Part shown: in pieces, positions 1 to 64,000 of the stretch | Position numbering within the stretch: position 1 is the stretch's first letter | Layout of the letters: the number at the start of each line of letters is the position of its first letter | Source: Chloroflexi bacterium CFX4 | Lineage (GTDB): Bacteria; Chloroflexota; Anaerolineae; Aggregatilineales; UBA2796 | Reading direction: 5' to 3' | NCBI GenBank assembly: GCA_021404685.1 | Contig: QWHC01000021.1 | Coordinates: 1 to 64,000 of the forward strand | Length of the DNA stretch: 64,000 nt | Notes under the pieces: model-generated | What the model saw: only the letters and a program-made list of their open reading frames with translations | Database searches by the model: none | What the model was told of the DNA's origin: nothing | Translations under genes and position numbers: made by a program

Positions 1-145
1 CGTGGAGATGGTCATGCCGGGCGACAACGTGAACATGACGGTTGAGCTGATTGTGCCAGTCGCGCTGGAAAAAGGCTCGAAGTTCGCCATCCGCGAAGGC
101 GGTCTGACCGTTGGCGCGGGCATCATCACCGAAGTCCTGGACTAG
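1..145 (+). CDS. tuf: Elongation factor Tu, C-terminal fragment
   Basis: This is the last 47 codons of EF-Tu, the GTPase that delivers aminoacyl-tRNA to the ribosome; the rest lies before the window. The reading frame opens at base 2. The motifs VMPGDNVNM and KFAIREGG belong to the end of beta-barrel domain 3. The usual REGGRTVGAG appears here as [10 protein letters not shown], an Arg-to-Leu change. tuf directly upstream of rpsJ is the classical str-to-S10 junction. Only domain 3 can be judged. Confidence 0.95.
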
Positions 146-165
146 AGTAGCTAAGCGACGCATCG

Positions 166-193
166 CACAGGGCAGCCTTCGTGTTGCCCTGTG
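166..193 (+). promoter_or_regulatory. Hairpin between tuf and rpsJ
   Basis: A perfect 9-bp inverted repeat (CACAGGGCA and TGCCCTGTG) surrounds a 10-nt loop in the tuf-rpsJ gap. It is followed by TTTGCC rather than a long T-run, so it is a poor intrinsic terminator. It may be an RNA processing site, a pause site or a target for autoregulation of the S10 operon. That role is inferred from position only. Confidence 0.5.
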
Positions 194-213
194 TTTGCCA
201 AAAGAGGAATTGC

Positions 214-522
214 ATGGCAAAGCATAAAATTCGCATTCGCCTTAAGGGCTATGATCACCGCGTGATCGATCAATCGGCGAAACGCATTGTGGAAACAGCA
301 GAACGCACTGGCGCTCGTGTGGTTGGTCCCGTGCCGCTGCCCACGCGCATTGAGCGTTTTACCGTGCGGCGCTCGCCGTTTATTGATAAAGAGTCGCAAG
401 AACATTTTGAGATCAGAACGCACAAAAGACTGATTGACGTTCTTGATCCAGATAGCAAAACCATTGACTCGCTGACACGGCTCGATCTGCCCGCCGGTGT
501 GGATATCGAGATCAAAATCTAG
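214..522 (+). CDS. rpsJ: 30S ribosomal protein S10 (uS10)
   Basis: S10 is a component of the 30S head and, as NusE in other bacteria, part of antitermination complexes. The 102-aa product has the expected length and opens [15 protein letters not shown]. An in-frame upstream GTG (181) would add 11 residues, but the ATG at 214 has the purine-rich Shine-Dalgarno AAGAGG just before it and gives the family's normal N-terminus. [11 protein letters not shown] and the [10 protein letters not shown] region are typical. It is the first gene of the S10 cluster, 59 bp ahead of rplC. Confidence 0.97.
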
Positions 523-581
523 CGCACGCGCATTATAGCCTTAGGTATAACGGGATACCTCTGGGTATTTCGGAGGGTCGG

Positions 582-1211
582 ATGAAGGGTATCATCGGAA
601 GAAAACTCGGCATGACGCAGTTGATTGCAGCGGACGGCAAGGTAACGCCGGTCACTGTTATTCAAGCAGGTCCATGCTTTGTAACATCGGTTCGGACGGC
701 TGACCGCGACGGCTATACAGCGGTGCAGGTTGGCTTTGAAGAAGTGGCGCCCGAAAAACTGACGGGCGGCGAGCGTGGGCATTTGCTCACGCGCAACTTG
801 CCAACGCTGCGCTACCTGCGCGAATTCCGCGTGCGCCAAGTGGACGTGGAAGAAGGGCAGCGCCTGACCGTCGAAATGTTCGGCACAGGTGACCGTGTGG
901 ATGTGGTTGGCACAAGCAAAGGGCGTGGGTTTGCCGGCACCATTAAGCGGCACGGCTTTCACCGCCAAGCGACGACGCACGGTGCTTCGGATCGCACCCG
1001 CGCACCGGGCGGCAGCAGCTCTGGTACAACGCCCGGTCGTGTGAAGAAGGGTACGCGCCGTTCAGGGCGCATGGGCAACGACCGCGTCACCACACAAAAC
1101 CTAGAAGTGATGGTGGTTGACCCTGAGCGCAACCTGCTCGCGGTGAAAGGCTCGGTGCCAGGCGCGGCAGGCGGTCTAGTCATCGTCAAAGAGTCCGTCA
1201 AAGGGCGCTAG
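582..1211 (+). CDS. rplC: 50S ribosomal protein L3 (uL3)
   Basis: L3 binds 23S rRNA near the peptidyl transferase centre and acts early in 50S assembly. The 209-aa protein begins MKGIIGRKLGMTQ, the family's N-terminal signature. It contains the extended loop GRGFAGTIKRHGF and the later RMGNDRVTTQNL segment. A clear GGAGGG ribosome-binding site lies 6-7 nt upstream of the ATG. The 59-nt gap after rpsJ contains a small AGGTAT/ATACCT hairpin. rplD follows after 20 bp. Confidence 0.97.
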   Translation: MKGIIGRKLGMTQLIAADGKVTPVTVIQAGPCFVTSVRTADRDGYTAVQVGFEEVAPEKLTGGERGHLLTRNLPTLRYLREFRVRQVDVEEGQRLTVEMFGTGDRVDVVGTSKGRGFAGTIKRHGFHRQATTHGASDRTRAPGGSSSGTTPGRVKKGTRRSGRMGNDRVTTQNLEVMVVDPERNLLAVKGSVPGAAGGLVIVKESVKGR

Positions 1212-1231
1212 ACCAAGCGGAGAATAAGCTA

Positions 1232-1876
1232 ATGAATGTTCCTGTCCTAGATATGCAGGGCAAACAGGTTGGCAACGTAGACCTGCCTGCTGAAGTGTTT
1301 GAATACAAGATCAACATCGGCTTGATGCACCAGTACGTCGTGATGCAGAATGCAAACGCACGGCTTGGCACGCACAAGGCAAAACGGCGCGGCGAGATCA
1401 ACCGCACCAAGGCGAAGTGGTACCGCCAAAAGGGCACCGGGCGCGCACGGCACGGCAGCCGCAACGCACCGATCTTTGTGGGCGGTGGGCGCGCACACGG
1501 ACCGTTGCCGCACAAGTACACTAAAGATATGCCTAAGAAGATGCGCCATGCCGCCATCAAGAGTGCGCTCTCGGCGCTGGCACGTGATGGGCAGTTGGTC
1601 TTGGTGAAAGACCTGAGCCTGAGCGAGCCGAAGGCAAAGCTGATGTCTGCCGTCGTGAAGGCGCTGGTGGGCGATCAAAGTGCGTTGGTGCTGCTGCCAG
1701 AGCGCAGCGAGAACATCGAGCGCGCTGCACGCAACCTAGAGCGCGTGCAATACCTGCACACGCCATACATGAACGTGCGCGATCTGCTGCGCCATGAGCG
1801 CGTGATTATTCCGCTCGCCTCGCTGGATGTAATCAAGCGCATTCTGCTGGGTGCGCCAGTGGCTGCGGAGGAATAA
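1232..1876 (+). CDS. rplD: 50S ribosomal protein L4 (uL4)
   Basis: L4 lines the polypeptide exit tunnel and in many bacteria autoregulates the S10 operon. The 214-aa sequence has the tunnel-loop region with WYRQKGTGRARHGS and the conserved GGGRAHGP. It is close to the usual 205-215 aa. The gene ends 2 bp before rplW, so translation is probably coupled. No L4-binding leader could be recognised in the S10 upstream region. Confidence 0.97.
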   Translation: MNVPVLDMQGKQVGNVDLPAEVFEYKINIGLMHQYVVMQNANARLGTHKAKRRGEINRTKAKWYRQKGTGRARHGSRNAPIFVGGGRAHGPLPHKYTKDMPKKMRHAAIKSALSALARDGQLVLVKDLSLSEPKAKLMSAVVKALVGDQSALVLLPERSENIERAARNLERVQYLHTPYMNVRDLLRHERVIIPLASLDVIKRILLGAPVAAEE

Positions 1877-1878
1877 CC

Positions 1879-2166
1879 ATGCACCTGTATGAAATTATCA
1901 AGCGCCCGATCATTACCGAAGGCTCGACGATCCTTGCCTCAGAGCAGAATCAGTTCACCTTTGAAGTAGACATGCGCGCCAACAAGATTCAGATCAAAGA
2001 GGCGGTCGAGGTCATCTTCAATGTGGACGTGGTGAAGGTGGCAACCATCATCATGCCGATGAAGCGCGGACGGCGCGGGCGCAAAGAATATGCGCGCACG
2101 CCTGCTTGGAAGAAAGCTATCATCACGCTGCCCGAAGGGCAGACTATCGGGTTGTTCAACGTTTAA
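1879..2166 (+). CDS. rplW: 50S ribosomal protein L23 (uL23)
   Basis: L23 sits at the tunnel exit, where it docks trigger factor and SRP. The 95-aa product is of normal bacterial length and begins MHLYEIIKRPIITEGS, matching the conserved start (xKxPxxTEKS). It has the usual beta-alpha fold with a basic loop KRGRRGRKEYARTPAWKK. The start codon follows the rplD stop after 2 bp, with GGAGGA inside the end of rplD as its Shine-Dalgarno. Confidence 0.96.
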   Translation: MHLYEIIKRPIITEGSTILASEQNQFTFEVDMRANKIQIKEAVEVIFNVDVVKVATIIMPMKRGRRGRKEYARTPAWKKAIITLPEGQTIGLFNV

Positions 2167-2261
2167 GTGTCAGTCTTTGCGCGTCAGCTACCCTAATGAT
2201 GCGCCTTCAATCGCACGCACGCAGAGGGTGGCAGTTCCTCTGCTGGTGAGGGAAATACAGA

Positions 2262-3098
2262 ATGCCAGTCAAAATCTATAAGCCCACCTCGCCCGGACGG
2301 CGCGGTATGACGGGCTACAGCTTTGAAGAAATTACACGGGCAACGCCTGAAAAGTCCTTGTTGCGTGAAAAGCGCGGCAAATCTGGGCGCAACAATCAGG
2401 GGCGCGTTACAGTGCGCCATCGCGGTGGTGGGCATAAGCGCCAATATCGCGTCATTGATTTCAAGCGCGATAAATTCGACATTCCAGCGCGGGTCGCCTC
2501 GATTGAATATGACCCGAACCGCACAGCACGTATTGCATTGCTCATCTATGCCGATGGCGAGAAGCGCTATATTATCGCGCCGCTCACCGTCAAAGTGGGC
2601 GATGTGCTGATGAACGGTCCTAAAGCGCCGCTGCGTGATGGCAACACCCTACCCTTGAGCCTGATCCCAGTCGGCACGATGATTCACAACATCGAGCTAG
2701 AGCGCGGGCGCGGCGGGCAGTTGGTGCGCTCAGCAGGCACGTCCGCGCAACTGATTGGGCGTGAAGACAAATACGCGCAGATTCGCCTGCCAAGCGGTGA
2801 ACTCCGCAAGGTGCGCGAGGAATGCCTTGCCACGATGGGGCAGGTGGGCAACCTTGAGCATACCAACATCAAGCTGGGCAAGGCGGGGCGCAAGCGCTGG
2901 ATGGGCTGGCGTCCGACGGTACGTGGTTCGGCAATGGATCCAGATAGCCATCCGCATGGTGGTGGTGAAGGGCGTTCGCCCATCGGTATGCCCGGACCAA
3001 AGACGCCCTGGGGCAAGCCTGCACTCGGTTACAAAACGCGCCGTAACAAGCGCACTGATAAGTTCATTATTCGCCGCAGTGCGGATAAACGCCGCTAA
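2262..3098 (+). CDS. rplB: 50S ribosomal protein L2 (uL2)
   Basis: L2 is required for subunit association and peptidyl transferase assembly. The 278-aa protein has the N-terminal RNA-binding segment ([16 protein letters not shown]) and the C-terminal [14 protein letters not shown] motif with the conserved histidine. The residues before that histidine read DPDS instead of the common NPVD. A 95-bp gap separates it from rplW and holds a small AGAGG/CCTCT hairpin. GGTGAGGG precedes the start. Confidence 0.97.
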
Positions 3099-3132
3099 GC
3101 AGCGCCGATAAGTGTAGAGGTTTAGAACGCAT

Positions 3133-3414
3133 ATGTCACGGTCACTCAAAAAAGGACCTTTCGTTGAGCCGAAGCTGCTCAAGAAGATTGATGAGATGAA
3201 TCGGCGCAATGAGAAGCGTGTTATCAAGACGTGGAGCCGCGCCTCGACAATCTTCCCGCAGATGGTCGGACACACAATCGCTGTGCATGATGGTCGCCGC
3301 CACGTGCCAATTTACGTCACCGAGAATATGGTTGGGCATAAACTGGGCGAATTTGCGCCCACCCGCACCTTTCGCGGTCACATTGTCGAAAAGAAAGTCA
3401 AGAAGGGAGGCTGA
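3133..3414 (+). CDS. rpsS: 30S ribosomal protein S19 (uS19)
   Basis: S19 is a 30S head protein that contacts S13 and the intersubunit bridge near the A-site tRNA. The 93-aa product begins [15 protein letters not shown] and contains [38 protein letters not shown] and TRTFRGH, all diagnostic. The GTGTAGAGG upstream is a reasonable ribosome-binding site. rplV starts 5 bp after its stop. Confidence 0.97.
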
Positions 3415-3419
3415 TCGCT

Positions 3420-3761
3420 ATGCCCGAAGTATTCGCTCAGGCACGCAGCCTGCCGATCAGCCCTCAAAAAATCCGCCTTGTCTGTGATCAGGTGCGCGGC
3501 AGAGATGTTGATCAGGCATTGGTGCTGCTGCAATACATGCCGCAAAAAGGCGCTGATCTGATCCGTAAGTTGGTGGCAAGCGCCATTGCCAACGCCGAAA
3601 ACAACTTCGAGTTGAATCGGACGGATTTGTACATCAAGACCATTTACGCCAATGAGTCGTTCAAGCTCAAGCGCGTGAAAGCAGGCGCTCGCGGGCGCTA
3701 TAAGCCGCGTGTGCGCCGCTATGCCCATGTGACGGTTATCCTAGACGAGCGGGAGGAATAG
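3420..3761 (+). CDS. rplV: 50S ribosomal protein L22 (uL22)
   Basis: L22 lines the exit tunnel constriction together with L4. The 113-aa protein shows the family pattern: the N-terminal ARSLPISPQKIRLVCDQVRG, a central AENNFEL segment, and the C-terminal beta-hairpin with GARGRYKPRVRRYAHV that reaches into the tunnel. The upstream GGGAGG overlaps the end of rpsS. The gene ends 1 bp before rpsC. Confidence 0.97.
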   Translation: MPEVFAQARSLPISPQKIRLVCDQVRGRDVDQALVLLQYMPQKGADLIRKLVASAIANAENNFELNRTDLYIKTIYANESFKLKRVKAGARGRYKPRVRRYAHVTVILDEREE

Positions 3762-3762
3762 T

Positions 3763-4428
3763 ATGGGTCGTAAAGTACACCCGGTTGGCTTCCGCCTGAA
3801 GATCAACCGTACCTGGGAAGGGCGCTGGTACGCCGAAGGCGAGCGCTACCGCGATATGCTGCATGAGGATTTCCGCATTCGCCAATGGCTGAAGAAGCAC
3901 GTGCCGAATGCTGGCATCTCCCGCGTGGATATTGCGCGCTATCCCGCCCAAGTGGTGGTCAACATTCACACCGCACGTCCCGGCATCATCATCGGGCGCA
4001 AGGGCGATAAGGTGAAAGAAGTGCGCGTAGACCTTGAGCGCCTGACTGGCAAAAAGGTGAAGGTAGAAGTTACTGAGATCAGCAAGCCCGATCTCGATCC
4101 GACCCTGGTTGCCGAGAACATCGCGCAGCAGTTAGAGCGCCGCATTGGTCACAGCCGTGCCATGAAGCGCGCCATTCAGCAGGCAATGCGTCAGGGCGCG
4201 CAGGGCATCAAGATCATGGTTAATGGGCGCTTGGCGGGTGCTGATATGGCACGCCGCGAGTGGCAGAGCGAAGGGCGCGTGCCACGCAGCACGCTGCGCT
4301 CGTACCTTGACTATGGCACTGCCGAAGCGCTGACCACCTATGGGCGTATCGGCATCAAGGTGTGGATTTACACCGGCGAGAAACTGCTGGAAGATTTGCC
4401 TGAACCGTCAGAAGCGCCTGCCAACTAA
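3763..4428 (+). CDS. rpsC: 30S ribosomal protein S3 (uS3)
   Basis: S3 forms part of the mRNA entry channel. The 221-aa product begins MGRKVHPVGFRLK. It has the type-II KH domain loop IIGRKGDK near residues 74-82 and the C-terminal domain with GRLAGADMARREW. Length and order (rplV-rpsC-rplP) are standard. The GGGAGGAA ribosome-binding site lies at the end of rplV. Confidence 0.97.
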   Translation: MGRKVHPVGFRLKINRTWEGRWYAEGERYRDMLHEDFRIRQWLKKHVPNAGISRVDIARYPAQVVVNIHTARPGIIIGRKGDKVKEVRVDLERLTGKKVKVEVTEISKPDLDPTLVAENIAQQLERRIGHSRAMKRAIQQAMRQGAQGIKIMVNGRLAGADMARREWQSEGRVPRSTLRSYLDYGTAEALTTYGRIGIKVWIYTGEKLLEDLPEPSEAPAN

Positions 4429-4470
4429 GCGTATGGGCGCGGCTGCATAAGGATTTAGAGGACGAGAACT

Positions 4471-4911
4471 ATGTTGATGCCAAAGCGGGTGAAATACCGC
4501 AAACAAATGCGCGGGCGCATGAGAGGGCAGGCAACGCGCGGCGCTGAAGTCCACTTTGGCGACTTCGGCTTGCAAGCGCTAGAGCCGGCCTGGATCACAC
4601 AGCGCCAGATTGAGGCAGCCCGCCGTGCCATTGTGCGTTATATCAAGCGGCGTGGTCGGCTGTGGATTCGCATCTTCCCTGATAAGCCTGTGACGGCAAA
4701 ACCAGCCGAAACGCGCATGGGCAAGGGCAAGGGTGCCGTGGATCATTGGGTGTGCGTCGTGAAGCCGGGACGCATCCTGTTCGAGATGGCGGGCATTGAA
4801 GAAAGCGTTGCCCGTGAGGCACTGCGCCTGGCAGGCTTCAAAATGCCGATCAAGACCAAGTTCGTGAAGCGCACCGATCCACTCAGCGGTCAGGAAGTGA
4901 GTGCCTCATGA
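4471..4911 (+). CDS. rplP: 50S ribosomal protein L16 (uL16)
   Basis: L16 organises the A-site region of the 50S subunit. The 146-aa protein starts [17 protein letters not shown], the classical bacterial N-terminus, and contains [26 protein letters not shown] and [10 protein letters not shown]. It is a few residues longer than E. coli L16 (136 aa) because of a C-terminal tail. Its stop overlaps the rpmC start by 4 bp (ATGA). Confidence 0.97.
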
Positions 4912-5138
4912 AAGCCTTTGAACTGCGCGAATTGGACACCAACGATCTGGTGGATCGCCTTGAGAAGGCCCGTGAGGAACTCTTCCGTCTGCGCCTGAGC
5001 TGGAGCGCCGGCTCGTTGGAAGACCCTAATCAAGTGCGCTTCAAGCGTCATGAAATTGCACGCATTATGACCATTTTGCGTGAGCGTGAGATCGCTGCCG
5101 AATTGGTGCGCGAGGAGGAACAAAGCAATGCCGAATAA
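4908..5138 (+). CDS. rpmC: 50S ribosomal protein L29 (uL29)
   Basis: L29 is a two-helix protein beside L23 at the exit tunnel. The 76-aa product has the pattern [25 protein letters not shown] followed by [19 protein letters not shown], both family signatures. Start and stop overlap neighbours: ATGA with rplP and an 11-bp overlap with rpsQ. Translational coupling across L16-L29-S17 is therefore likely. Confidence 0.95.
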
Positions 5139-5430
5139 CCGCCGCCGTTTGGTCGGGCGCGTCTCCAGCGCCAAGATGGATAAGACCATCGTTGTGAAGG
5201 TGGATGTCGCCAAGCGGCATCCTGTTTATGACAAAGTGCTGCACGAAACGCGCAAATACTACGCCCATGATGAAGCTAATCAGGCGCAGGAAGGCGATTT
5301 GGTGCAGATTGTGGAGAGCCGCCCAACCAGCCGCCTAAAGCGCTGGGCGCTTGAAAGCATTTTGGAAAAACGTGATGCGGCAAACATGACCATTACTGTC
5401 GCGGATGCCGTTGAGGATGGGAGCAACTAA
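5128..5430 (+). CDS. rpsQ: 30S ribosomal protein S17 (uS17)
   Basis: S17 is an OB-fold primary binder of 16S rRNA. The frame is open from 5080, but the ATG at 5128 gives the expected N-terminus ([25 protein letters not shown]). It is also preceded by GAGGAGG at 5112-5118. The product is 100 aa. [21 protein letters not shown] and [15 protein letters not shown] are characteristic. The start lies inside the last codons of rpmC. Confidence 0.96.
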
Positions 5431-5435
5431 GCGCC

Positions 5436-5807
5436 ATGATTCAACAAGAAACACGCTTGAAAGTTGCCGACAACACCGGCGCACGCGAACTGCTCGTCAT
5501 CCGTGTGATGGGTGGCAGCAAACGCCGCTATGGCAGCGTGGGCGATGTGGTGATTGCCGCTGTGAAGCAGGCAACGCCACAGGGCATGGTTAAGAAAAGC
5601 GACATCGTGCGGGCGGTTATTGTGCGCGTCACAAAGGCCTACCGCCGCGACGATGGTTCGTATATCCGTTTCGATGATAATGCGGCAGTCATCTTAGAGC
5701 CAGAGGGCGAAAATCCGCGTGGCACACGCGTTTTCGGTCCGGTGGCGCGTGAAATTCGCGCCAAAGGCTTTACCAAGATTGCTGCCCTAGCGCCCGAAAC
5801 ACTTTAA
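5436..5807 (+). CDS. rplN: 50S ribosomal protein L14 (uL14)
   Basis: L14 helps form intersubunit bridges and is the docking site for silencing factor RsfS. The 123-aa product has the expected length. It begins [21 protein letters not shown] and includes [26 protein letters not shown] and [13 protein letters not shown]. It starts 5 bp after rpsQ and ends 22 bp before rplX. Confidence 0.97.
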
Positions 5808-5829
5808 GGGCAGAAGGGGCATATGTGCC

Positions 5830-6150
5830 ATGCAGAGGATTAAAAAGGGCGATACGGTCGAGGTGATCGCCGGCAAAGACATTGGGCAGCGCGGTGAGGT
5901 TCTCTCGGTGCTGCCAAAAGTGAACCGCGTCGTCGTCGAAAAGGTGAGCATCGTTAAGAAGCACCAGAAGCAGCAGCAGACTCGCTCCGGCGTGCGGCAA
6001 GGGATCGTTCAGTTTGAGGCGCCGATTGACCTCTCCAACGTAATGCTGGTCTGCAAGGCGTGCGATCAACGCACCCGTGTCGGCTTCCGCGTGGATGAGG
6101 AAGGCAAGAAAGTGCGCGTCTGCAAAAAATGCGGGCAGGATGTTGACTAA
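5830..6150 (+). CDS. rplX: 50S ribosomal protein L24 (uL24) with C-terminal zinc ribbon
   Basis: L24 starts 50S assembly. The 106-aa protein has an N-terminal KOW motif ([20 protein letters not shown]). Its tail carries two CxxC pairs, CKAC and CKKC, which should bind zinc, as in the C+ form of bacterial L24. The last base of its stop codon is the first base of the rplE start (TAATG), so the genes overlap by one base. Confidence 0.96.
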
Positions 6151-6689
6151 TGCGACTGAAGCAATATTACCGTGAAACGGTTGTGCCAGAGATGATGAAA
6201 GAGTTCCGCTACAGCAATGTGATGCAAGTGCCGCGCATTGTGAAAGTGGTTCTCAATATCGGTGTGGGCGAGGCGATTGACAACGCTAAATCGCTGGATG
6301 GTGCGGTGGAAGACCTGCTCAAGATCACCGGGCAGAAGCCTGTGATCACCCATGCCAAGAAGGCTGTGGCAGCCTTCAAGCTGCGTGAAGGGCGCGCCAT
6401 TGGTGTGAAGGTGACGCTGCGGAACGAGCGGATGTGGTCGCTGCTGGATCGCTTGATCAACGTAGCGCTGCCGCGTACCCGTGACTTTCGCGGCATTAGC
6501 GGCAACGCCTTTGATGGGCGCGGCAACTACACGCTTGGCTTGCGCGAACAGTTGATCTTCCCTGAAATTGAATACGATAAGATTGACAAAGTGCGCGGCA
6601 TGGAGATCTCGATTGTGACGACGGCGCAAACCGATGAAGAAGGTCGCCGCCTGCTAAAATTGCTCGGTATGCCTTTCCGCGATAATTAG
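6150..6689 (+). CDS. rplE: 50S ribosomal protein L5 (uL5)
   Basis: L5 binds 5S rRNA and contacts the P-site tRNA. The 179-aa product is the normal length. It contains [43 protein letters not shown] and PRTRDFRGI, all hallmarks. The C-terminal [15 protein letters not shown] is also typical. It sits 12 bp ahead of rpsN. Confidence 0.97.
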
Positions 6690-6701
6690 GGAGCATAGAG
6701 G

Positions 6702-6908
6702 ATGGCGAAACGATCCATGACGGCGCGTGAAGGGCGCCGCAAGTATAAAGTGCAGGTGCGGAATCGCTGCCAATTTATTGACCCGAATTCGGGCAAAATT
6801 TGCGGGCGTCCGCGTGGTTATATTCGTCGCTTCGGTCTGTGCCGCATCCACTTCCGCGAGCTTGCCCTGCAAGGCAAAGTTCCCGGCGTGGTGAAGTCGA
6901 GCTGGTAA
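6702..6908 (+). CDS. rpsN: 30S ribosomal protein S14, zinc type, with variant zinc site
   Basis: S14 is a 30S head protein. The 68-aa size, position between rplE and rpsH, and the [15 protein letters not shown] and [13 protein letters not shown] motifs identify the short zinc (type Z) form. The zinc site is abnormal. The usual C-x2-C pair is spread to C23-x10-C34 by an eight-residue insertion (FIDPNSGK), and the last ligand is His50 instead of Cys. A Cys3-His site could still bind zinc. GGGAGC precedes the ATG. Confidence 0.93.
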
Positions 6909-6926
6909 GCGGCAGAGGGAGTTCCT

Positions 6927-7328
6927 ATGATTTCCGATCCCATTGCCGATATGTTCACGCGCATTCGGAATGCGCTACAAGTCGGTGAGCCGAGTGTTGC
7001 AATGCCTGCCTCCAAGCTGAAAACAGCCATCGCTGAGATTTTGCTGCGGCAGGGCTACATTGAAGGTTATCAGGTGAGCGACGGCGGCAAGCCCGAACTC
7101 ACCATCGCATTGAAATATCATGGGCAGCGCCGCGAGCGCCGTCCCGTCATCACGCACATTGCGCGGGTCAGCCGTCCCAGCCGCCGTGTTTACGCTGGCA
7201 AGGGTGAAATCCCTTGGGTGTTAAGCGGCATGGGCATTGCCATCATCACCACGCCGAAAGGTGTGATGACCGGCGATGAAGCGCGCCGCCGTGGGCTTGG
7301 CGGCGAAGTTATCGGCGTGGTGTGGTAG
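6927..7328 (+). CDS. rpsH: 30S ribosomal protein S8 (uS8)
   Basis: S8 binds the central domain of 16S rRNA; in E. coli it represses the spc operon. The 133-aa product begins [22 protein letters not shown] and ends with [22 protein letters not shown], the conserved RNA-binding C-terminus. A GAGGGAG site lies upstream. The stop overlaps an open frame that runs into rplF, but rplF itself starts 29 bp later. Confidence 0.97.
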
Positions 7329-7357
7329 CCCCACGCCGCACGGAGGAAACAGACACA

Positions 7358-7906
7358 ATGTCACGTATCGGTAAGCAGCCAGTCACTATTCCTGCTAAGG
7401 TAGATGTGACTTTAGGTGATGACAATCACCTGACAGTGAAGGGTCCCAAAGGGCAGCTCGCCCTACAGGTGCATCCCACCATCACGATCAAAAAAGAAGA
7501 CGGCAAGCTCCTCGTTGAGCGCCCGAACGATCAGCGCCAATCGCGTGCGCTGCACGGGCTAACGCGCGCGCTGCTGCACAATATGGTGACGGGCGTTAGC
7601 ACGGGCTTCCGCCGCACCTTACAACTAGATGGCACCGGCTATCGCGTCGAGATGAAGGGTAAAAATCTCGTCGTTTATGTGGGCTATTCACATCCCATTG
7701 AAATAACGCCGCCCGAAGGCATCAGCTTTGCGGTCGAGGATCGTGGTGTGGTCTTTCACGTGGATGGCATTGATAAACAAGTGGTGGGGCAAGTGGCAGC
7801 CAATATTCGCGCCCTGCGCCCGCCGGAGCCATATCACGGCAAGGGCATTCGCTATAAAGATGAAGTGATCCGTCGTAAGGCGGGCAAAGCGGGTAAGGGT
7901 AAGTAA
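7358..7906 (+). CDS. rplF: 50S ribosomal protein L6 (uL6)
   Basis: L6 lies near the GTPase-associated centre. The frame opens at 7322, but the ATG at 7358 ([17 protein letters not shown]) matches the family N-terminus and follows CGGAGGA at 7341-7347. That gives 182 aa. The duplicated fold is seen in [10 protein letters not shown] and in the C-terminal [16 protein letters not shown], which is the L6 signature. rplR follows after 5 bp. Confidence 0.97.
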
Positions 7907-7911
7907 GAGCG

Positions 7912-8280
7912 ATGGATAAAGCAAAAGAGAAGCGTGAAGCACGCATCCGCCGCCATAGCCGTGTGCGCCTAAAGGTGAAAGGCACGCCTGAGCGTCCGCG
8001 TTTGGTCGTCTACCGCAGCGTTGAGCATATTTATGCCCAAGTCATTGATGATGTCGCCGGGCATACGCTCGTTTCTGCCTCCACCATTGATGGCGAGGTG
8101 CGGAAGCTGGTTGCGGGCAAGAAAAAGACCGAAGAAGCACAGATTGTTGGGCAAGTGGTGGCACAGCGCGCCAAAAATGCAGGCATTCAGAAAGTTGTTT
8201 TTGATCGCGGTGGCAATCAATATCAGGGGCGCATTAAAGCCCTCGCTGATGCAGCGCGTGAAGCAGGGCTGGAGTTCTAG
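7912..8280 (+). CDS. rplR: 50S ribosomal protein L18 (uL18)
   Basis: L18 binds 5S rRNA with L5. The 122-aa protein has [21 protein letters not shown] and the C-terminal [24 protein letters not shown], both diagnostic. Its stop TAG directly abuts the rpsE ATG with no gap, so the rpsE ribosome-binding site (GGAG) lies within the last codons of rplR. Confidence 0.97.
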
Positions 8281-8898
8281 ATGACGAACAGAAGCGAACG
8301 AAACGAACGAGCGCCACGCCCAGAGCGCGGCGGCGACCGTGGTGAGCGCGGCGACCGCCGCCAACGCCGTGAACGCCGTGAGCGTGAGGAGGAGCGCGAA
8401 GAACTTGATGAGCGCGTCGTAGATATTAGCCGCGTTGCCAAAGTGGTGAAGGGCGGACGCCGCTTTGCCTTCCGCACAGTGGTGATTGTGGGCGATAACA
8501 AAGGGCGCGTTGGCTTGGGCGTGGGCAAATCACGTGGTGTGCCGGATTCGATCCGTAAAGGCACTGATCAGGCGCGCAAACGCATGATTACCGTCCAACT
8601 CTCTGGCACGACTATTCCACATCAGGTGGTGGCGCGCTATGCTGGCGCGGTTGTCATGCTGCGTCCTGCCTCACCCGGTACTGGCGTGATCGCGGGTGGT
8701 GGTGTGCGTGCTGTGCTGGAAGCCGTTGGCGTGCGCGACATCCTCAGCAAGTCTCAGGGCAGCAATAACCTGCTCAATGTGGCGTTGGCAACCTTAAAAG
8801 CGTTGCAACAGCTTAAGAGCGTTGAAGAAATTGCCCGCACCCGCGGCATGACCACCGACGAAGTAAAGCCGTTCTGGCTGCGTAGGCGCACGGAGTAA
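8281..8898 (+). CDS. rpsE: 30S ribosomal protein S5 (uS5) with charged N-terminal extension
   Basis: S5 acts in decoding fidelity and mRNA unwinding at the entry channel. The 205-aa protein is longer than E. coli S5 (166 aa). The excess is an Arg/Glu/Asp-rich, probably disordered N-terminus of about 40 residues. The core has RVAKVVKGGRRFAF, GRVGLGVGKSRGVP and the C-terminal RPASPGTGVIAGGGVRAVLE. It begins immediately after rplR. Confidence 0.96.
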   Translation: MTNRSERNERAPRPERGGDRGERGDRRQRRERREREEEREELDERVVDISRVAKVVKGGRRFAFRTVVIVGDNKGRVGLGVGKSRGVPDSIRKGTDQARKRMITVQLSGTTIPHQVVARYAGAVVMLRPASPGTGVIAGGGVRAVLEAVGVRDILSKSQGSNNLLNVALATLKALQQLKSVEEIARTRGMTTDEVKPFWLRRRTE

Positions 8899-8903
8899 CC
8901 GCT

Positions 8904-9107
8904 ATGAGCGAAACAAAAAGCGCAAAGAAACTGCGCGTGACGTTGGTGAAAAGCCCCATCGGCGCCCAGGAACGCCACAAGCTGACCGTGAAAGCGCTTG
9001 GGCTGAAACGGATGCACATGACCATTGAGCATCCCGACAATCCATCGGTGCGCGGCATGATTACACAGGTGGCTCACCTGTTGAAGGTTGAGGAAGTGCA
9101 AGCATGA
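8904..9107 (+). CDS. rpmD: 50S ribosomal protein L30 (uL30)
   Basis: L30 is a small 50S protein. The 67-aa product has the core LRVTLVKSPIGAQERHKLTVKALGL followed by VRGMITQVAHLLKVEE, the standard pattern. Its end overlaps rplO by 4 bp (ATGA). Some bacteria lack rpmD, but here it is intact between rpsE and rplO. Confidence 0.95.
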   Translation: MSETKSAKKLRVTLVKSPIGAQERHKLTVKALGLKRMHMTIEHPDNPSVRGMITQVAHLLKVEEVQA

Positions 9108-9622
9108 AACTGCATGATCTGAAGCCCGATAAGGGCGCACACAAGCGCAAGCGCCGCGTTGGGCGCGGCATTTCTGCTGGGCAAGGCAAGACGGCGGGGC
9201 GCGGTCAGAAAGGGCAAGCAGCCCGCACCGGTGGCGTGAAGGCGCCTTACTTTGAAGGCGGTCAGTTGCCGTTGGTGCGTCGCTTACCGTTCAAGCGTGG
9301 CTTTACCAACCTGTTCAAGATTTACTATCAAGAGGTAAACCTTGAGGCAGTGGCAGAAGCGTTCCCGAAAGGCGGCTTGGTCACACCCAGCAAGTTGCTA
9401 GAGGTTGGCTTGATTGATAATCTTGAGCAGCCTGTTGTCATTTTGGGCATGGGTGAGCTAGCCGCCAAGACCGATGTTAAAGCGCACCGCTTTTCAAAGA
9501 GCGCCCGCGCCAAGATCGAAGCGGCAGGCGGCACAGCCAGCGAGATGAAGCTGCTGCTACGCGGCGCACACGCCACGATTAAGCTGCTGCCCAAAGATCG
9601 CCGCCCGAAATACGAAGAATAG
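9104..9622 (+). CDS. rplO: 50S ribosomal protein L15 (uL15)
   Basis: L15 is a late assembly protein of the 50S subunit. The 172-aa product begins MKLHDLKPDKGAHKRKRRVGRG and has GKTAGRGQKGQAAR, YFEGGQLPLVRRLPFKRGF and a C-terminal AGGTASEM segment. It is about 20-25 residues longer at the C-terminus than E. coli L15. A strong hairpin follows the stop. Confidence 0.96.
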   Translation: MKLHDLKPDKGAHKRKRRVGRGISAGQGKTAGRGQKGQAARTGGVKAPYFEGGQLPLVRRLPFKRGFTNLFKIYYQEVNLEAVAEAFPKGGLVTPSKLLEVGLIDNLEQPVVILGMGELAAKTDVKAHRFSKSARAKIEAAGGTASEMKLLLRGAHATIKLLPKDRRPKYEE

Positions 9623-9627
9623 AGGCA

Positions 9628-9645
9628 GGCACGGTTCGCCGTGCC
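9628..9645 (+). promoter_or_regulatory. UUCG-capped hairpin between rplO and secY
   Basis: GGCACGG-TTCG-CCGTGCC is a perfect 7-bp stem closed by a UUCG-type tetraloop. It is followed by TTGCTT, a weak T-rich tail. It could attenuate transcription or stabilise the upstream ribosomal mRNA so that secY is expressed below the ribosomal genes. The structure is seen; the role is inferred. Confidence 0.55.
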
Positions 9646-9684
9646 TTGCTTAATCCTTAGCCATTCTGATTAGAGGACGATTCC

Positions 9685-11010
9685 ATGCAGTTGTTAGAAG
9701 CAGTTCGCAATGCTATTCGGCTGCCCGATCTACGCAACAAGATTCTGTTCACGATCTTCATCCTGATGGTCTATCAGTTTGCCACGCATATCCCGGTGCC
9801 GGGCGTGAACCGTGAGGCACTGCGCGGCTTGCTGGATGAAGGCGCGGGCGCGGGCTTCATTCAGGTGTTAAACCTGCTCTCTGGCGGCGCGGTGACCAAT
9901 TTCAGCGTGCTGGCGAACGGCGTTTATCCCTACATCACCGCCCAGATCATCCTGCAACTGCTCACCGGCGTCATTCCGCGCCTAGAGCAAATCTCCAAAG
10001 AGCCGGGTGGCCGTGAAAAGATCAATCAGTACACCTACTATTTGGCGATCCCAATGGCGCTGCTGCAATCGGTCGGGCAGATCAACATCATGCAGAGCTT
10101 CACCAACACGCCGATTATTCCCGGCTACAGCGTGAACTTCTTGCTGACCGTGCAGGTGCTAACCACTATGACGGCTGGCACCATGTTTGCGATCTGGCTG
10201 GGCAATTTGATCACCGATGAGGGCATTGGCAACGGTATCTCGATGATCATCTTCGGCGGCATTGTGGCGCAAGCACCGCGCAGCTTGGGCATCTTGCTGG
10301 GTGATGAGGAGTGGTGGCTCTTTAACATTATCGCCTTCGTGCTGCTGACCATCGTCACCGTGATCGCCATTGTGATCATTCAGGAAGGCGCACGGCGCAT
10401 CCCGGTCCAGTATGGCAAGCGCGTGCGCGGGCAGAAACAGTACGGCGGCGGCTCAACGCACATTCCGCTCAAGGTGAACGCCGTCGGCATGATTCCGCTG
10501 ATCTTCGCACAGGCAATCGTCACCTTTCCGGCGGTCATTGGCGGCATTTTCTTCGCCAACACGCCCTTTGGCAACTGGCTGCGGGATACGTTCGGCACGC
10601 GCAGCGGCTTCTGGTACTGGTTCTTTGAATTCCTGCTGGTGGTCGGCTTCACTTACTTCTACACTGATGTCATGATTCAGCAGCAAAACCTTGCCGAAAA
10701 CTTGCAGCGGCAAGGCGGCTTCATTCCCGGCATCCGCCCCGGTAAGCGCACGCAGGACTACATCACAAAAGTGACGCGCCGCATCACCTTTGCAGGTGCG
10801 ATGTTCTTGGGCATTGCCGCTGTGACGCCCGGCTTGATGATCATCGTGGACTACATCTTAACAGGGCGCACCGACGTAACACGCGGTAGCAATCCCGCGC
10901 TTGTCATCGGCTCAGCCGGCTTGATCATCGTGGTTGGCGTTGTTGTGGATACCATGCGCCAGCTTGAATCACAACTAGTCATGCGCAACTACGAAGGCTT
11001 CATGCGCTAA
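9685..11010 (+). CDS. secY: Preprotein translocase subunit SecY
   Basis: SecY is the pore of the Sec translocon in the cytoplasmic membrane. The 441-aa protein has about ten hydrophobic segments. It shows the family motifs VPGVNREALR, GVYPYITAQIILQLLTGVIP, GGSTHIPLKVNAVGMIPLIFA and, near the end, the cytoplasmic loop NLQRQGGFIPGIRPGKRT. Its place after rplO and before adk and map is canonical. GAGGACGA serves as the ribosome-binding site. Confidence 0.97.
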   Translation: MQLLEAVRNAIRLPDLRNKILFTIFILMVYQFATHIPVPGVNREALRGLLDEGAGAGFIQVLNLLSGGAVTNFSVLANGVYPYITAQIILQLLTGVIPRLEQISKEPGGREKINQYTYYLAIPMALLQSVGQINIMQSFTNTPIIPGYSVNFLLTVQVLTTMTAGTMFAIWLGNLITDEGIGNGISMIIFGGIVAQAPRSLGILLGDEEWWLFNIIAFVLLTIVTVIAIVIIQEGARRIPVQYGKRVRGQKQYGGGSTHIPLKVNAVGMIPLIFAQAIVTFPAVIGGIFFANTPFGNWLRDTFGTRSGFWYWFFEFLLVVGFTYFYTDVMIQQQNLAENLQRQGGFIPGIRPGKRTQDYITKVTRRITFAGAMFLGIAAVTPGLMIIVDYILTGRTDVTRGSNPALVIGSAGLIIVVGVVVDTMRQLESQLVMRNYEGFMR

Positions 11011-11023
11011 GGCGTATAACCGC

Positions 11024-11689
11024 ATGGCTACTTATATCGTTTTGATGGGAATGCAAGGCGCGGGCAAAGGCACACAAGCTGCTGCCCTTTCGCAAAAGCT
11101 CAGCCTACCACACATCACGACGGGTGGGCTGTTCCGCGCTATGGACGGGCAGGATTCCGATCTTGCCCGTGAAATTCAGGCGATCATGGCGCGTGGTGAC
11201 CTCGTCCCAGATGCCACCACCATTGAAGTGGTGCGCCAACGCCTTACCAAGCCCGATGCTGCCAACGGCGCCATCTTTGATGGTTTTCCGCGCACACTGC
11301 CACAGGCAGAAGCGCTCGATCACCTCCTGGCGGAACTGGGCAGCCGTGTTGCGTTGGTGCCGTTGCTCACGCTGGATCGCCAAGAGGCGATTGAGCGCAT
11401 CTCGGCACGTTGGGAATGCACGCTCGATCCAACGCATGTCTATAACCTGAACACGAATCCGCCGAAGGTTGCAGGCATTTGCGATATTGACGGCGCGCCG
11501 CTGCGCCAACGCCCTGACGATACGCCAGAGGCAGCCGCCAAACGTATTGATACCTTCTTTGAAAAGACTGCGCCGCTGCTCGATTATTATCGTGCGCGTG
11601 GTCTCGTGCATGAGGTGAACGCCGCACAGCCGATTGAAGCAGTTTCGGCGGCGCTCTTTCACCTGATTGAGGTAAGCAAAAACGCATGA
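11024..11689 (+). CDS. adk: Adenylate kinase
   Basis: This enzyme converts ATP and AMP to two ADP. The 221-aa product has a P-loop MGMQGAGKGTQ (Gln where Pro is common), the AMP-binding IFDGFPRT, and a long LID domain at about residues 125-165. The LID zinc site is altered: the expected C-x2-C...C-x2-D reads C-x2-D...C-x2-D with one extra residue between the pairs, so zinc binding is doubtful. It overlaps map by 4 bp. Confidence 0.95.
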   Translation: MATYIVLMGMQGAGKGTQAAALSQKLSLPHITTGGLFRAMDGQDSDLAREIQAIMARGDLVPDATTIEVVRQRLTKPDAANGAIFDGFPRTLPQAEALDHLLAELGSRVALVPLLTLDRQEAIERISARWECTLDPTHVYNLNTNPPKVAGICDIDGAPLRQRPDDTPEAAAKRIDTFFEKTAPLLDYYRARGLVHEVNAAQPIEAVSAALFHLIEVSKNA

Positions 11690-12468
11690 TTCGGTTGAAG
11701 ACGGCAGAGGAATTGTTGATTATGCGTGCAGCGGGACGCATCGTGGCAGCCGCGCACGCCGAAGCACGTGCTATCGTCAAGCCCGGCATCACCACTGCAC
11801 AGATCAACGAAGTGGTAGACCGCACCATTCGTAAGCATGGTGCTATTCCAACCTTCATTGGCTATCCGCCCGGCGGTGAGCATCCTTTCCCTGCCGCAAC
11901 AACGGTCTCGGTCAACAGCGAGTTGGTGCATGGTATCCCTAGCCCGCACCGCGTGCTGCAAGAAGGTGATATCGTCAGCATAGACTGCGCGGCAACCTAT
12001 AAGGGCTTTGTGGCAGATGGCGGCTTCACAATGGGCGTTGGCAAAATCTCGGCGCAAGCGCAGCGGCTGATCGAAATTGGTGAGGAAGCACTGCGCGTTG
12101 GCATTCAAGCCTCTGTGGCGGGCAACGAAACACGCGATGTTGCTATGGCGATTCAGGCGTATGCCGAACGGCAAGGGTGCAGCGTGATTCGGGAATATAC
12201 CGGGCATGGGGTTGGGCGCGCCATGCACGAAGAGCCACAAATGCCGAATTGGTGGCCCCGCGGACGCAAACAGCGCGCTTGGCGCAGCTATCCGCTGCAA
12301 CCCGGCATGACCTTTGCCCTAGAGCCGATGATCAGCTTGGGCAGCCCGCAAACACAGGTGCTGGATGACCACTGGACGGTCATCATGGCAGATGGTGCGC
12401 TCTGCACCTGGGCAGAACACACCATCGCCGTGACCGATGGCGAGCCGCTGATCTTGACTCTGCCCTAA
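11686..12468 (+). CDS. map: Type I methionine aminopeptidase
   Basis: The enzyme removes N-terminal Met from nascent proteins using two metal ions. The 260-aa sequence keeps all five metal ligands: Asp in VSIDCA, Asp eleven residues later in VADGGF, His in GHGVGRAMHEEP, Glu in FALEPM, and Glu in WAEHTIAVT. The start overlaps the adk stop (ATGA). infA and rpmJ, often found right after map, are not in the 67 bp before rpsM. Confidence 0.96.
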   Translation: MIRLKTAEELLIMRAAGRIVAAAHAEARAIVKPGITTAQINEVVDRTIRKHGAIPTFIGYPPGGEHPFPAATTVSVNSELVHGIPSPHRVLQEGDIVSIDCAATYKGFVADGGFTMGVGKISAQAQRLIEIGEEALRVGIQASVAGNETRDVAMAIQAYAERQGCSVIREYTGHGVGRAMHEEPQMPNWWPRGRKQRAWRSYPLQPGMTFALEPMISLGSPQTQVLDDHWTVIMADGALCTWAEHTIAVTDGEPLILTLP

Positions 12469-12535
12469 GCGCGCCAAATGTGAGAAAATAGCGCCTATCA
12501 GTTCAGTTAAGAACACTCAGTAAGCAGGAGTTGGT

Positions 12536-12922
12536 ATGGCACGTATTGAAGGTGTAGACCTGCCGCGTGAAAAGCGCGTCGAGATCGCCCTAACCTATAT
12601 TTATGGCATTGGCAGACCGCGCAGCAAGGAAATTTTGGAAGCAACCAAAGTTGATCCCAACAAGCGCGTGCGCGACCTGACCGAGTCTGAAGTGACGTTG
12701 CTGCGCGATGCGATCAGCAATTACCGTGTGGAAGGTGAGCTGCGCCGCGAAGTGCAGTTGAACATCAAGCGCCTGATCGAGATCGGCAGCTACCGTGGGC
12801 TGCGCCACCGCCGCAGCTTGCCTGTGCGCGGGCAGCGCACCAAGACCAACGCACGCACCAAGCGCGGCCCCAAAAAGACTGTGGCAGGGCGTGGGCGTCG
12901 GCGTGGTGCAAAGAAGAAGTAA
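12536..12922 (+). CDS. rpsM: 30S ribosomal protein S13 (uS13)
   Basis: S13 is a 30S head protein contacting the P-site tRNA and 50S bridges. The 128-aa protein opens [26 protein letters not shown] and ends with the basic tail [19 protein letters not shown] and a Lys/Arg-rich terminus. CAGGAG precedes the start at good spacing. A 140-bp gap with a promoter-like site separates it from rpsK. Confidence 0.97.
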
Positions 12923-13005
12923 TGCAGGTGCAGGGCGCGTTAGTAATGCAGCGCGCCACACTTTGCCTAACACAGAAACCTTGCCTATACAAGGCGTGTT
13001 GATTC

Positions 13006-13014
13006 TGCTACAAT
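13006..13014 (+). promoter_or_regulatory. Possible extended -10 promoter upstream of rpsK
   Basis: TGCTACAAT fits an extended -10 element (TGn followed by TACAAT) about 50 bp before the rpsK start, in the longest gap of the alpha cluster. No good -35 hexamer lies at 16-18 bp. It may be an internal promoter for rpsK-rpsD-rpoA. The call rests on motif resemblance only. Confidence 0.35.
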
Positions 13015-13062
13015 GATCTATCGCACAGGCGCTATGCCTGCGACTAAATGGAGTAGAGACGG

Positions 13063-13479
13063 ATGGGAAAATCAGGCGGCGCAGCGCCACGTCGCGGTGG
13101 GCGACGCGCCACAGTTAAGAAGGTAAAGCGCAATATTCCCTATGGGCAAGCGCATATTCACGCGACGTTCAATAACACGATTGTCTCGATGACCGATCAG
13201 CAGGGCAATGTGATCTGCTGGGCAAGCGCTGGCACCTCTGGCTTTAAGGGCAGCCGTAAAAGCACGCCCTACGCCGCACGGATGGCAGCACAGCAGGCAA
13301 GCGATGCCGCCAAAGAGCAGGGAATGCAGGAAGTGGACGTTTTCGTGAAGGGTCCCGGCCCTGGACGTGAGTCGGCAATCCGCGCCATTCAGGCAAGCGG
13401 CTTGCGCGTGCGCTCCATCGCCGATGTGACGCCTGTGCCGCACAACGGCGTGCGTCCACCTAAGAAGCGCCGCGTTTAA
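13063..13479 (+). CDS. rpsK: 30S ribosomal protein S11 (uS11)
   Basis: S11 is in the 30S platform near the E-site mRNA. The 138-aa product has a basic N-terminus, then [54 protein letters not shown] and the C-terminal [18 protein letters not shown]. All are canonical. GGAGTAGAG lies upstream. rpsD follows about 100 bp later. Confidence 0.97.
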
Positions 13480-13582
13480 GCAGCGCCCTATCGTTTTCAC
13501 AAGCATGTTTCGTTTCGCACACATTTAGGTGTAAACACACGGCGCGCAGCAGCGCCCTTTGTGTGGAGGAAGCCAAGAGGTT

Positions 13583-14233
13583 ATGGCAAGATATACCGGT
13601 CCCGTTTGTAAGTTGTGTCGCCGTGAGGGCGAAAAGCTATTCCTGAAGGGCGCACGTTGCATGTCGCCCAAGTGTGCTGTGGAAAAGCGTGGCTATCCGC
13701 CCGGTCAACACGGCAAAGAAGCCTCGTTCCGCCGCGGGCGCACCTCAGACTATAACGCGCAATTGCGCGAAAAACAGAAGGCGCGCCGCATTTATGGCGT
13801 CCTGGAGCGCCAATTCCGCCGCTATTTCGCGGAAGCCTCGCGCCGTTTAGGTCCAACGGGTGGCAATCTGTTGGTGCTGCTTGAGACACGCCTCGACAAT
13901 GTGATTTATCGGCTTGGGCTGGCGGATTCACGCGCTCATGCCCGTCAGTTGGTCAGCCATGCTCACTTTGATGTGAATGGCGTGCCAACCAACATTGCGT
14001 CTTATGGTCTGCGCGCCGGTGATCAGATCACCCTGCACGGCAGCAGCCGCAACCTACGCTACTTCCGCGAGATTCGCGCCTACATGGAGCAGCGTCCATC
14101 CGCACCGGATTGGCTCTCGCTGGAATTCGGCGGCGATGGCACGCTGACCGCCACTGTGAAGCGCGTGCCAGATCGCGGCGAGATTGATTTGCCGTTGAAC
14201 GAACAATTGATCGTTGAGTACTACTCGCGTTAA
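13583..14233 (+). CDS. rpsD: 30S ribosomal protein S4 (uS4)
   Basis: S4 is a primary 16S rRNA binder. The frame opens at 13559, but ATG 13583 gives the standard MARYTGPVCKLCRREG start, with GGAGG and AAGAGG purine tracts just upstream; the product is 216 aa. A four-cysteine zinc site (C9, C12, C26, C31) marks the zinc-containing form. The S4 RNA-binding domain is seen in RLDNVIYRLGLADSRAHARQLVSHAHF. Confidence 0.97.
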   Translation: MARYTGPVCKLCRREGEKLFLKGARCMSPKCAVEKRGYPPGQHGKEASFRRGRTSDYNAQLREKQKARRIYGVLERQFRRYFAEASRRLGPTGGNLLVLLETRLDNVIYRLGLADSRAHARQLVSHAHFDVNGVPTNIASYGLRAGDQITLHGSSRNLRYFREIRAYMEQRPSAPDWLSLEFGGDGTLTATVKRVPDRGEIDLPLNEQLIVEYYSR

Positions 14234-14251
14234 GCCGTAGCCAATTCAGTT

Positions 14252-14275
14252 GGGCGATCCAATCTGTGATCGCCC
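14252..14275 (+). promoter_or_regulatory. Hairpin in the rpsD-rpoA gap
   Basis: GGGCGATC and GATCGCCC form a perfect 8-bp stem with an 8-nt loop just before the rpoA Shine-Dalgarno. There is no T-run, so termination is unlikely. It could affect rpoA translation or mRNA processing; that is inference. Confidence 0.45.
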
Positions 14276-14289
14276 TGCTAGGAGGAACT

Positions 14290-15288
14290 GTGACCATTAA
14301 TCCGCTGGTGCTGCCCAAAATCGAAAGCGATGCCAGTTCGCGCAACTACGGGCGTTTCATCATCAGCCCGTTAGAAAGCGGCTACGGAGTCACGCTGGGG
14401 AATGCGCTGCGCCGTGTGCTGCTCTCATCTTTGCCGGGTGCGGCTGTCACCTCGATCAGCCTCTCAGGCGTCTCGCACGAGTTTTCCGCCGTGCCAAACG
14501 TCCGTGAGGATATGATGCAGGTCATCCTCAATGTGAAGCAGCTTCGCGTGCGCTTAGTAGATACCCAGACGGCACGCTTGCGCCTTGAAGTGCGCGGCGA
14601 AGGCACCGTGACGGCGGGAGATATTGTCTATCCGCCTGAAATTGAGATCATCAATCCCGATCTTTACCTGTTCACGGTCGACTCTGAGAACGCGCAGCTT
14701 GAGATGGAGATCAACGTCACAACTGGGCGCGGCTACAGCCCTGCTGAGGAACGCGGACGGCTGCCCATTGGCGAACTGCCGGTGGATGCTATCTTCAGCC
14801 CAATCAAGCGCGTCCACTTTGACGTGGATCGGGCGCGTGTTGGGCAGCGCACCAACTATGATAAGCTCATCTTGGAAATCTGGACGGACGGCTCCATCCG
14901 TCCGGGCGAGGCGATGAGCCAAGCCGCGCACATCCTGATGAACCACTTGGCAATTGTGGCAGGCGTGGATGTTGACCGTGTAGCGGTCGTTAGCGCTGAG
15001 GCTGAAAAGGTGAGCGATAGCAAGCCTTGGGATGAAGAGAAGTTCAATACGCCGATTGAGGTGCTAGACCTGAGCGTGCGCGTCTTTAACTCGCTGAAGC
15101 GCACGGGCATCACCACAGTGGGCGAAGTGCTGGAGATGTTGGATCGCGGCACCGATGCGATGCTGGCAATCCGCAACTTTGGCGAAAAATCGTTGGATGA
15201 GCTGGTGCAGCGGCTGCGCGAGAAGCAGTTTATCTCACCCGATCACCAGATCAATATTCCATCAAGCAGTGAATCGTCGGCGCAGTAA
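14290..15288 (+). CDS. rpoA: DNA-directed RNA polymerase subunit alpha
   Basis: Alpha dimerises to nucleate RNA polymerase and its C-terminal domain binds UP elements and activators. The start is a GTG at 14290 preceded by AGGAGGA at ideal spacing. An upstream ATG at 14266 would place that Shine-Dalgarno inside the gene. The product is 332 aa. The N-terminal domain has ESGYGVTLGNALRRVLLSSLPGAAV in which the LGNALRR motif is typical. The C-terminal domain has VRVFNSLKRTGITTVGEV. Confidence 0.97.
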   Translation: MTINPLVLPKIESDASSRNYGRFIISPLESGYGVTLGNALRRVLLSSLPGAAVTSISLSGVSHEFSAVPNVREDMMQVILNVKQLRVRLVDTQTARLRLEVRGEGTVTAGDIVYPPEIEIINPDLYLFTVDSENAQLEMEINVTTGRGYSPAEERGRLPIGELPVDAIFSPIKRVHFDVDRARVGQRTNYDKLILEIWTDGSIRPGEAMSQAAHILMNHLAIVAGVDVDRVAVVSAEAEKVSDSKPWDEEKFNTPIEVLDLSVRVFNSLKRTGITTVGEVLEMLDRGTDAMLAIRNFGEKSLDELVQRLREKQFISPDHQINIPSSSESSAQ

Positions 15289-15306
15289 GCGCATACGGAG
15301 GGAACT

Positions 15307-15783
15307 ATGCGACACCGCATTGCCGGTAAGCAACTCGGACGCAGTGTCGGTCAGCGGAATGCGCTGCGCCGTACCTTGCTGACGCAGTTGTTTCAACACG
15401 AACGGATCAAGACCACTCGCGCTAAGGCACAGGCAATCCGTGCCGAAGCGGAGCGCATGATCACCAAAGCCAAGCGCGGCTTGGCACATCCTGACCCTGC
15501 CTACGGCATTTTTGTGCGCCGCCTGTTGGTTGGGCGCTTGGATAGCAAGGCTGTGGTCAAGAAGCTCTTTGACGAAATCGCACCACGCTACGCTGAGCGT
15601 CCCGGTGGCTACACCCGCGTTTACCGCTTGGGAATGCGAAAAGGCGATGCGGCAGAGATGGTCATCTTGGAATTGGTTGACCGCCCAACTGAGGCGAAGG
15701 GTGATGCCAATGCACGGCGTGGCTTGCTAGGGCGTTTGCGCGGCAATCGTCCTGCCCGCCCCAAAGCACAGGGCGGCAGTTAG
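15307..15783 (+). CDS. rplQ: 50S ribosomal protein L17 (bL17) with C-terminal extension
   Basis: L17 lies near the tunnel exit. The 158-aa protein has the conserved N-terminus MRHRIAGKQLGRSVGQRNALRR with LLTQLFQHERIKTT, and GGYTRVYRLGMRKGDAAEMVILEL. A basic Ala/Arg/Gly-rich tail of about 35 residues extends beyond the roughly 115-130 aa core. It comes after rpoA, as usual, and a GGAGGGAA site precedes it. Confidence 0.96.
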   Translation: MRHRIAGKQLGRSVGQRNALRRTLLTQLFQHERIKTTRAKAQAIRAEAERMITKAKRGLAHPDPAYGIFVRRLLVGRLDSKAVVKKLFDEIAPRYAERPGGYTRVYRLGMRKGDAAEMVILELVDRPTEAKGDANARRGLLGRLRGNRPARPKAQGGS

Positions 15784-15798
15784 CCGCGTGGTGGCTGC

Positions 15799-16641
15799 GT
15801 GGCACGCTACCGTGCTGTCATCGCCTATGAGGGCAGCGCTTATCACGGCTTTCAGCGCTTGCGCGGAGCAGCCGCCGCGCCGACTGTTCAAGGCGCGCTT
15901 GAAGCAGCTTTAGCGCGCCTGACAGGGCAAGCGGTAGCGATTGTTGCCGCCGGGCGGACGGATAGCGGCGTTCATGCCAGCGGGCAGGTCATCGCCTTTG
16001 ATTTGGTGTGGCAGCACAGCGAGACGGCGCTGCAAAATGCTTTGAACGCGCTGCTGCCTGATGATATTGCCGTGCTGCACCTTGCCCTTGCTGCGGATGA
16101 TTTTCATCCGCGCTATCAGGCGGCAGCGCGCACCTATGAGTATCGCGCCTATTTCGCGGCAGTGCGCCAGCCCTTATTGGCGCGCAAGCATTGGCGCATT
16201 GCGCCGCCTTGCGATCTAGCGCTGATGAACAGTGCCGCTGCGCTGCTGGTTGGTCAACATGATTTCGCCAGTTTCGGCACGCCGCCACTTGGCGAACGTG
16301 GCACGACGCAGCGCACAGTTTTCGCAGCGGCATGGCAGGCACTGCCCGATCAGTTCGGTGTGCCGTGTGCGGTCTTCCGCATCACAGCCGATGCCTTTCT
16401 CTACCGCATGGTGCGTGCGATTGTGGGCAGTTTGGCAGCCGTTGGGCAAGGTAAACTGCGCCTCGCCGCCTTTGAGGCAGCTTTTCGCGCAGCGGATCGC
16501 TCAGCCATTCGGCAGTTAGCGCCGCCGCACGGCTTAACCTTGACTGAAGTAACTTTTAGAGAAACGAACGCAGACAGCAAGCGGGAAAACGCCCGCTGGA
16601 GTGCAGAAGATGAGATACAAGACCTACACACCTACCCTTGA
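15799..16641 (+). CDS. truA: tRNA pseudouridine(38-40) synthase TruA
   Basis: TruA isomerises uridines 38-40 in the tRNA anticodon arm. The 280-aa product has the catalytic Asp in [15 protein letters not shown] and the motif [18 protein letters not shown] near the C-terminus. A GTG start is used; the Shine-Dalgarno is weak. Its last 32 bp overlap the start of rplM in another frame. Placement between rplQ and rplM is common in bacteria. Confidence 0.95.
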
Positions 16642-17068
16642 GAGCGCTGCCAGTGAGCGCAAATGGTATGTAGTGGATGCGACAGATGCGATCTTGGGGC
16701 GTTTGGCGGCTCGCATTGCTGCGGTGCTGCGCGGTAAGCACAAGACCACTTTCGCGCCACACATTGATAGTGGCGACTATGTGATCGTCATCAACGCCGA
16801 CAAAGTGCGTGTGACCGAAGATCGCCTTGATACCAAATTTTACTATCGCCATTCACAGTTTCCGGGCGGCTTTCGGCAGACGCCACTGCGCGAGATGCTT
16901 GCCAAGCACCCAGACCGTGTTATCGAGATCGCGGTGAAGGGCATGTTGCCGCATAACCGCTTGGGGCGCCAAATGGCAAAGAAGCTGAAAGTTTACGCGG
17001 GCAGCACGCACCCACACGGCGCACAACTGCCGCAGGTTCTGGATATTTCTGAGGTGAAGAAGGCATGA
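16610..17068 (+). CDS. rplM: 50S ribosomal protein L13 (uL13)
   Basis: L13 is an early-assembly 50S protein. A GTG at 16601 is in frame, but ATG 16610 has CTGGAG about 8 nt upstream and gives [19 protein letters not shown], a natural start; the length is 152 aa. [29 protein letters not shown] and [28 protein letters not shown] appear in order and are diagnostic. It overlaps rpsI by 4 bp. Confidence 0.96.
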
Positions 17069-17463
17069 GTGGCAGACAATACGTAGAAGGCATTGGGCGG
17101 CGCAAGGAAGCCAGCGCCCGCGTCCGCCTTTATCCCGGCGGCACCGGTGAGGTCATCATCAACGATAAGCAGGGCGGCGAATATCTGCCGCGCTTGGGCG
17201 ATTTGGACGCAGCCTTGATGCCGCTGCGCATCTGCGGCATGGAAGGCAGCCTTGATATGACTGTCAAGGTGCAGGGCGGCGGCATTACAGGGCAAACTGG
17301 CGCCATCCAGCTTGGCGTGGCGCGTGCTATCCTCAAGATTGACCCTGAAAAACGCTCGACGCTGCGGCAAGCAGGCTTCCTCACACGCGATCCGCGTGCG
17401 AAGGAACGTAAGAAGCCCGGTTTGCGCCGCGCACGCAAGGCACCAACCTACACCAAACGCTAA
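17065..17463 (+). CDS. rpsI: 30S ribosomal protein S9 (uS9)
   Basis: S9 contacts the P-site tRNA with its C-terminal tail. The 132-aa protein starts near [23 protein letters not shown] and ends with [25 protein letters not shown] in which the terminal TKR is the expected -KR end. The L13-S9 pair closes the ribosomal array. The start overlaps the rplM stop (ATGA). Confidence 0.97.
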
Positions 17464-17488
17464 AGCCACGCGCTACGCACGGCTTTTT

Positions 17489-17532
17489 AAAACGGCTCAT
17501 CGGCTGTCTAGGCAGTTGATGAGCCGTTTTTT
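17489..17532 (+). terminator. Bidirectional intrinsic terminator after rpsI
   Basis: A perfect 13-bp stem (AAAACGGCTCATC with GATGAGCCGTTTT) has a 16-nt loop and is followed by T's on both strands. It can end both the rpsI transcript and the convergent LGFP gene. A smaller AAAGCC/GGCTTT hairpin with a T-run (17462-17488) overlaps the rpsI stop. A related copy, loop included, lies at 18638-18676. Confidence 0.9.
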
Positions 17533-17576
17533 GTGCCAATACACTTGAACGTAATTGGACTACAAAAGTTAGCCTA

Positions 17577-18437
17577 TCATCGTGGTGTGAAATAGCCTGA
17601 GCAATGCCCCACAGATTTGTTGGCTTCAACCCGCTGTTGTGTACCTGTTGCGGTATTCTCAAAATAGATTGTGCCAGCATTTCCTGCACGATCTACTAAC
17701 GAAACACGCCTGGGGATTAAATAGAGAAGCTGATCAGCCTTTACGTTTCTGTAGACCCGCCAATAGCATTCTCTAAGGTAACCCCATATACCAATTGCAC
17801 CATGCTTAGGCGACCAGAAGATGTCGGCGCCCTGAAAACGGCTTAAGCGCGACTCACCCCCTGCATTGGAGGCAGCCTGTTTGTGCCAATCGCTCTCATC
17901 AGTAATCGGATACCCGGCGATAGATTCGGTCGCTTTCCAACGATTGTAGAGTTCCGCAATCGCACCCCAAACACCGAATGCACCCACATCAGGATGCCAG
18001 TAAATTGACCCAAATTGAAAATGACTAACGCGCCCTTTACCATCGGGTGTTTTTAATTCATCGCTGATAGGATAACCTAGCGGGCCTTTTTCCCAGTCCA
18101 ACTTTATCCACTTGTTAGCAATTGCTCCCTGAACGATTTGAGCCTTTGTACGGCTTGAGATATAGATCATCCCGTTTTGATAGCGAGAAAAACAGCCAGC
18201 TGGAATGGTGCGCTTGTCACCAATTCCTACCGTGCTTTTGTAGTCAACTCCGCCTATGGCGAAAGGACCTTCAATCATTGCACCAAGCCACTTATTTTCT
18301 GCTGCTTTGCTTTCAAGCGCACCGCGAAAATTTCTGTTCTCGCAGCGTGTGAGCACCGCAGAAGTCAGTTGAGTAGGAAGATACAGCCAAACTATGAGCA
18401 TTAGCCCAATCATTCCCCAAATGCGTAAACGGCTCAT
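17577..18437 (-). CDS. Exported LGFP-repeat protein of unknown function
   Basis: The 286-aa product has a hydrophobic N-terminal segment (residues 7-28) that is a signal peptide or anchor. Two LGFP-like repeats follow, seen as GPLGYPISDE...GSIYWHPDVGAFGVWGAI and SIAGYPITDE...ADIFWSPKHGAIGIWG at about residues 105-215. LGFP repeats are known from cell-wall-associated and secreted proteins. Four to five cysteines may form disulfides. The gene is AT-richer than the ribosomal genes and lies between two related terminator copies, which suggests acquisition. Shine-Dalgarno AAGGA. Confidence 0.75.
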   Translation of the reverse strand: MSRLRIWGMIGLMLIVWLYLPTQLTSAVLTRCENRNFRGALESKAAENKWLGAMIEGPFAIGGVDYKSTVGIGDKRTIPAGCFSRYQNGMIYISSRTKAQIVQGAIANKWIKLDWEKGPLGYPISDELKTPDGKGRVSHFQFGSIYWHPDVGAFGVWGAIAELYNRWKATESIAGYPITDESDWHKQAASNAGGESRLSRFQGADIFWSPKHGAIGIWGYLRECYWRVYRNVKADQLLYLIPRRVSLVDRAGNAGTIYFENTATGTQQRVEANKSVGHCSGYFTPR

Positions 18438-18485
18438 GACCCATTTTCCTTATCTTTCCGCAAACTCTACATAAGAACTCAAGGC

Positions 18486-18515
18486 TAAATATGATCATTT
18501 AGAGATATCACTCAA
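18486..18515 (-). promoter_or_regulatory. Putative promoter of the LGFP gene
   Basis: On the minus strand TTGAGT (-35, at 18510-18515) and TATTTA (-10, at 18486-18491) are separated by 18 bp. They lie about 50 bp upstream of the LGFP start. The -35 overlaps the CTCAATA/TATTGAG inverted repeat at 18511-18531, a possible operator. This is motif matching only. Confidence 0.4.
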
Positions 18516-18637
18516 TATAGACATTATTGAGAAGAGCATTGAGAAACGCTCCTTTTTATTTTTTGCATCTTGATGCTCTTAAAATGAGGGAGCATATAGA
18601 GTTGTTTGAGAATCGAACGCTGCCTGATATGGGTTGC

Positions 18638-18676
18638 GGTTCATCGGCTGTCTCGGCAACCGATGAGCCTTTTTTT
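18638..18676 (+). terminator. Orphan intrinsic terminator, copy of the rpsI terminator
   Basis: GGTTCATCGG pairs with CCGATGAGCC (10 bp, one G-U) and is followed by seven T's. The loop CTGTCTCGGCAA closely matches the loop of the rpsI terminator, and both copies continue with TTTGTGCCAATA. No plus-strand gene lies upstream of it, so it looks like a duplicated or mobile terminator element. Confidence 0.8.
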
Positions 18677-18777
18677 GTGCCAATATATCGGCAGCTATAC
18701 ATAATTTGACACAATACCATATCTTGTGGTGCGGCGCATGATGCAATCGGGCATCCGCCGCTTTCGGGCAGTCTAAA

Positions 18778-18861
18778 TTTGGCACGATAAGGGTGTGTTT
18801 CTGCTAAAACGCACCCTTATTTGGCACCATAAGGGTGTGTTTCTGCTAAAACGCACCCTTA
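18778..18861 (+). repeat. Two tandem 42-bp palindromic repeat units
   Basis: Two near-identical units (18778-18819 and 18820-18861) differ by one base in the TTTGGCAC(G/C)ATAAGGG part. Each contains a long hairpin, with arms ATAAGGGTG and CACCCTTAT extended by GTTT/AAAC around a short loop. They resemble a small extragenic palindrome array. A CRISPR is excluded because the units abut without spacers. Confidence 0.85.
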
Positions 18862-18907
18862 CAGCATCCCCTCCCGCAATCCCACCAAGAGACTCCTTAA
18901 GCACACA

Positions 18908-18936
18908 TTGAGCATACGCCGAATTAGTGCTATGAT
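18908..18936 (+). promoter_or_regulatory. Promoter of the vapB-like gene
   Basis: TTGAGC (-35) and TATGAT (-10) are separated by 17 bp. They place transcription start about 14 nt before the ATG at 18957, with AAGGAG (18945-18950) as a strong ribosome-binding site in the short leader. Confidence 0.6.
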
Positions 18937-18956
18937 CTTCTTAGAAGGAGATTGGT

Positions 18957-19196
18957 ATGGATAAGCCCAAAAGTAGTTTAGAGGTAGTTATCACACTTGC
19001 ATTATCGTTGCCTCCGCTGGAAAAAGTGCGGTTGATCGAACAAGTCGTCGCCACATTGGAGCAAGACTTGACGCCACAGCCTAAGCCCCCCAAACGCCCT
19101 TGTTATGGCATGTGGGCAAATGTGAACCTCTCGGCTGAGGAGATTGAAACTGCCCGTCAGGCGATGGAGCGTTCATTCCCACGCGAGGATGTGTGA
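18957..19196 (+). CDS. VapB-like antitoxin
   Basis: The 79-aa protein has the pattern LALSLPPLEKVRLIEQVVATLEQDL, like the N-terminus of many antitoxins paired with PIN-domain toxins (typically LPPEERARLIEALLESL). It has a C-terminal half with LSAEEIETARQAME that could bind the toxin. The stop TGA overlaps by one base the ATG of the broken vapC, the usual toxin-antitoxin arrangement. It has its own promoter and strong Shine-Dalgarno. The function is inferred from context, and no DNA-binding motif is certain. Confidence 0.7.
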   Translation: MDKPKSSLEVVITLALSLPPLEKVRLIEQVVATLEQDLTPQPKPPKRPCYGMWANVNLSAEEIETARQAMERSFPREDV

Positions 19197-19599
19197 TGAT
19201 CACGGCTGTAGCCGATACACACACTATAATTTGGTATCTGGGCTGCGGATTCGCGCCTTTCAACTGTAGCGCGACAGTTTATTGATATTGCCGCTAGTCG
19301 TAGCGGCGAGATAGGAATATCCTCGATTACGCTTGTAGAAATGATTTACTTGATTGAGAAAGGCAAAATTCTGCCTCAACATTTCAGCAGTTTGGCGGAA
19401 GAACTTAGTGACTCCGATAGTTTGTTTATAGAAATTCCCGTTGATTTAAGAATTGTGCGTGCCTTATCACGTATAGATGGTCGTCAGATTCCCGATATGC
19501 CTGATCGTAATTATTGCAGCTACAGCAATGAGGCACAATGTGCCAATCATCAGCCGTGACGGGAAAATAAAGCTCTCAGGTTTAACAACGATTTGGTAA
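19196..19599 (+). pseudogene. VapC-like PIN-domain toxin, two frameshifts
   Basis: Three frames together give a PIN-domain RNase of about 133 aa. The first part is MITAVADTHTIIWYL, with the first acidic residue. It moves to the +1 frame near 19233 for ADSRLSTVARQFIDIAAS...ISSITLVEMIYL, which has the conserved E in LVEM. It shifts again near 19508 for IIAATAMRHNVPIISRDGKI, which has the last acidic residue. Each shift fits one extra base (within GGG and AA). Read alone, no frame gives a full PIN domain. Either the toxin is dead or the assembly has two small errors. Confidence 0.8.
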
Positions 19600-19613
19600 A
19601 TAGGATTTAGGAA

Positions 19614-21152
19614 GTGTACATCGGTGATGTGCTTGGCAGGCGTGCGCTCTACAGCCCTGAAGCGCTTGCAGTGGTGGATAGCGGCAAAACGCCGCACCTG
19701 AAACTAACCTACCGCGAATTAAATGCACGTGCCAACCGCCTAGCAAACTGGCTGCGCGCTCAGGGCATCAGTAAGGGCGCAGTGGTTGGCATCTTGGCGC
19801 GGGATGGCGTTGAATACCTCGATACCTTCTTTGCGTGTGGCAAGCTCGGCGCCATCTTGGCGCTTTATAATTGGCGGGCGCACCCGCGTGAGCTACTCGG
19901 TGTGTTTGAGAACACACAGCCACAAGCGCTCATCTTCAGCGGCGAATTTGGCGAGGCAGCGCGCTTCCTCAAGCAGAACTGCGCCAGCCTGTACCACCTG
20001 CTGCATATTGAAGGCGGCGGCGTGCTAGGCAGCACACATCTTGACCATGCCCTGAACAACGCGCCCGATTCACCCGTCCACACCGACTCGGTGGAGGCGG
20101 AAGATATTGCCTGCCTAATCTTCACCGGCGGCACGACAGGCTTGCCCAAAGCCGCCCAGATCAGCCACCGCATGATCGCGTGGAATACGCTCAATACCAT
20201 CATTCACGACTTGCAGCACGGCGATATTACCGTGAACGTCTTTCCGATGTTCCATACCGGCGGCTTGTTGGTCTATACAACGCCGCTGCTCATTCTGGGT
20301 GGCACGGTGGTGCTGACGCGCCAATTCGATGCCGCGCAAGTCCTCGATCTGATCCAACAGTACGCAGCGACCGTCTTTGCAGGCGTGCCGACCATGTATC
20401 AGTTGCTGACCGCTGCGCCGAATTGGGCAAGTGCCGATCTCAGCACGCTGCGCTTTTGCACCAGCGGCGGCGCACCGCTGCCCGTGACGCTCGTCGAGCA
20501 GTTTGAGCGCGAGAAGGGCGTGCGCTTTAAGCAGGGCTTTGGCATGACCGAGTTCGGTCCCGGCATTTTTGCCCTTGCCCCTGAGGATGCCATCCGCAAA
20601 GCAGGCAGCATTGGCAGACCGAACTTCTTCATTGATGCGCGCATTGTGGATGAGAACAACCAGCCCCTGCCAGCCGGTGAGGTCGGCGAACTGGTGCTGA
20701 AAGGGCAATCAGCGCTTTCGGGCTACTTCAATAATCCTGAGGCGAGCGCCGCCGCGGTAGATGCCGAAGGCTGGTTCCACACAGGCGATCTGGCGCGCCA
20801 CGATGAGGCGTGGTATTTTTACATCGTAGACCGCAAAAAGGATATGTTCATCAGCGGTGGCGAGAACGTCTACCCTGCCGAGATTGAGCAAGCGCTCTAT
20901 AAACATCCTGCCGTGCAGCAGTGCGCCGTGATCGGCGTGCCTGATCCGAAGTGGGGTGAAGTTGGCAAGGCGTGCGTTGTGCTGAAGGCTGACCAAACTG
21001 CCACGCCGGACGAGTTGATCGCACACCTGAGCAACCATTTGGCGCGCTACAAAGTGCCAAAGAGCGTTGAGATCATGCCATCGCTGCCGATCTCAGCCGC
21101 CGGCAAGATTTTGAAGCGTGAACTGCGCGCTCTGTTTGTGCCAGACTCCTAA
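19614..21152 (+). CDS. Acyl-CoA synthetase (AMP-forming, FadD-like)
   Basis: A class I adenylate-forming enzyme that activates a fatty or other carboxylic acid with ATP and CoA. The 512-aa protein has the P-loop FTGGTTGLPKAA, the A5 motif GFGMTEFGPG, GWFHTGDLA, the hinge DRKKDMFISGGENVYPAEIE, and the catalytic Lys in GKILKREL. It starts at GTG with TAGGA upstream. The MaoC-type hydratase follows after 24 bp, suggesting a shared fatty-acid pathway. The chain-length specificity cannot be read from sequence. Confidence 0.92.
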   Translation: MYIGDVLGRRALYSPEALAVVDSGKTPHLKLTYRELNARANRLANWLRAQGISKGAVVGILARDGVEYLDTFFACGKLGAILALYNWRAHPRELLGVFENTQPQALIFSGEFGEAARFLKQNCASLYHLLHIEGGGVLGSTHLDHALNNAPDSPVHTDSVEAEDIACLIFTGGTTGLPKAAQISHRMIAWNTLNTIIHDLQHGDITVNVFPMFHTGGLLVYTTPLLILGGTVVLTRQFDAAQVLDLIQQYAATVFAGVPTMYQLLTAAPNWASADLSTLRFCTSGGAPLPVTLVEQFEREKGVRFKQGFGMTEFGPGIFALAPEDAIRKAGSIGRPNFFIDARIVDENNQPLPAGEVGELVLKGQSALSGYFNNPEASAAAVDAEGWFHTGDLARHDEAWYFYIVDRKKDMFISGGENVYPAEIEQALYKHPAVQQCAVIGVPDPKWGEVGKACVVLKADQTATPDELIAHLSNHLARYKVPKSVEIMPSLPISAAGKILKRELRALFVPDS

Positions 21153-21176
21153 CCATCGCAAAGGATTATCTGAAAA

Positions 21177-21584
21177 ATGCCTAAAGTCGAAGTCGGTGCG
21201 CGTGCCAGCCGCACCAAACAAATCACGGATGCCGACATCCGCGCCTTTGCCGCTGCCAGTGGTGATACCAACTCGGTTCACCTAGATGAGGAATATGCCA
21301 AGACGACGCGCTTCGGCAGGCGCATTGCACACGGCATGCTGACCGCCAGCCTGATCAGCGCCGTGCTTGGCAACGATCTGCCCGGTATGGGGACAATCTA
21401 TCTCAGCCAGACGGTCAACTTTAAGGCACCCGTCTACCTTGATGATACAATCACCGCCACTGTGGAAGTGACCGCCTTCCGTGAGGAGAAGCGGATCGCA
21501 ACACTCCGTACCACCTGCACCAACCAAGACGGCGTGCTGGTAGTAGAAGGTGAGGCAACCGTCATCGCACCAAAAGAGGCGTGA
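21177..21584 (+). CDS. MaoC-type (R)-specific enoyl-CoA hydratase
   Basis: The 135-aa product has a single hot-dog fold with the hydratase 2 motif. Asp30 and His35 in ASGDTNSVHLDEEYAKTTRFG match the catalytic pair of PhaJ, followed by RRIAHGMLTASLIS. It would hydrate trans-2-enoyl-CoA to (R)-3-hydroxyacyl-CoA, or the reverse. It lies in a probable operon with the acyl-CoA synthetase. No PHA synthase is visible nearby, so a link to polyhydroxyalkanoate is not supported here. Confidence 0.88.
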   Translation: MPKVEVGARASRTKQITDADIRAFAAASGDTNSVHLDEEYAKTTRFGRRIAHGMLTASLISAVLGNDLPGMGTIYLSQTVNFKAPVYLDDTITATVEVTAFREEKRIATLRTTCTNQDGVLVVEGEATVIAPKEA

Positions 21585-21677
21585 GCGCCACACGGCGCTG
21601 AGTCGTACAGCGGCACGCCTTAGCACCGAACCATGCTAAACTAATCAGACTCATTCAAGGCAAGTTTAGGCAAAACC

Positions 21678-22070
21678 ATGCGTATTTTAATCGTTGAGGA
21701 TAACGCCACCTTCCGCGAGACGGTGCGCGAATTGCTGCGTGATCTAGGCTACAAGGTGCGCGGCGCACGCAGCTACAACAAGGCGGTGAAACGCCTAACG
21801 CGCCACAAGTTCGATCTGGTGCTGAGCGATATGGATATTGGCGATGGCAGCGGCTTTGATGTGCTGGAACTTGCCCGCCAAACGCGCCCTGAAGCGCCTA
21901 TCGTCCTGATGAGTGGTGATGCCGATCCGTCTACTGTTCAAGCTGCCTTAGCGTCCGGTGCGGCGCAGTTTTTGCCTAAGCCGTTCGGTCTGAAAGAACT
22001 GATGCAGACCATCGAGGCAGCCCTTAATGAAGCCACACCAAACTCCGAAACAGATACGCCCTCTGAATAG
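21678..22070 (+). CDS. Single-domain response regulator
   Basis: The 130-aa product is a lone CheY-like receiver domain. Acidic residues E7/D8 (LIVEDN), phospho-acceptor Asp51 (LVLSDMDIGDG), Ser in VLMSGD and Lys in LPKPFG are all present. A short Thr/Ser/Glu-rich tail has no output domain, so it acts through protein contact or as a phosphorelay intermediate. No histidine kinase is adjacent. It converges on mltG with a 5-bp gap. Confidence 0.93.
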   Translation: MRILIVEDNATFRETVRELLRDLGYKVRGARSYNKAVKRLTRHKFDLVLSDMDIGDGSGFDVLELARQTRPEAPIVLMSGDADPSTVQAALASGAAQFLPKPFGLKELMQTIEAALNEATPNSETDTPSE

Positions 22071-22075
22071 ACCAT

Positions 22076-23368
22076 TCAAGGGCAGTTCAAGCCCGCTTTG
22101 AATTCCTCAAAGGTGCGTGCATAGAAATTGCCGCCACCACCGCAGCGCGTGTTGAAGAAAAAATAATCATGCGCGACGGGATCAAGGGCAGCGGCGATAG
22201 CGCTCACGGCAGGGCTGGAGATCGGCGTGGGTGGCAGCCCACGAAAGCGGTTGGTGTTATACGGGTTGGAGAGGTTGAAGTTAATCCGCCCTGCCGGATA
22301 CCACCACTGACCAGCACTGCCTAAGGCGTACATCATGGTCACCGATGACGCAATGGCGCGGTTATCCGCCATGCGGTTGTGAAAAACGCCGGCGATCATA
22401 CGCTGTTCGTTGGCATCCCAGCTTTCGCGCTGCACAATGCTGGCGAAGTTCAGCGCTTGCCAGAATGTCCAGCCGCGTGCCGCCGCCATGCCTTCATATG
22501 CCTCTGGCACGTTGGCGGCAAAGGCAGCCAGCAGCATATCGCGGAACTGTGTGGCAGTCATGTTTGGCTCAATGGTATAGCTGCCGGGATACATATAGCC
22601 TTCAAGGCTTTTATCGGCGGGCTTGCTGCGTAGAAACCAATAATCGGGCGTGCGCGCTGTTGCGTTGGTCGCCGTCAGGAAATCGCGTCCGCGAAAGCCG
22701 ACGGGCAGCCTGTCCAGCCGTTCGGCGATCTGTTCAAGGCGTGAGCCTGCCCGAATGGTGATTTGGCACGGGCAATTGGAAGGGCGGGTGAGCGCATCTA
22801 CATCGCCGCTCAGATCGTCTAGCTTGGGCGCTTTCTCGCCGGCGCCGCTTGGCAAAAACAGCACTTGTCCCACTTGCAATAAGTCACTGGTCAGGCAGTT
22901 TGCCTGCCGCAAGGTCTGCACATCCACCGCGCCATCAGCACCCAGCACAAAGCCAAAGAGCGTATCGCCTGGCTGCACGCTGTAAGCAACCCAACCGTTT
23001 GGCGGCGCGCAGGCGGCTGTAGCGTTGCTCTCAGGCGCGTCAGCAGCCGTGGGCGGAAGATCAGCGGCGCTTGCCACTTCTGGGTATGGCGTGGTCGTCA
23101 CGATGATGTAATGCGGCGTGGCGCTTGGTTGGGTGGTAGCAGTCGGTGTGTGGGTAGGCGGCGGTGGTGGAGTCTCGGTCGGTGCGCTCACCAACGGGAT
23201 AGGTGTAGGCGTGCCGCGCAGCGCAACCGCCGTCAGGCGCGCAAGGGTGGGTGTGGGCGCGCCGCTGCCCTCTAAAGTGAGATCGCGCAGCACCGCTATA
23301 CCGATCACCAACCACAGCAGGATGCCCAATGCACTGATCAGCGCTGCTACGCGCCCAAATCGCCGCAT
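22076..23368 (-). CDS. mltG: MltG-like endolytic transglycosylase with LysM domain
   Basis: MltG cleaves nascent peptidoglycan at the membrane and sets glycan length. The 430-aa protein has an N-terminal membrane anchor (about 8-28) and a Pro/Thr-rich linker (about 35-80). A LysM domain (YSVQPGDTLFGFV...VGQVLFLPSG, about 125-170) precedes the YceG domain. That domain has EGYMYPGSYTI, IVQRESWD with the expected catalytic Glu, and NPYNTNRFRGLPPTPISSP. A LysM before YceG is less common than the plain MltG form. It follows the adenosine-specific kinase by 11 bp. Confidence 0.9.
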   Translation of the reverse strand: MRRFGRVAALISALGILLWLVIGIAVLRDLTLEGSGAPTPTLARLTAVALRGTPTPIPLVSAPTETPPPPPTHTPTATTQPSATPHYIIVTTTPYPEVASAADLPPTAADAPESNATAACAPPNGWVAYSVQPGDTLFGFVLGADGAVDVQTLRQANCLTSDLLQVGQVLFLPSGAGEKAPKLDDLSGDVDALTRPSNCPCQITIRAGSRLEQIAERLDRLPVGFRGRDFLTATNATARTPDYWFLRSKPADKSLEGYMYPGSYTIEPNMTATQFRDMLLAAFAANVPEAYEGMAAARGWTFWQALNFASIVQRESWDANEQRMIAGVFHNRMADNRAIASSVTMMYALGSAGQWWYPAGRINFNLSNPYNTNRFRGLPPTPISSPAVSAIAAALDPVAHDYFFFNTRCGGGGNFYARTFEEFKAGLNCP

Positions 23369-23379
23369 GATACGCCGCC

Positions 23380-23874
23380 TCAGCCGAGTTTATAGCCTAT
23401 CTGACGGAGCAAGCCCTTGCGCCAGTTGATGCCTTCATCGTCCTCAATGCCTTTGCTCTTGAAGCCGTCAATCACGCCCATGATGCCGCGCCCTTGTTCG
23501 GTTTCCGCCACAATGACTTGGGTGGGATTGGCAGTGGCGCAAAAGATGCGGGCAACTTCTGGGACTTGCTTTAGGTTGTTCAGGATGTTGATCGGGTAAA
23601 AACCTTGCCCCAGAAAGACGATGAAGCTATGCCCACAAGCAAGGGTGATGGCGTTGTGCTGGGCAAGGGCAATCATCTCGTCATCGGTGCCGCTCCAACG
23701 GACAAGGCACGCGCCGGACGCCTCGCAAAATGCCAAGCCAAAGCGGATGCTTGGCACGGTATTCACCAGCGTTTCGTGAATATCTTCAACCGTTTTGATG
23801 AAATGGCTTTGCCCAAGCACAAAGTTGATCGTCTCAGGCTTTTCGATGCTCACCACAGAGATTTTAAGTTCCAT
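23380..23874 (-). CDS. Adenosine-specific kinase (DUF355 family)
   Basis: The 164-aa protein matches the DUF355 family along its length: FVLGQSHFIKTVEDIHETLVN, RFGLAFCEASG, ARIFCATANPTQVIVAETEQGRGIMGVIDG and a C-terminal WRKGLLRQIGYK. The family is annotated as adenosine-specific kinase from a structural and binding study of an archaeal member; the physiological role is poorly known. It sits between an ABC importer and mltG on the same strand. AAGGAG lies about 10 nt before the ATG. Confidence 0.88.
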   Translation of the reverse strand: MELKISVVSIEKPETINFVLGQSHFIKTVEDIHETLVNTVPSIRFGLAFCEASGACLVRWSGTDDEMIALAQHNAITLACGHSFIVFLGQGFYPINILNNLKQVPEVARIFCATANPTQVIVAETEQGRGIMGVIDGFKSKGIEDDEGINWRKGLLRQIGYKLG

Positions 23875-23948
23875 AGGCGCGCTGCTCCTTCTTTTAGGCG
23901 CTGATCATACAGAGTTCAGCGCGGAAAGGCAAACCGTGCCTGCGCCCT

Positions 23949-24791
23949 TCACTTCAACCCGGAGCGCACAAAGCTGTTGATGAATTGGCGCTGAAAGAGC
24001 ATAAACAAGATCATCAAAGGCAAGATCACGATCAGCACGCCTGCTGTGATCTGCCCATACAGCGCACCTACCTCGCTTGTTCGCAGCACACGGCTTAAGC
24101 CAACAGTCAGCGTGCGGTTCTCGTTGCTCTGCGTGATGATGAAGGGCCAAAGAAATTCGTTCCAGCGCGTGGAGACCGACACCAAGCCGAAGGCAACCAG
24201 CGATGGCACCGAAGGCGGCAAGTAAACATGCCGCAATACACCAAACCAGCCGCACCCATCAATGCGTGCGGCATCTTCCAGCTCCAGCGGAATTTGCTTG
24301 AATGCTTGCCGCATCAGAAATGTGCCGAATGCCGATCCCATGTATGGCAGCATCAGCGCCCAGCGCGTATCGAAAAGGTTGAGGAAGCTGATTGTGGCGA
24401 AGTTCGGCACAATCAGGACTGCCGCTGGGATCATCAACTGGATGAGGATCAAGCCGAAGATCAGGTTCTTGCCCCAGAATTTCAGGCGTGCAAAGGCATA
24501 GGCGGCTAGGGTGATCGTCACCAACTGCACAAGCAACACGCCCACCACAAAAATGATGGTTGTGATGTAGTGGGCGCGCCAGTCCGTCACCATTGCCACT
24601 TGCTCAAAGTTTTCAAGCGTCAGGCGGCTGCCGAAAAAGATGTTGCCTGTCACAATTGGCTCGTTCTCAGGGCGAAAGGCAACCAGCACCGTCCAGATGA
24701 GTGGGATGAGCCAGAAAAGCGCAGCGGCAAACAGCAAGAGTGTGCCGAATGTGTTCAGCGCACGGCGTGGCGCGGCATGGTGCGTTCTCAT
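23949..24791 (-). CDS. ABC sugar transporter permease (MalG/UgpE type)
   Basis: The 280-aa inner-membrane protein has six predicted segments and the cytoplasmic EAA loop (ELEDAARIDGCGWFGVLRHVYLP), which contacts the ATPase. The conserved N-terminal LIPLIWTVLVAFRP is typical of MalG-type permeases. It starts 3 bp after the stop of the partner permease, so the two are translationally coupled. No ATPase gene is in the cluster; a shared MsmX/UgpC-type ATPase elsewhere would be needed. Confidence 0.92.
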   Translation of the reverse strand: MRTHHAAPRRALNTFGTLLLFAAALFWLIPLIWTVLVAFRPENEPIVTGNIFFGSRLTLENFEQVAMVTDWRAHYITTIIFVVGVLLVQLVTITLAAYAFARLKFWGKNLIFGLILIQLMIPAAVLIVPNFATISFLNLFDTRWALMLPYMGSAFGTFLMRQAFKQIPLELEDAARIDGCGWFGVLRHVYLPPSVPSLVAFGLVSVSTRWNEFLWPFIITQSNENRTLTVGLSRVLRTSEVGALYGQITAGVLIVILPLMILFMLFQRQFINSFVRSGLK

Positions 24792-24794
24792 AGG

Positions 24795-25745
24795 CTAATT
24801 CTCATAGTAGGTGCGGCGTTCCCAGACCACAAAATTGACCACTGTGAAGATGAGCAGAAAGGCGAGGATCACCACCGTGATCGCGTTCACATAGCCCAAG
24901 TTGCGCGGCTCGTTGTATTTCTGAAAGACGAAGTACAAAAGCAGGTTGCTACGCTGGTTGGGCTGCCCTTCGCCAAGCGCGTAAAGCTGATCCACCAATT
25001 GGAAGGCGCTGGCGATACCTGTCGTCAGCACGAAAAGTGTTGTGCCTTGCAGCAGTGGCAATGTGATGAAGCGGATTTTCTGCCAGATCGTCGCACCGTC
25101 CAAGTCGGCTGCCTCATAAACATCTTGCGGCAGATTTTGCAGCCCTGCTAAATACATGATCATGAAAAAGCCCGTTTGTTTCCAAACCGCCACCAGCATA
25201 ATCGAGACAAGTGTCCAGTTGGCATCGCCCACCCATTTGATGCCAACACCGCCCAGACTACGCAAGACCGTGTTTGCCAAGCCAATTTGGTCGGCGAAGA
25301 TGAAGGCAAAGATGCTGCCCGCGCCAATCATCGGCATGAGGACAGGATAAAAGAAGGCAAAACGGAAAAAGCCAAGTGCCTGCAATTTGCGGTTGAGCAG
25401 CAGCGCCAGACCAAAGGCAAGCACAATGCTGATCGGCACTGTTACGCCGATGTAGAGGGCTGTGTTGCCAAGAATCCGTAAGAAATCGCCGCCGATGATC
25501 GAGCTTGGATTAAACAGATCGGCGTAGTTCTGCAAGCCAACGTAGCGGCTTGGAATGCGTGCGTTGCCCGGCTGGATGGTGCTTTGCACGATTGCGTTTA
25601 AGGTTGGAAACAGGGTGAAGGTGAAGATGAAGGCGAAGGTCGGCAGCACCAACAAATAAGGCAGCATACGCCGCCACAGCCGTTGATTCACGTTTGCGGT
25701 TGTGCTGCGCGCTGCCTGGCGGCTTAAAATTCCCAGTTGACTCAT
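24795..25745 (-). CDS. ABC sugar transporter permease (MalF/UgpA type)
   Basis: The 316-aa protein has six membrane segments after a basic cytoplasmic N-terminus and the EAA loop (VYEAADLDGATIWQKIRFITLPLL). The sequence PYLLVLPTFAFIFTFTLFPTL at its first membrane segment is typical of UgpA-like permeases. It lies between the binding-protein gene (87 bp upstream) and the second permease. The substrate class, sugar or glycerol-3-phosphate, is inferred from family resemblance. Confidence 0.92.
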   Translation of the reverse strand: MSQLGILSRQAARSTTANVNQRLWRRMLPYLLVLPTFAFIFTFTLFPTLNAIVQSTIQPGNARIPSRYVGLQNYADLFNPSSIIGGDFLRILGNTALYIGVTVPISIVLAFGLALLLNRKLQALGFFRFAFFYPVLMPMIGAGSIFAFIFADQIGLANTVLRSLGGVGIKWVGDANWTLVSIMLVAVWKQTGFFMIMYLAGLQNLPQDVYEAADLDGATIWQKIRFITLPLLQGTTLFVLTTGIASAFQLVDQLYALGEGQPNQRSNLLLYFVFQKYNEPRNLGYVNAITVVILAFLLIFTVVNFVVWERRTYYEN

Positions 25746-25832
25746 ATGCGCTGCTCGCTCTCAAGAATGGCGGGCAAACAGCAGTGCGGAGGTTTATCAG
25801 CTTCCGCACTGCACCACAGCTTAACGCGCTGC

Positions 25833-27128
25833 CTAGCGGTAGGGCGCTAGGATTTGATCCGCCGTCGCCTGCGCCTCATCAAGGGCAGTCTTGGCATCTT
25901 TTTCACCCGTGATGACCGCTTGCACAGCCTTACCAAAGGTTTGGCGAATATCCAAGCCCTGATAAGTTGCCAATTCCTTCTGGGCATATTCGAGCTGATC
26001 GCGTGCCACGGCGTACTGCGGCTTTTCGGCTGCCAAGCTCTTGAGTGGGTCTAATTCCCAAGCGGATTGGCGTGCGGCGATGTAGCCCGTTTTTGCGCCC
26101 CAGTCCGCCTGAATTTCAGGCGAGCTAAGGTACTGAATCCAGCGCCAAGCGGCTGCTTGCTTTTCAGGCGCGCTGGTCTTCAGGATGTGCAAATTGCCAC
26201 CACCGGTCGGCGCACCGTAGCCCGCTTTGCCTTGTGGCAAGAAGCCAACACCTACGTCAAATGCGGCATTGCGGAGGATGTTGGTGAGGCTGCCCGTTGT
26301 GTGGTAGATGATGGCTGCCTGCCCCGCAGTGAAGGCTGTTGGCGTATCGCCCCACTTGATGACGCCCTCTGGCATCACTTTGTGTGTGCGCGAAAGCGCC
26401 GCGAAGAACTCTAAGCCTTCCACGGTGGAAGGTGTGTTGAAAAAGACTTCAGTGGGTGAAGCCTCCACCAGATTCTTGCCGTTGCTGATGGCGAAGCCCT
26501 GAAAGAGCCAGTAGGGAAAGCCGTCCGATGGAATCATCAAGCCCCAGCGGCTGCCATCTGCGGCGGTCAGCAGTTTGGCTGCCTCAAGCATATCGTCCCA
26601 CGTCTTGGGTGCCACTTCAGGATCAAGCCCAACCTCGCGGAACAGGTCTTTGTTGTAGTACATCACGGGCGTGCTGCGCTGGAAAGGAATGCCCCAGATC
26701 ACATCATTCTCATCCACAGAGTTGAGCAGGAAGGCGGGAAAGAAATCCGCGATGATTGCCTCGCCATCCGCCGTGCTGTTGATGAAGTCGGTCATCGGCA
26801 CGATGTAATCATTCTCGATCAGCGAGAACAGGTCTACGGCAAGAAAGACCGCCACATCTGGACCTGTGCCGCCGCCGCTGATCTGCGTTTGCACAGCCTT
26901 ATAGATGTCATCATAGCCGCCGGCATAGACGGCATTCACCTTGATATCGGGATTAGCCGCGTTAAAGGCAGCGGCATACTCATCAATGATCTGGGTGATT
27001 GGACCGCCCACTGCGGTAGGATAATAAAAGTTGATTTCGGTCACAGCCTGCGCTTCGGTGCGGATATTGGCACCCATCAGCGCAAGCACGGCAACCACCG
27101 CCACCAAGACAACGAGACGCTTGAACAC
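25833..27128 (-). CDS. Extracellular sugar-binding protein of ABC importer (UgpB-like)
   Basis: This is the solute-binding protein for the two permeases downstream. A signal peptide (KRLVVLVAVVAVLALMGA) is followed by EINFYYPTAVGGPITQIIDEYAAAFNAAN and a C-terminal KTALDEAQATADQIL, as in family 1 binding proteins. I start at GTG 27128, because GGAGGT lies just upstream at the right spacing. An ATG at 27140 would swallow that site. The protein is 431 aa. It lacks the +1 cysteine of a lipobox, so anchoring is uncertain. Confidence 0.9.
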   Translation of the reverse strand: MFKRLVVLVAVVAVLALMGANIRTEAQAVTEINFYYPTAVGGPITQIIDEYAAAFNAANPDIKVNAVYAGGYDDIYKAVQTQISGGGTGPDVAVFLAVDLFSLIENDYIVPMTDFINSTADGEAIIADFFPAFLLNSVDENDVIWGIPFQRSTPVMYYNKDLFREVGLDPEVAPKTWDDMLEAAKLLTAADGSRWGLMIPSDGFPYWLFQGFAISNGKNLVEASPTEVFFNTPSTVEGLEFFAALSRTHKVMPEGVIKWGDTPTAFTAGQAAIIYHTTGSLTNILRNAAFDVGVGFLPQGKAGYGAPTGGGNLHILKTSAPEKQAAAWRWIQYLSSPEIQADWGAKTGYIAARQSAWELDPLKSLAAEKPQYAVARDQLEYAQKELATYQGLDIRQTFGKAVQAVITGEKDAKTALDEAQATADQILAPYR

Positions 27129-27466
27129 ACCGACCTCCATTGGTCATCAGGCAGACGAGACAGCCATATTGTATGGCAGCACACAGCCTAACGCCTTTTT
27201 GTTAAGAGCATGTGATCGAAACATTAAAGCACAAATTGCCCAAGCGCACCTAGCACCCTATGAAAGACAGAATTATCCGCGCACTGACCAGTATAATGAG
27301 GGCGCACCCAGTCAGGGCAAATTTAGCCCGTGAGCCTGATTGTTGAGAGGCATTCTCCTATGAAACCGATTCGTTAGGTCAGTTTGGTTACGTTGGCAGC
27401 CCCAGTGCTGAAAATTCTACGGATATCATTAGCCTCTGAGGCAGCATGAGTGCCGATTGATTCGCG
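27129..27466. other. Intergenic region with possible gene remnant
   Basis: This 338-bp gap has no intact gene. It holds the palindrome at 27163-27177 and, on the plus strand, TATAAT at 27292-27297. An ATG at 27360 follows GAGAGG and reads MKPIR, then a TAG; in the same frame VSLVTLAAPVLKIL continues, which looks like a signal-peptide core. This may be the stub of a gene cut off where the AT-rich restriction-modification segment begins. Confidence 0.4.
27163..27177 (-). promoter_or_regulatory. Palindromic operator candidate over the -10 of the importer operon
   Basis: GCCATA-TTG-TATGGC is a perfect 6-bp inverted repeat. Read on the minus strand it contains TACAAT, a good -10, about 40 bp upstream of the binding-protein start. 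No strong -35 is seen. A repressor bound here would block RNA polymerase, which fits a substrate-induced importer. Confidence 0.45.
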
Positions 27467-28963
27467 CTAAAACAATGGTTTCTGGTATGTAAATTGCAAG
27501 CCAACCATATCTAGGATTTTTGTGGGAATAGGCAAAAGTTCGAGAGCCCGTGGCTCAACTTTGATAGCCCCACTGCCATACGATTTACCAACTAGTGCAA
27601 GTCCGTTTAACACCTGTGGATGTTGCAGAACTAGCCATAGTTTCTCAACAGCCTCTGGCGAGAGAGTTGGGTTAGGGTAAACACATAAAAAACTAGTAAG
27701 TGGAATTGCTTGTGCTAAGTTACGAATAAAGCGTGTATTTCTACGTCCTAGATATGCAAAGAGAAAAGGCGGTGGATGGCGAATCTCCATCTTGTACCAT
27801 GGTGACCTTTGGGCGATAAGAGGTCTTTGGTGAATTTTCAAAGATTCACCGAAGTACAGATATTTTTGCAAAGTGTCTGGAAAAGACTCTATGGAGTTTC
27901 CGTCAAGTTGTAGTAACCAACTTGGACGCCCTTTACTGTGAAGCAAGCGTATAGTTTGCTCATCAAGAATGTTGCCTTCAATGTCCCGCGTCCTTCCGAC
28001 TGCTAATCTGAAATAGTTTTCAGGTAGATTAAGTGTTCGGATTTGATCTAGAGTCAAGAAGAAAAAATCGTTAGCACCAGTTGCCACACCACGCCTTACA
28101 GTAAAAAATTCCTTGAATAGTATATTGTCTTGCTGTTTACTTTGTGTTGGATTGCGTGACAACCCAATTTCGACTGCATCGCTAACTGTGCGTTGGTAGA
28201 TTTTCAAGTCATCGTGAAGTGTCTCAAAGCGATTAGCTATCCATATCTGTAAGGCAACAGTTTGAGATATACACTGCACCCAGAAAAAACGTTTTTGAGG
28301 CGATTTGTTGCGAATTAAAAAAATTATTGGGTTAATATCTACATTGGGAAACGGCGATGCATCTTTGTCGAAAGTAATTACGGCATCAAGTTGGTAACGA
28401 GAAACGATCCAAGCCCAAAACCGTTTAGCTGAAACACTTTCACAAGTATCTGCGGGCATAACAAATGCTAGTTTGCCCTCTGGTGCAAGGCAGTGAAGGG
28501 CAACTAGTAAAAAGTAGTTGTGTAAACCCGAACGCCCATCTAGCGTAAAACCTAAATAATCCAGTGCTAAATTCCGCAAATAAACTTTCATTTCCATGGA
28601 GAGCCGATGATGCCGAATGTAGGGTGGATTAGCAACGATTGCCTCAAATTTCTGGCTAGGTGGAGTTAAAAGAAAATCGCTTAATTCTATATTGGCGAGA
28701 TCAGAAGTTGTTAACCCTCTTTTTGTTGCCTCTAAAAGTACTTTTTGATCAATTTCTCTGCCAGCGAGGTGAACACCCCAATTCTGACTCATAGCACGAC
28801 GTTTCGCTGCTAGCAAAAATGCACCTGCACCGACTGCTGGATCAAAAACAGTTTGGTTATCACATTCTAAAACGTAAGAGAGCATTGCGTCAGCAAGCCA
28901 ATCTGGCGTCCAGAATTGACCTTTTTGACGTAATGTTTCTCGATGTGCTTTAGCATTTCTCAC
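27467..28963 (-). CDS. N6-adenine DNA methyltransferase of a restriction-modification system
   Basis: The 498-aa product has SAM motif I (FDPAVGAGAFLLAAKRR) at about residues 40-55 and the catalytic NPPY (AIVANPPYIRHHRL) at about 110-115. This order is typical of gamma-class N6-adenine methyltransferases. A long C-terminal target-recognition region follows. It starts at GTG, overlapping by 4 bp the stop of the broken endonuclease gene. The GC content is clearly below the neighbours, a sign of transfer. The gene is intact, so it may still methylate host DNA. Confidence 0.9.
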   Translation of the reverse strand: MRNAKAHRETLRQKGQFWTPDWLADAMLSYVLECDNQTVFDPAVGAGAFLLAAKRRAMSQNWGVHLAGREIDQKVLLEATKRGLTTSDLANIELSDFLLTPPSQKFEAIVANPPYIRHHRLSMEMKVYLRNLALDYLGFTLDGRSGLHNYFLLVALHCLAPEGKLAFVMPADTCESVSAKRFWAWIVSRYQLDAVITFDKDASPFPNVDINPIIFLIRNKSPQKRFFWVQCISQTVALQIWIANRFETLHDDLKIYQRTVSDAVEIGLSRNPTQSKQQDNILFKEFFTVRRGVATGANDFFFLTLDQIRTLNLPENYFRLAVGRTRDIEGNILDEQTIRLLHSKGRPSWLLQLDGNSIESFPDTLQKYLYFGESLKIHQRPLIAQRSPWYKMEIRHPPPFLFAYLGRRNTRFIRNLAQAIPLTSFLCVYPNPTLSPEAVEKLWLVLQHPQVLNGLALVGKSYGSGAIKVEPRALELLPIPTKILDMVGLQFTYQKPLF

Positions 28964-29937
28964 AGCATACTCTCAAGTACATTTATAGCTATATCGGATA
29001 ATTTCAATCTCCCGCCGACAAACTTTACATAAGGCAGGATATGACCGTTCTTATCCACAATTGAGGCTGCTTCAAGCTGTGGTTCATCAACTGTTTCACC
29101 TAGTTTATATGCGTAGTGATGGTACACTTTATAAATAATTTTCTGAGAAGTAGCACCACCTGGTGCTTGATAAATTTGTTTAGTGGGTTCAATTAGACCT
29201 GTTTAAATGAGTTCTTCGATTCGATCAAGATGTATGCCCCAAGCCAGATCATAAACTGCCTGCCAAACATGAATAGGTATCCCATTTCTCGTCTGCCAAT
29301 CGCGCAAGCGGCTACGATCCTCTTCTTTGACTATTACAGTTGGTAAAACAGCGTTTTTCTTCAATCCCAAACTGCCATTCAGACGTTTTTGAGGTTTAAG
29401 CAATGCTTCATAATCAGGCATTTGCTTTCCACAAACTATTTTCACATTCAATAGCCACTATAGCTTCTTCGAGAAGTCCTTTCAGGCTACTTTCAGGAAG
29501 GAAAGGCAATTCACTTCTGCCGCCCATATCTTGGACGAATTTCTCAATGTACTCACGTTTGGTGTGCCGAAAAATTAATAAATCCGGGCGTTTTACATCG
29601 AGCAAACCTGCTTTCTCCAAGCGCTCAAAGTATAATTCATAGGCGCGCACATCGTGATCAGGTGCAACACCGCTCGGTCCGTAAGGTAACGCAAAAAGAG
29701 ATTGGTGGCATTAACCGCTGCAATCAAACGATCTTCACTCCACACACCCTGCGCCCAACGCATTAAGAAATCACTGCCGCGTAGGCGGCGCGGATTCAAC
29801 AAAAAACTATCCCAGCTTATCAATCCTAAATTTTTCAACGAAAATTCAAGCCATTCGCTCGAAACTTGAATAGCTTGATCAAATAAGTGTAACACTTTGC
29901 CTCTTCTGAGTTTTATAGTGTGCGAATTACTACTCAA
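28960..29937 (-). pseudogene. Restriction endonuclease remnant (AccI-family-like)
   Basis: Three frames join into one protein of about 325 aa. Part 1 (from TTG 29937) ends near LFLRY. A missing base near 29685 moves the frame to LPYGPSGVAPDHDVRAYELYFERL. A small deletion near 29420, after AIECENSLWKA, moves it to QMPDYEALLKPQKRLNGS. An in-frame TAA at about 29203-29205 then interrupts EELI-TGLIEPTKQIYQAPGG, which stays open to a TGA overlapping the methyltransferase start. The ECENSLWKA region and the order resemble AccI-type enzymes, but that family name is from memory. Confidence 0.75.
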
Positions 29938-29964
29938 TAATTGAATCTATAATGATGGCTTTCT

Positions 29965-30678
29965 TCAAAACACGGCAGGTGGCAAGTCTCCTTCAGGCAA
30001 AACAGGCAGTTCTGTCGCATCTGATCGTAGGCGCAATGCCACCCGCTGCACGTCAAAATCAAGCGTGTTGTAGCCAAGCGCCTCCAGCAGTTCATCCGGG
30101 CGCCCTGTGCCGCTCGGTGTGGAGAACAAATCGGCATACAGCGCACCGTCCTCACCAATGTGCAGCGCCCGAATCAGCGGTTTGAGGTCATAGGCTTTCT
30201 CGCGCCGCGTCCGCATGAGGTGTGGTTTGGCTAGGAGCGCTGCCATGCGCTCGGCAAGCCCTGCCACCTGCCCAGGATCAGCGTCCGTGCGCGGCGCAAG
30301 GCGAAAAACGGCGCTCTCCACCAATGTTTGCAGCGCTGGTGCGCGCAACGGCACTTCTGCAATGTCTAGGATGGGCAGATCGGGCGGGCTGACGGACATC
30401 AGCCGTGCTGCCAAGCCGTCCAGCGGCTCAGGCTGTTCCAGCCAAATATCAATCAGTTCACATTCGCTGGTGAAGCCAAGCGGCAAGGGCGCGGCAAGCT
30501 GAAGGCGCGGGCGCGCATTAAAGCCTTGCGAGTAGGCAAGCGCGAGCTGGGCGCGCCGCAGAATGCGCTCCCACGTCTTGGCAAGGTCAAGGTGACCGAT
30601 ATATTTAAGCGCGCCACGCTTGGCAAAGGTGATCCGCAAGCGCTGCGCGGGCGGCGGCGGTGCAGGGCGTTCGCTCAT
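29965..30678 (-). CDS. DUF2344 (TIGR03936) radical-SAM-linked protein
   Basis: The 237-aa protein has the family's opening LRITFAKRGALKYIGHLDLAKTWERILRRAQL and the SQGFNARPRLQLAAPLPLG motif. DUF2344 is often encoded next to or fused to a B12-binding radical SAM protein. No such partner is visible here; kbl lies 2 bp upstream instead. The biochemical role is unknown. The C-terminal QRVALRL segment suggests a linkage to RNA modification in other genomes, which I cannot support here. Confidence 0.85.
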   Translation of the reverse strand: MSERPAPPPPAQRLRITFAKRGALKYIGHLDLAKTWERILRRAQLALAYSQGFNARPRLQLAAPLPLGFTSECELIDIWLEQPEPLDGLAARLMSVSPPDLPILDIAEVPLRAPALQTLVESAVFRLAPRTDADPGQVAGLAERMAALLAKPHLMRTRREKAYDLKPLIRALHIGEDGALYADLFSTPSGTGRPDELLEALGYNTLDFDVQRVALRLRSDATELPVLPEGDLPPAVF

Positions 30679-30680
30679 GC

Positions 30681-31868
30681 TCAGTGAATGACCGCCAACG
30701 CCTTGCCGACTTTCTCGAAGGCGGCGAGCGCTTGCTCAAGGTCGGACTGGCTGTGCATGGCGCTGTTCATCACACGGATGCGCGCCTTGCCATGCGGCAC
30801 GGTTGGGTAGCCAATCGCCATGGCAAAAACGCCTTCCTCAAAAAGCTGGCGGCTGAACTGCTGCGCGAGTGGCGCTTCGCCAAGCATGACAGGCACAATC
30901 GGCGTCTGCGAGAAGCCGACATCAAAGCCAAGCGCTTGCATTTCACGGCGGAAGAACGCGGCATTGTGCCACATACGGTCTACTAGTTCGGTGCTGCCTT
31001 CCAAAATATCCAGCGCGGCAAGGCAAGCTGCCACATCCGGCACGGTCATTGCGCTGCTAAAAAGGAACGGGCGCCCGCGCTGACGCAGCCAGTCAATGAT
31101 GATCGGGCTGCCCGCCACCACACCACCAACCACGCCGAACGCCTTGCTCAGCGTGCCAACCTCAATATCCACTTTACCGTGCAGATCAAAGTGCGCCACA
31201 ATGCCGCGTCCGCCATGCCCAAGCACGCCCTCGCCATGTGCATCATCCACCATCAGCAGGATGTCGTGCTGCTGGGCGATCTCGTAAATTTCGGGCAGCG
31301 GCGCTATATCGCCATCCATGCTGAACACGCCATCGGTGATGATCAGGCGGCGCGTCGTCTCGGTGAAAGGTGTGCTTTCGATCTTCTGGCGCAGATCAGA
31401 CGGATCAGCGTGCTTGTAGCGCACAATCTCGGCGCGGCTGAGCCGTGCGCCATCAATGATGCTGGCATGGTTCAGCTCATCGCTAAAGATAAGATCGCCT
31501 TTGCCAACCAAGGCTGGGATGGTGGCAAGGTTGGCGGTGAAGCCGCTTTGGAAGGTGATGGCTGCCGCAACGCCTTTGAAGGCGGCAAGGCGGCGCTCCA
31601 GTTCAAGGTGCAAATCCATCGTACCGGCGATGCTGCGAACAGCCGCCGGACCGACGCCGTGCGTGTGCATGGCGCGTTCCGCCGCCGCGATCAGGCGCGG
31701 ATCATTCGCCAAGCCGAGATAGTTATTTGTGCAGAAGTTCAGCACGCGGTGCCCATCAACAGTGATCCAAGCACCCTGTGCCGATTCGATAGTGCGGATT
31801 GTGTTGAACAAGCCTTGCTCGCGCAGTGCCGCGATCTCACGTTCAATCCAAGCTGTTTTGGTGGACAT
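30681..31868 (-). CDS. kbl: 2-amino-3-ketobutyrate CoA ligase (glycine C-acetyltransferase)
   Basis: A PLP enzyme of the alpha-oxoamine synthase family that interconverts 2-amino-3-ketobutyrate plus CoA with glycine plus acetyl-CoA in threonine breakdown. I start at the ATG at 31868; the open frame extends 40 codons upstream without family similarity. The 395-aa product has [12 protein letters not shown], the [11 protein letters not shown] motif, [11 protein letters not shown] and the PLP lysine in [13 protein letters not shown] threonine dehydrogenase gene is not adjacent. A related acyltransferase is possible but less likely. Confidence 0.88.
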
Positions 31869-31902
31869 TTTCGGTAACTTTCTATAGGGTAAGCGAACTG
31901 TT

Positions 31903-34476
31903 TTAATGAATAATGATGCTAGAGCCGCCGCCGTTGGGCGCTTTCCGCACCTCGATATGGGTTGGGAAGGCATCGCGCAGTTCTTCAATATGCGTCACAA
32001 TGAGGATCAGGTCGAATTTATCCTGCACGGCGTTGATCGCCTCGATCAGGCGTTCGCGCCCGGCGGCATCCTGAGAGCCGAACCCTTCATCCATCACCAA
32101 CGTGCGGAGCTGCGCGCCTGCCCGCCGCGCCAAAAATTGGCTGAGCGCCACGCGCAGCGCAAAGTTAACGCGGAAGCTCTCGCCGCCGCTGTACAGATCA
32201 TAATCGCGCTGCCCTAGCTCATCGCTGATCAGGATATCCAGCGTCTCAATGGTACCTTCGCCGCTTTTCTTGCCGCGCTGCGTCTCAAAGCGGAGGTGCA
32301 TTCGTCCGTCGGTCATGCGTGCCAGCAGGTCGTTCGCCAGTTCTTCCAACTCAGGGATGGCTGCCTCAATCAGCATGGCAGGCACGCCCTTTTTGCTGAA
32401 AGCGTAGCGCAGTTCATCGTAGAGCGCTTCCTCTGCCTGCCAGTGCAAGGTTTGCTCATAGAGCGTTTGGCGGCGTTGGCGGAAGCGATCAAGGTTTGCC
32501 AGTTGGCTTTTCAGGTAGCTGTACTGCTCATTGAGCGCGTCGTAGGTAGCACGGCGCTGATCGCGCTCAGCACGCAAGGCTTCAGCCTGCTTAGCACGCG
32601 CCTTCAGATCGGCAATCTGCGCGTCTAATTCGGGCAGTCGGGCGCGTTGTTCGGCGCGCTGTGCTGCTTTTTGGTCTTGTTGCTCGCGCTTGAGGGTAAG
32701 CTGTTCGTCAAGGTCGGGCAGTTTTTCAAGTGCTTGTGCCAAATCGTGAGCGCGTAGGCGGAAATCTTGCAGGTTGCCTAGCTGTTCGCGCAGGGCGGCG
32801 TGTTCATCAGCGTCATAGCCGAGATCGGCTGCGGCGCGCTCACAGGCTGCCATTTCAGCGCGCACTGCCTCGCCAAATGCCTCAGAGTCAAGCTGGGCGT
32901 GCAAGGCGGCATATTCAGCGCGCAGTGCCTCAGCGCGCTCCGAGGCGCCTTGGGCAGCCTTTAGACGCTCTGTCAGCGTGCCAAGCTGCTTGGTCAGCAC
33001 CTCTTGGCGCTTCAGCGCACTCTCAAGGTCTTTCAGGTGTTTTTCAAGCTGTTTTGCCTGTTTTTCACCCGCCTTGACCGCCTGCTCATTCTGGCGGTAG
33101 CTTTCGCGCAGCACCTCGATTTGGTCAGTGTATTCGGTGATCAGTTCGGCGCGTTTCTCGGCAGAAAGCGGCTCATTACAAACCGGACACAACGCCGTTT
33201 CGCTCGCCTCTAGAAATTCTAGGCGGCTGCGAAGTTGTTTGCCCTCTGCCTCAACCTGTTCATTCTTGGTTTTGGTCTGCGCGCCTTGCTCAGCGATTGT
33301 CTGTAGCTCAGTGCGGATCGCCTCATGTTCTGCCTTCTTCAATGCCAGCGCGTCGTAGTCTGCCTGTGCTTGGGCAATTTGCGCCTCTACGGCGGCGATC
33401 TGGTCGGCGTCGGCTTGGGCGGCGTCAATTTGTTTGGCAAGTGCTTGCGCCGCAGTGGTCAGGTGAGCGCGCTCTGCCGCCAGCTTTTTTTCGAGGGTGT
33501 GGTATTGGCGCTCCAGTTCTCGGAATTGCGCTTCGCGGGCTTGGAGCATGGCAAGCGCTGCCTCCGTTTGCTGGCGGGCTGCCTCACCCTGTTCGATTTC
33601 TTCGCGCTGTGCCACCAAATCGGCGTAGGTTGCCTGCGCTTGCTCTAGGCGCAGCACATCGCGGGTGATCACCTCCAGATCACGCTCCAGCATGGCAATG
33701 CTTTTATCAAGCGTCTCGCGCTCGCGTTGTGCCATCACCAACTGATCATCGGTGCTTGCTAAGGCACGGAAGGCGTCATCGGCGCGCTCAAAAGCAGCGT
33801 GCGCCTCATTAAGCTGCGCTCGCAGTTCGTCCTCTTGGCGGTGCAGTTCACCCTCTTGGTCAAGTTCATCATCAAGGCGGCGGATTTCCCGTTCGTTATC
33901 GGCGCGCAGGCTACGGTGCTTCTCAACGGCTGCTTTGGCGCGGGCTTCATAGTCATCCCAACGCGCCAAGCCGAGGATATCTGCCAGAATCTCTTTGCGC
34001 TTGCCCGCCGTTTGTGCGGTGAAGGCATCTGCCTTGCCTTGCTGCAAAAAGGCAGAGGTGACGAACGTCTCGTAGTCCAACCCAACGCGCTTGGCAATTT
34101 CCTGATCCACATCGCGCACGCTGGCATGTTCGCTGATGGGCAGCCACTGCGCGGAGTCGTGTTCGCGCACGCGCAGAAATGCCTCAGTCCTGCCTGTTTT
34201 GCCGCTTTTCAGATAGACGCGCTGCACCTGATAGGTGCGTTCATCCTGCTCAAAGGTCAGCGTGACAGACATCTCTTTTTGCCCGCTGTGCAGCAGTTGG
34301 TCTTTATCGTTTGCCCGCGCTTTGCCCCACAATGCCCACGTGATGGCGTCCAGCAGGGATGATTTGCCGGCGCCGTTGGCACCCGTTAGACAGGCAACAT
34401 GAATGCCCTCAAAGGGAATCCGAACAACTTCCCGATAGGCGAGGAAGTTCTTAATCACCAACTCCAGCGGGCGCAT
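31903..34476 (-). CDS. sbcC: SbcC/Rad50-type SMC-like exonuclease ATPase
   Basis: An ATPase that works with a Mre11/SbcD nuclease in break processing. The 857-aa protein has Walker A (GANGAGKSS, about residues 34-42), a long coiled coil, the zinc hook CPVC (about 430-433) and a second coiled coil. The signature [19 protein letters not shown] and Walker B with [10 protein letters not shown] follow. ATG 34476 has AAAGG upstream; a TTG at 34497 overlaps the preceding gene. Its usual SbcD partner is absent: the upstream phosphoesterase is too short and of another type. Confidence 0.92.
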
Positions 34477-34490
34477 CAGCCGCCTTTCGG

Positions 34491-35222
34491 CTACCAACCA
34501 TGCTCAAGGCGCGCAATCAGGCGTTCGGGCATCTCAATGCGGCGCATTTTCTCTTGAGTCACCTGAATCGGATATGGCACGCGCCGATGTTCAAAAACAT
34601 GCTTCTCCACCTCTAGGATGGCATAGGCAGCATCTGGGTTGGAGTCACGCGGCTGCCCAACGCTGCCCGGATTGACAATCAGACGGTGACCGTTAAGCTG
34701 TGAAGGCTGCCGATAGGCAGGTGCTTGCGCGTCAGTATCGCCGCGTTCGGACATCAGCTTGTAGATGATGGGTGTGTGTGTATGCCCAACAAGGCAGTAG
34801 GGCGTCTCGAAGTGTGGGAAGTTGAGGGCAGCGATCAGCGGATCGAGGATGTATTCCCAAACAGGCTCACGCGGGCTGCCGTGCGCCAGCGTGTATTGCC
34901 CTAGCACAAAGGTGGTTGGCAAGGCATCCAGATAGGCGATGTTCTCGGGCTTGAGCGTCTCTTGCGTCCAGGTGACTGCCTTGCGTGCGTCAGCGTTGAA
35001 GGTACGAATATCCAGTCTGCCTAAGGCTGCCCAATCGTGGTTACCTGCCAAGCACAGGTGCGGCAAGGTCTTAAGCAGCTCGCAGCATTCGTTGGGATCA
35101 GGTCCGTAGCCGACCACATCACCCAAGCACCAGACATAATCCCAGTCGCCTTTGGCATCGGCAAGTACTGTTTCAAAAGCGGCTAGATTCGCGTGAATAT
35201 CCGAAATGATTAAAATACGCAT
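34491..35222 (-). CDS. Calcineurin-like metallophosphoesterase
   Basis: The 243-aa protein has the dinuclear-metal motifs ISDIHANLAAF, CLGDVVGYGPDP and LAGNHDWAALG, and later VGHTHTP and GSVGQPRD. These place it with the MJ0936/YfcE/PrpA-like phosphodiesterases rather than with SbcD (usually about 400 aa with a DNA-binding cap). It ends 14 bp before sbcC, so they are co-transcribed. Its substrate cannot be stated. It is divergent from the OppB-type permease. Confidence 0.88.
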   Translation of the reverse strand: MRILIISDIHANLAAFETVLADAKGDWDYVWCLGDVVGYGPDPNECCELLKTLPHLCLAGNHDWAALGRLDIRTFNADARKAVTWTQETLKPENIAYLDALPTTFVLGQYTLAHGSPREPVWEYILDPLIAALNFPHFETPYCLVGHTHTPIIYKLMSERGDTDAQAPAYRQPSQLNGHRLIVNPGSVGQPRDSNPDAAYAILEVEKHVFEHRRVPYPIQVTQEKMRRIEMPERLIARLEHGW

Positions 35223-35351
35223 AGTTTGCCTACGTCCCGAACGAAGATTTGGTGCTGCACCACAGTTGAGGGCAATCTTAGCACGAATTTGATCAGAGTG
35301 CGAGAAAGATCAACCACCTGTCCATGAAAAATTTATGCAGGTTTTGAGGCG

Positions 35352-35385
35352 GGGCAAATGCATTTCTAACGCAATGGGCAAATGC
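35352..35385. repeat. Short direct repeat upstream of oppB-like gene
   Basis: GGGCAAATGC occurs twice, at 35352-35361 and 35376-35385, 24 bp apart start to start. They lie in the 224-bp gap between divergent genes. A TGTACC/GGTACA hairpin lies just downstream at about 35395-35412. The repeats may bind a regulator; nothing more can be said. Confidence 0.45.
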
Positions 35386-35446
35386 TGAAGGCACTGTACC
35401 TTTTGCGGTACACTAGGCAGCAATTTCACTTAAAAAGGATTTTTGT

Positions 35447-36469
35447 ATGGCGCGCTTTATTTTTCGGCGTGTGCTGCAAGCCCTGCCGCTGCTTTTTCTG
35501 ATCAGCCTGATTCTGTTCGCCCTGATGCAGACCGTTGGCGATCCGGTTGCCACAATGGGCGGACGGCAGCCACTGGACGATGCAGATCGCATTCGGCTGC
35601 GCTGCCAACTGGGATTGGATCAGCCAATTTTGACGCAATACGTCTTTTGGTTGATCGGCAACGACTGGACAATTCTAGATACCAACTGCGACGGCGTGAT
35701 TGATGAGGCAGATGGCTATGGCAGGCTGCGCGGCGTGCTGCGCGGCGATTTTGGCACGTCTATCACGGATCGCCGTCCAGTGACGACCGTGATCGGCGAG
35801 AAGGTCGGCAACACGCTGCTTTTGATGATTCCAGCGCAGTTCCTCATCATTGTGATCGGCATCGGCATTGGCATCTATTCAGCCTTGCGCCAGTATTCGC
35901 TGCTGGATAACACAATGACGGCGCTTTCTTACGTCTTTCAATCCATGCCGATCTTCCTAATCGCCCTGATTTTGGTCTATTTGTTCAGCGTCAATTTGAA
36001 GTGGCTGCCGCCGAACGGCATGTTTGATCCGCTGGGCGACCGTTCCTTCATTGATGTGTTGCGGCATATGATCTTGCCCGTCGCAGCGCTGACATTGATC
36101 AGTGTGGCGGGCTACAGCCGCTATATGCGCGCCAATATGCTGGAAGTGCTGAACGCTGACTACGTGCGGACGGCGCGTGCCAAAGGACTACCAGAACGCG
36201 AGATTAACCTGATCCATGCCTTGAAGAATGCCAGTTTGCCGATTGTGACGCTCATTGGGCTGGATTTAGGCAGCCTGATCGCTGGCGCAGTTGTCACCGA
36301 GTCCATCTTCGGGTGGCCCGGCATGGGGTCGCTTTTCCTGACCAGCTTAGGACGGGATGATTATCCAGTGCTGATGGGCATTCTGATGCTCACCACGCTC
36401 TCGGTGATCATCTTTCAATTGCTGACCGATATTACCTATACGTGGCTCGATCCGCGCATTCGCTACTAA
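35447..36469 (+). CDS. OppB/DppB-type ABC permease with EF-hand-like loop
   Basis: A peptide- or nickel-type importer permease of 340 aa with MARFIFRRVLQALPLLF at the N-terminus, RGDFGTSITDRRPV, six membrane segments and the EAA-like region VRTARAKGLPEREINLIHALKNASLP. An insertion before the RGDFGTS motif carries DTNCDGVIDEAD (residues 78-89), a textbook 12-residue EF-hand calcium loop, on the predicted outer side. The OppC partner follows after about 15 bp. No binding protein or ATPase genes adjoin. Confidence 0.93.
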   Translation: MARFIFRRVLQALPLLFLISLILFALMQTVGDPVATMGGRQPLDDADRIRLRCQLGLDQPILTQYVFWLIGNDWTILDTNCDGVIDEADGYGRLRGVLRGDFGTSITDRRPVTTVIGEKVGNTLLLMIPAQFLIIVIGIGIGIYSALRQYSLLDNTMTALSYVFQSMPIFLIALILVYLFSVNLKWLPPNGMFDPLGDRSFIDVLRHMILPVAALTLISVAGYSRYMRANMLEVLNADYVRTARAKGLPEREINLIHALKNASLPIVTLIGLDLGSLIAGAVVTESIFGWPGMGSLFLTSLGRDDYPVLMGILMLTTLSVIIFQLLTDITYTWLDPRIRY

Positions 36470-36484
36470 GGCGGGAGAATGCAA

Positions 36485-37411
36485 ATGGCAGTTAACGCAC
36501 TTTCACTTCAGGCAGATGCGCCCAAAAGCGAAAATCGGGCATGGCGGCGTTTCCGCAAGCACCGCATGGCAATGCTTGGCTTGCTGCTGCTGATCGGGAT
36601 GATCCTCTTTGTGGTGGTTGGCTCAATCCTGATGCCTTACGAACGCGCCACTGTACCAGAGGTGCGGAATCGGCTGCAAGCGCCAAGCGAGACGGCATTC
36701 TTTGGCACCGATCAGCTTGGGCAGGATGTGCTGGCACGTGCCATTTATGGTGGGCAACTCTCACTGCTGATCGGCACGTCGGCGATGCTGCTCTCTATCC
36801 TGATTGGGACGTTCGTCGGTGCGGTGGCGGGCTACTATGGCGGCGTGATTGACAACCTGCTGATGCGCTTCACAGAGGCGATCATGACCATTCCGCGCTT
36901 ATTCCTGCTGCTGGTGCTGGCAAAGTATTTCGGCGGACGAATGCCATCCATTCCATTCTTTGGGCGTGAGCTAAGCGGCGGCGTGTTGGTGGTTGTGATC
37001 GTGATCGGCGTCACCAGTTGGACGAGCCTTGCACGCATTGTGCGGGCGCAAATTCTCTCGCTGAAAAATATGGAGTTCGTGACGGCTGCCGAAAGTTTGG
37101 GCGTGCCAAACCGCCGCATCCTGCTTCGGCATGTGCTGCCGAACACGCTCGCCTCAATCATCGTCTCGGCAACATTGGGCATCGCCGGCGCTATTCTGAG
37201 CGAGTCTTACGTCAGCTTCTTAGGGTTAGGTGTGGATGCCAAAACGCCAACGTGGGGCAATATGATGCAGATGGGTTATCGCTACATCAGCACTGCGCCG
37301 TGGATGTGGCTGTTTCCGGGCGTGCTGATTGTGATCAGCGTGCTGTGCATCAACTTTATTGGCGATGGTCTGCGCGATGCGCTCGATCCGCGCAGCCAAA
37401 AAGGCAGCTAG
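36485..37411 (+). CDS. OppC/DppC-type ABC permease
   Basis: The 308-aa inner-membrane partner of the OppB-type protein. It has the N-terminal WRRFRKHRMAMLGLLLL, FFGTDQLGQDVLARAIYGGQLSL and the EAA loop VTAAESLGVPNRRILLRHVLPN. Two ATGs are possible: 36479 and 36485. GGGAG at 36473-36477 is only 1 nt from the first and 7 nt from the second, so I use the second. A GC-rich hairpin follows the gene. Confidence 0.93.
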   Translation: MAVNALSLQADAPKSENRAWRRFRKHRMAMLGLLLLIGMILFVVVGSILMPYERATVPEVRNRLQAPSETAFFGTDQLGQDVLARAIYGGQLSLLIGTSAMLLSILIGTFVGAVAGYYGGVIDNLLMRFTEAIMTIPRLFLLLVLAKYFGGRMPSIPFFGRELSGGVLVVVIVIGVTSWTSLARIVRAQILSLKNMEFVTAAESLGVPNRRILLRHVLPNTLASIIVSATLGIAGAILSESYVSFLGLGVDAKTPTWGNMMQMGYRYISTAPWMWLFPGVLIVISVLCINFIGDGLRDALDPRSQKGS

Positions 37412-37431
37412 GCAACTTTAGCATCTTCATA

Positions 37432-37459
37432 AAGTGGGCGGGAGCCACCCCGCCCGCTT
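37432..37459 (+). terminator. Terminator-like hairpin after oppC
   Basis: An 11-bp stem (AAGTGGGCGGG with CCCGCCCGCTT, one G-U pair) has a 6-nt loop. The downstream tail TATACACACGCTTTC is only moderately T-rich, so termination efficiency is uncertain. Confidence 0.55.
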
Positions 37460-37548
37460 ATACACACGCTTTCTTGTCTAATCCTGCCTTTTCATCCGTT
37501 TTTCCCCTAATTTCGTGAAAACTAGCCACCTCATCAGCGAAGTTCTCG

Positions 37549-37575
37549 TTGCTTTTTTACGAACTGTGTTACAAT
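37549..37575 (+). promoter_or_regulatory. Possible promoter of the FHA gene
   Basis: TTGCTT (37549-37554) and TACAAT (37570-37575) resemble -35 and -10 elements, but the spacer is 15 bp, which is short. It lies about 40 bp before the ATG at 37618. Confidence 0.3.
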
Positions 37576-37617
37576 AAAAACGAAATTTGTAAAGTGGGCG
37601 TATGGCGGAGGCATCCA

Positions 37618-38415
37618 ATGAATATCGCAGAGATAAATCCAGAGGGCAGTGTGACCAGTGGTCACGGCAAAAGCACCGCGCCAATTTCCGAGCCAGAAGA
37701 TTTAATTGCCGCCAACGCCGCACCCGAAACCCTTCTGCCCAATCAAGCAGCAGCGCCTGCGGCGAACCCTTCGCCTGAAGCGGCTCCACTTGCGGCACCC
37801 TCAGCCACGGCAAGCGGCGCGCCCGAGTCCTTGCCATTGGCAGCACCAACCGCCGCCCAAACGGATCTACCAACTGACGCAACACCACCGCTACCCTCTG
37901 CGGCGGCTGACCCACAACAAGCGCCTGCCGCTAAAGAATTTGCTTGCCCAAACTGCGGACGCATGGCGCGAGTGGGCGAGTTGGTCTGCACCAATTGTCA
38001 GTTCGTCTTTGGTGCCTCGATCAGCACGCACCGCATTGAGGAAACAGAAGTCCCGCAGCCCTCGCGCCCACAGCAAACTGGTGATGCAATCGCCACTGAG
38101 GAAAAGCCGATTACACTTGAAATTGATGGCACGGTGCTGAACCTGAGCATTCACGAGACATTGATCGTTGGACGGCGCGTGGCGGGCGAAGAACCGCCCG
38201 ATGTAGACCTAACGCCTTTCCGCGCTGAGGCAGAAGGCGTTTCGCGGCGGCACCTACGCCTAAGTCGGCGTGGCAGCCTGATCTACATCACCGATCTGCA
38301 CAGCACCAACCGCACCTATTTGAACGGGCGCAAGCTGATTCCTGATGGTGATCGGCTCATTCGCAGCGGCGACGAAATTCGCTTAGGTCGCCTGAAGATT
38401 AAGGTTCGCTTCTAG
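37618..38415 (+). CDS. Zinc-ribbon and FHA-domain protein
   Basis: The 265-aa product has a disordered Ala/Pro-rich N-terminus (about 25-105) and a zinc ribbon with CPNC and CTNC (about 115-135). A C-terminal FHA domain (about 165-265) has VGRRVAGEEPPDVDL, GVSRRHLRL and DLHSTNRTYLNG. FHA domains bind phosphothreonine, so it is a likely reader of Hanks-kinase signalling such as the kinase at 48.7 kb. ATG 37618 has GGCGGAGG upstream; the frame is open 23 codons earlier. Confidence 0.88.
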   Translation: MNIAEINPEGSVTSGHGKSTAPISEPEDLIAANAAPETLLPNQAAAPAANPSPEAAPLAAPSATASGAPESLPLAAPTAAQTDLPTDATPPLPSAAADPQQAPAAKEFACPNCGRMARVGELVCTNCQFVFGASISTHRIEETEVPQPSRPQQTGDAIATEEKPITLEIDGTVLNLSIHETLIVGRRVAGEEPPDVDLTPFRAEAEGVSRRHLRLSRRGSLIYITDLHSTNRTYLNGRKLIPDGDRLIRSGDEIRLGRLKIKVRF

Positions 38416-38426
38416 CGCCTGCTGCT

Positions 38427-39383
38427 CTACAGCGCAGCCACAGCGAGTGCCAACGCCTCTCGCACGGCAGGTGCGCTAAAGGCTGACCACTGCTCAGCAA
38501 GGGTGGTGCGCAGCCTTTCGCCTTGCGCGTGGCGCGTGCTTAAGTAACGCTGTAAGGCACGCTTGCCGCGCTGCACATTCGGTAAATAGTGCGCCGTAAG
38601 CTGCCCTGCAACCTCTGTATCTTGCAATTCACCCAAGAAATCTTGCAACTGTTTACAGGCTTCCACAGGTAGCTCAGCGCGTGTGCCGAGCAGTTCGCCG
38701 AACGCCTCAATCAGGTAGCGCAGCTGTTTCACCTCAATACGAAGCGCGTGTAGTTGGTCAGGCGTTGCCGTGCTGAGCAGCGGCGCGTAAGCACGCACAA
38801 TGCCATATTGCTCATAGATCAGGCGCGGCACAACCTCACAAACGCGCTGCGGCACAGGCAGTTCAGCCTCTAGCTCACGCACACCTGCCAGCGGTGTTTG
38901 CACAAAGGCAGCAAAAGCGCTCAAGAATTCTGTGTGTGCCTCACTGAGCAGATAGTCGCACAGGCTTTGGCGCAGCGCAGCATGTGGCACTGCCAAACTT
39001 GCACTTAAAAGGCGCAATTCGCGGCGGCTGGCAGCAGGCTGCTGTTTGGTATAGCTTGCCAGATGCTCACGGTAAACATCCAAATCGCGCACATTGCCCA
39101 GTGCGTCCGCCACAGCGCGCAGCGCACGGCGAAATGGTCTGAGGACGCTTTGGCGGTAATACGGGCGAAAAATGCGTAGTGTGCTGCGTAAACGGCGCGT
39201 TGCGACGCGCATTTGGTGGACTGCCTCACCGTTATCACTCGCCAGCACCTCTGCCTGTTTGGTCAGCAAACGTCCAAAGTGGAACGCCATCACTTTACGC
39301 CCGCCTTCGCTCATCAGATCATCTGCCTGAACGTTTGGGCGTTCGGGTGCGGCAAAGTTCAGGCTATGCAGTGTTGCCAACAC
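38427..39383 (-). CDS. CHAD-domain protein
   Basis: CHAD domains are alpha-helical bundles with conserved His, Arg and Lys residues that bind polyphosphate. The 318-aa protein has the diagnostic VHQMRVATRRLRSTLRIFRP, GNVRDLDVY, and LHALRIEVKQLRYLIEAFG in order. It has no CYTH (triphosphatase) domain. It starts at GTG 39383; an internal ATG at 39314 would shorten it by 23 residues. It converges on the FHA gene with an 11-bp gap. Confidence 0.9.
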   Translation of the reverse strand: MLATLHSLNFAAPERPNVQADDLMSEGGRKVMAFHFGRLLTKQAEVLASDNGEAVHQMRVATRRLRSTLRIFRPYYRQSVLRPFRRALRAVADALGNVRDLDVYREHLASYTKQQPAASRRELRLLSASLAVPHAALRQSLCDYLLSEAHTEFLSAFAAFVQTPLAGVRELEAELPVPQRVCEVVPRLIYEQYGIVRAYAPLLSTATPDQLHALRIEVKQLRYLIEAFGELLGTRAELPVEACKQLQDFLGELQDTEVAGQLTAHYLPNVQRGKRALQRYLSTRHAQGERLRTTLAEQWSAFSAPAVREALALAVAAL

Positions 39384-39458
39384 GGGTTTAGCTGCCTCGC
39401 AGTCGTTTTACCCTATGCTTAGCATTATAACATAGTTTGTAGAAGGCGTGCTGCATCC

Positions 39459-41129
39459 CTACGGGACGCGGAAAAAGCCGCTCGGCGGGAAAGCGTTATA
39501 CAGCACCGCGCACGCCGCCCGAATCGCTTCAGGATACGGGTTGAAGATCGCTAGATAGGCAGCAGGCTGAATGCCGCGTGTGATGTCATACGGATTTTGA
39601 AGCGCCACCACTACCGTTTTCTGGGCGCTGAAGGTGTTCACCAAGCGCGCTTGGCGCGGATATTCATCTATATTGAAAGTAAAAACGACCACCACATCCA
39701 CTTGTGTGTTGATCTGGCGTGCGATGGATAGTTCGTTATCGGTTGGCGTTAGCGAGTAGGCAAGCTGGCGCGTTGGTTCACCATACAGGCTGCATGTGCG
39801 CCCTGCGGAAAGGTACGCGCCCGGATAGATGATGCCGATCTTGCTGCGCTGAGGATCAAGGGGTAGCAGGTTCGGCTGTTGGTAGGCAACGGCCACCGTC
39901 CGCAGATAGATCGCTTCCAACGCGGCGCGGTGTGCTGCGCTCTGGACGCGCTCGGCAGCCGCCTGAACTTCTAGTGGCTGCCAGCCTGCCAACAAGCCAT
40001 ACTTCGCCTTCAGCCGCAGAATGCGCCGCACAGACTCGTCAATGCGTTCGCGTGCAATATCGCCGTTCAGCACTGCCTCTAAGAGGGCGCGCTTCATGTT
40101 TAGCTGCTCTGTGATGGGCAGGTTTGGTCCAGTTGCCAGCATATCTATGCCAGCTTGGATAGCGCGCACTGCCGCCGCCGCAGGCGTGAAATTCTGCCGA
40201 ACGCCGCCCATATCCATCGCATCGGTGATGATGACGCCCTCAAAGCCAAGTTCGCCGCGCAGCAAATCGCTCACAATCGGTCTGGAGAGCGTAGCAGGTG
40301 TATCTTTGGCAGGATCAAGGCTTGGCACATTTAAGTGCGCCACCATGACAACATCAGCGCCGGCGGCGATGCCCATGCGGAACGGAATCAGCTCATACGC
40401 CATGCGTTCGCGTGTGAAGCTGACCGTTGGCAGCGCCAGATGCGAGTCGGTTGCTGCGCCGTGTCCAGGGAAGTGCTTGAGCGTTGCCACCACGCCGCCG
40501 CCTTGCAAGCCGCGCACATAGGCGGCAATAGCAGCGCCAACACGAGCGGCGGAATGTCCCCAGACGCGCTTTTCCATAAAGCGCCCTTCGGCATGGCGCA
40601 GATCGGCGACGGGCGCAAAGTTCATGTTGATGCCCACGGCGCGCAGTTCGGTAGCGGTCATTGCCGCCACTTGCGCGGTTTGTTCGGGCGGCATAGCACT
40701 TAGGGCGCCGCCCCATGGGAAGGCAGTGAAGCCGTCGTTCAGGCGCTGAACGGTGCCGCCTTCCTGATCGGTGGCAATCAAGAGCGGCACCTTCGCACCG
40801 ATTTGCGCCGCCAAAGCTTGCCACGCATTGGTAGAGCGCGTTACAGCAGCAGGCGAAACGCCGTTCGAGGTGAACACGCCAATGCCGCCGGGCGTCATTT
40901 GCCGCAGAAAGGCAGTGCTGGTCTCGTTCAGCCCTTCGCCAAAAAAGCTGACCATGAACAACTGCCCAAGGCGCACCTCAAGCGGCATTTGAGCAAGGAT
41001 CGCCTCAATTTGCATCTCTCCCTCATCTTGGGCGTGAATGGGCGGCAAGCTCAAGCAGAGCAGCGCAGCGGTCAGCAACAAGGTCAGCAACAAGGTCAGC
41101 AAACGGCGCACGGTCAGGTCTTTCATCAT
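39459..41129 (-). CDS. Glycoside hydrolase family 3, beta-N-acetylhexosaminidase-like (NagZ type)
   Basis: The 556-aa protein has an N-terminal signal peptide or anchor (LLTLLLTLLLTAALLCLSLPP). Its GH3 TIM barrel has ATDQEGGTVQRL, the signature KHFPGHGAATDSHLALP and the nucleophile Asp in IITDAMDMGGV. The KHFPGHG...DSH motif is that of NagZ-like enzymes, which use a His/Asp dyad. It probably acts on exported peptidoglycan or chitin-derived sugars. A second alpha/beta domain (about 400-550) follows the barrel. The xanthine-dehydrogenase-like gene is 15 bp upstream. Confidence 0.9.
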   Translation of the reverse strand: MMKDLTVRRLLTLLLTLLLTAALLCLSLPPIHAQDEGEMQIEAILAQMPLEVRLGQLFMVSFFGEGLNETSTAFLRQMTPGGIGVFTSNGVSPAAVTRSTNAWQALAAQIGAKVPLLIATDQEGGTVQRLNDGFTAFPWGGALSAMPPEQTAQVAAMTATELRAVGINMNFAPVADLRHAEGRFMEKRVWGHSAARVGAAIAAYVRGLQGGGVVATLKHFPGHGAATDSHLALPTVSFTRERMAYELIPFRMGIAAGADVVMVAHLNVPSLDPAKDTPATLSRPIVSDLLRGELGFEGVIITDAMDMGGVRQNFTPAAAAVRAIQAGIDMLATGPNLPITEQLNMKRALLEAVLNGDIARERIDESVRRILRLKAKYGLLAGWQPLEVQAAAERVQSAAHRAALEAIYLRTVAVAYQQPNLLPLDPQRSKIGIIYPGAYLSAGRTCSLYGEPTRQLAYSLTPTDNELSIARQINTQVDVVVVFTFNIDEYPRQARLVNTFSAQKTVVVALQNPYDITRGIQPAAYLAIFNPYPEAIRAACAVLYNAFPPSGFFRVP

Positions 41130-41144
41130 TATCCTTATGTTTGA

Positions 41145-43958
41145 TTAGCGAATATCCGCCCAAGCGGTATGCACTTCGGCAGCGCCGCGCTTGATGGCAC
41201 GCAGCAGCGCATCTTGATCAACGGGCAAGCTATAGATACGCACGCCGCAAGCGTTGGCAATCGCGTTACAGATGGCAGGCGTCGTGTTGATGGAAGCGAT
41301 CTCGCCAACACCTTTCGCGCCGTAAGGGCCATCGGCAGCGCGGTGTTCCACAATGTGCGAGATAATGCGCGGCGCGTGCTTGATGCTCGGCATTTTGTAG
41401 CGCGCCAACAGCGTTGACCACGGCACGCCATCCTCAGTGATATACGCCTCGCTCAGGCAATTGCCCATCGCCATCACGATGCCACCTTCGATCTGCCCTT
41501 GCAGCGCCAACGGATTGATAGCGCGCCCGACATCGTGCGCGCCGACGACCGTCAGACATTTCACCGCGCCTGTCTCAAGATCAACCTCAACTAAAGCAGC
41601 TTGCGTGGCATAGCTGAAGGCAAAGTGCATATCGCCACCTGTGCCAAGCGGCTGCGTTTTCGGTCCCCAATACTCATAGAGCGCCTTCGGCTGCACGCCC
41701 TGCACCTTCATCGCACCGACGATCTCGCCAAGCGGCACCGCTTGCCCGTCATAGCGCAGCAAGCCTTCCTCAAAGCGGATGTCTTGCGGTGGCACATCGT
41801 AAAGCTCGGCGGCGAAATTTCCGATTGCCTCGCGCAGGGTGCTGGCAGCAAGGCGTGCGGCGTTACCCGTCATGTAAGTTTGGCGTGAGGCGGTCGTCGG
41901 TCCGCCGTCCGGCGTAAGGTCTGTATCGCTAAGCAGCACGCGCACGCGCTCATATGGCACACGCAGTTCCTCAGCCGCCACCTGTGCCACCACCATTACC
42001 AAGCCCTGACCCATATCGGCAGAGCTTGTCCGCACCTCAAACGAGCCATCCTCAAACGCTTCGATCTCAGCGGCTGCCTTGTCCGGCGCACCGCCGCCCA
42101 AGCCCGTATTCTTATAGGCACAGGCGATGCCCCAGCCATACGCCTTACTGCCTGCGCGCCACGCCCAACGGAAGCCGCCTTCTGTCTCTGATTCCATCGT
42201 CTCATAAACGCGATCCAGCGTTTCGAGCAAGCCGACTGATTCGCGCAAAAGCTGCCCAGTTGCCGTCACCACACCGACGCGCTGTGCGTTCTTACGGCGC
42301 AACTCGACAGCATCCATGTCAAGTGCCTCTGCCAATAAATCCATGTTTTGTTCAACGGCAAAGGCAGATTGTGTGACGCCAAAGCCGCGAAAAGCACCGC
42401 TGACAGGATTGTTGGTATACATGGCGTAGCAATCAATTTTTGCGTTTGGCACCACGTAGGGACCGGTGGCGTGTGTGGTGGCGCGTGTTAGCACTTTGTC
42501 GCTCAGGCTGGCGTAAGCGCCGCCGTCACCGTACAGCTCAGCTTGGATAGCCGTCAATGTACCGTCGCGTTTAGCACCCGTCTTAATGCGGATCACGGTG
42601 GCATGCCGTTTGGGGTGAAATAAGAGCGACTCTTGCCGCGTGTAGAGCATTTTCACAGGCTTGCCCGTCGCTTGTGCCAGCAGCGCCACATGAATCTGCC
42701 CTGCAATATCTTCTTTGCCGCCAAAGCCGCCACCGATGAGCGTTCCCTTAATGCGGACTGCCTCATCTGGCACGCCGAGTGCCGCCGCCACCTGATAGCG
42801 ATCTTGGTAGGGAATTTGCGAACCGACGTAGACGGTCAGCTTGGTGTGATCGGCATCGTAGCCTGCTGGCACGCCAATGGCGCACTCTGGCTCTAGGAAG
42901 GCATGTTCGGTAGTCGGCGTGCGGTATTCGCGCTCAATGATCACATCTGCCTCTGCAAAGCCTTGTTCAGGATCGCCATGCCGCACCTTGATATGTTTGA
43001 GCAAATTGCCATCAGGGCGATCTTCGTGCAGGATCGGCGCTTCGGGCGAACGGGCATATTCAGGGTCAGCGACGACGGGCAGCACTTCATATTCAACTTC
43101 GATCAGCGCCAGTGCCTCAGCCGCGATTGCTTCACTCTCGGCAGCCACAATCGCCACTGGATCGCCCATATAGCGCACTTTATCGTCGCAAAGTGCCGCC
43201 CAATCCAGATGCACCAAGCCATGCCGATTGCGTCCGGGAACGTCTTTATGCGTTAGCACGGCGCGGACGCCTGCCAGTGCCTTTGCTTTTGCCGTGTTGA
43301 TGCTCAGAATACGGGCGTGTGGGTGTGCAGCGCGCAGCGTGCGCCCATAGAGCATATCAGGGAAGGTGTAATCATCCGTGTATTTGGCAACACCGGTCAC
43401 TTTGGCAACCGCTTCTTGGCTTGGCAGGCTGTGACCGGCAACCTTCAGTTCATCGGTATCTGTTTCAGGCAGTTCGGGCGGCAAGTGTGTGCCGTGCTGC
43501 TCAAAGTGCGCGGCGGAATGAATGGCGCGCAGCACGCTGGTATAGCCCGTGCAACGGCAATAGGTATCTTTGAGGGCGTGTTGAATGTCGGCATCGCTTG
43601 GCGTAGGATTACCGTTCAGCAGCGCACGCGCCGTCATGATCAAGCCGGGCGTGCAGAAGCCACACTGCACTGCGCCATGCTGCACAAATGCTGCTTGCAG
43701 CGGATCAAGCGCTGCGCCGTGTGCCAAGCCTTCAATGGTTGTGATATGCCGTCCTTCGGCGCGCAGGGCAGGATAAATGCATGAATTAATGGGCAACCCA
43801 TCCACCAGCACTGTGCAGATGCCGCATTCTGCCTCGTTACAGCCAATCTTTGTGCCAGTCAGCCCAAGATCGTAGCGCAGCACTTCCGCCAGCGTGCGCG
43901 ATTCGGCAATTTCGCACGTACGCGGCTCACCATTCACCGTCAGCTTTAACGTTCGCAT
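41145..43958 (-). CDS. Molybdenum hydroxylase, fused 2Fe-2S and molybdopterin domains
   Basis: A xanthine oxidase family protein of 937 aa. Residues 1-155 are the two-cluster iron-sulfur domain (CNEAECGIC, then CGFC and CRCTGY). The rest is the Mo-binding region with [18 protein letters not shown] and the catalytic Glu in GAKGVGEIA. There is no FAD domain and no FAD gene nearby, which matches the MOP-type aldehyde oxidoreductase layout rather than bacterial XDH. I use ATG 43958; a GTG at 43988 is possible. The substrate is unknown. Confidence 0.9.
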
Positions 43959-44217
43959 ACCCACTCGCCTCACAAACTTTTCAAACACGCCTGATGTGCA
44001 TCAAGTTAAGCGAGAAGGCGCGCAAAAGTCAAGGTTTATGGGTTGAGCGTCCACCGCAGAACACAGTCCGGTTTAGCTTCAGCCCGCCGTTGTGTAAAGC
44101 CTGTTGCCAACTCACCACGCTCGCCCACTTTTACAGTGGACATTCCCACCGCCTTGCGCGAAAATCAAGGCATATCGAACGCGCAAATATGCCTGATGCA
44201 GGCTAAACACTTTGATC

Positions 44218-44613
44218 ATGAACGCACAGACAAACCCTAATCCTCCTGAACACCCATCCGAAACACCATTAGAAATTGACCGCGGCTTCACCTACCGCGT
44301 CACCATTGCCAGCCTGATCATTGGCGTGCTGCTGGCTGCCGTCGCCGCGCTGATCGTCTTTAGCCTGACGCGCCCTGTCACCTTTGATGAGCAAGGGCAG
44401 GTCAACTGGTCGGTTGGCGCAATTCTGTTCCCGGTGGCAGCAATCTTCGTCGGCAGCATCTTGTTTTGGTCGGTTTTTGGCTTGCCGCTGCGCGTAGCAA
44501 GGCGGCGCGGCGTGATCCTCGACCCTGAAGTGTATCCGTGGACGGGCGCGGTGCTAATCGGCGCGCTGTTTGGCGGCGGCTTCGTGCTTGCTATGATCTT
44601 GGGTATTATCTAG
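44218..44613 (+). CDS. Small membrane protein of unknown function
   Basis: The 131-aa product has a Pro/Asn-rich N-terminus and at least three hydrophobic segments (TIASLIIGVLLAAVAALIVF, ILFPVAAIFVGSILFWSVF and AVLIGALFGGGFVLAMILGII). I do not recognise a family. A TTG at 44212 is in frame, but ATG 44218 is preferred; no good Shine-Dalgarno is seen. It precedes the aldo-keto reductase by 34 bp with a small GGCACA/TGTGCC hairpin between. Confidence 0.7.
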   Translation: MNAQTNPNPPEHPSETPLEIDRGFTYRVTIASLIIGVLLAAVAALIVFSLTRPVTFDEQGQVNWSVGAILFPVAAIFVGSILFWSVFGLPLRVARRRGVILDPEVYPWTGAVLIGALFGGGFVLAMILGII

Positions 44614-44647
44614 GCACATTGTGTGCCTTCACCTGAAAGGACGCCTT

Positions 44648-45751
44648 ATGCGCGCAACGCCCGAAGGAACGCGCCGCTTCGCCCAACGCCAGTCGGCTGC
44701 TCGCCAGCCAAACTACCGCCAATCCGCAGATGGGCTGTGGCTGTCCAGCCTTGGACACGGTACATACCTGGGTGATCCTGACGCCGCCACTGACAGCGCC
44801 TACCGCGCCGCCTTCGATGAGTCTTTGGCGCGTGGCTGCAATGTCTTCGATTGTGCGATCAACTATCGTTTTCAGCGGAGTGAGCGCACACTTGGCGCCT
44901 GGCTGAACGAGGCACTGGCAGCGGGTAAGCTTACCCGTGATGAGGTGGTGATTGCGACCAAAGGCGGCTTTGTGCCATATGATGGCGCGCCACCTGACGA
45001 TCCGCGTGTGTATGCCTACAAACAGTTTATCGAGACGGGCTACGCCAAAGCCCACGAATTTGCCGCACGTTACCAACATTGCATGGCGCCCGCCTACCTA
45101 GAGCAGATGATCGCACTCAGTTTGCAAAATCTTGGTGTGGAATGCCTAGACATCTACTATTTGCACAATCCCGAAACGCAGTCTATCGCCATCACGTCGC
45201 ACACTTTCCGCGCCCGCCTGCTGGATGCCTTCGAGACGCTGGAGCTTGCCGTTGAACGTGGGCAGATCGCCAGCTATGGGCTTGCCACATGGACGGCATT
45301 CCGTGTCCTGACCGATGCGCCGGATTACCTCTCGCTGACCGAGATGGTCAGCCTTGCCACAGAAGTTGCCGGGCAGAACCATAACCTGCGCTATCTGCAA
45401 CTGCCCTATAACCTATTCATGACCGAGGCATATGCTTTTGAAAACCAACAGGTCGGCGAATCCTTCATGAGCGCGATTGAGGCAGCCAATGAGCTAGGGC
45501 TAACGGTGATGGTCAGTGCGCCGCTGATGCAAGGGCGGCTTGCTATTATGGAGTCGCCGCGTGTGGCGGCTGCCTTGCCTGAACTGAGCAGCGAGGCGCA
45601 GCGCGCCTTACAATTTGCCCGCAGCACACCCGGAGTCTGTACGGCGTTGGTCGGCATGAAAGAGTTGGCGCACGTCGCGGAAAATCTCGCCCTCACCGAT
45701 CTGCCGCCCTCAGATGCCGACCTGATCCGCGGACTGTACGGCAAAGCCTGA
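44648..45751 (+). CDS. Aldo/keto reductase
   Basis: An NADPH-dependent oxidoreductase with a TIM barrel. The catalytic tetrad is visible as Asp and Tyr in FDCAINYRFQRSE, Lys in VVIATKGG and His in YYLHNPE. The 367-aa length is at the upper end of the family. It carries an insert of about 40 residues after the lysine. ATG 44648 has AAAGGA upstream; the open frame begins nine codons earlier. Its substrate is not predictable. Confidence 0.88.
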   Translation: MRATPEGTRRFAQRQSAARQPNYRQSADGLWLSSLGHGTYLGDPDAATDSAYRAAFDESLARGCNVFDCAINYRFQRSERTLGAWLNEALAAGKLTRDEVVIATKGGFVPYDGAPPDDPRVYAYKQFIETGYAKAHEFAARYQHCMAPAYLEQMIALSLQNLGVECLDIYYLHNPETQSIAITSHTFRARLLDAFETLELAVERGQIASYGLATWTAFRVLTDAPDYLSLTEMVSLATEVAGQNHNLRYLQLPYNLFMTEAYAFENQQVGESFMSAIEAANELGLTVMVSAPLMQGRLAIMESPRVAAALPELSSEAQRALQFARSTPGVCTALVGMKELAHVAENLALTDLPPSDADLIRGLYGKA

Positions 45752-45798
45752 AGCTGCACAGGTGGCGATCCGCTTTTGTGCTGCGCGCATGAATTTGC

Positions 45799-46668
45799 TC
45801 ACACCTTCAAAAACGCGCAGACCGCCGCTATGAACCGCTCAGGCTGCTCCAGCATTGGGAAGTGACCGCAGCCCTCAAAGAGCAAAAAGCGGCTGTTGGG
45901 AACTTTGGCGGCAACCAGCGCGCCCTCACGGGTAGAGACTGCGCCATCCCGCGCACCGAACACGATCAGGGTTGGCGCGCTAATGTTGCCCAAACGGTGG
46001 CTGATATCAGTGCCAAGTGTGGCAAGCCCTGCCTTCCAACGGGCATGGCAGGCATCGGGACGGGTGGCATAGTGGCGATCTTGCGCCCACGCTGCGTAAG
46101 GCAGCACGTCCATATCCGCAAACCACACCCGAAAGCCAAACTTGCCCAAGCGTGGAGCGTGTTCCATGCTGGCGCGCTGCACATGAATATAAGAAGGAAA
46201 GAGCATCGGCAGCAGCACTAACGCGCCATTCAGCAGGATTAGGCGCGGTGTGGCGCACCCACTGACAATGCCCGCCACATCAATCAGGTGCGTCACACGT
46301 TCTGGCGCAAGCGTAGAAGCAATATAGAGGCTGATCAGGCCACCCATCGAATGCCCCATCAACGCAAAGCGCCCGATGCCAAGCTGATCGGCAAGCGCCA
46401 ACACGCGCTGCCCTTGCGCGGCGATGCTGTAATCGCCCTCAGGCGGCGCGGCGCTCTCACCATGCCCAAGCAAATCCACCGCGATCAGGTAGAAGTGCGG
46501 CGCAAGTGCCTCTAAGACGTGCCGCCACACGAATTTATGGCACGTCCAGCCATGCACAAGCATAAGTGGCGGCGCGCTTGGATCACCTGCGGTGACGTAG
46601 GCTAAGACCTCTCCGTTAATGTTGGTTTTGTGAACAGCCGATTGTGTGTTGTACTGGATCGTGTTCAT
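45799..46668 (-). CDS. Alpha/beta hydrolase
   Basis: The 289-aa enzyme has the HGW oxyanion motif (LVHGWTCHKFVW), nucleophile Ser in MGHSMGGLIS, Asp in FGARDGAVS and His in EGCGHFPMLEQPE. This is the classic hydrolase triad. It may act on esters or epoxides; the substrate is unknown. It converges on the aldo-keto reductase and is divergent from the TIR-CBS gene across a 320-bp AT-rich gap. Confidence 0.9.
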   Translation of the reverse strand: MNTIQYNTQSAVHKTNINGEVLAYVTAGDPSAPPLMLVHGWTCHKFVWRHVLEALAPHFYLIAVDLLGHGESAAPPEGDYSIAAQGQRVLALADQLGIGRFALMGHSMGGLISLYIASTLAPERVTHLIDVAGIVSGCATPRLILLNGALVLLPMLFPSYIHVQRASMEHAPRLGKFGFRVWFADMDVLPYAAWAQDRHYATRPDACHARWKAGLATLGTDISHRLGNISAPTLIVFGARDGAVSTREGALVAAKVPNSRFLLFEGCGHFPMLEQPERFIAAVCAFLKV

Positions 46669-46988
46669 TTAGGTGCTTCCGCCTCGATGCGTTGATGCCT
46701 CGATCCTAGTGTAGCACGCTTACCATGCGCCAAAAGTTGTGGACACGTTTGAGAATGCATATAAGTTCGTACTCATGCACCTTTAAGTCTGATTTTCGTT
46801 TAGAATTAGTGTTAGTCATGAATTTTTGTAATGTAATTGTAACACACATTTGTTCGCAATTCCGCTATCTATCATATTCTGTTGAAAAGGATCACAAAGT
46901 TGTGATATGCTAACGGTTAGAAATGGTTGTGTTTTCCACGCCTTGCCTTCCTTCATTATGTGCGTCGAAACACTTAGAGGAGCCAGCC
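46669..46988. other. AT-rich intergenic region upstream of the TIR-CBS gene
   Basis: This 320-bp gap is much AT-richer than its flanks and has no convincing gene. It holds the TIR-CBS promoter and palindrome (46882-46911) and the Shine-Dalgarno AGAGGAG before 46989. The long AT-rich stretch may be foreign DNA or a control region. Confidence 0.6.
46882..46911 (+). promoter_or_regulatory. Promoter with operator-like palindrome for the TIR-CBS gene
   Basis: TTGAAA (-35, 46882-46887) and TATGCT (-10, 46906-46911) are 18 bp apart. The spacer is filled by ATCACAA-AG-TTGTGAT (46891-46906), a perfect 7-bp inverted repeat. This is the textbook position for a repressor operator. The transcript would have a leader of about 70 nt. 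Confidence 0.6.
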
Positions 46989-48428
46989 ATGCCTCACGTC
47001 TATATTGCTCATCGGCAATCAGCGAGTGCTGAGTTAGCGCGGCTTATTAGAGATTATCTGGTTAAACAGCACTACACCGTTTTTTTAGACGTGGAGGGCA
47101 ATAATCTACGTCTGCGCGAAGATATTATCCTTGATGAAATTGTATCCTGCCATTGCTTTGTATTGGTGTTAGATCGTAACACCTTTGAGGATGCCAGCAT
47201 TGTGAGCCAAGTGGCACACGCGCTGCGCTACAAGACCGATCAGATCGTGGTGGTGGCACGTGATGGGTTGGATGCAGATCGCATCGCGCACACCATTATC
47301 TCTGAAATTAGCCCCATTCTCAGCTACAACTGGCTGCCCTATAACCACACCTACGCAGAGACAAACCTGGCCCGCATTCTAAGCGCGGTGCAGGCTGCCG
47401 CAGGCTACGCCACGTCGTCACAGCCTGTGGTGGAAATTCCCACACAGCATCAGGAACAGCCAGAAGCAGACCCAGCACCCACCCTTGTGCGCCCGCCGCG
47501 TTTCCCGCCGCCGCCACCACCGCAGGCAGCGGCGCCCGATCTCAGCGTTGCCGACTGTATGCGTCAAAAACCTTTGACTGTGGCAGCCGAGACCAGCATC
47601 GGCATTGCGCTTGCCTATATGGAGATACAGCGCATCACCTACCTGATCGTCAACAACCACCACAACGCCCTTGAGGGCTGGGTGAGCAAAGCTGATTTGG
47701 TTAGCTATTTGCCCTCACCACTCTATGCAGATTCAGGGATGACCACCGCGCAATATACGCAGCGCTTTCAGAAGCGCTCTGCGGAGTCGGTGCGCGATCA
47801 TATGCATCATCGTGGCAATGACCTTGAGTGGTTAGCGCCTGAAATGGCTTTGAAAAATGCCCTAGATCGCTACTTTTTGAAGACGTTCAATCGCGGTGCG
47901 CGGCGCTTCCGCATTCGCCAATTTCCCGTGCTGGATAACACTTTTGTGGCGGTTGGTGTGCTTGGTTACTGGATGATCATCAACCAATTCATAGCGATGG
48001 ACTGCCTGCCGGATGTAACCGTGGGCAGCATCATGCTGCCATCCGATGATCGGGATAACTTCATTGAAGTGCGCCCTGATGTAACGCTTGGCAACGCTGA
48101 GGAGTTAGCGCGCATTAACGGCTGGTCGCACATTGTGATCAGCGATGAACAGAGCAACTTGGTAGGCATGACCACCATCGAGAAGATTCGCCGTATCCTT
48201 GATCCTGATATGCCCATGCTGAGCAACTTGCCCGTCCTGACTGAAATGCGTCCTCATCAGCGCTGCCGCGCTCTGCACGAAAACGACCCGCTGACAGACG
48301 TGATCGCGCTCTTTGCCAATGATGATATTGGCGCGCTGCCTGTGGTAGAACGTGGTGGTTTGCGGCTGCGCGGCTTGCTCACCTATGTTGAGGTGTTGCG
48401 CGCACTGCGGAAATTGCTCGGCACATAG
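46989..48428 (+). CDS. TIR-domain protein with four CBS domains
   Basis: The 479-aa protein begins with a TIR-like domain (1-135): HVYIAHRQSASAELA, VFLDVEG, and CFVLVLDRNTFEDASIV. The position of the catalytic Glu of NADase TIRs aligns with Gln74 (IVSQVAHAL). A Pro-rich linker (about 140-182) with six consecutive prolines leads to four CBS motifs (about 186-245, 268-340, 348-405 and 415-478). CBS pairs bind adenine nucleotides. The protein may therefore couple nucleotide sensing to a TIR scaffold. ATG 46989 follows AGAGGAG; the frame is open 22 codons earlier. Confidence 0.82.
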   Translation: MPHVYIAHRQSASAELARLIRDYLVKQHYTVFLDVEGNNLRLREDIILDEIVSCHCFVLVLDRNTFEDASIVSQVAHALRYKTDQIVVVARDGLDADRIAHTIISEISPILSYNWLPYNHTYAETNLARILSAVQAAAGYATSSQPVVEIPTQHQEQPEADPAPTLVRPPRFPPPPPPQAAAPDLSVADCMRQKPLTVAAETSIGIALAYMEIQRITYLIVNNHHNALEGWVSKADLVSYLPSPLYADSGMTTAQYTQRFQKRSAESVRDHMHHRGNDLEWLAPEMALKNALDRYFLKTFNRGARRFRIRQFPVLDNTFVAVGVLGYWMIINQFIAMDCLPDVTVGSIMLPSDDRDNFIEVRPDVTLGNAEELARINGWSHIVISDEQSNLVGMTTIEKIRRILDPDMPMLSNLPVLTEMRPHQRCRALHENDPLTDVIALFANDDIGALPVVERGGLRLRGLLTYVEVLRALRKLLGT

Positions 48429-48609
48429 GTCGGCGCTGCCCTCGCGCTCTAAATGAGCCTCATACTCAATTTCCCACGCCAAAAATTTGGGAAAGCTGCT
48501 TCAACGCGAAAGACGAGGCTAACCGCGAACATCTAGCGCACGCTAGACGATCATCCTAAGATGTACCTCGCCCATCACACCATTCACCACCGCCTATTCA
48601 GGCTGCCTG

Positions 48610-48638
48610 TTCCCATAGGGCAAAAAAGGCGCTATTAT
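48610..48638 (+). promoter_or_regulatory. Putative promoter of the kinase gene
   Basis: TTCCCA (48610-48615) and TATTAT (48633-48638) have a 17-bp spacer and lie about 40 bp before the kinase start. Farther upstream, TTTCCCA and TGGGAAA form a stem-loop (about 48468-48494) after the TIR-CBS gene. Confidence 0.45.
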
Positions 48639-48675
48639 GTGAAAGTAACCTTAGGTTTGGGAAATTGGTGGCGTG

Positions 48676-51150
48676 ATGGCAGGCGGACAACCTCTTACGT
48701 ACCTTAAAAACGGGCAAATGCTCGGTAAGTATCGCATTGATGGATTGCTTGGGCGCGGCAACATGGCAGAAGTCTACCGCGCCTTTAATCCTGATTTGGC
48801 GCAGCACGTAGCGATCAAGGTCATTCATCCACTGCGCCTTGAGGATGGCGAATCAGTGGCGCGCTTTCGGCAAGAAGCGCGTGCGGTGGCTGCCCTTAGC
48901 CATCCGAACATCTTACGCGTCTTTGATTTCGACGTGCAAGACGGCTTGCATTATATGGTGATGGAACTCATCGAAGGTGAGACTCTGGCAAAGCGCATCA
49001 CCGATTCACAGCACGGCTTGCCTTTAGCTGAGGTGCGCCGCTGGTTCAGTCAATTGTGTGCCGCCCTGGACTACGCCCATCAACGCGGCGTGATTCACCG
49101 CGATGTGAAGCCTGCCAACGCCATGCTTGCCGATGGTGAGCGCCTGATCCTAACGGATTTTGGCTTGGCACGCCTTGCCGACTCAGAGAAGCTGACGGCA
49201 ACCGGCTATACGACTGGCTCGCCCGCTTATATGTCGCCCGAACAGATTGAAGGCGCGCATGACCTGACCAATCGTGCCGATATTTACGCGCTTGGCTGCC
49301 TGCTCTTTGAGCTGATCACAGCGCGCACGCCTTTCAGCGGCAACTCTACGGCAAGCATCATTGTCAAGCACCTTAACTCACCGCCACCCGCGCCAAGCGA
49401 GTTGGTGCAGGGCTTGCCGCAAGGCGTTGATCACGTTGTGCTGCGTGCGCTCAGCAAAAATCCCGCAGATCGATTTGCCACTGCCCGCGAGATGTCGGAA
49501 GCATTTGAGGCAGCCTTAGCAGGGCAGCCACTTTCGACTGCTTCTGCCGTAGTTGCCGCCGCGGCAGGCGATGCCGACGCCACGACGCGCCTGCCTGAGT
49601 CTGAAAAGCGCACCCAAACTACCAAACCTGCTCAAGTTGATCTTGAGGCTGGCACAGTGCGCGTCTCAAGCACCGAACGGCTGCCCAGTGGCACAGGGCG
49701 AATGCCTTCCTTTGCCGCGGTTGCCATTGTAGCAGTCATCAGCTTGTTGGCGGGCTTGAGCTTGGTAGCAGTGCTGAGCCAGCCTACCGACCCACCAGCA
49801 CCCGAAGGCATGGTCTTTGTGCGCGGCGGCACCTTCCTGATGGGCTTGGCAACTGGCGATGATCATGAACGCCCGCCGCACAACGTAACTGTGCCGCCCT
49901 TCTTCATAGACCGTACCGAAGTGACCAACCGCGCCTACTTTGATTTCATTCGGCGCACAGGCTTTGAAGCACCCGCCGCATGGGTTGAACCCGGCATTGA
50001 TCCGACGTGGGAAGTGAGGGCGACCGAAGGCTATCTGATCGGTGATATTAATGACCGCTTTAGCTACGATGGTGCAATGGTAAGCGCCCTCACTGATGCG
50101 GAAGTCACCCTCACCTTGAACCCTGCTACCAACCGCGGTGAAGTCATTGTCACCTTCACGGGCGAGATTAAAACAGAGGCAAATCGCACTCTGAAGGGTG
50201 AAATTCGCATTGTGCATACTGTATTCAGAGGCACAACGGCATTTCAGGAAGGCGGCATTGGTGATCACGTGCATATGCACGGCGATACTGGGCAGGAATC
50301 ATCCATCTTGCCGGCAGTAGTGGGTGATATTAACACTTGGGGCAATGCCGATCTCTATGTGGATGGCGAACGAGTTTATCGTGGGCTTGGCGCGCACATG
50401 ATGGTCATGCCCGCCGTGCGCGATGCTGATCACCGCGTGCTGCGCGCCGACGGCACTTGCTGCTATTCACCGCAGCGCCCTGCCGATGGGCGTGTGGATG
50501 TTTCGCGGCGTGAACTGCTGCTGCTTCTCTCGCGGGAAGATGGCGGCGAATACAGCGGAACGCGCCCTCGCGGCGCACCGCCGGAAGAACCTGTCTGGCT
50601 CGATCTTTATTTCCGCCAAGTGCAGTTTGTGCGGCGTCCGCCGGCCCCGAACATTCCGCCTAACGCGGATAATCAGCCCGTGACGGGCGTTTCGTGGGCA
50701 GAGGCAGTCGCCTACTGCCGTTCCATTGGCAAGCGCTTGCCCACAGAGGCAGAGTGGGAATACGCCGCCCGCGGCACAGATGGGCGCTTGTATCCATGGG
50801 GCAGCACCACGGATAACATACCGGCTAACGTGAATTCGGGCGGCTTGCGCGATGTGGGCAGCTTTCCCGAAGGCGCCAGCCCGTTTGGCGTGCTGGACAT
50901 GGCAGGCAATGCGTGGGAATGGGTCTCGGACTGGTACGCAGCCGATTACTACGCCCAAAACGAGAACCAAAATCCGAAAGGCCCTGCAACGGGCAGGGAG
51001 CGCGTGCTGCGCGGCGGTGGCGCACGCCCACGCGATCCACTTGGCTTGGTGGAGTATCGCGCTACGCACCGCTTGCCGATGGCGCCTGATACACGCGGCG
51101 TCTTCTTCGGCTTCCGCTGCGCGCAGGATGCGCGTGAGGTCGTTCGCTAA
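48676..51150 (+). CDS. Membrane Ser/Thr protein kinase with split FGE-like domain
   Basis: The 824-aa protein has an N-terminal Hanks-type kinase (about 15-275): [31 protein letters not shown] and SPEQ. A transmembrane segment lies at about 346-367. Outside the membrane is a formylglycine-generating-enzyme-like (SUMF1) fold (376-824) with [25 protein letters not shown] and [12 protein letters not shown]. It is split by an insert of about 210 residues (450-660). The RGG-x8 region lacks the catalytic cysteines, so it is a likely sensor, not an FGE. GTG 48673 is an alternative start. Confidence 0.9.
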
Positions 51151-51151
51151 G

Positions 51152-52648
51152 ATGCGCCCATTCGCCCGACTTGGCGTCTACGGCATCACCCTAATCGCCC
51201 TAATCGCCTTATTGGTGATCAGCAGTGGCAGCACGCAGCGGGACTCTGAAACGATGCTGCCGCTGCCAACCTATGACGCCAGCGCCTTCCGCGATGTTGA
51301 GTCAGCGGTGCAGGTTGCCTTTGAGATTCCCGACGATCTACGCCTGCTAACGCCTGCTGATCTGTGCGGCAACCTGCACGCCGCTTGGAATCAGGATTGG
51401 CGGCGCGTAATTGGCGCGCTCACGTTGTTGGACAATCAGGCAGCAACTTGCGAAGGCGATGATTCGCCGCGCTTGCTGCTCTATCCCGCTTACTACAACT
51501 ACGGTGCAGCACTGGAACGGCGCGGCAACTTGCCCGCCGCCTTAGAAGCCTATCGGCGGGCGCTTGCCGTTCAGCCGCAAGGCACAGAGGCAGCTCAAGC
51601 GCTCCGTAAGCATAACGCCCTAGTTCCACCACCGCCTGAAACTTGCTCACCCGAAGAAATTGCCGCTGCCCAATTGCCCGCCTATACGCCGCATGGCAAG
51701 GGCGGCTTTGTGCGCCTTGAGGCAGGGCGTTTCAGCGCCGAGGGTGTGCTGTTCGTGGCGCGTGGCGTGAATTATTACCCATCGCGTGCGCCGTGGCGGC
51801 GCTTTCTGACTGAATCAGACCTGATCAGCATCGCCCGTGAACTCGATCTGCTGGCTGCTTCAGGCGTGAACACCATCCGCATTTTCGCGTGGCACGCGGC
51901 ACTTTTCCAGTGTGCGGGCAGCGGCGTTGTGCCAAAGCCCGAAGGCTTTGCACGGCTGGACGGCACGCTGCGCCTTGCCGCTGAGCGTGGACTGCGTGTG
52001 CTGCTCACCTTGAACGATCTGCCTGATCTGCTGGTGCGCCCGCTTTACACACAATCGGAAGTGGCAGACGCTCAAAGCCTGTTCATTGTGGCGCGCTACC
52101 GCGATGAGTCTGCCATTTTGGCGTTCGATCTGCGGAATGAAGGTGATATTGACTATGTGCGCGGCTATGCGCGCTCTGCGGACGTGATCGCCTGGCTGAA
52201 CCAGCTTGCGCCGCGTGTGCGCCAAGCAGCGCCCAATCACCTGATTACCGCCGGCTGGAACGAAGGCTCGCTGGCAACCGAAAGCGCGGTAGATTTCCTC
52301 AGCTTTCACCATTGGCGCTCTGCGGAAAACTTGCGCCAGCGCATCAATGGCTTGCGGGCAGGCAGCCGTAAGCCAATCCTGCTGCAAGAGCTAGGCTATC
52401 CCGCCCGTTCGGGCAACCGTGCCGCCTTAGCTGATCAGGCAAATAAGTTGGAGGCGGCAATCCGTGCGGCGGAAAACGCGAACCTGCTCGGTTGGCTGCT
52501 GTGGACGGCGTTCGATTTCCCAACCGATGCCACCTGCATTCCACCCGCTTGCCCAAGCGCAGATAACGCCGAGCATCACTTCGGCTTGTGGACGGTGGAC
52601 TACACACCCAAGCCTGCCGTGCAGGTGTTGGAGCGCTTCACGCGCTAA
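51152..52648 (+). CDS. Membrane-anchored TPR and GH5-like glycosidase
   Basis: The 498-aa product has an N-terminal membrane segment (about 8-26) and a TPR-like helix pair (YNYGAALERRGNLPAALEAYRRAL, about 112-135). A clan-A TIM barrel runs from about 190 to the end. GVNYYPSRAPW, the Asn-Glu pair in DLRNEGD (acid/base) and Glu in LLQELGYPA (nucleophile) match GH5-like hydrolases. It starts 1 bp after the kinase stop, so the two are co-transcribed. The substrate is unknown. Confidence 0.82.
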   Translation: MRPFARLGVYGITLIALIALLVISSGSTQRDSETMLPLPTYDASAFRDVESAVQVAFEIPDDLRLLTPADLCGNLHAAWNQDWRRVIGALTLLDNQAATCEGDDSPRLLLYPAYYNYGAALERRGNLPAALEAYRRALAVQPQGTEAAQALRKHNALVPPPPETCSPEEIAAAQLPAYTPHGKGGFVRLEAGRFSAEGVLFVARGVNYYPSRAPWRRFLTESDLISIARELDLLAASGVNTIRIFAWHAALFQCAGSGVVPKPEGFARLDGTLRLAAERGLRVLLTLNDLPDLLVRPLYTQSEVADAQSLFIVARYRDESAILAFDLRNEGDIDYVRGYARSADVIAWLNQLAPRVRQAAPNHLITAGWNEGSLATESAVDFLSFHHWRSAENLRQRINGLRAGSRKPILLQELGYPARSGNRAALADQANKLEAAIRAAENANLLGWLLWTAFDFPTDATCIPPACPSADNAEHHFGLWTVDYTPKPAVQVLERFTR

Positions 52649-52738
52649 GGTTGACGCAATCGGCGCGGCGTGCTACCTTATTGCAGCGTGATCCACATTT
52701 CACAATGAGCAATTCTCCACACAGCGGAAAGGCATGGC

Positions 52739-54046
52739 ATGGAAGACAATCGGGTGCTTACTACGGCGCTGGCGCAGCATCTTGGGCAGCGCGTGCAAGT
52801 GATGGGCTGGCTGCATCGGTTGCGAGCGATGGGTGGCGTCAACTTTTTGGTACTGCGCGATAGGGCGGGCATTGTGCAGGCGGTTGCCAGCCACGAGGCA
52901 ATTGCGCCGTTGCACGGCTTGCTGGCAGAGAGCGTTCTCGCCATCAACGGCATTGTGGTGCAAGAGCCACAAGCACCGGGCGGCTATGAGCTGCATGATC
53001 CGCACATTGAGGTGATCACGCCCGTGCATGAGCCAACACCGTTCTCGCTCTACAAAGACCGCGTGCGTGCCACGCTGCCCGTCTTTCTTGATCACGCTGT
53101 GATTGGTCATCGCGCCCTAGAACGCCGCGCTGTGCTGCGCCTTGCCGCCGGTGTGATGGCAGGCTTCCGCGCCACGCTTGCCCAGCGCGACTTTACCGAA
53201 ATCCAGACGCCAAAGCTAGTTGCCAGCGCCACTGAGAGCGGCGCAAACGTCTTTCCTGTCGAATACTTTGGACGGACTGCCTACTTGGCGCAGAGTCCGC
53301 AGTTCTATAAGCAAATTATGGTCGGCGTTTTTGAGCGCGTCTACGAGGTCGGTCCCGTTTTCCGTGCAGAGCCGCACGCCACCACGCGCCATCTGAACGA
53401 ATATGTGAGCCTTGACTGCGAATTTGGCTTCATCCGCGATCATTTCGATGTGATGGCAGTCCTTGCGGATGTGGTGCGCGGCATTCTGGACTATCTGAAG
53501 GCGCACCACGCCGCTGAGCTAAGCCTGCTCAACGTGACCATGCCGCTGCTGCCCGCGAAAATTCCGCATATCTTCTTTCCCGAAGCGCAGCAAATGCTGC
53601 ATGATAAGTTTGGTGTGAAGAATGCGTTGGGCGAGCCTGACCTTGCGCCAGAGCATGAGCGGATTCTGGGCGAGTGGGCGCAAAAGACCTACCAGAGCGA
53701 TTTTCTGTTCGTGACGGGCTATCCAATGGTCAAGCGTCCGTTTTACACGCACCCGAACGCAGACGATCCGCGCTACTCTAACAGCTTTGACCTGCTCTTT
53801 CGCGGTTTAGAGTTGGTGACAGGTGGTCAGCGCCTGCACAAGTACGAGGATTATCTGGCAGCAGCGGCGCGCTTCCGCTATAACGTGGAGGCGTTCAAGC
53901 ACTACTTTGAGGCGTTCAAGTTTGGAATGCCGCCACACGGCGGCTTCGCCATCGGCATGGAACGCTTTGTGACGCAGCTTCTGGGCTTGGATAACCTGCG
54001 GCAGGCAACGCTGTTCCCGCGTGATATTCACCGTTTAGAGCCGTAG
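52739..54046 (+). CDS. aspS: Archaeal-type aspartyl-tRNA synthetase
   Basis: This class IIb synthetase has 435 aa, without the GAD insertion of the bacterial form (about 590 aa). It shows the OB-fold N-terminus (VQVMGWLHRLRAMGGVNFLVLRD), AYLAQSPQFYKQI, motif 2 (FRAEPHATTRHLNEY) and motif 3 (GGFAIGMERF). LAQSPQ identifies AspRS rather than AsnRS. Archaeal-type AspRS in bacteria is often non-discriminating and charges tRNA-Asn for later amidation. GGAAAGG precedes the start. Confidence 0.92.
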   Translation: MEDNRVLTTALAQHLGQRVQVMGWLHRLRAMGGVNFLVLRDRAGIVQAVASHEAIAPLHGLLAESVLAINGIVVQEPQAPGGYELHDPHIEVITPVHEPTPFSLYKDRVRATLPVFLDHAVIGHRALERRAVLRLAAGVMAGFRATLAQRDFTEIQTPKLVASATESGANVFPVEYFGRTAYLAQSPQFYKQIMVGVFERVYEVGPVFRAEPHATTRHLNEYVSLDCEFGFIRDHFDVMAVLADVVRGILDYLKAHHAAELSLLNVTMPLLPAKIPHIFFPEAQQMLHDKFGVKNALGEPDLAPEHERILGEWAQKTYQSDFLFVTGYPMVKRPFYTHPNADDPRYSNSFDLLFRGLELVTGGQRLHKYEDYLAAAARFRYNVEAFKHYFEAFKFGMPPHGGFAIGMERFVTQLLGLDNLRQATLFPRDIHRLEP

Positions 54047-54050
54047 GCGC

Positions 54051-54956
54051 TCAGGACAGCGGCTCTTTCAAGTCGTAGATGCCATCGCGGATTGCCCAGC
54101 GCGGATTGCCTTCCGTGCTGAGCAGCACATCGCCTTCGCGGTGCAGCGGCGCGCCTGTGATCGGGCATTTGAACAACTGATCGCGCTCGACAAGGGCAGT
54201 TGGTGCGCCTTCAATGCGATTTTCCACAAAAATCTGCGGCGCGTAAGGCAACATGCCGCCTAGTGGCTGCAAGAGCCGATCCAAGCTGACCATCAGGCGC
54301 AGCGGCAGCACTTTTTTGAAAAGCCCAAGCCGCAGCCAAGAGGCAGCCGCACGGCGGCGCGGTGTGAAGCCTGCGCTGCGAAGTGCTTCGCGGATGTAGG
54401 CGGGATGAAAATCGAAGTTAAGGCGCACAAACTCCAGCGGTTCGCGGCTGTAGGGACTCCACGCTTGGCGGCGGAAGGCATAGCGCAGCATTGCCTTGAG
54501 GTTCAGTTTGTTAGCGAATTCCAACACAAAGGTGCTGCCTGCTGCCATGCCGTTACGGATTTGACGCAGCGCAGCAGGTGCATCGGCAAGGTGATGCACC
54601 ACACGGCACAGCAAACCTGCCTCAAAGGCATTGGCGGCAAAGGGCAGCTTGTAGAGGTCTGCTGCCACATAGATAAACCGATCTGAGCGTCCAAGCCGCG
54701 CCTGAGCATCTTGCAGCATGGTGCGCGAATAATCCATGACGACCACTTCTTCAAAGCCCGCCGCCTCGTTGATCAAGCGCCCAAAGCCTGCGCCGAAATC
54801 GGCATAGCGCTTGCCGCCGCGTGGCAAAAAGCGCCGCAGGATCAGGCGTTCAACGGCATCCTCATAATCGCGCCCTTTGCCTTCCCAAAAATCGGCGCGG
54901 TAGGTGGAGCCTTCGTAATCGCAAATGGCAGGCTGTGAAGGAGTTGGCTGAGTCAT
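54051..54956 (-). CDS. SAM-dependent methyltransferase with Trm112-like tail
   Basis: The 301-aa protein has a class I methyltransferase domain. SAM motif I is ADFGAGFGRLI (about 51-61), followed by VVVMDYSRTML and ADLYKLPFAANAFEAGLLCRVVHHL. A short C-terminal segment (FKCPITGAPLHREGDVLLS...DGIYDL) resembles Trm112 zinc-ribbon proteins, although only one Cys remains. The substrate is not known. It starts 15 bp after the upstream repeat-protein gene and is probably co-transcribed with it. Confidence 0.85.
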   Translation of the reverse strand: MTQPTPSQPAICDYEGSTYRADFWEGKGRDYEDAVERLILRRFLPRGGKRYADFGAGFGRLINEAAGFEEVVVMDYSRTMLQDAQARLGRSDRFIYVAADLYKLPFAANAFEAGLLCRVVHHLADAPAALRQIRNGMAAGSTFVLEFANKLNLKAMLRYAFRRQAWSPYSREPLEFVRLNFDFHPAYIREALRSAGFTPRRRAAASWLRLGLFKKVLPLRLMVSLDRLLQPLGGMLPYAPQIFVENRIEGAPTALVERDQLFKCPITGAPLHREGDVLLSTEGNPRWAIRDGIYDLKEPLS

Positions 54957-54971
54957 GGCGTCAGAGTCCTA

Positions 54972-55949
54972 TCAAGGCGTAGGCGGCGGCAGCGTCGGGA
55001 TAAAGAGCGTTGGTGTTGGCGCGATGGGCGTCACCGTCGGTGGGATGATTGGCGTCGGTGTGGGCAGCGGCGTTAAGTCTGTGGGCGGCGCTGCGTTCGG
55101 CGCGGTGGCAGTCCCTTCCGCAAACGGCACAACAATGATTGTGGCGTTGGGCGGCGGCGCTGAGGGTGTGTAAGTGGGCAGGTTCGCGCCCGGTCCTGTG
55201 CGGAAGCCCGGCCACGGATTACGCATAAAGTCATTGTCTGCCAGCAAGTCGGGCGGCTGCCCTGCCAAAATCTGCCCGATCACAATCCACATTTCGTTCC
55301 AATTCTTGGGCAGGTTGGTCACCACACGGGTGAGCGGACCAATCACGTTTTGCAGGCTTTTTGCCACATCATTAAGCTGGGTTTGGTCAAGCGGAATATC
55401 CACAGGCACGCGCAACGCCACAGGCACTTTCAGATCAATCGGCACCTTCAAATCAATCGGCACCTTCAAATCAATCGGCAAGGTGCTATCCACAGGCACT
55501 TGCAAATTAAGCGCAACAGGCAGTTGTAAGCCTTGCGGCAGCGTGATCGCCACAGAGCCGCGAATGGTGCCGCCGCCGCCGGGCAGCGCAAAGGCAGCGT
55601 TCGCCGTGATCGGCACGGGCTGGGTCAGCGTTACGACAGTGTTCTGTTGAAGCGGAATGTTCAGCACGACAGGGATGGTATCCTTGACGTTGATTGTATC
55701 CGCCACCTGAATCTGATCTTTCACATTGATCGTATCATTCACATTGATCGTGGTGATGATGCGTGCCTCGTTCAAGCCCACAAAGCTGCCATATAAGCCG
55801 CCAAGCAGCGGCTCGGCAATACCATTGGTGATCTGAAAGATCACGGTCAGCAGCAGCAAGATCACGATCAGGAAAACAAAGTTGACGATGAATGAGAAAA
55901 AGATGGCTACGTTCTTAAATGCATTCCAAAAGCGCCGTAAACCGACCAT
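54972..55949 (-). CDS. Membrane-anchored short-repeat protein of unknown function
   Basis: The 325-aa product has one transmembrane segment (about 14-36). Beta-rich repeats follow: TINVNDTINVKDQI with two more V-D-T-I copies, and three copies of PIDLKV ending in PVALRV. A Pro/Thr-rich C-terminal tail follows. No family was recognised. The repeat units are six residues (18 bp). ATG 55949 has GGGAG about 9 nt upstream; the frame is open 15 codons earlier. It leads the gene pair with the methyltransferase. Confidence 0.75.
   Translation of the reverse strand: MVGLRRFWNAFKNVAIFFSFIVNFVFLIVILLLLTVIFQITNGIAEPLLGGLYGSFVGLNEARIITTINVNDTINVKDQIQVADTINVKDTIPVVLNIPLQQNTVVTLTQPVPITANAAFALPGGGGTIRGSVAITLPQGLQLPVALNLQVPVDSTLPIDLKVPIDLKVPIDLKVPVALRVPVDIPLDQTQLNDVAKSLQNVIGPLTRVVTNLPKNWNEMWIVIGQILAGQPPDLLADNDFMRNPWPGFRTGPGANLPTYTPSAPPPNATIIVVPFAEGTATAPNAAPPTDLTPLPTPTPIIPPTVTPIAPTPTLFIPTLPPPTP
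55434..55481 (-). repeat. Tandem 18-bp repeats inside a gene
   Basis: The unit ATCAATCGGCACCTTCAA is found at 55434-55451 and 55452-55469 without change, and again in part to 55481. They encode successive PIDLKV repeats. A second 18-bp pair (55722-55739 and 55740-55757) encodes the V-D-T-I repeats. The near-identity suggests recent slippage. Confidence 0.85.
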
Positions 55950-56110
55950 GCCTGCTTCTCCCTGCCTGTTAGACGGATGCTCAAGCCACCACATGATAGC
56001 ACTTCTTAGGCAGAATAGGCAAACAAAAGCCTAACATTATCAGCATAGGGCAAACGTAGGGTAGCGAGCAAAGTCTTTGAGCATTCTAACCCTGCATCAC
56101 GCCCTTGATC

Positions 56111-56119
56111 TGGTATAAG
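56111..56119 (+). promoter_or_regulatory. Possible extended -10 promoter of the response regulator
   Basis: TGGTATAAG fits an extended -10 (TGn plus TATAAG) about 78 bp before ATG 56197. There is no recognisable -35. Confidence 0.35.
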
Positions 56120-56196
56120 ATATGTAAGGAAGCGCCGTGCATGTTATAGGTCATTTAACGGCATTATCTAAAAAAACGGCGCGAGGAGTTTTTATC

Positions 56197-56586
56197 ATGG
56201 GCGACGCACCCAACCCACCGCAGAAAATCTTGGTGATTGATGACGATCCTGCCCAGTGCGAGATGATCGCTACCACACTCAGCTACGCGGGCTACCAAAC
56301 CACAATGGCTGCCAACGGCACAGAAGGCTTGGCACGTTTTCAGGCTGACCCACCCGATATGGTTGTGGTAGACTTTGCCATGCCCGGCATGAACGGCATT
56401 GAGTTTGTGAACGCCATGCGCGCCATCGAGACGCAGCGTACACTCGTGCTGATGGTGGCGGGCTATGCTCAGAGCTTCCTCGCCGCGCTGGATATTTCCG
56501 GTGGCGTGGATAGCTACCTGATAAAGCCAATTTTGCAGCAAGATTTAGTGGTGCGTGTGGCAGATTTGTTTGCCGGACGCTTCTAG
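56197..56586 (+). CDS. Single-domain response regulator
   Basis: The 129-aa protein is a lone receiver. The acidic triad is in LVIDDDPAQ, the phospho-acceptor is Asp59 (VVDFAMPGMNG), and Lys is in YLIKPI. The Thr/Ser position is MVAGYA, where Ala replaces the conserved Thr/Ser, so signal transmission may differ. ATG 56197 follows GAGGAG; the frame is open 20 codons earlier. It lies 14 bp ahead of the acyl-CoA dehydrogenase. Confidence 0.92.
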   Translation: MGDAPNPPQKILVIDDDPAQCEMIATTLSYAGYQTTMAANGTEGLARFQADPPDMVVVDFAMPGMNGIEFVNAMRAIETQRTLVLMVAGYAQSFLAALDISGGVDSYLIKPILQQDLVVRVADLFAGRF

Positions 56587-56600
56587 GAGCATTTTTACCA

Positions 56601-57752
56601 ATGAATTTTGAACTTACCCAAGAACAACGCATGTATCAACGCGCCGTGCGCGACTTCTGCGAAGGCGAGATCAAGCCTTATGCGGCGGAGATCGAACAGC
56701 AAGGCGATTTACGTTGGGAAGCCATCCGCAAGATGCCGCAGCTAGGCTTAACAGGCATCCAAGTGCCTGAGGAGTACGGCGGCGCTGGCATGGATACGAT
56801 CAGCGCGTCTATCGCTGTGGAGGAGCTAGGGCGCGTTTGTGGCTCAACAGCGCTCTCGCTCTCCGCCCATAATGGCTTAGGCTGTATGCCGATTGTGCGT
56901 TGGGGAACGCCTGCCCAAAAAGAGAAATTTTTGCCGCGCCTGACCAGCGGCGAGACGCTCGGCGCCTTAGCGCTCACCGAACCGAACGCCGGCTCGGACT
57001 TGATGAGCGCCCAAACCAGCGCCACCTTAGAAGGTGACCAGTACGTGGTGAGCGGCGCGAAGGCCTGGATCACCAATGCCCGCTTTGCGCCCGTCATCAT
57101 CACCCTGTCGCGCACGGATAAGGCGGCTGGCACACGTGGCTTTAGCCACATCCTCGTGGAGACCGACCGCGCAGGGCTAACCATCCATCCGCCCGAAAAA
57201 AAGATGGGCTTGAAAGGCTCTTCCACGCACATGATCAGCTACGATAATGTTTGCGTGCCTGCCGAGAACGTTTTGGGTGAGGTTGGGCGCGGCTTTCAGC
57301 AGACGATGGAGACGCTTGACGGCGGTCGGATCAGCATTGGCGCGCTGAGCGTTGGCATCGCACAGGGCGCCTTTGAAGAAGCTGTGAAATATGCGCGGCA
57401 GCGTGCTGCTTTTGGCAAGCCGATCAGTGAACATCAGGCGATTCAGTGGATGATTGCCGACGCCGCGCTTGAAATTGATGCAGCGCGCCTCTTAGTCTAC
57501 CGTGCAGCATGGTTGAAGGATCAGGGCAAGCCTTTCACCAAAGAGGCGGCGATGGCGAAACTCTTTGCCAGCGAAGTGGCAGAGCGCGTCTGCTTCAATG
57601 CCATCCAGATACATGGCAGCTATGGTTACAGCGCCGAATTTCCCGTTGAGCGCATGTACCGTGATCAGCGCCTGATGAGCATTGGCGAAGGCACCAGCCA
57701 AATTCAGCGCTTGGTGATTGCACGGCGTGTGCTGAGTGAGATGCAGGGCTAA
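56601..57752 (+). CDS. Acyl-CoA dehydrogenase
   Basis: An FAD-dependent enzyme for the first step of beta-oxidation or branched-chain acyl-CoA oxidation. The 383-aa product has the family signatures ALTEPNAGSDLMS, GSKAWITN-type GAKAWITNA, and YGYSAEFPVERMYRDQRLMSIGEGTSQIQRLVIAR. The Glu in GEGT matches the catalytic base of short- and medium-chain members. The gap after the response regulator is 14 bp. The acyl specificity is not clear. Confidence 0.93.
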   Translation: MNFELTQEQRMYQRAVRDFCEGEIKPYAAEIEQQGDLRWEAIRKMPQLGLTGIQVPEEYGGAGMDTISASIAVEELGRVCGSTALSLSAHNGLGCMPIVRWGTPAQKEKFLPRLTSGETLGALALTEPNAGSDLMSAQTSATLEGDQYVVSGAKAWITNARFAPVIITLSRTDKAAGTRGFSHILVETDRAGLTIHPPEKKMGLKGSSTHMISYDNVCVPAENVLGEVGRGFQQTMETLDGGRISIGALSVGIAQGAFEEAVKYARQRAAFGKPISEHQAIQWMIADAALEIDAARLLVYRAAWLKDQGKPFTKEAAMAKLFASEVAERVCFNAIQIHGSYGYSAEFPVERMYRDQRLMSIGEGTSQIQRLVIARRVLSEMQG

Positions 57753-57776
57753 CCTTCCCAGTTGATCGGAGATTGT

Positions 57777-57825
57777 TATAGGGAAACACCGCTGCCTGCT
57801 GGAGATATGCTACACTTTCCCTATA
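57777..57825 (+). promoter_or_regulatory. Inverted repeat with embedded promoter before the threonine-synthase fusion
   Basis: TATAGGGAAA (57777-57786) and TTTCCCTATA (57816-57825) form a perfect 10-bp inverted repeat around 29 nt, ending 1 bp before the ATG at 57827. The loop contains TGCTACACT (57808-57816), an extended -10. Transcription would start near the second arm, so the mRNA may be nearly leaderless. The repeat could be a two-site operator. Confidence 0.5.
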
Positions 57826-57826
57826 C

Positions 57827-59965
57827 ATGCTCGCACAACAATCACTGGTGAAGACTATGCCAACGCTTTTTGCCCAAGTCGTCTGCCTTTCCTGTGGACA
57901 TCAAATGCTGCCTGACCCGATGATCGCCAAGTGCGAACGCTGTGGCGACTCGTGGCTGGATGCCCGCTATCACTATTCAGAAGTTAAGTGGGCGCACGGG
58001 CTGCCGCGCCGCCCATTCTCGCTATGGCGCTATGAGGAATTGCTGCCACTCAGCGATCAAACACAGCGCGTCTCGATTGGGGAAGGCATGACGCCGATCA
58101 TCCGTGCAGATCGGCTTGGTGAATCGCTTGGTCACGAACATATCCTAATCAAAGATGAGCGCCGTATGCCAACCAATTCCTTTAAGGATCGGCAGGGCGC
58201 TCTCTCTGTCTCCATTTTGCGGCAAGCAGGCATCAAAGAATGCGTGTTAGCCTCCACAGGCAACGCGGCGGCTGCCTATGCTGCCTACTGTGCGCGAGCA
58301 GGCATCAAGCTGTGGGTCTTTCTGCCCAGCATGGTGCCTGCCGAGAAAATGCGCGAACTTGGCTTGTACGGCGCAGAGCTGATCAAGGTGACCGGCACCT
58401 ACGATCAGACCAAGAAAGTTGCCGCTGACTTTGCTGCCCGCCGCAATCTCTACTTTGATCGCGGCTCAAAAGGCATTCCCGGCAAGGAGAGCATGAAGAC
58501 AATGGCGTTCGAGATCGCTGAGCAGCTTAGCCTCGACTACGGCGAGGACGGACGCTGGATCGCGCCGGATTGGTACATTCAGGCAGTCAGCGGCGGCATC
58601 GGACCACTAGGCGTCTACAAGGGCTTTCTGGAACTCTACCAAATCGGCTTGATTGATAAAGTGCCAAAGCTCGGCATTGTGCAGGTTTCAGGCTGTGCGC
58701 CGATGGTACGTGCCTTTGAGCAGGGCAGCGCCCAGGCTGAACCTGTCGTCCCTGAGACGCTGATCACTGTGCTGGCGACGGGCGATCCCGGTCACGCTTA
58801 TACCATGCTGCGCGACGCGATCCTGACGCACGGCGGCGCGATGGTCAGTGTGGATGACGGGCAGGCATTCCGTGCCATGCGCCGCGTAGCGCGCACCGAA
58901 GGCTTCAGTGTAGAACCTGCCACAGCGGTTGCCTTTGCCGGCTTGGAGAAGCTGATCGCTACAGGTGCGGTGCAGCCGCACGAAAAACTGCTGCTCAACT
59001 GTTCCGGACACACCTTCCCGGCAGAAAAGCACATCCTCGAAGATCAGTATGTGCTGGAACTTGAACTCGGCGCGGCTGCACCGTCCCAACAGACTGAGGG
59101 ACTCGGCGCGGCACTGGAACGCCTTGATGAACAGATCACAACCGTGGTTGTGATTGACGACAATCCACACGATACACGCCTTATCCGCCGCTTGTTGCAG
59201 GCGCATAAGAACTACCGCGTCTTTGAGTCCAACAATCCGCTGGATGGACTTGATCTGGTGCGCCAGCGCCGCCCTGATCTGGTTATTACCGACCTGACCA
59301 TGCCCGAAATTGATGGCTTCAGCCTGCTGGAAACGCTTAAAGCAGACCCTGAGACTGCTCATATCCCAGTCATCGTGCTGAGCGGCAAATCGCTGACGGC
59401 ATTGGATAAGGCGCGCCTGAGCGGACAAATTGACTCGGTGTGGTTGAAGGGCAACTACAGCACCCGCGAATTGGTTGACCACGTGGTGACGACGCTCAAG
59501 GATCGCCCTGCTGAAAGCCATACCGATGAGCCGCTTAGTCCTGCGCCGACGGCAAGAAAGCCGGCTGAGCCACCACAGCCAATGGAAGGTGCTTTTAAGG
59601 TGCTAATCGTGGATGACAATCCTTATGATGCGCGTTTGGTGCGCCGCATTCTGGAGGCAAGCCGCAAGTTCAGCGTCACAGAGGCGCGCACAGGCGAAAG
59701 TGCGCTAAAGGCGATGCACGAATCGCCGCCGCATTTGGTCATCTTGGATATTATGCTGCCGGATATGGGCGGGCTAGACGTGCTGCAACACATCCGCGAA
59801 TCGGACGATTTGCGAAATGTGCGCGTGGCAGTCATGAGCGCCAAAGAGATCGGCGAAATTGACCGCGCGCGCCTACGCGATGCTGTCTTTTGGCAGAAAG
59901 CGACTCTAGACCGCAAACGCTTGGTCGAGGCAGTCGAGGCGCAGCTTACCCAAGCGAACGGCTAA
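57827..59965 (+). CDS. Threonine-synthase-like PLP enzyme fused to two receiver domains
   Basis: The 712-aa protein begins with a zinc ribbon (C20, C23, C36, C39). A threonine-synthase fold (about 48-425) follows with PLP Lys120 in NSFKDRQGA, ASTGNAAAAYAAY and SGGIGPLGVYKGF. Two complete CheY-like domains follow. Receiver 1 (about 438-555) has Asp489 (ITDLTMPEIDG), Ser in VLSGKS and Lys in VWLKG. Receiver 2 (about 590-705) has Asp641 (ILDIMLPDMGG) and Lys in FWQKA. I know no standard family with this layout. ATG 57857 is an alternative start. Confidence 0.9.
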   Translation: MLAQQSLVKTMPTLFAQVVCLSCGHQMLPDPMIAKCERCGDSWLDARYHYSEVKWAHGLPRRPFSLWRYEELLPLSDQTQRVSIGEGMTPIIRADRLGESLGHEHILIKDERRMPTNSFKDRQGALSVSILRQAGIKECVLASTGNAAAAYAAYCARAGIKLWVFLPSMVPAEKMRELGLYGAELIKVTGTYDQTKKVAADFAARRNLYFDRGSKGIPGKESMKTMAFEIAEQLSLDYGEDGRWIAPDWYIQAVSGGIGPLGVYKGFLELYQIGLIDKVPKLGIVQVSGCAPMVRAFEQGSAQAEPVVPETLITVLATGDPGHAYTMLRDAILTHGGAMVSVDDGQAFRAMRRVARTEGFSVEPATAVAFAGLEKLIATGAVQPHEKLLLNCSGHTFPAEKHILEDQYVLELELGAAAPSQQTEGLGAALERLDEQITTVVVIDDNPHDTRLIRRLLQAHKNYRVFESNNPLDGLDLVRQRRPDLVITDLTMPEIDGFSLLETLKADPETAHIPVIVLSGKSLTALDKARLSGQIDSVWLKGNYSTRELVDHVVTTLKDRPAESHTDEPLSPAPTARKPAEPPQPMEGAFKVLIVDDNPYDARLVRRILEASRKFSVTEARTGESALKAMHESPPHLVILDIMLPDMGGLDVLQHIRESDDLRNVRVAVMSAKEIGEIDRARLRDAVFWQKATLDRKRLVEAVEAQLTQANG

Positions 59966-60015
59966 GTTTGAAACGTCTGCGCGCCCGTTCACCGAAACAA
60001 CAGGCGCGTAGCAGG

Positions 60016-61281
60016 CTAGCGGCGGCTTTGTGTGCGTCCTTGCCAATAGGTGGCGAACAAACCAAACAAGGCGAGGATCGCGCCAATGCCCTGAAAGATG
60101 GGATCGCGCAGAAACTCGGCAAAGCCAGCTAGGAAGCTGGCTTCTTGCGGCGGTGCAGCACTCTCAATGCTTTGAGCAGCGCGGGTTGCCTGTGCGATGG
60201 CGGTGGCAAGGTCGCGCACTTGTGCCGTCTGCGTCAGGGCTAGATCAGGCGTTGGGCTGGCTGGCGCTGGTGTGTGGGTGGCGGGCAGTGTGGCACCAAG
60301 CACAAGCGCGCTCAGCGCCGTCTGAGTCTGCTGAAGTGATTGCTGCATGTTCAGCAGAGCGTCGCTGGTGGCGGTGGCTGCGGCTGCCGCCGAAAATGGG
60401 CTGCCTTGCTCAGCCGTAGCGGTGAGATCGCGCACTTGGGCAGTGATGGCGCGCTCCAATGCTTGTACCGTCAACTCGAGTGGATTGGTAGACGGTGCGC
60501 GAGAGGTGAACAGTGGAATCAGCAGCAGCACTGTGCCAATCGCTGTAATCCAGCCACTGCCGCGCAGATTTGGATGGCGTTTGCGCTGTGCGTAAATGCT
60601 CGCGCCGATGCCGATGCTCAGCAGGCTGCTAAAGCCTACCAGACCACCTAAGAGCGCGCCGATAACGCCGTTCATACTTAGTCCAACACCTACGCCAACG
60701 CCAACACACACACCAATCACCACGCCTGCCGGGCGGTTTTTCGGGTTCAATGCGCCACCTAAGACGCCAAACAACACACCGCCTACCGCGCCACCAGCGA
60801 TGCCACCAAAGCCAACCATAAAAGCGATCACGGCGGTGAAGGCGAGCACGGTGATAAAGCCGATTTGAATACCCGTATTTGTTTCGGCATCAGGCGTGCT
60901 TTGGGAAGCAGGCGGTGGTGCGGCAGGTGGTGGTGCGGCAGGTTTGCTGAAATGTTCGCCAAAGAGCTTTATAAAGTTATCCCGATAGGTATCGCCGCTT
61001 GTGGTGGGTGCCGGTTTGGGTGGTGTGCCAGCGGGCGGCTTGGCGCGTGCTTTAGGCGAGTCGGCTGCGATCAAGACTGTGATTGCCGAGATGATGCCAG
61101 CAATCACCACGCCGCTGATGCCGAGCCACCACAGATTCGCCTGCCCATTTTCAAGCGCTAAACGAACTGCTTCCCAATTCAAGATCGAAAACAAGTTATT
61201 GTTGGGCAGATTTGCCCAGAACATGCCGCCTGCCGCGATCAGTCCGATACTGAGGGCAATTCCTAAGAGAAGCGCACGCAC
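60016..61281 (-). CDS. Glycine-rich membrane protein of unknown function
   Basis: The 421-aa product has two N-terminal membrane segments and a Pro/Ala-rich linker (about 100-150). A block of Gly-rich hydrophobic segments (AGGAVGGVLFGVLGG, GVCVGVGVGVGLSM and more) follows. A coiled or Ala/Gln-rich region comes next, then a C-terminal membrane segment before GRTQSRR. No family was recognised. GTG 61281 with AAAGGA upstream is preferred over TTG 61350. It converges on the fusion gene with a 50-bp gap. Confidence 0.7.
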   Translation of the reverse strand: MRALLLGIALSIGLIAAGGMFWANLPNNNLFSILNWEAVRLALENGQANLWWLGISGVVIAGIISAITVLIAADSPKARAKPPAGTPPKPAPTTSGDTYRDNFIKLFGEHFSKPAAPPPAAPPPASQSTPDAETNTGIQIGFITVLAFTAVIAFMVGFGGIAGGAVGGVLFGVLGGALNPKNRPAGVVIGVCVGVGVGVGLSMNGVIGALLGGLVGFSSLLSIGIGASIYAQRKRHPNLRGSGWITAIGTVLLLIPLFTSRAPSTNPLELTVQALERAITAQVRDLTATAEQGSPFSAAAAATATSDALLNMQQSLQQTQTALSALVLGATLPATHTPAPASPTPDLALTQTAQVRDLATAIAQATRAAQSIESAAPPQEASFLAGFAEFLRDPIFQGIGAILALFGLFATYWQGRTQSRR

Positions 61282-61383
61282 GGTTATCAATCCTTTGGCA
61301 GTGCCGTGTCTCGAAGTTTCCACGATCCAGTATAGCGCAAAAAGCCACAATCAGCGGTTTTAAGGTGCGCTGTGTGCGTGCAG

Positions 61384-61995
61384 CTAAACTTGGGAACGAA
61401 TATCCGCCAGTTTCTCTTGCCGATAGGTGATATGGCGGAAATGAGCAGTGCAGCCCTCACCCATAGGCGATTGCGCTAAGAAACCGATCTCTGCCTCAGG
61501 TGAATCGCCTAACCTGAAGTGGCGAATAAGCAGCCAGCGGTTGCCATCGTGCGAGTAGTGGAAAGCATAGGTGCGCTCCAATTTGGCAATGCGTAGGTAT
61601 ATTCGTCCGTCGGGGACAACCATTGCGTTGCAATCATCCGATAGACCATTAGTGACCACTGAGACGATCATCACCTCGCCTTGTGGTGAGCGCTCCAAGC
61701 AAAGTTTTGCCCATAGCTGCGGTGTTTGATGAATGAACAGCACGCCTGCATCGAATGTCGCAGCGTGTTCAGCCTCCACCAGCGCGCTCAATAAGCAGGG
61801 TGCTTTAACAGGCATAAGCAGTGCTGGTGCATTATTTGAGGCTGTGCCTGTTTCAGGGTCAATGAACCAATCTGTCCGCCCTGCTGCACGGATGCTTAAG
61901 GTGTGATCGGTACTGAATGCCCATTGCTGGGGATTGCCATGCCAACGCAGCGGGTGGGGAAGTGTGGCAATTGTCACAAAGTCTTGGGAGGTCAT
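61384..61995 (-). CDS. DUF1349 concanavalin-like protein
   Basis: The 203-aa protein matches DUF1349: WAFSTDHTLSIRAAGRTDWFIDP, AATFDAGVLFIHQTPQLWAKLCLERSPQG, VVTNGLSDDCNA and FHYSHDGNRW. The family is annotated as related to yeast Ree1 (regulation of enolase) and has a jelly-roll fold that may bind sugars. ATG 61995 is about 10 nt after GAAGGG. ATG 62004 is the alternative, and the frame is open to 62115 without similarity. Confidence 0.85.
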   Translation of the reverse strand: MTSQDFVTIATLPHPLRWHGNPQQWAFSTDHTLSIRAAGRTDWFIDPETGTASNNAPALLMPVKAPCLLSALVEAEHAATFDAGVLFIHQTPQLWAKLCLERSPQGEVMIVSVVTNGLSDDCNAMVVPDGRIYLRIAKLERTYAFHYSHDGNRWLLIRHFRLGDSPEAEIGFLAQSPMGEGCTAHFRHITYRQEKLADIRSQV

Positions 61996-62272
61996 AGGAA
62001 ACATGCCCTTCTCTAAATGCTGCGTGCAGCGCAACGGTTTGTTGCAATTATAACGCATTAATGCTGCTTTGTGCGCGCTGTGTGCAGAATAACCATCGCT
62101 GCATTTGATCATCAAAAGACTGCCTTTTTATAACACCGCACCAACCCGATTTAGCCTCTATTTCTGCGGTGAGCGCTTCCCCAAGCATTGGAATAGCATT
62201 GTGATGCTGCCATCTCCGAATCGATTCTATAACAGAACGTAGAGAGCAAGCACCGAGAGAGTGGTAAATCTT

Positions 62273-64000
62273 ATGCTGCAACCAAAAGTGGATTCAAAGC
62301 AAATTGCAGACGCCTTGGAGAAGCTGGTACAGGCGTATGGTAAAGAAGTTGTCCTAGACGCAGTTCACGCCTTTATGGGTAACTCGGATGTTCCGCCTAG
62401 CACCGAAGCTGATCTGCATGAGGCACTGCGCGAAGCCGAGCAATTTCGCGGCGCGCTGAATGAGGCTGCCATCGTCGCCGTGACGGATGTCACAGGCAAA
62501 ATTGAGTATGTGAATGATAAATTCTGCGAGATTTCAAAATACAGCCGTGAAGAACTGCTAGGGCAGGATCATCGCATCATCAACAGCGGCTACCATCCTA
62601 AAGAGTTTATCCGCGATCTGTGGGTGACCATTGCCAACGGCAAGGTGTGGCGCGGCGAACTGCGTAATCGTGCCAAAGATGGCACCATCTACTGGGTAGA
62701 TACGACCATTGTGCCGTTGCTGGATGCGAGCGGCAAGCCACGTAAGTATATCGCTATTCGCTATGAGATCACTGACCTAAAAGTGCAGCAAGAAAACGCA
62801 CGCCGCCGTGCGACCGAACTAGAGACCGTGGCGCAGGTGAGTGCTGCTGCGGCGACCATCCGCGATACCTACAAGCTGCTGCAAACCGTCTCGGACTTGA
62901 CCAAGACGCGCTTCGGTCTCTATCACGCGCATGTCTACCTGCTGGATGCAGAGGGTAAAAACCTTGCGTTGGCAGCCGGCGCGGGACAGGCAGGGCGCAT
63001 GATGCGCCAAGAAGGGCGTTCAATTCCCTTGAACCACCCACATTCATTGGTGGCAAGTGCTGCACGCGCACGGCAAGCTGTCATCGTGAACGATGTGGCG
63101 AATAATCCTAACTTCCTGCCGAACCCACTGCTGCCAAACACCCGCGCTGAGATGGCGCTGCCGATGCTGGTTGGTGATCAGTTGGTTGGTGTGCTAGACC
63201 TGCAAAGTGACCAAGTTGGGCATTTCACCGATGAGGATATCCGTGTGCAGGGCGCGCTTGCCGCGCAGATTGCCGTTGCTGTGCAGAATACGCAGGCATT
63301 CGAGAAGATTGAGCGCACGCAAGCAGCACTCCGCGAGAGCGAAGAAATCTATCAGGCATTTGCGCGCAACTTCCCGAACGGCACCCTCGTCCTTTATGAT
63401 CATGAACTCCGCTACAGGCTAGTAGATGGCTCCAAACTTGCTGATGCTGGCTTGAGCAAAGATATGGAAGGCAAGACCATCTATCAGGCGTGGTCGTCAG
63501 AGGTTGCTCAAGCCCTTGAACCACAGTACATTAGCGCATTGGTCGGCGAGACTCGCGTTACCGAAGTGCCGTTTGGTGGCAAGGTTTGGCAACAATTTAC
63601 TCTGCCTATCCGTGACCATGATGGGCAGATCATTGCCGGTATGGTCATGAGCCAAGACGTGACCGATGTTCGCCAAGCCCAAAACGAAATCCGCCGCGCT
63701 TTTGAGGAAACCAACCGTATCTATGAGAACTCCACTGACCTGATTGGCGTCTCCGGTTTAACGGATGTCACCTTCAAGCGCCTGAATCCTGCATGGGAAC
63801 GCACGCTCGGCTGGACGCTTGAAGAACTCATGTCGCGCCCCTACATTGAATTTGTCCATCCTGATGATGTTGAACCAACGAACCAAGAGGCAGCCCGCCA
63901 AATTGCCGAAGGCAGAACGAGCCTCTCTTTCGTCAACCGCTACCGCACCAAAGATGGCAACTACCGCACGCTCTCTTGGAACGCGCAACCGAATATTCCT
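62273..64000 (+). CDS. PAS/GAF sensor protein, probably a histidine kinase (5' part)
   Basis: The frame stays open for 576 codons from ATG 62273 to the window end, so the gene is incomplete. A short helical N-terminus is followed by a PAS domain (about 65-175: VTDVTGKIEYVNDKFCEISKY, GYHPKEF, W-RGELRNRAKDGTIYWVD). A GAF domain (about 195-345: FGLYHAHVYLLD, VIVNDVANNPNF, GVLDLQS) comes next. Two more PAS-like domains begin at about 360 and 480. A kinase or cyclase output would lie beyond the window. Its start is divergent from the DUF1349 gene. Confidence 0.88.
   Translation, partial: MLQPKVDSKQIADALEKLVQAYGKEVVLDAVHAFMGNSDVPPSTEADLHEALREAEQFRGALNEAAIVAVTDVTGKIEYVNDKFCEISKYSREELLGQDHRIINSGYHPKEFIRDLWVTIANGKVWRGELRNRAKDGTIYWVDTTIVPLLDASGKPRKYIAIRYEITDLKVQQENARRRATELETVAQVSAAAATIRDTYKLLQTVSDLTKTRFGLYHAHVYLLDAEGKNLALAAGAGQAGRMMRQEGRSIPLNHPHSLVASAARARQAVIVNDVANNPNFLPNPLLPNTRAEMALPMLVGDQLVGVLDLQSDQVGHFTDEDIRVQGALAAQIAVAVQNTQAFEKIERTQAALRESEEIYQAFARNFPNGTLVLYDHELRYRLVDGSKLADAGLSKDMEGKTIYQAWSSEVAQALEPQYISALVGETRVTEVPFGGKVWQQFTLPIRDHDGQIIAGMVMSQDVTDVRQAQNEIRRAFEETNRIYENSTDLIGVSGLTDVTFKRLNPAWERTLGWTLEELMSRPYIEFVHPDDVEPTNQEAARQIAEGRTSLSFVNRYRTKDGNYRTLSWNAQPNIP

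What the first reader, a model, noticed from the sequence alone, without database searches (positions are those of the whole stretch)
57827..59965. Threonine-synthase-like enzyme fused to two intact receiver domains
One open frame carries a zinc ribbon, a PLP fold with its lysine and two CheY-like receivers whose phospho-acceptor Asp, Ser and Lys are all present. Amino-acid enzymes are not normally coupled to phosphorelay domains. Two lone response regulators and a large sensor protein are also in the window. The inference is that phosphorylation could control a PLP reaction, or that the PLP fold now senses an amino acid for signalling.
Basis: partly seen in the sequence, partly recalled or inferred. 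Interest (0 to 1): 0.85.

Follow-up and report, generated by a model that had tools for sequence, protein, structure and literature searches.

The report
Amino-acid enzyme fused to phosphorelay receivers
A group of Chloroflexota bacteria carries a conserved protein in which a threonine-synthase-like vitamin-B6 enzyme is joined to one or two receiver domains and encoded beside its own sensor kinase, which suggests that an environmental signal directly switches an amino-acid reaction on or off.

Summary
The frame is real, intact and not an assembly join. It encodes a zinc ribbon, a threonine-synthase-like fold-II PLP (PALP) domain and two complete receivers (Asp479 and Asp631, counted from the likelier start at 57857). 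I found 127 distinct fused proteins, PALP-REC (~550 aa) and PALP-REC-REC (~710 aa). They form one clade separate from unfused threonine synthases and occur in 99 of 298 sampled genomes of the window's class, and in a second class. The PLP lysine and receiver Asp and Lys are kept wherever covered. A sensor histidine kinase lies directly upstream in 65/75 PALP-REC and 29/47 PALP-REC-REC loci; 4/164 control genes have one within two genes. In this window the orthologous kinase lies 2.3 kb downstream. Genomes also keep ordinary threonine synthases, and the fused enzymes lack an Arg conserved in solved threonine synthases while fixing their own pocket residues. Best reading: a response regulator whose output is a PLP enzyme, probably not a threonine synthase. 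Fusion, conservation and kinase linkage are shown; control of catalysis by phosphorylation is inferred. Metabolic enzymes as receiver outputs are known in kind; I found no description of this one. New variant of a known kind.

The parts
57857..59965 (+).
   Evidence: close relatives begin at M(P/S)(T/S)LF
57857..57991 (+). zinc ribbon, Cys10/13/26/29
   Evidence: 126/126 covered sequences keep all four Cys
58073..59008 (+). PALP (fold type II PLP) domain; PLP lysine K110 at 58184-58186; STGN 133-136; PLP-phosphate loop SGGxGP 245-250
   Evidence: Pfam PF00291 E=1.5e-64; AlphaFold model matches threonine synthases first; invariance
59021..59134 (+). connector between the PALP domain and receiver 1, ending in a conserved helix (EGLxAALxxLDE)
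   Evidence: 46% mean pair identity in the family against 17% for the receiver1-receiver2 linker; alignment A1
59135..59503 (+). receiver 1, phospho-acceptor Asp479 at 59291-59293, Lys531
   Evidence: Asp and Lys 127/127
59591..59956 (+). receiver 2, phospho-acceptor Asp631 at 59747-59749, Lys681
   Evidence: Asp and Lys 50/50 two-receiver proteins
56137..56586 (+). lone receiver, upstream in the same conserved gene string (receiver - acyl-CoA dehydrogenase - fusion, also in two other genomes of the genus)
56601..57752 (+). acyl-CoA dehydrogenase between the lone receiver and the fusion; genus-level neighbour, role unknown
62261..64000 (+). N-terminal part of the probable cognate sensor histidine kinase (1477 aa, PAS/GAF/HisKA/HATPase; continues past the window to contig position 66694)
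   Evidence: Pfam; best of 52-54 histidine-kinase matches in the genome to kinases that adjoin PALP-REC-REC genes elsewhere: 62% and 60% identity, runners-up 45% and 52%

Best explanation
The protein is a response regulator whose output module is an N-terminal fold-type-II PLP enzyme. A dedicated PAS/GAF sensor histidine kinase, usually encoded directly upstream, phosphorylates Asp479 (and in two-receiver forms Asp631). The change is passed through the conserved helical connector to the PLP domain and alters its activity, so a sensed signal controls an amino-acid reaction without transcription. The PLP domain is related to threonine synthases but has a family-specific substrate pocket, so the substrate is probably not O-phosphohomoserine. 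In part of the PALP-REC branch the product may be exported by the co-encoded EamA transporter. Shown: the fusion, its single origin, universal phospho-acceptors and PLP residues, kinase linkage. Inferred: phosphotransfer, allosteric control, substrate and export.
For: Receiver-1 Asp and Lys 127/127; receiver-2 Asp and Lys 50/50; PLP Lys 126/126. Histidine kinase immediately upstream on the same strand in 65/75 PALP-REC and 29/47 PALP-REC-REC loci, gaps mostly short and some 4-nt overlaps; within two genes in 53/55 and 21/36 fully flanked loci against 4/164 control genes. A lone receiver or receiver-kinase directly downstream in 87 loci. Ortholog of the neighbouring kinases present in the window. 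The PALP domain is the best-conserved part (60% mean pair identity against 50% and 42% for the receivers), and the PALP-REC1 connector is conserved while the REC1-REC2 linker is not. Eighty near-invariant positions in the zinc ribbon and PALP domain, of which Q113, S245, P250, N381, H385 and others differ from unfused enzymes. EamA transporter within three genes in 26/67 PALP-REC loci, distantly related to TIGR00950 carboxylate/amino acid/amine transporters. Fused clade separated from unfused with SH-aLRT 100.
Against: No activity, phosphotransfer or substrate was measured. Conserved PLP residues are also expected of a PLP-fold sensor. Kinase linkage is weaker for the two-receiver form, where 18 of 47 lack an adjacent upstream kinase, this window included. 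EamA was found next to no two-receiver form (0/47), so export is not a general feature. The two kinase queries are homologous to each other and so not independent. The model's pTM of 0.59 leaves the domain arrangement unresolved.
Confidence: 0.6

Rival explanations
1. The PLP fold is no longer a metabolic enzyme but a ligand sensor or regulatory pseudo-enzyme: it binds an amino acid and sets the phosphorylation state or partner choice of the receivers, as MocR/GabR regulators use an aminotransferase fold (from knowledge).
For: Ordinary threonine synthases coexist in the genomes. The pocket departs from the solved enzymes. The protein sits among kinases and receivers rather than among biosynthetic genes in most loci.
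Against: All PLP and catalytic residues are invariant and the PALP domain is the most constrained part. An EamA transporter (26/67 PALP-REC loci) or, in about ten loci, a threonine synthase gene follows in the same gene string, which fits an enzyme better.
Confidence: 0.22
2. It is a true threonine synthase whose activity is switched by phosphorylation.
For: Closest solved relatives by sequence and fold are threonine synthases. Some PALP-REC members pass the TIGR00260 cut-off (up to 186.6 bits against 167.1). In several loci a threonine synthase gene lies two genes downstream with short gaps.
Against: The window protein is below every NCBIfam threonine synthase cut-off. The NSxNxxRxEGQKT-type stretch shared by the solved threonine synthases aligned is replaced; the Arg is present in 11/14 unfused relatives and was the residue in none of 64 fused ones, with Ala/Gly/Ser commonest there. 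All nine genomes tested carry at least one unfused threonine synthase over the cut-off.
Confidence: 0.15
3. The fusion is an assembly join, or a chance fusion without function.
For: None found.
Against: 127 distinct fused proteins in many genera from independent assemblies, one clade, conserved neighbours.
Confidence: 0.01

Closest known systems
Response regulators with enzymatic output domains (PMC5847659, section 'RRs with enzymatic output domains')
   Same: Receiver attached to a standard metabolic enzyme, placing its activity under environmental control; [quoted passage not shown]
   Different: Neither pyridoxal, PALP nor threonine occurs in the main text of that paper. The archaeal cases there have narrow distribution (a family or a genus); this one spans two classes and 99/298 sampled genomes of one class. 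Here the receiver is C-terminal to the enzyme.
Threonine synthase (ThrC; PRK08197 and TIGR00260 types)
   Same: Fold, zinc ribbon, PLP lysine, STGN motif.
   Different: Receivers attached; family-specific pocket; a conserved Arg absent; window protein below cut-offs.
Cysteate synthase (TIGR03844; CapA2, PDB 9k3c)
   Same: Related PLP enzyme of the threonine synthase group; weaker match (117.6 bits; fold hit rank 16).
   Different: Far below the 324.9-bit cut-off; no receiver.
MocR/GabR regulators (from knowledge)
   Same: A PLP enzyme fold combined with a signalling module.
   Different: They use a fold type I aminotransferase and a DNA-binding domain; here fold type II and receivers with a kinase.

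Membership tests
Two-component response regulator | Receiver domain with acidic pair, phospho-acceptor Asp and Lys | tested here: met
   REC1 Asp479 and Lys531 127/127; REC2 Asp631 and Lys681 50/50
Two-component response regulator | Cognate histidine kinase | tested here: met
   By genetic linkage only: adjacent upstream kinase in 94 loci; ortholog present in the window
Two-component response regulator | Phosphotransfer from a kinase | not testable with these tools
   needs biochemistry
Response regulator with metabolic-enzyme output | Receiver fused to an intact metabolic enzyme domain | tested here: met
   PALP with all PLP residues conserved
Response regulator with metabolic-enzyme output | Enzyme activity changes with receiver phosphorylation | not testable with these tools
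   needs biochemistry
Fold type II PLP enzyme (PALP) | Fold and PLP lysine | tested here: met
   Pfam, AlphaFold model and Foldseek, K110 126/126
Threonine synthase | Score over a curated equivalog cut-off | tested here: not met
   274.9 against 303 (PRK08197), 141.4 against 167.1 (thrC) for the window protein; some PALP-REC relatives pass thrC
Threonine synthase | Arg in the NSxNxxRxEGQKT-type stretch (phosphate-binding role is from memory of the Thermus enzyme) | tested here: not met
   commonest residues in 64 fused are Ala/Gly/Ser, against Arg in 11/14 unfused; Arg present in the solved enzymes aligned
Threonine synthase | Conversion of O-phosphohomoserine to threonine | not testable with these tools
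   needs assay
Cysteate synthase | Score over the TIGR03844 cut-off | tested here: not met
   117.6 against 324.9 bits

The most novel reading that the evidence does not exclude
A widespread Chloroflexota class of response regulators carries out a new PLP reaction, distinct from threonine synthesis, that is gated directly by phosphorelay and, in one branch, yields an exported amino-acid-like product, so that signal transduction controls small-molecule output in one step.
Probability: 0.3. Interest if true: 0.8.

Novelty: new variant of a known kind. Interest (0 to 1): 0.62.

Why it matters
Most response regulators act on transcription, cyclic dinucleotides or protein partners. A widespread, kinase-linked family whose output is an amino-acid PLP enzyme would be a direct and testable case of phosphorelay control of metabolism, with natural one-receiver and two-receiver versions for comparison. 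It also warns that automatic 'threonine synthase' names on such proteins are probably wrong.

Tried and rejected
Assembly join or frameshift: rejected by conservation. Apparent ~990-1000 aa versions: these were read-through into the next gene, a separate receiver-histidine-kinase. Amino-acid-sensing dCache motif (RxWY) in the upstream proteins: only 4 hits, none in an adjacent kinase, so no support. Fusions on plasmids: no place covered 80% of the query, and the best listed covered only the PALP part. Literature: searches joining threonine synthase or PLP with response regulators found no description. The census PMC4558063 does not mention it in its main text; the 2010 review of output domains (10.1016/j.mib.2010.01.005) is not held.

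Full report
OBSERVATION. The frame at 57827-59965 is open and codes for 712 aa. Pfam finds PALP at 83-394 and two Response_reg stretches. Relatives begin at M(P/S)(T/S)LF, so the start is probably 57857 and the protein 702 aa long; residue numbers below use this start. The four zinc-ribbon Cys, K110 and both receivers' phospho-acceptors (Asp479, Asp631) are present. The AlphaFold model (mean pLDDT 84.1, pTM 0.59) is confident over the domains, with low-confidence linkers at 386-426 and 551-575. Of its 22 best solved matches 21 are threonine synthases; CapA2 (cysteate synthase) is rank 16.

NOT AN ARTEFACT. Full-length fused relatives exist at 87-89% identity in four genomes of the genus, 72% in the family and about 54-60% across the order. 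In 400 genomes drawn from the phylum 42 have a strong match, including genomes outside the class. In 298 genomes of the class 99 do. Named records in the genome collection are almost all Anaerolineae and other Chloroflexota MAGs. After removing duplicates I had 127 distinct fused proteins, 77 with one receiver and 50 with two. In a tree of the PALP domain 64 fused sequences form one side of a branch (SH-aLRT 100) with 14 unfused homologues on the other, so the fusion probably arose once. The three classes (unfused, one receiver, two receivers) need 4 changes, so the second receiver was gained or lost a few times. That tree is a quick one and two unfused rows have long branches.

INTACT SIGNALLING AND PLP MACHINERY. 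Receiver 1 keeps Asp479, Lys531 and a Ser or Thr at 509 in 127/127; receiver 2 keeps Asp631 and Lys681 in 50/50; K110 and the zinc Cys are kept in every one of the 126 sequences that cover them. The PALP domain is the most conserved part (mean pair identity 0.60, against 0.50 for receiver 1 and 0.42 for receiver 2). The PALP-receiver1 connector (0.46) is conserved and the receiver1-receiver2 linker (0.17) is not. This fits mechanical coupling of receiver 1 to the enzyme, which is inference.

GENETIC CONTEXT. A histidine kinase gene lies immediately upstream on the same strand in 65/75 one-receiver and 29/47 two-receiver loci; within two genes on the same strand the figures are 53/55 and 21/36 fully flanked loci, against 4/164 other genes of the same loci. 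Gaps are often 0-20 nt and some genes overlap by 4 nt. The kinases examined are multidomain GAF or PAS/GAF proteins, some with dCache or HAMP, some hybrid. Directly downstream usually stands a lone receiver or a receiver-HisKA-HATPase protein. An EamA transporter follows within three genes in 26/67 one-receiver loci and 0/47 two-receiver loci. In about ten loci an unfused threonine-synthase-type gene follows the lone receiver; the two checked are of the PRK08197 type. The window's genus has no kinase next to the fusion; it has a lone receiver and an acyl-CoA dehydrogenase upstream. But when the catalytic ends of two kinases that adjoin two-receiver fusions in other genomes were searched in the window's genome, the best of 52-54 matches was both times the kinase at 62261, at 62% and 60% identity; the next was 45% and 52%. 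So this kinase is the probable partner.

WHAT THE ENZYME IS NOT. The window genome has two unfused threonine synthases over the curated cut-off, and each of the other eight genomes checked has at least one. The window protein lies below all NCBIfam threonine synthase cut-offs and far below cysteate synthase, although some one-receiver members pass the thrC model. The solved threonine synthases aligned share an NSxNxxRxEGQKT-type stretch (NSLNSLRLEGQKT in Arabidopsis). The fused family has (A/S)KSIxxxESMKT, with Ala/Gly/Ser commonest where the Arg stands in 11/14 unfused homologues. From memory of the Thermus enzyme this Arg binds the substrate phosphate. About 35 positions, several next to active-site motifs (R102, Q113, T134, S245, P250, N381, H385, T386), are fixed in the fused family and different in the unfused set. 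The pocket looks specialised, not decayed.

MECHANISM. Most likely: sensor kinase -> Asp479 (and Asp631) -> change in receiver contacts -> change in PLP activity. Shown: all parts, their conservation and linkage. Inferred: phosphotransfer, direction of control, substrate, export. A sensor role of the PLP fold is the main rival.

KNOWN OR NEW. Receivers joined to metabolic enzymes are a known kind: a census states that bacterial cases exist and lists archaeal ones (PMC5847659). I found no paper on a PLP-enzyme output, but the library lacks most subscription papers. Hence 'new variant of a known kind'. The range outside Chloroflexota was not tested beyond plasmids.

Noticed in passing
48673-51150: Protein kinase domain fused to an FGE-sulfatase (formylglycine-generating-enzyme-like) domain.
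   Followed up: no
46923-48428: Protein with two CBS domain stretches and a weak TIR_2 match at its N terminus, below the Pfam cut-off.
   Followed up: no
56137-56586: The lone receiver keeps its Asp and Lys but its usual Ser/Thr position appears to read Val (VLMVAGY), read by eye.
   Followed up: no
G000:C6:69943-71589 (L026:9938-11584): The window's genome has a second, one-receiver fusion followed by a receiver-histidine-kinase and an EamA transporter.
   Followed up: partly
L121: A genome-collection contig titled Pleurocapsa minor carries a fusion and matches in contig length and position the G018 genome placed in the window's own order; the title is probably a mislabel.
   Followed up: partly
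L053:9092-11731 and relatives: An 880-1040 aa protein family near several two-receiver fusions; the member tested has no Pfam match.
   Followed up: no
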